33,137 bases of DNA from Dechloromonas sp. (GTDB lineage Bacteria; Pseudomonadota; Gammaproteobacteria; Burkholderiales; Rhodocyclaceae), in the NCBI GenBank assembly GCA_008933675.1, contig WBUO01000022.1, positions 1-33,137 on the forward strand. Reading direction: 5' to 3'. Numbering within the stretch: the first letter of the stretch is position 1; the number at the start of each line of letters is the position of its first letter. The notes beneath the pieces were generated by a model. It did not search any database. It saw only the letters and a list, made by a program, of their open reading frames with translations, and was not told the origin of the DNA. Shown here piece after piece: positions 1 through 33,137 of the stretch. Position numbers and translations under genes: made by a program.

Positions 1-1
1 C

Positions 2-409
2 ACCTACGGCGGGGCCGCCCCGCACGGCGGCGGCGCCTTCTCCGGCAAGGATCCGTCCAAGGTCGACCGCTCGGCCGCCTACGCCACCCGCTACGTCGCC
101 AAGAACATCGTCGCCGCCGGCCTCGCCTCGCGCTGCCTGGTGCAGGTCTCCTACGCCATCGGCGTCGCCGAACCGACCTCGATCATGGTCGAGACCTACG
201 GTACCGGCAAGGTCAGCAACGAGACGTTGACGGCCCTGGTCCGCAAACACTTCGACCTGCGCCCGAAGGGCATCGTCAACATGCTCGACCTGCTGCGCCC
301 GATCTACCAGAAGACCGCCGCCTACGGTCACTTCGGCCGCGACGAACCGGAATTCACCTGGGAAAGTACCGATCGCGCCGCCCTTCTCAAGGGCGACGCT
401 GGACTGTAA
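2..409 (+). CDS. metK: S-adenosylmethionine synthetase, C-terminal part (5' truncated by window)
   Basis: Frame open from base 2: [42 protein letters not shown]...[13 protein letters not shown], the classic MetK C-terminal domain. Confidence 0.97.
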
Positions 410-604
410 GCGCAGCGCACAGTCCAACCACGCAGCGGGATCGGTACTTCGGCGCTGGCTAACCTGGCCGCAACGCGGCCAGATTAAGGCCCGACGGGCC
501 GGTCGAAGCCAACTCGACGGATCGCGCAGCGGTGCTGCGCAACGACGCAGGGCTGTAAGCTGCAGTTTGCGGCCCCGGCAAAGCCGCCGCGATCCTGCGG
601 CGGC
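401..604 (+). other. Stem-loop-rich intergenic segment containing a degenerate second copy of the metK 3' end
   Basis: Inverted repeats at 401-425 (GGACTGT/ACAGTCC), 464-482 (CTGGCCGC-aac-GCGGCCAG), 488-500 (GGCCC/GGGCC), 524-540 (GCGCAGC-ggt-GCTGCGC), 583-604 (GCCGCCGC/GCGGCGGC). 520-558 reads DRAAVLRNDAGL*, against met[13 protein letters not shown] at 371-409. Confidence 0.6.
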
Positions 605-764
605 TGAGGCTGAGCTGACCGTTCACCGGCTCAGGCCGAAGCCAAAGTGCCGACCGGCTGACCCCGCGACGCCGGCCTGCAAGCAGAAGCGCACGACCTG
701 GTTTGCTGCCGGGACGCCAGCGAGCGGACGGCTTGACCGGCATACCGGATGAATGGAGCGAAGG

Positions 765-786
765 GAGCCGCAACGGCTCGCTTTTC
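765..786 (+). terminator. Probable Rho-independent terminator or attenuator just upstream of the HD-GYP gene
   Basis: GAGCCG-CAA-CGGCTC followed by GCTTTTC. Confidence 0.55.
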
Positions 787-802
787 ATTAGAATTGCCGG
801 AT

Positions 803-2008
803 ATGCTCAAAAAAATCCCCATCGACCAACTGCGTCTCGGCATGCATTTGCAGGCTTTCTGCGGCGCCTGGCTGGATCACCCGTTCTGGCGCACCAGATT
901 CGTTCTTCAGGACCCGGCAGACATCACCCTGATCCGGGAGAGCAGCATCCGCGAAGTATGGATCGACGTCAGCAAGGGACTGGACATCGAATCACCGGAG
1001 AGCACGCCGGTGGAAACCGTGGAAACGGCTGAAGCCATCCCCGAGGAGGCCCCGGTCATCCAGGAGAAGGCCAGCTTCAACGACGAATTCAAGCGCGCCC
1101 AGAAGATCGTCAGCCGCGGCAAGGAAGCGGTCGTCTCGATGTTCCAGGAAGCGCGCATGGGCAAGGCCATCGAGGCGGAAGCCGCGGCCCCGTTGGTCGA
1201 GGAAATCTCCAATTCGGTACTGCGCAATCCCGGCGCGCTGATCAGCCTGGCCCGTCTGAAGACGGCCGACGACTACACCTTCATGCACTCGGTCGCCGTC
1301 TGCGCGCTGATGATTGCACTGGCCCGTCAGCTCGGCCTGGATGAACAGCAGGTTCGCGAAGCCGGCATGGCCGGATTGCTGCACGATCTCGGCAAGGCGA
1401 TGATCCCGCTGGAAGTCCTCAACAAACCCGGCAAGCTGACCGACGCCGAGTTCGATCTGGTCAAGACACATCCGGAAGAAGGCTACAAGCTGCTGCTCGA
1501 AGGCAGCGGCGTCAGCGAAATCACCAAGGATGTCTGCCTGCACCATCACGAAAAGGTCGACGGCAGCGGCTACCCGAAAAAGCTGAATGGCGAGTCGATG
1601 AGCCTCTACGCCAAGATGGGCGCCGTCTGCGACGTTTACGATGCCGTCACCTCCAACCGTCCGTACAAGGCGGGCTGGGATCCTGCCGAATCGATCAAGC
1701 GCATGTCGGAATGGACAGGGCATTTCGATCCGACGGTCTTCCAGGCCTTCGTCAAGAGTCTGGGTATCTATCCGGTCGGCTCGCTGGTCCGCCTGGCCTC
1801 GGGCAAGCTCGGCGTGGTCATCGAGCAGGGCGAACAGTCACTGCTCAAGCCCAAGGTAAAGGTCTTCTTCTCGACCAAGTCGCAGGCCTACATCAAACCG
1901 GAAACCATCGATCTCGCCCGCAGCCCGGAGAAAATCGCCGGTCGCGAGGATGCCGCCAAGTGGGGCATCAAGGATATCGATCGCTACTGGGCCAGCGACA
2001 AAGTCTGA
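803..2008 (+). CDS. HD-GYP domain protein with N-terminal DUF3391-like region (putative c-di-GMP phosphodiesterase)
   Basis: MLKKIPIDQLRLGMHL N-terminus; HDLGK and HHHEKVDGSGYP motifs. ATG at 803 preferred over the 749 ORF start. Confidence 0.92.
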   Translation: MLKKIPIDQLRLGMHLQAFCGAWLDHPFWRTRFVLQDPADITLIRESSIREVWIDVSKGLDIESPESTPVETVETAEAIPEEAPVIQEKASFNDEFKRAQKIVSRGKEAVVSMFQEARMGKAIEAEAAAPLVEEISNSVLRNPGALISLARLKTADDYTFMHSVAVCALMIALARQLGLDEQQVREAGMAGLLHDLGKAMIPLEVLNKPGKLTDAEFDLVKTHPEEGYKLLLEGSGVSEITKDVCLHHHEKVDGSGYPKKLNGESMSLYAKMGAVCDVYDAVTSNRPYKAGWDPAESIKRMSEWTGHFDPTVFQAFVKSLGIYPVGSLVRLASGKLGVVIEQGEQSLLKPKVKVFFSTKSQAYIKPETIDLARSPEKIAGREDAAKWGIKDIDRYWASDKV

Positions 2009-2016
2009 AACGGGTT

Positions 2017-2022
2017 TATAAT
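2017..2022 (+). promoter_or_regulatory. -10 element (TATAAT) upstream of the SAH riboswitch
   Basis: TATAAT about 10 nt before the aptamer start; weak -35 (GCGACA) at the end of the HD-GYP ORF. Confidence 0.5.
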
Positions 2023-2032
2023 CCGCGACCTA

Positions 2033-2097
2033 CCGAGGGGCGCTGCAGGAGCGCGGTGATTACATCGCTCCCAGGCTCGGTTTAAAACGGCGCTCAC
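2033..2097 (+). ncRNA. S-adenosylhomocysteine (SAH) riboswitch
   Basis: CCGAGGGGCGCTGCAGGAGCGCG...CTCCCAGGCTCGG...AAAACGGCGCTCAC matches the SAH riboswitch layout (CCGAG/CTCGG stem, GCGCTGC, pseudoknot arm GGCGCTC), directly upstream of ahcY. Confidence 0.92.
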
Positions 2098-2183
2098 TGA
2101 TCAACCCTGCCGGGCGCAGGGGGCCGCCGGTGAGCAACAACGCCGTTATTCCCCTCCCCGTCACAGTTATTGAGGAGCTTACT

Positions 2184-3584
<1,401 letters not shown>

Positions 3585-3614
3585 TCGTCCGCAACTGCCA
3601 CCGAGGCCGCCCCG

Positions 3615-4442
3615 ATGAGCATGAACTCCTTCCATGCCCGCCAGGGCGGTCGGCAACGTGAGGAAAAACCGGTCAAGACGCCGGTCGATCGTCACGGCCT
3701 GCTGCGTGCCGACGCCCTGCTGGTCCAGCGCGGACTGGCAGCGTCACGCACGCAGGCGCAGCGGCTGATCGGCGAAGGCCGGGTACTCGCCGACGGCAAG
3801 GCGATCGCCAAGCCGTCGCTGGAACTGCCGGCCGACGCCACCCTGACCGTTGTCGAAGACGAAAGCGACCGCTACGTCTCGCGCGGCGGCCTCAAGCTGG
3901 CCGGCGCCCTGGCGCACACCGGTCTGGCTGTCACCGGCAGGATCTGCCTCGATGTCGGGCAATCCACCGGCGGCTTCACCGACTGCCTGCTACAGGCCGG
4001 CGCCGCGCAAGTGGTCGGCGTCGATGTCGGGCATGGTCAACTGCACGCCAAGCTGAAATACGACGGGCGCGTCAGCGCACTGGAAGGCATCAACTGCCGC
4101 GCGCTGACCGCCGCCGATCTCGGCGACGCCATGCCGGCCGGCGGTTTCGACCTGATCGTCGGCGACGTCTCCTTCATCTCGATGACCCTGGTGCTGCCGC
4201 AACTGCCGGCGCTGCTCGCCGCCGACGGCGACCTGCTGCTGCTCATCAAGCCGCAGTTCGAGGTCGGTCCGCACAACATCGGCAAGGGCGGCATCGTCCG
4301 TGACCCGTCGCTGTACCGCGAGGTCGAAGGACGCTTCCTGGAAATTGCCAAAAAACTCGGGTTGACCGCAAAAGCCTGGCTGGACAGTCCCATCACCGGT
4401 GGCGACGGCAACCGCGAATTCTTTATCTGGCTGAAAAAATGA
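3615..4442 (+). CDS. tlyA: TlyA family RNA methyltransferase / hemolysin-like protein
   Basis: S4 domain (RADALLVQRGLAASRTQAQRLIGEGRVLADGK) plus FtsJ-like domain (CLDVGQSTGGFTDCLLQAGA, DVSFISMTLVLP). Confidence 0.92.
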   Translation: MSMNSFHARQGGRQREEKPVKTPVDRHGLLRADALLVQRGLAASRTQAQRLIGEGRVLADGKAIAKPSLELPADATLTVVEDESDRYVSRGGLKLAGALAHTGLAVTGRICLDVGQSTGGFTDCLLQAGAAQVVGVDVGHGQLHAKLKYDGRVSALEGINCRALTAADLGDAMPAGGFDLIVGDVSFISMTLVLPQLPALLAADGDLLLLIKPQFEVGPHNIGKGGIVRDPSLYREVEGRFLEIAKKLGLTAKAWLDSPITGGDGNREFFIWLKK

Positions 4443-5263
4443 ACACCAATATCTCGATCGAATTCTTCCCGCCGCAGACGCCCGAAGGCGTCGAAAAGCT
4501 GCGCGCCACCCGGGCCGAACTGGCCAAGCTGAAACCCGAGTTCTTCTCGGTCACCTACGGCGCCGGCGGCTCGACCCGCGAGCGCACCTTCGCCATCGTC
4601 CGCGAAATCGCCAGCGAAGGCTTCGACGCCGCGCCGCACCTGTCATGCATCGGCTCGACGCGTGAGTCGATCCGCGAAATCCTGGCCGAATTCAAGGCCG
4701 CCGGCATCCGCCGCATCGTCGCCCTGCGCGGCGACCTGCCCTCGGGCATGGCCGAGGCCGGCGAATTCCGCTACGCCAACGAACTGGTCGAATTCATCCG
4801 CGCCGAGACCGGCAGCCACTTCAGCATCGAAGTCGCCGCCTACCCGGAATGGCACCCGCAGGCACGCAGCCCGAAGGACGACCTCGACGCCTTCGCGCGC
4901 AAGGTCAAGGCCGGTGCCAATTCGGCGATCACGCAGTATTTCTACAACGCCGACGCCTACTTTCATTTCGTCGACGAAGCGCGCGCACTCGGTGTCGACA
5001 TCCCCATCGTGCCCGGCATCATGCCCATCGTCGGCTTCACCAAGCTGGCCCGCTTCTCGGACGCCTGCGGCGCCGACCTGCCGCGCTGGATGCGCAAGAA
5101 GTTCGAGAGCTTCGGCGACGACAGCGAGTCGATCCGTACCTTCGGCCTCGACCTGGTCACCGAGCTGTGCGAGCGCCTGCTCAAGGGCGGCGCACCGGGG
5201 CTGCACTTCTACAGCATGAACCAGTCGGCGCTGACCACCGAAATCTGCCGCCGCCTCGGTTGA
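4439..5263 (+). CDS. metF: Methylenetetrahydrofolate reductase
   Basis: ISIEFFPPQTPEGVEKL, FFSVTYGAGGSTRERT, ALRGDLP, GLHFYSMNQ; start overlaps the tlyA stop by 4 nt (ATGA). Confidence 0.96.
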   Translation: MNTNISIEFFPPQTPEGVEKLRATRAELAKLKPEFFSVTYGAGGSTRERTFAIVREIASEGFDAAPHLSCIGSTRESIREILAEFKAAGIRRIVALRGDLPSGMAEAGEFRYANELVEFIRAETGSHFSIEVAAYPEWHPQARSPKDDLDAFARKVKAGANSAITQYFYNADAYFHFVDEARALGVDIPIVPGIMPIVGFTKLARFSDACGADLPRWMRKKFESFGDDSESIRTFGLDLVTELCERLLKGGAPGLHFYSMNQSALTTEICRRLG

Positions 5264-5352
5264 CGCAACTTCAACCGCAAACCTGCGCAAGACGAGAGCC
5301 GGCCCCCGGAAAGCCGGCAACGCTTCCGGCCTGATCTCCGGAAGAGGCCGAC

Positions 5353-5691
5353 CTACCGCTTCCGGATCAGGAAGCTGCCGAGACGCAGTGCCAGATGACC
5401 AACGGCAACCCCCAACGCATCGGCCAGCAAATCGCCCCACTCGGCATAGCGATGCGGGGTCATCGCCTGCAGCACTTCGATCAGGGCGCCATAGGCAAGC
5501 AGTCCGGCAAGCACGGGCAAGGTCTGCCGGGGATAGGCCAGGCCGCCCAGGAAGGCCAGCACGCCGAAGCCGAGCAGATGATTGCTCTTGTCCCAGCCGG
5601 TCGAGGGCAGCTGCTCCGGAACGGGCAGCAACGACAGGACAAGCACGCCTGCAACGCAGGCCCAGAACAGTTTGGCGTAGGGTATTTTCAT
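5353..5691 (-). CDS. VanZ-like family membrane protein
   Basis: WDKSNHLLGFGVLAFLGGLAYP...GALIEVLQAMTPHRYAEWGDLLADALGVAVG. Confidence 0.82.
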   Translation of the reverse strand: MKIPYAKLFWACVAGVLVLSLLPVPEQLPSTGWDKSNHLLGFGVLAFLGGLAYPRQTLPVLAGLLAYGALIEVLQAMTPHRYAEWGDLLADALGVAVGHLALRLGSFLIRKR

Positions 5692-5790
5692 CGAACCGAA
5701 GATTGCTCAGCAGGCAGCGAAAAGTCCTGCTAGCCTCAAGCCTATCGCAACCTCGCGTTGTACAAATTCACCAGACGGGAGAAATTCGCC

Positions 5791-6111
5791 ATGTGGAAGG
5801 TATTCGACATCGAACGCCTGAAAGCCAAGGTCGCAGGCTCGGAACCGAGCTTCTTCGAGTTCCTGAGGAGTTCGCAGATGTCGTGCGCCGTCTACCGGTT
5901 GCCCGCCGGCTCCCGGGACATGCAGGCACCGCACCTTGAAGACGAGCTTTACATGGTCCTGGAAGGCAAGGCCAGGGTCCGCGTCGACAACGAAGTCCAG
6001 GAAGTCGGTCCCGGCACCCTGCTCTTCATCCGGGCCACAACGGAACACTCCTTCTTCGACATCGAAAGCGACCTGACCCTGCTGGCGACTTTCGGTCCAA
6101 CCGCAGAATGA
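5791..6111 (+). CDS. Small cupin-domain protein
   Basis: APHLEDELYMVLEGKARVRVDNEVQEVGPGTLLFIRATTEHSFFDI cupin core; ATG 5791 preferred. Confidence 0.8.
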   Translation: MWKVFDIERLKAKVAGSEPSFFEFLRSSQMSCAVYRLPAGSRDMQAPHLEDELYMVLEGKARVRVDNEVQEVGPGTLLFIRATTEHSFFDIESDLTLLATFGPTAE

Positions 6112-6157
6112 AACCGGCGGCCGCCGTCGCCCGACGGCCACGACCGTAGCCGGCTGC

Positions 6158-6589
6158 TCAGGCGCGTTTCCGTGCCGGATCAACGTCGCTCGTGACCGCT
6201 TCCAGCTGCCCGGCAGGCGATGCCGCGACACTGCCCGGTACGGCAGTCGGTGCGCTGGCGGAAGGCTCGTCGTCGTCGAGTCCGAAGCTCCTTTTGGTCT
6301 TCGCCAGCTCGGCCTCCCGGGCCGCTTCGAAGCGCTGGCGGGCCTCCTCGGCACGCCGCTCACGGGCCTCGCGCTCGCGCTCCCGACGCTGCCGCTCTTC
6401 GTCCCAGGCAAGCTTCCTGGCGTAGATGAATTCACCGAACAGGGCGAAGCAGCCGATGACTACCAGGGCCACCAGCATCGCCTCGAACGGTTTGTCGAGA
6501 ACGGCATGCAAAGCCAGGGCAACAAGTATTCCGCGCCAGAGCAGTAGGAGCGGGAAGTAGGGATGCCTGACTGGATCAAGGTCTTTCAT
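6158..6589 (-). CDS. Small membrane protein with charged coiled-coil tail, unknown function
   Basis: MKDLDPVRHPYFPLLLLWRGILVALALHAVL...EERQRREREREARERRAEEARQRFEAAREAELAK; two predicted TM stretches. Confidence 0.6.
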   Translation of the reverse strand: MKDLDPVRHPYFPLLLLWRGILVALALHAVLDKPFEAMLVALVVIGCFALFGEFIYARKLAWDEERQRREREREARERRAEEARQRFEAAREAELAKTKRSFGLDDDEPSASAPTAVPGSVAASPAGQLEAVTSDVDPARKRA

Positions 6590-6985
6590 GGGGAGGCTGG
6601 AGCGGAAATCAGACGGCGATTCTAGCGTCAGCAGCAAAATTTTCCAGAATCCTCTACTTGCCCATGCCGGATGCAAGATCGCCAGGCTGTCGAACGAATC
6701 GTCATCGCCGGCAACCTGGCCCGCTTCCGATTTCAACACCGGAGGCCAAGCTTCCTTCCCGTCCCGCGGCTCAACCAATACAAGCCGCCCGGCATTCTCA
6801 GGCAGCTTCGGAGGCGGGTCGTTGGCGGAATTCAACATGCAGCGCCTCCCGGCCGCCACGCCCACCATGTGCCTGGAAACAGCTCCCGGGCCCGACACCC
6901 CGCACTGCATCGACGGTCTCGAGAACGCACGGCTCACCGCTACCGAGCAAACCGGGCGTTTCGCGGCAAGCATCGATGTTCGCCA

Positions 6986-7975
6986 TCAGAATCCGGCACG
7001 CGACTGGCTCGGCGTCACTCCGAAGGCACGCCGGTAGGCGGTAGCGAAATTGGCCGAGCTGGTGTAGCCGGCAATTCCTGCGGCCTCGACGATGGAACGT
7101 CCTTCGCACTCCAGTGCCTGGCGCGCACGCAACAGACGAGCACGCCGCAGGTACTCGAAAACGCTCACGCCACAGAGCGCGCGAAACTGCTTCTGCAGCG
7201 TGCTGACATTGGTGCCGGCGTGTCGCGCAATGTCATCGAGCGACATGTCGTCCGCCGCGCCGCTGTCCAGGAGCTCACGCACATCGGCGGCACGCCGGCG
7301 TTCGCGCGGCAGCAGGGTTGGCGGAGGGGCGACGTTGGTCATCTGGCGCAGCGCTTCCACCACCAGCTCGATCACCCGGCTTTCCTGATGGAGCTTGCGC
7401 AACAGTGGCGGATCGTCCGACGGGCGGATCAACTGCTCGGCCAGCGCCACGGCGCGTGGCGTCGGCGTCCAGCGTTCGACGGCAAGATGGCTGTTGAAAA
7501 GGGCGAGGTACCCGGCATCACCTTCCGGACAGCTCGCGGCCAGCCATTCGCGGCTGAAACCAATGCTCACCTTGCGTTCGCGCTTGCCGCGCCAGGCGCG
7601 CCGCACGAAAAGCTCCGGCTCCAGAAGCTGGATGAAAGCGGCCTGCGGCCGACGCCCATGCCCCCCGGCGCTGAGGCGGAGGCAGCCCGGGCCGAACGAC
7701 ACATCGACGTCGCCATCGAGTATCAGCGCGAGATGCAGACTTTCACCCTGCTCCGCACTCTGAATGTTCAGATCGTGCAAATCGAGGACGTCGGCGCAAT
7801 GAAGCATCAGGCCTGGGCGCAGGCGCTCGCCGTAGCACCGGCCGAGCATGACGGGAGCGTCCGGCGCGAGTCCGGAGTCGATGCGGACAGTACCAGCACC
7901 GGTAGAAGTGGGGGGATACAGATCGCTGCACCGGATGATCTGCTGACTGCCATCCGAGGGTTTGAACACCGTCAT
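6986..7975 (-). CDS. AraC family transcriptional regulator (PchR-like)
   Basis: C-terminal AraC HTH (MSLDDIARHAGTNVSTLQKQFRALCGVSVFEYLRRARLLRARQALE...AGIAGYTSSANFATAYRRAFGVTPSQSR); divergent from a TonB receptor gene. Confidence 0.88.
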   Translation of the reverse strand: MTVFKPSDGSQQIIRCSDLYPPTSTGAGTVRIDSGLAPDAPVMLGRCYGERLRPGLMLHCADVLDLHDLNIQSAEQGESLHLALILDGDVDVSFGPGCLRLSAGGHGRRPQAAFIQLLEPELFVRRAWRGKRERKVSIGFSREWLAASCPEGDAGYLALFNSHLAVERWTPTPRAVALAEQLIRPSDDPPLLRKLHQESRVIELVVEALRQMTNVAPPPTLLPRERRRAADVRELLDSGAADDMSLDDIARHAGTNVSTLQKQFRALCGVSVFEYLRRARLLRARQALECEGRSIVEAAGIAGYTSSANFATAYRRAFGVTPSQSRAGF

Positions 7976-8033
7976 TCCTTTCTGCGCCGGTCGATAGCGG
8001 GGCGCAAACAACTTTCTTTTTTGCACAAAAGCC

Positions 8034-8052
8034 TGCACCCGAAACGGGTGCA
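8034..8052. promoter_or_regulatory. Perfect inverted repeat TGCACCCG-AAA-CGGGTGCA, candidate operator
   Basis: 8-bp arms, 3-nt spacer, in the araC/TonB-receptor intergenic region. Confidence 0.55.
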
Positions 8053-8072
8053 ATAATACGCAGCCTTTTCGC

Positions 8073-8092
8073 AAACGACAATTGTTCTCATT
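8073..8092 (+). promoter_or_regulatory. Possible Fur box
   Basis: AAACGACAATTGTTCTCATT resembles degenerate Fur sites upstream of TonB receptor genes. Confidence 0.45.
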
Positions 8093-8106
8093 ACACAGGA
8101 AGCAAC

Positions 8107-10212
8107 ATGCGCCCCCCTTTCATCCATCGACAACTAAGCTCCCGGGCCATCGCCATCGCCGCCCTGACTGCCGGCGCCATGTCAGCACAGGCTCAGGAAG
8201 CGCCCACACCCCTGGCTCCCGTACAAGTGATCGGCGAAAAAATGGGGCGCAGCGAGCAGGATTCGGTAACAGCCGTTTCGGTCTTCACGGCCCAGGAAAT
8301 TGCCGACAAAGACAGGAAGACCGTGCTGGACCTCGTCGCCGAAGTACCCAACGTGACCATCGGCGAGTTCGGCGGCGTGGCCAACATCCGCGGCAGCAAT
8401 GGCGCCGGCCCGGGCTTTTCCTCGCTGGCCTGGAAGGGGGCAACGCGCGCCCGCACGGCTACCGTCATTGATGGCGTCAGCCAGGTGTGGACCGGCGGCA
8501 ACCTGCTGAGCAATGACCTCTGGGACGTGGAGCAGATGGAAGTGCTGCGTGGCCCGCAATCGACCATGCAGGGGCGTTCGGCCATCGGTGGCGCCATCGT
8601 GCTCAAGACAAAGGATCCCAGCTTCAAGCAGGAAGGCGCCGTGCGTCTCGGCCTGCAGCAGGCCAACGGCCAGTTGCTCGGCCAGGCAGCCGGCGTGGTC
8701 TCCGGCCCGCTGTCGGACAGTCTGGCCTACCGGCTGAGCGCCGATGTCACGCGCGGCGATCACTGGATCGATTATGTGGACAACAACACCCGCACAGGCA
8801 TGGATTATTCGTCGGACCCGAACAAAGTGGTGCGCAACGACATCAAGGCCAAGCTGCTTTGGGCACCGAAGAGCAACCCGGAGCTGATCAGCCGGCTGGA
8901 TCTGCAGCACAAGTCGCAAAAGGGCCCCTACCTGAATCAGGTGAACGTCGGCGATGACGACGATTACCGCGCATCCATGGACAAGGTGAACCACCGCATC
9001 GGCGACACCACCATGAACGCAGTCATCTGGAACACCACCTATCAGTTCGATGCCAACCGCTCGGTGGACGTTCTGCTGTCGGCTTCCGAGCTGGACGCGA
9101 GATTCACGCATAACGACACGAATGGCTCGGGAGTTCCCCGTACGAACACCAACACCTACTTCAACGCGAATTCGAAACAGGACAGTCTGGGCTTTGAAAC
9201 GCGCCTGAACCTGAACTCGGCGACCTCCGGCCTCAAGTCCATGGTGGGGATCTCTCATTTCGAGGACGACCTGACGGTGCTGGCCAGGACCTACATCGGG
9301 GCGATCCGCTATTCGGGCGACACCAAGACTGTCGCCACCGCGCTCTTCGGCGAAGTGGACTATCCGCTGAGCGAGCGCTGGGCGCTGATCGCCGGTGGCC
9401 GCATCGAGCGTGAATCACAGGACCGTACCATCACAAACGGCGTACTGACGCAGTCGCGTGAGGCCACCAAGACCTACGTGCTGCCCCGTCTGGCTGTCCG
9501 CTACACACTCGATCCGCAGACGGTATTCGGCCTCGATGTCCGCAAGGGCTACAACCCGGCTGGCTTTGCCATGGACACCGATGCCAGCAAGGTCTCCACC
9601 TACGAGGTCGAGTACGTCACGGCTGTCGAGGCGAGCGTGAAGCAGCGCTTCAACGGCGGCAAGGGCCACTGGTCGATCAACCTGTTCAACAACGCCTTCA
9701 AGGACTACCAGGTCAGAAACGGTACGCTGATTTCCAACGTCGACGAAGCCACCATCCGTGGCATCGAGTTCGAGCTGGGCACCGATCTGGGCAGTGCCAC
9801 CCATGTCTACGCCAACGCCAGCCTGCAGACTTCCAAGGTCGACGCCTTCGCGGCCAACCGGACCTATGTCGGCAACAAGCTGCCGTATGCCGCACCGCGC
9901 ACCTTTGGCGCCGGCGTGACGTACAAGCTGATGCCGGAGCTCACGCTCGGCGCCAACGCCAAATATGTAGCGTCCTACTACGTGGACATCTCCAATGCCG
10001 CCGGCACGATTGCTGGCCAGAAAGCCCAGGCTGGCGACTACACCCTGGTGGACATCAGTGCCAGCTACGCCATCGACACGCGCACACGGGTTCGTGCCTA
10101 CGTGAACAACCTGTTCGACGAATACGTGGTCAACACCTACTTCCAGGGCACCCTCAGCCAGGACGTGCTGGCGCCGCGCACCGTGGGCCTGCAACTGGAC
10201 TACCGGTTCTGA
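8107..10212 (+). CDS. TonB-dependent siderophore receptor
   Basis: Signal peptide, plug domain (VSVFTAQEIADKDRKTVLDLVAEVPNVTIGEFGG, MEVLRGPQSTMQGRSAIGGAIVLKTKDP) and C-terminal beta-strand ending in F (APRTVGLQLDYRF). Confidence 0.94.
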   Translation: MRPPFIHRQLSSRAIAIAALTAGAMSAQAQEAPTPLAPVQVIGEKMGRSEQDSVTAVSVFTAQEIADKDRKTVLDLVAEVPNVTIGEFGGVANIRGSNGAGPGFSSLAWKGATRARTATVIDGVSQVWTGGNLLSNDLWDVEQMEVLRGPQSTMQGRSAIGGAIVLKTKDPSFKQEGAVRLGLQQANGQLLGQAAGVVSGPLSDSLAYRLSADVTRGDHWIDYVDNNTRTGMDYSSDPNKVVRNDIKAKLLWAPKSNPELISRLDLQHKSQKGPYLNQVNVGDDDDYRASMDKVNHRIGDTTMNAVIWNTTYQFDANRSVDVLLSASELDARFTHNDTNGSGVPRTNTNTYFNANSKQDSLGFETRLNLNSATSGLKSMVGISHFEDDLTVLARTYIGAIRYSGDTKTVATALFGEVDYPLSERWALIAGGRIERESQDRTITNGVLTQSREATKTYVLPRLAVRYTLDPQTVFGLDVRKGYNPAGFAMDTDASKVSTYEVEYVTAVEASVKQRFNGGKGHWSINLFNNAFKDYQVRNGTLISNVDEATIRGIEFELGTDLGSATHVYANASLQTSKVDAFAANRTYVGNKLPYAAPRTFGAGVTYKLMPELTLGANAKYVASYYVDISNAAGTIAGQKAQAGDYTLVDISASYAIDTRTRVRAYVNNLFDEYVVNTYFQGTLSQDVLAPRTVGLQLDYRF

Positions 10213-10226
10213 CGGAGCATCGCGAC

Positions 10227-10505
10227 TTGAACTGGATCATCGCCCTCGGCCTGCTGCTGGCCACCGCCGGCAGCGCCAGCATCTATCTGGCCTCGCCGAA
10301 CCAGCGCTGGCTGGTGGCCCCCTGGCCGGCGCGGCCAGCCCGCGCTGCCGGCACGCTTTTGCTGGCGGCCGCCCTGATCGTGCTCTTGCAGGTTCTGCAG
10401 CCGGCAGCGGGCTGCTTTGTTTTCCTCCATTGGCTGATGCTGTTGTTCGTTCTTTTCCCTTATCTCGGCGCACTGCGCAGCGCGCGCCGGAGAACCGTCG
10501 CATGA
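10227..10505 (+). CDS. Small membrane protein (DUF3325-like) of siderophore-uptake operon
   Basis: Hydrophobic 92-aa ORF between the receptor and the next membrane gene, overlapping the latter by 4 nt. Confidence 0.65.
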   Translation: MNWIIALGLLLATAGSASIYLASPNQRWLVAPWPARPARAAGTLLLAAALIVLLQVLQPAAGCFVFLHWLMLLFVLFPYLGALRSARRRTVA

Positions 10506-10792
10506 ATACCGGCAAACCCAAGAGCATTGCGCACGACTGGCTTGCCAAAACCCTTGCCGGCACATTGCTTGGCTTCTCCCTGGCAATCGGCTGCGCGGGT
10601 CTGTTCAACGGGCTGGCAGCAGACATGCCGCTGTCCATCCGCGGCCAGCTCAGCATGTGGCTGACGGCACCGGTCTGGCTGGGGACGCTCTCGGGCGTCT
10701 ACTTCTTCCGCAACGGCCTGCGTGCCTGGGTCTGGCTGGGTACTGCCAACCTGCTGGCTTACGGCATTCTGGCCGGACTCCGTCTCAGCTGA
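10502..10792 (+). CDS. Small membrane protein (DUF3649-like)
   Basis: MNTGKPKSIAHDWLAKTLAGTLLGFSLAIGCAGLFN...LSMWLTAPVWLGTLSGVYFFRNGLRAWVWLG; start overlaps upstream stop. Confidence 0.7.
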   Translation: MNTGKPKSIAHDWLAKTLAGTLLGFSLAIGCAGLFNGLAADMPLSIRGQLSMWLTAPVWLGTLSGVYFFRNGLRAWVWLGTANLLAYGILAGLRLS

Positions 10793-10817
10793 TCTTCCGG
10801 GTTTCATCCACCTTCGC

Positions 10818-12449
10818 ATGCGTTCCGACTTCATCCGCATTTACAAATCCGTCCATACCTGGACGGGCATCGTTGCCGGCATGGCCTTGTTCATTGCTTT
10901 TTATGCTGGCGCGATCACCATCTTCAAAGAGCCACTGGTACGCTGGGCGACACCACCGTCTGCAACCCACGGTCAAGCCATCGCACTGGATCAGGCGCCG
11001 CTCCTGATCGCCCAGACCCTGCGCGACCATCCGGCGGCAGCCAGGGATTTCCGGCTCCCGCTGCAGTCCGCCGAACACCTGCCCGGCGGACTTTCCTGGG
11101 CGGTACGCGAGAATGAAGCCGACGACCACGACCATTCGTCCGCCCGCCACTACTTCGCCATTCCGGAAGATGGCGGAACGGTACGCGTCGAGGAAAACCA
11201 CCCCTCGGAACTGGCTGAGTTCATCGACGTATTGCATCGCGTGGCAGGCCTGCCCTTTGATACCGATCCGAACCGCTGGGTCATGGGCATCATTGCCGCC
11301 CTTTACACCCTTGCGCTGGTTTCCGGCGTGATCGTGCTGCTCCCCTCGCTGGTGAAAGATTTTTTCGCCCTGCGCGTGGGCAAAAACATCAAACGCATGT
11401 GGCTCGATGCCCATAACGTGGTCGGCATCATCAGCCTGCCTTTCCATGTGGTCATGGCACTCACCGCCGTGGTCTTCGCCTATCACGACGGCTTCTATTT
11501 CATTCAGGACAAACTGATCCACGACGGCAAGTGGGCCACGGCCTTCTCCCGTGGCGGGCCTCCCACTTCAGCCGCACCACGCGATCCGGCAGCGATGCGC
11601 TCGCCAGCCGAATTGCTGGCCAATGTGCGAGCTCTCTCGCCAGGCTTCGAGCCGACCTCCCTGCAATACCTGAATGCCACCGGGCCGCGCGCGACGGTAC
11701 GTGTCTGGGGGCACGACCCCTCGGCACATTCTCCGCGTTTCCTTGGCGGATTCGTTGCCCTGGATCCTTATAGCGGCAAGGTCATCAACGCCGATTTCCT
11801 GCCGGGCCAGCAGAGTCTGCCCAATGCCGTCGTTGGCAGCTTCTTTGCCCTGCACTTCGGCACCTATGGCGGCACGCCGGTACAGTGGATGTATTTCCTG
11901 CTCGGCCTGGCGGGTGCCTGGCTATTCTATGGCGGCAACCTGCTCTGGCTGGAAACCCGGCGGATCAAAGCTGCGAAACGTGATGACGGCAGCGGCGTGC
12001 CGCCCGAACAGCGACGCGATGTTCGCTGGATGGCTGCCGGCACCGTCGGTGTCTGTCTCGGCGCCGTCTGCGGGATTTCACTCACCATCGTTGCCGCCAA
12101 ATGGCTGCAAGGCCGGGTTGACGACCTCAACACCTGGCATCTGGGCCTTTACTACACGGTATTTTTCGGCGCACTGGCCTGGGCCTTCCGTTGCGGAGCA
12201 GCCCGCTCCGCCATCCATCTCCTGTGGCTGGCAGCCGCGTTCACCATCGCCATTCCGCTCACCAGCCTGCTCGCCTGGTTGCTACCCTCTCTGGGCATGT
12301 GGGCCCACGGCAGTAGCGCAACGCTCGGGGTCGATGCAACGGCTCTGGCCGGTGGGCTCTGTTTTGTCTGGCTGGCGCGCGCCACGCATCGACGTGCGAT
12401 GGAGGGCCCTGTCGACAGCGTCTGGTCTTTACGCCGGGGAAAGGCATGA
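10818..12449 (+). CDS. PepSY-associated TM helix protein (PiuB/FptC-like)
   Basis: MRSDFIRIYKSVHTWTGIVAGMALFIAFYAGAITIFKEPL..., WLDAHNVVGIISLPFHVVMALTAVVFAYHDGFYF. Confidence 0.85.
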   Translation: MRSDFIRIYKSVHTWTGIVAGMALFIAFYAGAITIFKEPLVRWATPPSATHGQAIALDQAPLLIAQTLRDHPAAARDFRLPLQSAEHLPGGLSWAVRENEADDHDHSSARHYFAIPEDGGTVRVEENHPSELAEFIDVLHRVAGLPFDTDPNRWVMGIIAALYTLALVSGVIVLLPSLVKDFFALRVGKNIKRMWLDAHNVVGIISLPFHVVMALTAVVFAYHDGFYFIQDKLIHDGKWATAFSRGGPPTSAAPRDPAAMRSPAELLANVRALSPGFEPTSLQYLNATGPRATVRVWGHDPSAHSPRFLGGFVALDPYSGKVINADFLPGQQSLPNAVVGSFFALHFGTYGGTPVQWMYFLLGLAGAWLFYGGNLLWLETRRIKAAKRDDGSGVPPEQRRDVRWMAAGTVGVCLGAVCGISLTIVAAKWLQGRVDDLNTWHLGLYYTVFFGALAWAFRCGAARSAIHLLWLAAAFTIAIPLTSLLAWLLPSLGMWAHGSSATLGVDATALAGGLCFVWLARATHRRAMEGPVDSVWSLRRGKA

Positions 12450-12458
12450 CGGCTAGCG

Positions 12459-13628
12459 ATGGCGCCTGACCGTCTGGCCTACTGCCTGCCCGGCGCCTAC
12501 TTTCTCAGCTTCGCCTTCATTGGCGTCTTCGCTCCCTACTTTTCCCTTTACCTGCATGACGCTGGATTGGCTGCACAGGACATCGCAACCCTGATCGTCG
12601 CCATGCAGTCGATGCGACTGCTCGCCCCCGCTCTGTGGGGCATTTTGGCCGATCGCCGGGGAATGCGCGGTTCAGCCATCGGACTGTCCGTTCTGGGCAG
12701 TTTGTGCGGACTGTCCGCGTTCATGGCAACTGACAGCTTCCGCGGCATGTTTCTGGCCATGGTCGTGCTGTCGTTTTTCTGGAGTGCTACCCCACCCTTG
12801 CTGGAAACCGCGACATTCGCCCATCTCGGCGATCGCCTGCCACGCTATGCAGCGATCCGCCTATGGGGATCGCTGGGAACACTCGCAGCGGCACTGGCGG
12901 TCGGGCAGCTGCTCAACACCTACCCGGTTGGCATCGTACCCTGGGCCTGCTGGCTGATTCTGCTGGCCCTGCTACCCGTATCCTTCATGCTGCCCGCCGC
13001 AACCCCCGGCCGACAGTCACGCGGGGACACCTGGTCGCAGTTCAGACAGGCACTAGCCCAGCCTGCAGTGGTCGCAATCCTGAGCGCCGGCTTTTTCATG
13101 GCCGCTGCCCATGGCGCACTCACCGTTTTCTACTCGATTCACCTGTCGCAGCATGGCTACCAGGCATCCACCATCGGCCTCTTGTGGACGCTGGGGGTTG
13201 CCAGCGAAATCGCGTTTTTCATGCTGATGCCGCGCCTGAATCCCCGACTCGCTTCGAATCTCCTGTGGATGCTCTGCTTCGCCGCTGCGGCACTGCGCTT
13301 CAGCCTGATCGGCTGGTGGGTGGAGTGGATTGCCGTGGCGGTTTTCGCCCAACTGCTCCATGCTTTGAGTTTCGCTGCCCACCACGCGCTATCCGTATCT
13401 TTGATCAACCGATCATTCCCGGAAAAGCACGCGGCACGGGGCCAGGCCATTTACGCGACAGGTCAAGGAGCGGGGGCTCTGGCTGGCGGATTGACCAGCG
13501 GCTTCCTGTGGGGAATGGTCGGAGGTTCCTGGACCTTCACGGCAAGCGCGACTCTTGCCTTTGCCGGCATGTTGATAGCCGGATTCAGCGCTGCCAATGC
13601 CATTGGCGGCAGCCGGAAACGCTCATGA
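12459..13628 (+). CDS. MFS transporter (HcaT / FptX-like), putative siderophore permease
   Basis: 12-TM-like protein: FLSFAFIGVFAPYFSLYLHDAGL..., APALWGILADRRGMRGSAIGLS; last gene of the uptake operon. Confidence 0.8.
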   Translation: MAPDRLAYCLPGAYFLSFAFIGVFAPYFSLYLHDAGLAAQDIATLIVAMQSMRLLAPALWGILADRRGMRGSAIGLSVLGSLCGLSAFMATDSFRGMFLAMVVLSFFWSATPPLLETATFAHLGDRLPRYAAIRLWGSLGTLAAALAVGQLLNTYPVGIVPWACWLILLALLPVSFMLPAATPGRQSRGDTWSQFRQALAQPAVVAILSAGFFMAAAHGALTVFYSIHLSQHGYQASTIGLLWTLGVASEIAFFMLMPRLNPRLASNLLWMLCFAAAALRFSLIGWWVEWIAVAVFAQLLHALSFAAHHALSVSLINRSFPEKHAARGQAIYATGQGAGALAGGLTSGFLWGMVGGSWTFTASATLAFAGMLIAGFSAANAIGGSRKRS

Positions 13629-13631
13629 AAC

Positions 13632-13666
13632 CGGGAATACGGGGCGGGATACCCCGTTCCCGTTTC
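13632..13666 (+). terminator. Rho-independent terminator-like hairpin after the siderophore operon
   Basis: CGGGAATACGGGG-cgggata-CCCCGTTCCCG followed by TTTC. Confidence 0.55.
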
Positions 13667-13804
13667 GGCTGCAGCCACCCGCTTCGCCTATGGTCAGGGA
13701 AAAAAGCACCCGGCCGCGGCAAGGATCGTCGCCGTAGAGAATCCGCCTCCGATCTGCTGCACGGTGCGACGATGGAAAACAGGCCAGGAATTTCTCCGGA
13801 GACG

Positions 13805-13833
13805 TTGACGGTGACCAGGGGCGTGGCTATAAT
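13805..13833 (+). promoter_or_regulatory. Sigma70 promoter of the tRNA-Lys pair
   Basis: TTGACG (13805-13810), 17-bp spacer, TATAAT (13828-13833). Confidence 0.85.
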
Positions 13834-13851
13834 GCGCGGCTCTTGCAGGTC

Positions 13852-13927
13852 GGGTCGGTAGCTCAGTCGGTAGAGCAGCGGACTTTTAATCCGTTGGTCC
13901 CGAGTTCGAATCTCGGCCGACCCACCA
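13852..13927 (+). tRNA. tRNA-Lys (anticodon TTT)
   Basis: GGGTCGGTAGCTCAGTCGGTAGAGCAGCGGACTTTTAATCCGTTGGTCCCGAGTTCGAATCTCGGCCGACCCACCA; cloverleaf, encoded CCA. Confidence 0.97.
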
Positions 13928-13941
13928 AGAATCCCGAATCC

Positions 13942-14017
13942 GGGGCGTTAGCTCAGTTGGTAGAGCAGCGGACTCTTAATCCGTAGGTCCACAGTTCGAA
14001 TCTGTGACGCCCCACCA
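13942..14017 (+). tRNA. tRNA-Lys (anticodon CTT)
   Basis: GGGGCGTTAGCTCAGTTGGTAGAGCAGCGGACTCTTAATCCGTAGGTCCACAGTTCGAATCTGTGACGCCCCACCA; cloverleaf, encoded CCA. Confidence 0.96.
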
Positions 14018-14026
14018 AATTCCAAA

Positions 14027-14055
14027 AGGCTTGTGCTTGGGCACAGGCCTTTTTC
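14027..14055 (+). terminator. Rho-independent terminator of the tRNA pair
   Basis: AGGCTTGTGC-ttgg-GCACAGGCCT followed by TTTTT. Confidence 0.88.
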
Positions 14056-14216
14056 ATTTGCCCCCGGGAAATCGCCAGACATCCCGACAGCAGACCTGAC
14101 CTGCGGCGGGTGCAGCGGACCGCGCGGGCAATCCGGCCGACAGGCCTCCGACAATGGCGCACATGTTGCTTTGATTCCGGCTTCCGCAGCCGGACTGCCC
14201 ACGCCTTGTGCCATCG

Positions 14217-15845
14217 ATGAAGACGCCCCCTACCGATCCCGCCAATGTTCGCGAAGAACTGGTCGAACAGGAACAACTGCTGATCCGCGAGAGCATCCGC
14301 CTGCTCAGTCGCGGCCTGGAACCCGACAAGGCCATCCGCGAAATGCTGCATCTGCTGTCCGAATTGCTCGGCCTCAACCGCGGCCGGGTCGTCCTGCGCG
14401 ACGGGCAGACGGACGAGCTGGCCATTCGTGTCGCCTACGGCCTGACCCGGGATGAAATGGCGCGCGGCCGTTACCGGATGGGCGAAGGCATCACCGGCCG
14501 CGTGATGCAGTCGGGCGAAGTGCTGATCGTCCAGGACATCGACGCCGAACCCGCCTATCTGGCACGCGCCGTGGACCGGAACAGCCTGCCGGAGGGCACG
14601 GTTTCTTTCATTGCCATGCCGATTCTCGTCGACCAGGTGATCTCCGGCGTGCTTGGCGTGCACCGCCTGCGCTCGCGGCAGCGCTCGCTCGGCGCCGATC
14701 TGCAGATCCTGCACACGATCGCCGAGCTGATGGGGCAGATATTCAAGATCCATCAGTTGATCGAAAGGCGTACCGCGCTGCTCAAGGAGGAAAATCACTC
14801 GCTGCGGGCGGCCCTGCAGCAAAGAACCCGCGGCAAGACCAACTGGGGCATCGTCGGCGAGGCGCCGCAGCTGCTGACAGCCCTCGATCAGCTGGAGCAG
14901 GTCGCCGGCACCGAGGCGACGGTCATGCTGCTCGGCGAATCAGGCACCGGCAAGGAGCTGTTCGCCCGGGCGCTGCACCTGCAGAGCCCGCGCCGCGAGA
15001 AGCCGTTCGTCAAGGTGAACTGCGCCGCGATCCCGGAAACGCTGTTCGAGGCCGAGCTGTTCGGCCATGAAAAGGGCGCCTTCACCGGCGCCGCCCAGCA
15101 ACGCATCGGCCGCTTCGAGCAGGCCAACGGCGGCACCCTCTTCCTCGACGAAATCGGCGATCTGCCGCTGCCGGTGCAGGTCAAGCTGCTGCGCGTCCTG
15201 CAGGAGAAGATCGTCGAGCGCCTGGGCGGGCGCGGCGAAATCCCGGTGGACGTACGCATTGTCGCCGCCACCCATCAGGACATGATGGCACTGGTGCGCG
15301 CCGGACGCTTCCGGCTCGATCTCTATTACCGCCTCAACGTCATCCCGATCCGCCTGCCGGCGCTGCGCGAGCGCCCGGGTGACATCAAGCTGCTCGTCCG
15401 CCACTTCGTCTCGCAACTCAACCAGCATCACCAGCGCAACATCCTGATCACCCCGCAAGCCATGTCCAGCCTGGTTTCCTACCCCTGGCCGGGCAACATC
15501 CGGCAGCTGTACAACGTCTGCGAGCGCATCGTGCTGCTGTCGCGGACCGATGAAATCGACGAAGGCACTGTCGATTACGTGCTGGTCACCGAAGCCCAGG
15601 GACAGCCCGTCGAGGTGCTGCCCGGCACGACACCGGCAAGCCCGCTGGTCGCCGGTGGCGCCCATTCGCTGATCCGCCCCTACCAGAACGTCGAAGCGGG
15701 CGAACGCGAACAGATCGCCGCTGCCCTGGCCGCTCACGGCGGCAACAAATCGCGCACGGCCAAGGCACTCAACCTGACCCTGCGCCAACTGAACTACCGC
15801 ATCCAGATACTGGCCATTCCCCTGCCCATCAGAAGCAAATTGTGA
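14217..15845 (+). CDS. Sigma54-dependent activator, NifA-like (GAF + AAA+ + Fis-type HTH)
   Basis: GAF region, LLGESGTGKELFARALH Walker A, FGHEKGAFTGA sigma54 loop, C-terminal GGNKSRTAKALNLTLRQLNYRIQILAI similar to the NifA HTH. Confidence 0.92.
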   Translation: MKTPPTDPANVREELVEQEQLLIRESIRLLSRGLEPDKAIREMLHLLSELLGLNRGRVVLRDGQTDELAIRVAYGLTRDEMARGRYRMGEGITGRVMQSGEVLIVQDIDAEPAYLARAVDRNSLPEGTVSFIAMPILVDQVISGVLGVHRLRSRQRSLGADLQILHTIAELMGQIFKIHQLIERRTALLKEENHSLRAALQQRTRGKTNWGIVGEAPQLLTALDQLEQVAGTEATVMLLGESGTGKELFARALHLQSPRREKPFVKVNCAAIPETLFEAELFGHEKGAFTGAAQQRIGRFEQANGGTLFLDEIGDLPLPVQVKLLRVLQEKIVERLGGRGEIPVDVRIVAATHQDMMALVRAGRFRLDLYYRLNVIPIRLPALRERPGDIKLLVRHFVSQLNQHHQRNILITPQAMSSLVSYPWPGNIRQLYNVCERIVLLSRTDEIDEGTVDYVLVTEAQGQPVEVLPGTTPASPLVAGGAHSLIRPYQNVEAGEREQIAAALAAHGGNKSRTAKALNLTLRQLNYRIQILAIPLPIRSKL

Positions 15846-15880
15846 ACAATTTGTACACTGATTGTGCACACGCACAATTC
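15838..15880 (+). promoter_or_regulatory. Candidate enhancer (UAS) for the NifA-like activator
   Basis: TTGT repeated at 15840, 15851 and 15862 (11-bp phasing), ATTGT-ga-ACAAT and ATTGTGC-acac-GCACAAT dyads, about 45-85 bp upstream of the -24 element. Confidence 0.6.
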
Positions 15881-15923
15881 GGAAGATAAATACAACCATA
15901 TGATTTAACTGAATAAATACAAC

Positions 15924-15939
15924 TGGCACGGCAGTTGCC
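15924..15939 (+). promoter_or_regulatory. Sigma54 (RpoN) -24/-12 promoter
   Basis: TGGCACGGCAGTTGCC: GG-N10-GC spacing, matches TGGCACG-N4-TTGC. Confidence 0.93.
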
Positions 15940-15995
15940 ATAGTCAGGACAAGTTCATCCTTCCGGCGCAAGCCTTTCAGATCAGGAGATTGTCC

Positions 15996-17177
15996 ATGTC
16001 CACTGTCACCCTCGACGCTCCGGCCGCCACCGGCAGCACCGCGCTCACCGCGAGCAGCCCGAACGACGACGGCCTTGCCGCCATTCACGGCGTCATCGCC
16101 AAGCTGCTGACGCCCAAGGTCCTCGATGTGGACCTCAAGGCCGAATATCCCGAAGACTTTCTGCGCGCCCTCGGCCAGGCCGGTGGTTACCGCGGCGCCG
16201 TCGCCCCGGAATTCGGCGGCAACGGTCTGGGCATGAAGCACGTCGTTCAGGTCATGGAGACGGTGGCCAAGGAATGCCTGTCCAGCGCCTTTCTCGTCTG
16301 GTGCCAGACCGCCTGCGCCCGCTACATCCAGATGTCCGGCAACGACTGGCTGAAGCAGCAGTTCCTGCCGCGCATCGTCAGCGGCGAGCAACTGGCCGGT
16401 ACCGGCCTGTCGAACACCGTCAAATCCTGCGACACCATCGAGGACTTCCGTCTCGCCGCCCGGCGCGTCGACGGCGGCTACGTCATCAACGGCGTCCTGC
16501 CCTGGGTTTCCAACCTCGGTCCCGGCCACGTCTTCACCACCGGCTGCCCGGTGGTCGGCGAGGACAACAAGCTGGTCTTCGTGATGGTCGATTGCAGCCA
16601 GGCCGGCTTCAAGCTGGTCGACTGCGCCCACTTCATCGGCATCGACGGCACCCGCACGCTGGCCTGCCACTTCAAGGAAGCCTTCGTGCCGGACAGCATG
16701 GTGCTCGCCCACCCGAGCGAATCCGAAGCCTACGTCAAGCGCATCAAGCCGGGCATGATCCACGCCCAGATGGGCATGGGCCTCGGCCTGATCGACGCCT
16801 GCTGCAAGATGATGCACCAGTCGAACCGCACCCACGCCCACGTCAACCAGTACCTCGACGACCAGGTCGAGGACATCGAGAGCATTCTCACCGGCGCCCG
16901 CATGGCGGTCTATGACATCGCCGACGAGCTCTCCGACGGGCCGGGCAGCGAACGGACGCTGGAAATCCTGAAACTGCGCCTGGCCGGCGGCGAACTGTGC
17001 CTGCGGGCGGCCAATGCCGCCATGCTCTACCAGGGCGCCAAGGGCTATCTGGTGCGCAATCCGGCCCAGCGCCGCCTGCGCGAGGCCTACTTCGTCGCCA
17101 TCGTCACGCCGGCCACCAAGCACCTGCGCCGCGAGATCGCCCGCATCGAGGGTGGTCACAGCTGCGACGGCATGTGA
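15996..17177 (+). CDS. Acyl-CoA dehydrogenase-fold flavoprotein (possible monooxygenase or atypical oxidase)
   Basis: GGYRGAVAPEFGGNGLGMKHVVQVMETVAKE, GEQLAGTGLSNTVKS..., C-terminal YQGAKGYLVRNPAQRRLREAYFVAIVTPATKHLRREIARI; canonical YEGTxEIQR motif not present. Confidence 0.85.
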   Translation: MSTVTLDAPAATGSTALTASSPNDDGLAAIHGVIAKLLTPKVLDVDLKAEYPEDFLRALGQAGGYRGAVAPEFGGNGLGMKHVVQVMETVAKECLSSAFLVWCQTACARYIQMSGNDWLKQQFLPRIVSGEQLAGTGLSNTVKSCDTIEDFRLAARRVDGGYVINGVLPWVSNLGPGHVFTTGCPVVGEDNKLVFVMVDCSQAGFKLVDCAHFIGIDGTRTLACHFKEAFVPDSMVLAHPSESEAYVKRIKPGMIHAQMGMGLGLIDACCKMMHQSNRTHAHVNQYLDDQVEDIESILTGARMAVYDIADELSDGPGSERTLEILKLRLAGGELCLRAANAAMLYQGAKGYLVRNPAQRRLREAYFVAIVTPATKHLRREIARIEGGHSCDGM

Positions 17178-17190
17178 GCGGGAGGAAGCC

Positions 17191-17373
17191 ATGAGCGCAA
17201 CCGTGCAAACGACCCAGTGGATCTGCAAGGTCTGCAACTGGATCTATGACGAGGCCGCCGGCGATCCGGAGCACGGCCTCGCCCCCGGCACCGCCTTCGC
17301 CGACATCCCGGACGACTGGTACTGCCCGGAATGCGGCGTCACCAAGGCCGATTTTGAGGCACTGGAGTTCTGA
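17191..17373 (+). CDS. Rubredoxin
   Basis: WICKVCNWIYDEAAGDPEHGLAPGTAFADIPDDWYCPECGVTKADFEALEF; CxxC...CPxCG. Confidence 0.97.
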   Translation: MSATVQTTQWICKVCNWIYDEAAGDPEHGLAPGTAFADIPDDWYCPECGVTKADFEALEF

Positions 17374-17529
17374 AAGGAGAAATCAACGCACCACATCTGT
17401 GCATCGACAGGACCGGGATCAGCGCCTCAGCCACAAACAGACAGAAAAACAGCGAATTACCCGTCACCAGTAAAACGGGAACGAATGCTGCATTGCAACA
17501 ACGAAACTCAAAACCCCAAGGAGCTCATC

Positions 17530-18873
17530 ATGTCACTGAATAACCCCTTCGACCCGAACAGCACCCTGCACACCTGCAGTTGCCGCCAGCACGCCTCGCA
17601 AGCCGAACACGACCTGGCGGAAGTCGATGCGCTGAACCAGCGCGTCATCCAGTCGACCGTGATGCGGGCGCTGTTCCCGCAGGATGCCGAGCGGCGCAAC
17701 TTCCTGCGCTCGGTGGGTGCGTCGACGGCCTGGGCGGCGATTTCCTCGCTGATTCCCTTTGGCGCGCTGGAAGCGATGGCCCAGGAAAAGGGCAGCCTGG
17801 AAAAGAAGGACCTGAAGGTGGGCTTCATCCCCATCACCTGCGCCAGCCCGCTGATCATGGCCGACCCGCTGGGCTTCTACAAGAAGGAAGGCCTCAACGT
17901 CACGATGATGAAGACGGCCGGCTGGGCGCTGATCCGCGACAAGGTGCTGAACAAGGAATACGACGCGGCCCACATGCTGGCGCCGATGCCGCTGGCCATC
18001 TCGATGGGTGTCGGCTCGAACGCCGCGCCGACCGACGTGATGACCATCCAGAACATCAACGGTCAGGCCATCGTGCTGGCCAACAAGCACAAGAACAATC
18101 GCGATCCGAAGAACTGGAAGGGCTTCAAGTTCGCCATCCCCTTCGAGTTCTCGATCCACAACCTGCTGCTGCGCTATTACCTGGCCGAGCACGGCATCAA
18201 TCCGGATACCGACGTCCAGCTGCGCGTCGTCGCCCCGCCGGAAATGGTGGCCAACCTGCGCGCCGGCAACATCGACGGCTTCCTTGGTCCCGATCCGGTG
18301 AACCAGCGTGCCGTCTATGACGAACTCGGTTTCATCCACATCCTCTCGCGGGAAATCTGGGACGGCCATCCGTGCTGCTCCTTCGCCATCCCGACCGAGT
18401 TCATCCAGCAGAACCCGAACAGCTTCGCCGCGCTTTACCGTGCCATCCTCAAGGCCTCGGCCATGGCCCGCGATCCGAAGAACCGGCCGATCATGGCCGA
18501 GGTTCTGGCACCGGCCAATTACCTGAACCAGCCCAAGGCGGTGCTCGAACAGGTGCTCACCGGCAAGTTCGCCGACGGCCTGGGCAATGTCCGCAACGTG
18601 CCGGAACGCGTCGATTACGACCCCTTCCCGTGGTACTCGATGGCCTACTGGATCCTGTCGCAGATGAAACGCTGGGGCTACGTCAAGGGCGACATCCGCT
18701 ACAAGGACATCGCCGAGAAGGTCTATCGCCTGACCGACGCGCGCAAGCACATGACGGCGCTCGGCATGAACCCGCCCAAGGAAAACCTGAAGAAATTCGT
18801 CGTCATGGGCAAGGAATTCGACCCGGCCAAGGCAGATGCCTACGTCAACAGCTTCGCCATCAAGAAGGCCTGA
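17530..18873 (+). CDS. ABC transporter substrate-binding protein, NrtA/CmpA/CynA type, with internal Tat-like signal
   Basis: RRNFLRSVGASTAWAAISSLIPFGALEAMAQ then LKVGFIPITCASPLIMADPLGFYKKEGLNVTMMKTAGWALIRDKVLNKEYDAAHMLAPMPLAI. Confidence 0.9.
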   Translation: MSLNNPFDPNSTLHTCSCRQHASQAEHDLAEVDALNQRVIQSTVMRALFPQDAERRNFLRSVGASTAWAAISSLIPFGALEAMAQEKGSLEKKDLKVGFIPITCASPLIMADPLGFYKKEGLNVTMMKTAGWALIRDKVLNKEYDAAHMLAPMPLAISMGVGSNAAPTDVMTIQNINGQAIVLANKHKNNRDPKNWKGFKFAIPFEFSIHNLLLRYYLAEHGINPDTDVQLRVVAPPEMVANLRAGNIDGFLGPDPVNQRAVYDELGFIHILSREIWDGHPCCSFAIPTEFIQQNPNSFAALYRAILKASAMARDPKNRPIMAEVLAPANYLNQPKAVLEQVLTGKFADGLGNVRNVPERVDYDPFPWYSMAYWILSQMKRWGYVKGDIRYKDIAEKVYRLTDARKHMTALGMNPPKENLKKFVVMGKEFDPAKADAYVNSFAIKKA

Positions 18874-18883
18874 GGAGCGGATC

Positions 18884-19726
18884 ATGTTCAAGACACAAGG
18901 ATTCAAGGCGGGATTGATCTCGCTGCTGCTCTTCCTGCTCTTCCTCGGGGCGTGGTCGCTGGCCACCTTCCCCAAGGAGCAGGCGACGCTGAGCGGTGCC
19001 GATGCCGAATACGCGGCCCTGATGGGCAAGGGGGCCGAGAAGTCGAGCGGCTTCCCGGCACCGGGCAAGGTGGGCGAGGCTTTCGTCACCTACCTGTCCG
19101 ACCCCTTCTACGACAACGGGCCGAACGACAAGGGCATCGGCATCCAGCTCGCCCATTCGCTGGCCCGCGTCGCCCTCGGCTTCCTGCTGGCGGTTGCCGT
19201 CGCCCTGCCGCTCGGCTTCGCCATCGGCATGTCGCCGCTGCTGCTGCAGGCCTTCAACCCCTTCATCCAGATCCTCAAGCCGATCTCGCCGCTGGCCTGG
19301 ATGCCGCTGGCGCTGTACAGCCTGAAGGACTCGGATGTCTCCGGCATCTTCGTGATCTTCATCTGCTCGCTGTGGCCGATGCTGATCAACACCGCTTTCG
19401 GCGTCGCCTCGGTGCGCAAGGACTGGATCAACGTCGCCCGGACACTGGAAGTCAGCCCGCTGCGCAAGGCCTTCCAGGTGATCCTGCCGGCCGCCGCACC
19501 GACCATCCTGACCGGCATGCGCATCTCGATGGGCATCGCCTGGCTGGTCATCGTCGCCGCCGAGATGCTGGTCGGCGGTACCGGCATCGGCTACTTCGTG
19601 TGGAACGAGTGGAACAACCTGGCCCTGCCCAACGTGATCTTCGCCGTCGTCATGATCGGCCTCGTCGGCATGATCCTCGACCAGATCTTCGGCGTGCTGC
19701 AGAAGTTCGTCACCTACCGGGAGTAA
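18884..19726 (+). CDS. ABC transporter permease, NrtB/CmpB/CynB type
   Basis: IQILKPISPLAWMPLALYSLKDSDVSGIFVIFICSLWPMLINTAFG...EVSPLRKAFQVILPAAAPTILTGMRISMGIAWLVIVAAEML. Confidence 0.93.
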   Translation: MFKTQGFKAGLISLLLFLLFLGAWSLATFPKEQATLSGADAEYAALMGKGAEKSSGFPAPGKVGEAFVTYLSDPFYDNGPNDKGIGIQLAHSLARVALGFLLAVAVALPLGFAIGMSPLLLQAFNPFIQILKPISPLAWMPLALYSLKDSDVSGIFVIFICSLWPMLINTAFGVASVRKDWINVARTLEVSPLRKAFQVILPAAAPTILTGMRISMGIAWLVIVAAEMLVGGTGIGYFVWNEWNNLALPNVIFAVVMIGLVGMILDQIFGVLQKFVTYRE

Positions 19727-19731
19727 TGGCC

Positions 19732-20643
19732 ATGACCCAGCATTTCCTCAGCGTCGAAGGCCTGAAGAAGGCTTACCCCGGTACCCCCACGCCGGTTTTC
19801 GAAAACATCCACTTCGCCATCGAAAAGGGCGAGTTCGTCTGCATCATCGGCCACTCCGGCTGCGGCAAGACGACCATCCTCAATGTCCTGGCCGGTCTTG
19901 AAGAAGCCAGCGGCGGCGTCGTCATCATGGACGGCCGCGAGGTCAGCGGCCCCAGCCTCGACCGCGGTGTCGTCTTCCAGAGCCATGCGCTGATGCCGTG
20001 GATGAGCGTGCTCGCCAACGTCGCCTTCGCCGTCAAGTCGAAGTGGCCGGACATGCCGAAGGCGCAGGTCGAGGCGCACTGCACCAAGTACCTGGAGATG
20101 GTCGGCCTCGGCCAGGCCATCCACAAGAAGCCGGCGGAACTGTCGGGCGGCATGAAGCAGCGTGTCGGCATCGCCCGCGCCTTCGCCATCGAACCGAAGA
20201 TGCTGCTGCTCGACGAGCCCTTCGGCGCGCTCGATGCGCTGACCCGCGGCACCATCCAGGACGAGTTGCTGAAAATCGTCCAGGCGACGCACCAGACGGT
20301 GTTCATGATCACCCACGACGTCGATGAGGCCATCCTCCTCGCCGACAAGGTGGTGCTGATGAGCAACGGCCCGCTGGCCAAGATCGCCGAGATCGTCGAG
20401 ATCACGATGCCACGCGAGCGGACGCGGGCCGACATGCACCACGACCCGCAGTTCTACCGCATCCGCAATCACCTGGTCGACTTTCTGGTCAATCGCTCGA
20501 AGGGCTACGCCGGCAGCGATGCCGCCGTACTCCACGACGCGAAGCATCCGCCGGTCGTCCGTCCCGGCCTGGTCGAGGAGGAGGCGCCGGAGAGCGCCAC
20601 CTTTCGCCAGCCGCCGCAATTGAAACAGGTCGTCAATCACTAA
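19732..20643 (+). CDS. ABC transporter ATP-binding protein, NrtD/CmpD/CynD type
   Basis: GHSGCGKTTILNVLAGLEEASGG Walker A; LSGGMKQRVGIARAFAIEPKMLLLDEPFGALD; ATG at 19732 in frame inside the longer 18952 ORF. Confidence 0.94.
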   Translation: MTQHFLSVEGLKKAYPGTPTPVFENIHFAIEKGEFVCIIGHSGCGKTTILNVLAGLEEASGGVVIMDGREVSGPSLDRGVVFQSHALMPWMSVLANVAFAVKSKWPDMPKAQVEAHCTKYLEMVGLGQAIHKKPAELSGGMKQRVGIARAFAIEPKMLLLDEPFGALDALTRGTIQDELLKIVQATHQTVFMITHDVDEAILLADKVVLMSNGPLAKIAEIVEITMPRERTRADMHHDPQFYRIRNHLVDFLVNRSKGYAGSDAAVLHDAKHPPVVRPGLVEEEAPESATFRQPPQLKQVVNH

Positions 20644-20665
20644 TCCCCCCTCAGGAGAAAACACC

Positions 20666-21109
20666 ATGAACCGCAACGACGTTACCGAACTGATCATCGC
20701 CGCCAAGGTGAACAAGGGCATCAAGTGGGCCGATGTCGCCGGCAAGATCGGCCTGTCGAAGGAATGGGTCACTGCCGGCTGCCTCGGCCAGATGACCTTC
20801 ACCGCCGAGCAGGCCAGGATTCTCGGCGACACCTTCGGGCTGCCGGACGAGGCGGTCAAGCTGCTGCAGGTCGTGCCCTACAAGGGCTCGCTGCCGACCG
20901 CCGTGCCGACCGACCCGCTGATCTACCGCTTCTACGAGCTGATCAGCGTCTACGGCACGACCTTCAAGGAACTGATCCACGAGGAATTCGGCGACGGCAT
21001 CATGTCCGCCATCGACTTCAAGATGGACCTGCAGCGCGAGCCCAACCCGATGGGCGACCGCGTCAGCATCACCATGTCCGGCAAGTTCCTGCCGTACAAG
21101 ACCTACTGA
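20666..21109 (+). CDS. cynS: Cyanate hydratase (cyanase)
   Basis: IYRFYELISVYGTTFKELIHEEFGDGIMSAIDFKMDLQ...GKFLPYKTY; carries the Arg/Glu/Ser known to be catalytic in E. coli CynS. Confidence 0.96.
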   Translation: MNRNDVTELIIAAKVNKGIKWADVAGKIGLSKEWVTAGCLGQMTFTAEQARILGDTFGLPDEAVKLLQVVPYKGSLPTAVPTDPLIYRFYELISVYGTTFKELIHEEFGDGIMSAIDFKMDLQREPNPMGDRVSITMSGKFLPYKTY

Positions 21110-21117
21110 TCTGATCC

Positions 21118-21137
21118 GGCCCCGCTCCGCCGGGGCC
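21118..21137 (+). terminator. Strong GC hairpin between cynS and osmC-like gene (attenuator, processing or partial terminator)
   Basis: GGCCCC-gctccgcc-GGGGCC; no U tract. Confidence 0.3.
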
Positions 21138-21229
21138 TCCCCAAAACTGCCCGATTTTCGGCCCGATTGGCGGGCCAGGGGCAACTCACGCCCGAATTCA
21201 GCGTTTTCAACTTCCCACTGGAGAACATC

Positions 21230-21775
21230 ATGTCCGCAGAAACCACCAAAACCTACCTCCGCCCGATCGACCGTGACGGCCTGCTCAAATTCGCCGCCGG
21301 CGGCAAGGAGAACCCGGAGCGCCGCGGCACCAACAAGGTGCATACCGTGATGCAGGGCCAGTTCCGCTCGTGGAGCTTCGTCGGCATCCACAACCCGGTC
21401 GTCGTCGATGAGCCGCTCCACCTGTTCGGCGAGAACACCGCCCCGGCACCCGGCGAAATCGTCCTCTCCGCCCTCGGCGGCTGCCTTGGCGTCGGCATCA
21501 CCGCCATCGCCACGCATCGCCAGGTCAAGCTTTCCCGCCTGGAAATCTTCCTCGAAGCCGATATCGGCAACACCGCCGCCTGGGGTGCCGGTGGCGCCGA
21601 GCGCAAGCCGGAGGAAATGGGCTTCAAGGAAATACGCGTCAAGGTCGTGATCGAAGGCGATGCCAGCCAGGAGGAACTGGACGACATCGTGCACAAGGCC
21701 AACTACTACTCGCCGGTCGCCAACACCATGCGCAACCCGATCCCCTTCACCATCGCCAAGGTGGACGAGGCCTGA
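21230..21775 (+). CDS. OsmC family protein
   Basis: APAPGEIVLSALGGCLGVGITAIATHRQVKLSRLEIFLEADI...VANTMRNPIPFTI. Confidence 0.85.
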   Translation: MSAETTKTYLRPIDRDGLLKFAAGGKENPERRGTNKVHTVMQGQFRSWSFVGIHNPVVVDEPLHLFGENTAPAPGEIVLSALGGCLGVGITAIATHRQVKLSRLEIFLEADIGNTAAWGAGGAERKPEEMGFKEIRVKVVIEGDASQEELDDIVHKANYYSPVANTMRNPIPFTIAKVDEA

Positions 21776-21776
21776 C

Positions 21777-22121
21777 ATGAGCAAATCGTTTTCGGTCATC
21801 ACCGGAGACGTCTCGAAGGCGCTGGGCAAGCTGCGCAGCGCCATTCCCGAGACGATGAAGGGCTTCGGCCAGCTGTCGCAGGCGGCCCTCGCCGAAGGCA
21901 CGCTGTCGGCGCTGCACAAGGAACTGACGGCGCTGGCCATCGGCGTCGCCTCGCGCTGCGATGCCTGCATCGGCTTCCACGTGAAGGCGCTGATCAAGCT
22001 CGGCGTCACCCGCGAGCAGTTGATGGAGACGCTGGCCATCTGTGTCTACATGGGTGGCGGTCCGACGCTGATGTACGCCGCCGAAGCCGTCCGCGCCTAT
22101 GACGAGTTCACCGGCGACTGA
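21777..22121 (+). CDS. AhpD-like / carboxymuconolactone decarboxylase family protein
   Basis: LHKELTALAIGVASRCDACIGFHVKALIKLGVTREQLMETLAICVYMGGGP; CxxC-H redox motif. Confidence 0.9.
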   Translation: MSKSFSVITGDVSKALGKLRSAIPETMKGFGQLSQAALAEGTLSALHKELTALAIGVASRCDACIGFHVKALIKLGVTREQLMETLAICVYMGGGPTLMYAAEAVRAYDEFTGD

Positions 22122-22196
22122 CCCGTCGTCGCCCGGCCCCGGCGCGATCAGTCCTCCGCGGCGCGCCGGGCGCCCTTTCCGCCGAGAAAGTCCCGC

Positions 22197-23363
22197 ATGA
22201 ACAAGCGAACCCTGATCATTGGCAGCGGCCAGGCTGCCATCACGCTGGTCCGCGAGCTGCGCAAGCTCGACGCCAGCCGCGAGATCACCCTCGTCACCGC
22301 CGACGACGGCGATTTCTATTCGAAGCCGAACATCTCCAACGCCTTCGCCGCCGGCAAGCAGGCGGCAGAACTGGTGCTGACACCGGCCAGCCGGCTGGCC
22401 GGGGATCTGCGCCTGGAGATGCTGACGCGGACAGCTGTCGCCAGCATCGATGCGGCGCGGCGGGAAATCGTCACGGCGCAGGGGCGGCTGGGCTACGAAC
22501 AGCTCGTCCTCGCCGTCGGTGCCTCGCCGATTCCGCTGCGCCTGGCCGGCGACGGCGCGCCGGATGTCGTCTCGATCAACAACCTGGCCGACTACGCCGG
22601 CTTGCGTGCCCGTCTGGCCGGCAAGCACCGCGTGGCGATCGTCGGCGCCGGACTGATCGGTTGCGAACTGGCCAACGATCTGCGGCTCGGCGGCTACGCG
22701 GTCGACCTGTTCGATACCGCCGACCATCCCCTGGGCCGGCTGCTGCCACCGGGCAGCGGCCACTATCTGCGCGACAGGCTGGTGGCGATCGGCATCTGCT
22801 TCCATCCCGGCGTCAAACCCGACGCCCTGCGCCGCGATGGCGAGGGCTACGTCCTGATCGACAGCCGCGGCCGGACGCAGCGGTACGACCTGATCATCTC
22901 CGCCATCGGTCTGCGCCCCAACCTGGCGCTGGCCAAGACCGCCGGCATCGCCACCGGGCTGGGCATCATCACCGACAAGCTCTTGCTCACGTCGCAGCCC
23001 GACATCTACGCCATCGGCGACTGCATCGAGTTCGACGGACATTTCCTGCCTTACGTGATGCCGATCATGCATGGGGCAAAGAAACTGGCGCAGACGCTGA
23101 ACGGCAATCCGCAGACGCTGAGCTATCCGGCCATGCCCATCGTCCTCAAGACACCGGCCTGCCCGACGGTTGTCTGCCCGCCCCCGCCGGTCGCCGGACA
23201 CTGGGAAGAGGTACTGGCCGAGGAAGGCACGCGCGCCCTGTTCGTCGAGGCGGACAGCGGCGAAGCCTGCGGCTTCGTGCTGCAGGGCAGCTTCACCCGC
23301 GAACGCATGGCGCTGGCGGCCCGCATGCCGGGACTCGGCAAACCGCTGCCGCAGCCGGCCTGA
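22197..23363 (+). CDS. NAD(P)/FAD-dependent oxidoreductase, rubredoxin reductase-like
   Basis: TLIIGSGQAAITLVRELRKLD, VAIVGAGLIGCELANDL, PDIYAIGDCIEFDG; two Rossmann motifs. Confidence 0.9.
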   Translation: MNKRTLIIGSGQAAITLVRELRKLDASREITLVTADDGDFYSKPNISNAFAAGKQAAELVLTPASRLAGDLRLEMLTRTAVASIDAARREIVTAQGRLGYEQLVLAVGASPIPLRLAGDGAPDVVSINNLADYAGLRARLAGKHRVAIVGAGLIGCELANDLRLGGYAVDLFDTADHPLGRLLPPGSGHYLRDRLVAIGICFHPGVKPDALRRDGEGYVLIDSRGRTQRYDLIISAIGLRPNLALAKTAGIATGLGIITDKLLLTSQPDIYAIGDCIEFDGHFLPYVMPIMHGAKKLAQTLNGNPQTLSYPAMPIVLKTPACPTVVCPPPPVAGHWEEVLAEEGTRALFVEADSGEACGFVLQGSFTRERMALAARMPGLGKPLPQPA

Positions 23364-23403
23364 GCCTCCGCCGCCGGGCAGACAGCGAAACCGGGCGGCA
23401 GAA

Positions 23404-23439
23404 AGCGGAAGGGCCGGTCTGTCGACCGGCCCTTCCGCT
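23404..23439. terminator. Bidirectional terminator-like hairpin, 16-bp perfect inverted repeat
   Basis: AGCGGAAGGGCCGGTC-TGTC-GACCGGCCCTTCCGCT between convergent genes. Confidence 0.7.
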
Positions 23440-23456
23440 GAAGTGCTGTGCTTTGC

Positions 23457-23900
23457 TCAGCGCCCCTTGCGCCCGAATTTCTCCGCCAGCTGGTTGAGCT
23501 TGGCGGCGCGCTGGGCTTCCGCCCGGGCGGCGGCCTCGGCAGCGCGGGTGGCGGCTTCGGCGGCCTTGCGCTGCTCGATCTGCTTCTTGAAACGTTCCTT
23601 GAGCAATTCGGCGGCGTGCTGGCGGTTTTCATCGGTCACTTCGCCGGCTGGCGTGCCGTCGAGATTGAGGCGGACCGTCCCCTTTTCCATTTCCTTCAGG
23701 TAGCGGGTGGAAATGGTGTGGCTGCGCATGGCCAGGCGCAGGGCCTTCTTCTCCATTTCCGGCAACTGGGCCAGCACCTGCTTGTCGATGCCGATGGCCA
23801 GCGGGCTGAAGTTGCGGAAGACGTCGAAGCGGGCCTGCAGCTCCTTGAGCAGGGCACGCGCGTCGATCGGACTGGTGGCGGGAGATTCGGCAGTGGTCAT
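23457..23900 (-). CDS. ProQ/FinO family RNA-binding protein
   Basis: FNVFRNFSPLAIGIDKQVLAQLP-type core (FDVFRNFSPLAIGIDKQVL...LRLAMRSHTISTRYLKEMEKGTVRLNLDG) with Ala/Arg-rich tail; ATG 23900. Confidence 0.87.
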   Translation of the reverse strand: MTTAESPATSPIDARALLKELQARFDVFRNFSPLAIGIDKQVLAQLPEMEKKALRLAMRSHTISTRYLKEMEKGTVRLNLDGTPAGEVTDENRQHAAELLKERFKKQIEQRKAAEAATRAAEAAARAEAQRAAKLNQLAEKFGRKGR

Positions 23901-24058
23901 GATCGGAAAAGGGGGACTCGCGAGGCGCGAAGCGTAGCACGAAGCCGGGCCGGAAGGCCGCAAAATCGCCCTCGCCAGGCATCCGTACCGTGCCGGATAC
24001 GACACCGGCAGCGGCACGACAGCACACCGCCACCCGGCCGGGGCGGCGGTCGCGCCGA

Positions 24059-24934
24059 CTAGACGCCGTGCTTCCTGAACCAGGCCAGCATGCGCTGCCA
24101 GCCGTCCTCGGCGTCTTCCTTGCGGTAGCTCGGCCGGTAATCGGCATGGAAGGCATGCGGCGCATTGTCGTAGATGTGGATTTGCGAGGCGCGCGCCGCC
24201 GGGCTGCCGGTCTTCAGCTTCTCTTCCATCGCCTCGACGGTCTCCAGCGGAATGCCCGTGTCGAGCCCGCCGTAGAGACCGAGCACCGGCGCCTTCTGCT
24301 CGCCGGTCAGATCGCCCGGATACTTCGGCGTGAACTCGCTGACCGTGCCGACCAGGCGGCCGTACCAGGCAACGCCGGCCTTGAGCTGCGGGTTGTGCGC
24401 CGCATACAGCCAGGTGATGCGGCCGCCCCAGCAGAAACCGGTGATGGCCAGGCGGCCGGCATCGGCTCCCTGGGCGGCGGCCCAGGCGACCGTGGCATCG
24501 AGATCGCTCATCACCTGGGCATCCGGCGTCCGGCTGGTGATCTTCGCCTGGATCTCGGGAATGCTTTCGATGCTGCGCGGATCGCCCTGACGGGCAAAGA
24601 GCTCCGGCGCGATGGCGCAATAGCCGAGTTTGGCCAGCCGCCGGCAGGTATCGCGGATGTATTCGTGGGCACCGAAAATCTCCGAAATGACGAGCACCAC
24701 CGGTGCCTTCGTCACCCCCTGCGGCTGGGCGCGATAAGCAACCATCTGGCCGTCCTTGACCGGCACCTTGACCTCGCCGGCGAGCAGGCCGGCATCATCC
24801 GTACGGATCGCCGTCTGTGCCATCACCGGCTGTACAGCCAGGGCAAAACCGGCGCCCAGGCTGGTCACCAGGAAGCTGCGCCGGTCGAAGGTTTGTTGCG
24901 GGACGAGGGCATCGAGTTCGGAAGGTTCGGTCAT
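24059..24934 (-). CDS. Dienelactone hydrolase family protein, Tat-like signal
   Basis: [71 protein letters not shown]. Confidence 0.92.
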
Positions 24935-24955
24935 CGGTTGTCTCCTTGGTTGTCG

Positions 24956-26407
24956 TCACATCAGGACGATGTCGTACTGCTCGGGCGAATAACTCGGTTC
25001 GGATTGCAGGGACACGGATTTGCCGATGAAGTCGGAGAGCATGGCCAGGGATTGCGATTCCTCGTCGAGGAACAGGTCGACGACGGCCGGCCCGGCCAGG
25101 ATGCGGTATTCGCGGGCGTTGAACTGGCGTGCCTCGCGCAGCAGCTCGCGGAGGATTTCGTAGGCAACGGTGCGCGCCGTCTTGACCTCGCCGCGCCCGC
25201 CGCAGGTCGGGCAGGGTTCGCAGAGCACATGGGCCAGCGATTCGCGGGTGCGCTTGCGGGTCATCTCGACCAGCCCGAGCTGGGTGAAGCCATTGACCGT
25301 CAGCCGCGTGTGATCGCTGGCCAGCGCCTTGTTGAACTCTTCCAGCACCGCTTTCTTGTGCTCCTCGTTCTCCATGTCGATGAAGTCGACAATGATGATG
25401 CCGCCCAGGTTCCGCAGGCGCAGCTGGCGGGCGATGGTGACCGCCGCCTCGAGATTGGTCTTGAAGATGGTGTCGTCGAAGTTGCGCACGCCGACGAAAC
25501 CGCCGGTGTTGACGTCGATGGTGGTCATCGCCTCGGTCTGGTCGATGATCAGGTAGCCGCCGGACTTGAGGTCGACGCGGCGGGCCAGCGCCCTCTGGAT
25601 CTCCTCCTCGACGCCATGCAGGTCGAACAGCGGACGCTGGCCGGTGTAGTGGTCGAGCAGGCCGCAAACCGCCGGCGTGTATTCGTCGGCGAAGGCTGTC
25701 AGTTTCTGGAAGTTCTCCCGCGAATCGATGACGATGCGCGCCGTTTCCGGATTGACGAAATCGCGCAGCACGCGCTGGCCGAGCGACAGCTCCTGATAGA
25801 GCACGGCAGGCGGCGCACAGGTCTGTGCCTTTTCGCGGATGTCCGCCCAGGTTTTCTTCAGATAGGCGATGTCGGTGGCGAACTCGGTGTCACTGGCGTT
25901 TTCAGCCATGGTACGGACGATGAAACCGCCCTTCTCGTCGGCCGGCACCAGACGGGTGAGGCGTTCGCGCAGCATTTCGCGCTCGGCCTCGGACTCGATG
26001 CGCTGCGAGATGCCGATGTGCTTCTCCTGGGGCAGGTAGACGAGCATGCGGCCGGCGATGGAAATCTGCGTCGACAGCCGGGCGCCCTTGGTGCCGATCG
26101 GGTCCTTGACCACCTGGACGACGATGCTCTGGCCTTCCGCCAGTATCTTTTCGATCGGCCGGTCGGTAGCCGTCTCGCGCGGCTGCCAGATGTCGGCGAC
26201 GTGCAGGAAGGCGGTGCGTTCCAGGCCGATCTCGATGAAGGCCGACTGCATGCCGGGCAGGATGCGCACGATGCGCCCGAGATAGACATTGCCGACCAGC
26301 CCGCGGCTGGCCGTGCGCTCGATGTGCAGTTCCTGGACGACGCCCTGTTGCATGACGGCAACGCGCGTCTCCTGCGGCGTGAAATTGATCAGTATCTCTT
26401 CGCTCAT
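24956..26407 (-). CDS. rng: Ribonuclease G
   Basis: MSEEILINFTPQETRVAVMQQGVVQELHIER...GLVGNVYLGRIVRILPGMQSAFIEIGLERTAFLH; CEPCPTCGGRG; true start 26407. Confidence 0.95.
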   Translation of the reverse strand: MSEEILINFTPQETRVAVMQQGVVQELHIERTASRGLVGNVYLGRIVRILPGMQSAFIEIGLERTAFLHVADIWQPRETATDRPIEKILAEGQSIVVQVVKDPIGTKGARLSTQISIAGRMLVYLPQEKHIGISQRIESEAEREMLRERLTRLVPADEKGGFIVRTMAENASDTEFATDIAYLKKTWADIREKAQTCAPPAVLYQELSLGQRVLRDFVNPETARIVIDSRENFQKLTAFADEYTPAVCGLLDHYTGQRPLFDLHGVEEEIQRALARRVDLKSGGYLIIDQTEAMTTIDVNTGGFVGVRNFDDTIFKTNLEAAVTIARQLRLRNLGGIIIVDFIDMENEEHKKAVLEEFNKALASDHTRLTVNGFTQLGLVEMTRKRTRESLAHVLCEPCPTCGGRGEVKTARTVAYEILRELLREARQFNAREYRILAGPAVVDLFLDEESQSLAMLSDFIGKSVSLQSEPSYSPEQYDIVLM

Positions 26408-26443
26408 ACACTCTACAATCCGCGGTTTTTGCCGGATTCTACT

Positions 26444-27736
26444 ATGCGCTCGGCGCCCGAACTCCTCGCCCCTGCCGGCTCGCTCGACATGATGCGCACG
26501 GCCTTTGCCTTCGGCGCCGATGCCATCTACGCCGGCCAGCCGCGCTACAGCCTGCGCGTGCGCAACAATGAATTCGGCACCATCGCCGCTCTCAAGGAAG
26601 GCATCGACGAGGCGCACGCCGGCGGCAAGCAGTTCTTCGTCGTCAGCAACATCTTTCCGCACAACGCCAAACTGGCCACCTACCTGGCCGACATGGCGCC
26701 GGTGATCGCCCTCAAGCCGGACGCGCTGATCATGTCCGACCCCGGGCTGATCGACATGGTGCGCGAAACCTGGCCCGAGCAGGCGATCCATCTTTCGGTG
26801 CAGTCCAACACGGTGAACTGGGCGGCCGTCCGCTTCTGGAAGAAGCTGGGACTCACCCGCATCATCCTGTCGCGTGAGCTGTCGCTCGACGAGGTCGCCG
26901 AGATCCGCCAGCAATGCCCGGACATCGAACTCGAGGTCTTCGTCCATGGCGCGCTGTGCATCGCCTATTCCGGCCGTTGCCTGCTCTCCGGCTACTTCAA
27001 CCACCGCGACCCGAACCAGGGCACCTGCACCAACTCCTGCCGCTGGGACTACAAGGTCTCGACTTCCGACGGCGCCCCCCTGCCGCCCGGCCAGCCGGTC
27101 AACTTCTACAGCAGCGCGGAGCAGGAAATCCTGCTCGAGGAACGCCAGCGCCCGGGCGAGCTGATGCCGATCGAGGAAGACGAGCACGGCACCTACATCA
27201 TGAACTCCAAGGACCTGCGCGCCATCGAGCACGTCCAGCGCCTGGTCGACATCGGCGTCGATTCGCTGAAGATCGAAGGCCGCACCAAGAGCCCCTACTA
27301 CGTCGCCCGCACCACCCAGGCCTACCGCCAGGCCATCGACGACGCCGTCGCCGGCCGGCCGCTCGATCCCAAGCTGCTCGGCGAACTGGACGGTCTGGCC
27401 AACCGCGGCTATACGGACGGCTTCTACCAGCGCCACCACGATGCCGAATACCAGAACTACCTGCGCGGCCACTCGGAGTCGGACCGCAGCCTTTACGTCG
27501 GCGATGCCGTCGCCTTCGACGAAACGCGCGGCCTGATGGAAATCGTCGTCAAGAACAAGTTCTCGGTCGGCGACCGCCTGGAGTGCGTACACCCGGCCGG
27601 CAACCAGGTGTTCATGCTGGAGCGCATGGAAAATGCCGACGGCCAGCCGGTAACCGTCGCCCCCGGTAGCGGCCACCGGGTGTGGATTAATTTGCCGGCG
27701 CGGTACACCAATTGCTTCGTCGCGCGTTTTGTCTGA
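26444..27736 (+). CDS. trhP: Peptidase U32 family protein, TrhP/YegQ-like (tRNA hydroxylation)
   Basis: ELLAPAGSLDMMRTAFAFGADAIYAGQPRYSLRVRNNEF; EVFVHGALCIAYSGRCLLSGYFNHRDPNQGTCTNSCRWDY; ATG 26444. Confidence 0.92.
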   Translation: MRSAPELLAPAGSLDMMRTAFAFGADAIYAGQPRYSLRVRNNEFGTIAALKEGIDEAHAGGKQFFVVSNIFPHNAKLATYLADMAPVIALKPDALIMSDPGLIDMVRETWPEQAIHLSVQSNTVNWAAVRFWKKLGLTRIILSRELSLDEVAEIRQQCPDIELEVFVHGALCIAYSGRCLLSGYFNHRDPNQGTCTNSCRWDYKVSTSDGAPLPPGQPVNFYSSAEQEILLEERQRPGELMPIEEDEHGTYIMNSKDLRAIEHVQRLVDIGVDSLKIEGRTKSPYYVARTTQAYRQAIDDAVAGRPLDPKLLGELDGLANRGYTDGFYQRHHDAEYQNYLRGHSESDRSLYVGDAVAFDETRGLMEIVVKNKFSVGDRLECVHPAGNQVFMLERMENADGQPVTVAPGSGHRVWINLPARYTNCFVARFV

Positions 27737-28897
27737 CACCTCAATCGACGCGCGCCCGCCCGGCGCCCCTCCCTCCGGCGCCATGACCCAAGCCGCCCAG
27801 CGCATGCCCCTGATCGACGCCCTCAAGGCCGTCGCCGCCCTGCTCGTCCTGCTCAATCACTTTTCCTCGTACGGACCGCTGGCGGCAGACCTGCGCGCAG
27901 CCCTGCCGGGCCTGTTCGACTGGTTCTATGAATATGGCCGGATGGCTGTCCAGATATTTCTCGTCATCGCCGGCTTCCTCGCCGCCCGTGCGCTGTCGCC
28001 ACGCGGCGAGGCCCTGGCCGCCTCGCCGCTGCCGTTGATCGGCAAACGCTACCTGCGTCTGGTCATACCCTTTCTCGCCGCCCTCGGGCTGGCCATCGCC
28101 GCCGCGGCCATTGCCGATCACTGGATGGACGACGAGGCCATTCCCGATCGTGCCACCTTCGCTCAATGGCTGGCGCACGCCCTGCTGCTGCACGGCCTGC
28201 TCGGCGTCGAGGCACTTTCTGCCGGCGTCTGGTACATCGCCATCGATTTCCAGCTGTTCGCACTGATGGCCCTGCTGCTGTGGAGCGGCCGCGACCGCCG
28301 GCTGGCACCGCTGCTCGTGCTGGCGACCGCCGTCGCCTCGCTGTTCTGGTTCAATCGCGACGCATCATGGGATAACTGGGCCCTCTACTTCTTCGGCTCC
28401 TACGGCCTCGGCGCTGCCGCCTGGTGGGCTGCCGACCGCCGCCGGCTGGCAGCCTGGCTGGGCGTCATCGCCACCGTCGTCATCGCTGCGCTGATCGTCG
28501 ATTTCCGCCTGCGCATCCTGCTCGCCCTGGCCGTCGCCCTGCTGCTCGGCTTCGCCCAGCGCAACGGCCTCCTCGCACGCTGGCCGGACGCCCGGCCGCT
28601 GGCCTTCCTCGGCAAGATCTCCTATTCGCTCTTCCTGGTGCACTTCCCCGTGCTGCTGCTGGCCAACGGGCTGTACGCCCAGAGCGGCCTGGATTCGCCA
28701 TTCAGCGCACTGTCCAGCCTGAGCCTGGCGATCGGCGCCAGCCTGGCCGTCGCCACGCTCTTCCATCGCTGGATCGAAAGCCCGGAAGCCAGCCGGCGCA
28801 TTACTGGCGCGCTGGGCTGGCTGCTGGGCCAGGGGCTGGCCACACTGCGCCGGCTGCCCGGCGTCAGCGCCCTGCTCGCCTTCTTCGCCCGCCGCGC

Positions 28898-28901
<4 letters not shown>
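27729..28901 (+). CDS. Acyltransferase 3 family integral membrane protein
   Basis: [62 protein letters not shown]. Confidence 0.88.
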
Positions 28902-30853
<1,952 letters not shown>

Positions 30854-30960
30854 CTCGTCTCCTGTATTTTTGCGCCGGCCCGGCCGGCATTGGTTGCCCT
30901 TGACGATACCAGCTTGCACCGGCGGTGGACTGTCGTCGGCCGGACACTTGCAGGTGCGCG

Positions 30961-31428
30961 TCAACCGCTCCGGCGCTGGGCGATGACGGCGATCGGCGCC
31001 GTGGCTCCGGCCAGCAGGACGCCATCCGGCGAACGCAGGCTGGCGCGCGCGTTGACCAGCGTCCGCCCGACCTTTTCCAGCTCGGCTTCGACGAGCAGTT
31101 CGCCGGCCATTGCCGCCCGGAAGAAGTTCGTGGTCTGCGCCACCGTGGCGAGCGTCGCCTCGACCGGCACTTGCGAAAAGGCAGCGAACACCATGCCGAA
31201 ATCGAGCATCCCGGCAACGATGCCGCCCTGGACGACGCCATTGCCCTGGGTGAAATCGTCGGGCACCGTAAAGGCGAGGCGCACCCAGCCGGCGCGCGCC
31301 TCGAGGAGGCGCATGGCGAGTGCGCGGGCCAGCGGATTGGTGGTGACAGGCAGATCCTTCAGGCCCGCCTCGATGGCCCGGCGGACCAGAGCCCTTTCCG
31401 GATGCTCCCCCGGCACTGCGCCGCTCAT
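30961..31428 (-). CDS. PaaI-type hotdog thioesterase
   Basis: [30 protein letters not shown]...[33 protein letters not shown]. Confidence 0.88.
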
Positions 31429-32606
31429 TGCTGCAGCAGGGCGTCGAGTTGCCCGATCATCTGGTCGATCTCCGCCTCGCTGACATTCAGCGCCGGCATG
31501 AAGCGCAACAGGTTCGGCCGCGGCGAATTGAGCAGCAGCCCCTGCGGCTGCATCGTCAGCGCCGCGGCAACCAGCTGCGGACCGCGCTCGTCGGCCAGGA
31601 TCAGCGCACGCAACAGGCCGCTACCGCGTTCGCCCGGCAGCCCGTGCCGGTCCGAAAGCTCGCCCAGACGCTGCGCCAGGTACTGGCCACGGGCTTCGAC
31701 ACCGGCCAGGAAACCCGGCGCCAGCAAGCGCTTGAGCACGGCAACGCCGACCGCCGTCATCAGCGGATTGCCGTTGTAGGTGCCGCCCTGATCGCCCGGC
31801 TCGAAGCAGCAGACGGCCTCGCGGGCGAGCAGCGCGGCCAGCGGCACACCGCCGCCGATCCCCTTGCCGAGCGTCATGATGTCCGGCGCGATACCGGCAT
31901 GCTCGTAGGCGAACAGCTTGCCGGTACGCCCCATGCCGGACTGCACCTCATCGACGATGAGCAGGATGCCGCGCTCGGCCGTCAGCTGGCGCAGCGCCCG
32001 AAGGAACCCGGGTTCCGCGGGAATCACGCCGCCCTCCCCCTGCACCGGCTCGAGCATCACCGCCACCGTCTGCGGCCCGATCAGCGCCTCGACCGAGGCG
32101 ATATCGTTATAGACGGCCTTGGGAAAACCGGCGACCTGCGGCGCATAGATCGTGTCCCAGCCAGCCTTGCCGGAGGCCGACATGGTGGCCAGCGTGCGAC
32201 CGTGGAAAGAATGGCCGAAGGTGATGATCTCGTGCGCCCCGGCACGGTTCAGCCGTCCCCACTTGCGGGCCAGCTTGATCGCCCCCTCGTTGGCCTCGGC
32301 ACCGGTATTGGCGAAGAAGACACGGTCGAAAACCGAGTGGGCCGTCAGCAGGCCGGCCAGCTCGACCATCGGCCCGTTGTAGAAGGCCGGGCTCGGATTG
32401 ATCAGCTTGGCGGCCTGCCCGGCCAGCGCCTCGGTGATTTCCGGCGGGCAATGACCGAGGCAATTGACCGCCCAGCCCTGGATGAAATCGAGATAGCGGC
32501 GCCCCGTGTGATCGAACAGCCAGGAACCCTCGCCGCGCTCGAAAACGATCTCCGGGCGGGGGGTGATGAACATCAGCGAATCGGTACTGGCAGCGTGATA
32601 GCGCAT
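31425..32606 (-). CDS. Class III (ArgD-like) PLP aminotransferase
   Basis: [80 protein letters not shown]. Start 32606 or 32615. Confidence 0.92.
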
Positions 32607-32929
32607 GGTCGGCATTCCATCGGTTGGGGCGTGAATGGTGAAGCCGCGATGTTACCGAATTGCACGCAGCCAGGGAGCGGCGGCGAAGTAGCAGACGTTC
32701 GCGCCATCATCCGTTAAAGAAAAGCGCCCGGCACACCCGTTGCGGCCGCGCAACCGGAAGAACCGAAGCCCCCGGAGGACGCTTGCACCCTATGCAACCG
32801 TCAATTAACCTGAACGCGCGTTCGTCATGCAGACATCGAACGCCATCAACACCAATCGGGAAAACGGAACAGGGGTCGGAGACGCGGAATGCAACAGCTG
32901 CAAATACCTGACAAAGGGTTTCCGGAATA

Positions 32930-32979
32930 TCCATTAATGGAAACATGTGTCCATATATGGCAACAAATGGCTGCATTTG
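32930..32979. promoter_or_regulatory. Cluster of AT-rich palindromes, candidate operator array
   Basis: TCCATTAATGGA (32930-32941), ACATGT (32944-32949), CCATATATGG (32951-32960), CAAATG-gctg-CATTTG (32964-32979). Confidence 0.5.
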
Positions 32980-33043
32980 GATATTTTTTTGTGACGTCTA
33001 CTTCTAGTTAGGCTTCAACAACATCACGAAGAGGGAGATCAAA

Positions 33044-33137
33044 GTGTCACTCAACTGGGCTGAACCCCGTGAATTTGCCATCTATAGAGCCAAGCTTCAG
33101 AACAAAATAATCAACAACCCGGCATCTGTAGCAATAA
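33044..33137 (+). CDS. Start of unidentified ORF, truncated by window end
   Basis: GAGGGAG RBS then GTG: (M)SLNWAEPREFAIYRAKLQNKIINNPASVAI..., open to the window end. Confidence 0.45.
   Translation, partial: MSLNWAEPREFAIYRAKLQNKIINNPASVAI

Follow-up and report, generated by a model that had tools for sequence, protein, structure and literature searches.

A cyanase gene series with a sigma-54 promoter in Dechloromonas sp. encodes an acyl-CoA dehydrogenase-fold protein that lacks the catalytic glutamate and may act as a pseudohalide oxygenase

Gene content and promoter of the locus

The window analyzed here, that is, the whole stretch of 33,137 nucleotides from Dechloromonas sp., contains one series of genes, all on the + strand, that runs from a sigma-54 activator through a rubredoxin reductase and includes a protein with the acyl-CoA dehydrogenase (ACAD) fold. 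The features of this series are as follows:

14208–15845, + strand: NifA/CynF-like sigma-54 activator with GAF, AAA+ and Fis-type HTH domains (Sigma54_activat 4e-72, GAF, HTH_8)
15862–15877, no strand assigned: palindrome TTGTGCACACGCACAA, possible activator-binding site (presumed function)
15924–15938, + strand: sigma-54 (-24/-12) promoter TGGCAC-GGCAG-TTGC, 57 bases before the ACAD ATG
15996–17177, + strand: ACAD-fold flavoenzyme with VTPA replacing YEGT (open reading frame, Pfam and PDB matches, homologue alignment)
17191–17373, + strand: rubredoxin (PF00301 7e-23), 13 bases past the ACAD stop
17530–18873, + strand: CynA/NrtA-type substrate-binding protein with H-x-C-C at the anion site (NMT1_2 4e-79)
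18884–19726, + strand: ABC permease, CynB-like (TIGR01183 ntrB, 223 bits, over the cut-off)
19720–20643, + strand: ABC ATPase, CynD-like (TIGR01184 ntrCD, 311 bits, over the cut-off)
20666–21109, + strand: cyanase CynS (TIGR00673, 174 bits against a cut-off of 113)
21230–21775, + strand: OsmC-family protein with one invariant cysteine, Cys85 (PF02566 6e-21)
21774–22121, + strand: AhpD/CMD-family protein with CxxC (PF02627 1e-20; TIGR00778 over the cut-off)
22197–23363, + strand: NAD(P)H:rubredoxin reductase (Pyr_redox_2, PF07992, 1e-45; Rbx_binding, PF18113, 3e-20)

The series thus has the features of a cyn operon, which the initial annotation had overlooked: a cyanase above its cut-off, a CynABD-type importer, and a CynF-like sigma-54 activator with its promoter. 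The cyanase gene is the single copy found in this genome. The activator scores 479 bits with the nifA model, under the cut-off of 529, and the rubredoxin reductase scores 287 bits with the NorW model, under the cut-off of 392. A complete NAD(P)H-to-rubredoxin chain is encoded in the cluster: all four cysteines of the rubredoxin are conserved (14/14), and the reductase, which is not a flavin reductase, carries a rubredoxin-binding C-terminal domain. Cys85 of the OsmC-family protein is present in 38/38 sequences, and there is no second conserved cysteine.

The exact sigma-54 consensus has a single match in the whole window, the promoter at 15924–15938. Matches with up to two mismatches were found upstream of the ACAD gene, or of an OsmC gene that starts the series, in 28–29 of 44 related loci, against about 3 loci (about 0.07 per locus) expected from base-shuffled sequence. 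The sigma-54 activator is conserved in 27/43 related loci; the palindrome recurs, at an equal distance to the promoter, in loci L008 and L010 and was not seen in most others.

Directly before the activator gene lies a pair of tRNA-Lys genes (TTT and CTT anticodons, 13852–14017). In the five relatives sampled from this genus or family the ACAD gave no hit, so the tRNA pair could mark an integration site. Further upstream (6986–12449), the translations point to an AraC-type regulator, a TonB-dependent receptor and a PepSY-type membrane protein, apparently a siderophore-uptake group.

The ACAD-fold protein and its missing catalytic base

The ACAD-fold gene is an intact open reading frame (ATG at 15996, stop at 17177) of 393 amino acids, and no convincing gene competes with it on the opposite strand, where the antisense frame 14940–17237 resembles a GC-rich shadow. 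Two Pfam domains are above their cut-offs, Acyl-CoA_dh_N (PF02771, 2.1e-16) and Acyl-CoA_dh_1 (PF00441, 8.3e-7), and PDB acyl-CoA dehydrogenases align over the full length of the protein, at 3e-23 with the single sequence and 2e-27 with the family profile. On these sequence matches, the fold assignment is secure. An AlphaFold2 model built from 11 sequences has a mean pLDDT of 56, and below 50 in the active-site loop, a quality too low for judging the active site.

The C-terminal block of the protein reads QRRLREAYFVAIVTPATKHLRREIARI. In the profile alignment, its segment 'lreayfiaivtpatk', of which the family form is LREAYF(I/V)AIVTPATK, aligns on 'MRDAKITQIYEGTNQ' of 7w0j, so Thr371-Pro372 stands where the catalytic Glu-Gly would. 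The initial annotation was therefore right that the canonical YEGT glutamate is absent. It had also named a catalytic glutamate at the position used by IVD and LCAD, together with acyl-CoA activity, as the finding that would overturn its view; in the alignment with 1ivh, the glutamate of 1ivh falls in an insert opposite the gap M254/I255, and there is no acid nearby.

Conservation was assessed in 44 homologues drawn from named contigs, other genomes and plasmids, and in a separate check of 37 members. Thr371 and Pro372 are identical in all 44, with identity down to about 27–35%, and the motif QRRxRExxF-x-x-IVTPA is common to the whole set. R360, R362, E363, K143, E149, W170, S172 and S139 are likewise invariant, while V370 and K375 occur in 43/44; W170, S172 and S139 align with the WxT and T/S residues through which ACADs contact the flavin. 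Since Thr-Pro is conserved throughout, loss of the catalytic glutamate is a trait of the whole family, and chance loss of the motif in one protein is ruled out. The intact frame together with this conservation also excludes a pseudogene or a sequencing artefact. The annotated records of family members covered here carry the label 'acyl-CoA dehydrogenase family protein', so the whole family is probably misnamed.

None of the NCBIfam equivalog models comes close to its own cut-off with this protein. The best is 3-sulfinopropanoyl-CoA desulfinase (77 bits, cut-off 600); SfnB (TIGR04022, 40.7 bits, cut-off 430.9) and DszC (NF043015, 24 bits, cut-off 850) score lower. With scores so far under the cut-offs, membership in the DszC or SfnB families, which the initial annotation had offered for comparison, is rejected. 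Its argument against beta-oxidation fared better: both glutamate positions are lost, neither an ETF gene nor another beta-oxidation gene adjoins the ACAD gene, and the rubredoxin that had been noticed next to it is accompanied by its own reductase. An ordinary acyl-CoA dehydrogenase is thus disfavoured on sequence evidence, and an oxygenase is plausible.

Related loci and clades

The relatives of the ACAD-fold protein split into three clades: (i) the window, Tepidiphilus, Azonexus, Dechloromonas, Sulfurisoma, Aromatoleum and the Neisseria group, in which the rubredoxin is mostly separate; (ii) Rhodobacterales plasmids and other alphaproteobacteria, which lack rubredoxin, mostly have an MST-like rhodanese, and sometimes carry a flavoprotein of the ferredoxin-reductase type; and (iii) Acetobacter, Marinobacter, Moraxella, Caballeronia plasmids and others, in which the rubredoxin is mostly fused to its reductase. 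The OsmC gene adjoins the ACAD gene in 37/43 loci and is replaced by a gene for a CMD protein in four (L036, L041, L061 and L064), so that one or the other is present in 41/43. Cyanase is encoded nearby in 22/43 loci, in all three clades, and rhodanese in 12 loci, with at least one in each clade. The place of the ACAD gene in a cyn cluster, together with the OsmC and often rhodanese of the related clusters, suggests that the substrate is a small pseudohalide.

A distant and very divergent ACAD relative (branch 4.8) on the Synechococcus plasmid pANL adjoins cysK and an H-x-C-C importer; many sulfur-related genes are known from this plasmid (PMC8049743). In pANL (L062, 9637–12987), the ACAD relative comes after cysK, a gamma-glutamyltranspeptidase-like gene and an SCO4226-like gene, and a relative of the gamma-glutamyltranspeptidase (33%) is also located near the ACAD gene in L032. 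Mutants of Synechococcus in cysR reportedly cannot use thiocyanate as a sulfur source, a point given no weight here.

Some other components were observed in a subset of loci. A DUF302-type gene is found in five (L012, L030, L031, L033 and L034), between the ACAD and rubredoxin genes or close to them; for the copy in L033, which lies between the two, PF03625 was confirmed. Neisseria holds an ACAD of the first clade (L036/G044 and L063). In L036 it is accompanied by rubredoxin and a CMD protein, with importer and cyanase not nearby, and genome G044 lacks cyanase; mucosal surfaces are rich in thiocyanate. In the plasmid collection, the N. gonorrhoeae records NZ_CP119140.1 and NZ_CP119142.1 (H1 and H2), both 2.17 Mb long, must be chromosomes mislabelled as plasmids.

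Linkage with cyanase

In an even sample from within the phylum, cyanase was found in 12/15 genomes with the ACAD and in 55/383 without it (p 6e-8). The samples are small and the genomes share ancestry; counted by genus, cyanase is present in 7/10 with the ACAD and in 36/202 without it (p 7e-4), so shared ancestry inflates the link but does not create it. Cyanase occurs in 19 of 25 sampled ACAD genomes and is located within about 10 kb of the ACAD gene in 13 of these 19.

Partner genes (OsmC, rubredoxin or rhodanese) were present in 12/12 sampled ACAD-cyanase loci, a figure that is partly built in since these loci were chosen by the ACAD, whereas in ACAD-free genomes no OsmC, rubredoxin or rhodanese gene was found within about 7 kb of cyanase (0/18 loci). 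These three components therefore belong with the ACAD and not with the cyanase.

The importers and the H-x-C-C motif

The ABC importers beside the ACAD gene are of two types, the CynABD-like one and a second, with binding proteins about 28% identical. Every ACAD-linked binding protein, including the pANL copy, has H-x-C-C (HPCC) at a position that is Lys-Lys in NrtC and Glu-Glu in CmpA. The identical motif is seen in five plain cynABDS operons, so H-x-C-C marks cyanate or a cyanate-like anion; for the same reason, the importer beside the ACAD gene may simply carry cyanate. H-x-C-C importers also adjoin the ACAD gene where cyanase was not found (G009/L038, G074/L041, G520/L064 and G380/L073). 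Since import of cyanate makes little sense in cyanase-free genomes, these cases fit import of a different substrate. Thiocyanate is the obvious cyanate-like anion, as it also explains the rhodanese, the plasmid with sulfur genes, and cysK beside the pANL relative.

H-x-C-C looks like a usable signature for telling importers of the cyanate type from those of the nitrate or bicarbonate type, some of which bear the plain annotation CmpA/NrtA.

Proposed function and alternative explanations

For the ACAD cluster, the loss of the base, the family-wide motif, the gene order, the conserved linkage and the promoter are established at the level of sequence. From these we infer oxygenation, the direction of electron flow, thiocyanate as the substrate, which is read from the gene neighbourhood, and the OsmC step; how the sulfur steps follow one another is a speculation based on the partner genes. 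Our preferred explanation, to which we assign a probability of roughly 0.4, is that the ACAD-fold protein is a rubredoxin-fed flavin oxygenase on the ACAD scaffold and that its substrate is an imported pseudohalide, most likely thiocyanate, yielding cyanate for the cyanase.

The pathway would then proceed as follows. The NifA/CynF-like activator would turn the series on through the sigma-54 promoter, and the pseudohalide, most likely SCN-, would enter via the importer of the H-x-C-C type. Electrons would pass from NAD(P)H to the rubredoxin reductase (22197–23363), then to the rubredoxin (17191–17373) and on to the ACAD flavin, where O2 would be activated; flow into the flavin is favoured because an NAD(P)H-dependent rubredoxin reductase is present. 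Oxidation of the thiocyanate sulfur, for example to OSCN-, would be followed by its capture on the lone cysteine of the OsmC protein and by release of OCN-. The AhpD-like protein, or rhodanese in one of the clades, might hand on the sulfane sulfur, and the cyanase would convert cyanate to ammonia and CO2. We tentatively extend this scheme to an oxygen-dependent third route of thiocyanate utilization, with the same rubredoxin-fed flavin monooxygenase, OsmC as sulfur acceptor and cyanate made for cyanase, that may occur among beta-, alpha- and gammaproteobacteria and have a divergent form on the cyanobacterial sulfur-starvation plasmid. Counterpoints to the thiocyanate-oxygenase explanation are the clade without rubredoxin and the loci without cyanase or rhodanese; moreover, rubredoxin could take electrons from the ACAD flavin instead.

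The main rival of thiocyanate as the substrate is cyanide, which a cyanide monooxygenase of the same chemistry, with a rubredoxin-fed flavin (4a-hydroperoxide), would convert to cyanate while rhodanese acted as a parallel means of detoxification. The succession of cyanide monooxygenase and cyanase is a textbook route, although the former enzyme was never shown experimentally (PMC11049912, PMC5778177), and both cyanase and rhodanese co-occur with the ACAD; however, HCN passes membranes without an ABC importer, the ACAD gene has H-x-C-C importers beside it even where cyanase is missing, the ACAD relatives accompany sulfur genes, and the OsmC protein is left unexplained. We thus regard cyanide as unlikely. 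An organosulfur or organonitrogen compound (a sulfonate, thioamide, thiourea, isothiocyanate or similar) is doubtful as well; it would release sulfur and sometimes cyanate, and the cyn genes would be nitrogen-scavenging partners under the same activator. The binding proteins of one clade do score best with SsuA of the sulfonate-binding family (98 bits, under the cut-off of 163.5), and the best NCBIfam model, the desulfinase, is a C-S cleaving ACAD, with SfnB also matching weakly, but plain cyanate operons have the identical H-x-C-C anion site, and the neighbourhood holds no widely conserved further enzyme for the organic residue.

Two further explanations are less probable. That the ACAD and rubredoxin form an oxidoreductase which, with OsmC and AhpD, shields the thiols of cyanase-bearing cells against cyanate or peroxides, no cyanate being made, would suit the thiol peroxidase-like nature of the OsmC and AhpD families and the carbamoylation of thiols by cyanate. 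We consider it improbable, as the ACAD-OsmC pair is present in cyanase-free genomes and most cyanase loci are without it (0/18 in ACAD-free genomes). Least probable of all is an unusual dehydrogenase or reductase of acyl-CoA (or an acyl carrier) with a different base and with rubredoxin replacing ETF: the protein is similar to ACADs along its whole length, but both glutamate positions are lost, and no gene for a CoA-ligase, hydratase, thiolase or ETF is conserved beside it. The interpretation in the initial annotation is partly supported overall: the sequence speaks against an ordinary acyl-CoA dehydrogenase, but membership among enzymes of the DszC/SfnB type is not borne out.

Comparison with known systems

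Thiocyanate serves many heterotrophs as a source of nitrogen or sulfur (PMC5328954, PMC5778177), and for its conversion the papers cited here describe only a copper dehydrogenase and a cobalt hydrolase. A cyanide monooxygenase has for decades been postulated with no gene assigned to it (PMC11049912). Ordinary bacteria may convert thiocyanate (or cyanide) to usable nitrogen and sulfur through an enzyme so far missing, for which the ACAD-fold protein is a candidate. A description of the ACAD-rubredoxin-OsmC-cyanase module was not found in the open-access literature searched and may exist elsewhere.

The closest counterpart of the series as a whole is cynFABDS of Pseudomonas pseudoalcaligenes CECT5344, in which a sigma-54 activator of the Fis family, a sigma-54 promoter, an ABC importer and a cyanase have the same roles (PMC6627978). 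In the window, however, the promoter drives the ACAD and rubredoxin genes first, and the OsmC, AhpD and rubredoxin reductase genes come after. The ACAD-rubredoxin-OsmC part is what this series adds, and the 18 cyanase loci from ACAD-free genomes show none of these additions.

The protein shares with SCAD, MCAD and IVD the fold, the full-length alignment and the residues aligned with flavin contacts, but differs from them in the invariant Thr-Pro that replaces the glutamate, in the lack of an IVD-type glutamate, and in the RxxFG motif, which is not kept in the alignments. With the monooxygenases of the DszC, HsaA, SfnB and HpaB type it has in common an ACAD scaffold without the catalytic glutamate and a presumed oxygenase role. 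Those ACAD-fold enzymes draw on free reduced flavin that a flavin reductase supplies, whereas the protein described here scores far under their cut-offs and is encoded in series with a rubredoxin and a rubredoxin reductase. We know of no enzyme that uses rubredoxin to feed an ACAD-fold oxygenase; if the proposed scheme is true, an ACAD-fold flavoenzyme would receive its electrons by a new route.

The proposed conversion of thiocyanate is shared with two known enzymes, thiocyanate dehydrogenase (TcDH) and thiocyanate hydrolase, and would lead to cyanate as in TcDH. TcDH is a copper enzyme that uses cytochrome c (PMC5778177), and thiocyanate hydrolase is a cobalt-containing relative of nitrile hydratase that makes COS (PMC5744179); neither resembles the ACAD. 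A thiocyanate hydrolase of the nitrile-hydratase type was also looked for in this genome and rejected, since nitrile-hydratase alpha gave no match, although it gave none in the control genomes either. Compared with these systems, the module described here offers a concrete and easily expressed candidate for the thiocyanate or cyanide step, one whose electron chain is defined and which comes with a sulfur acceptor.
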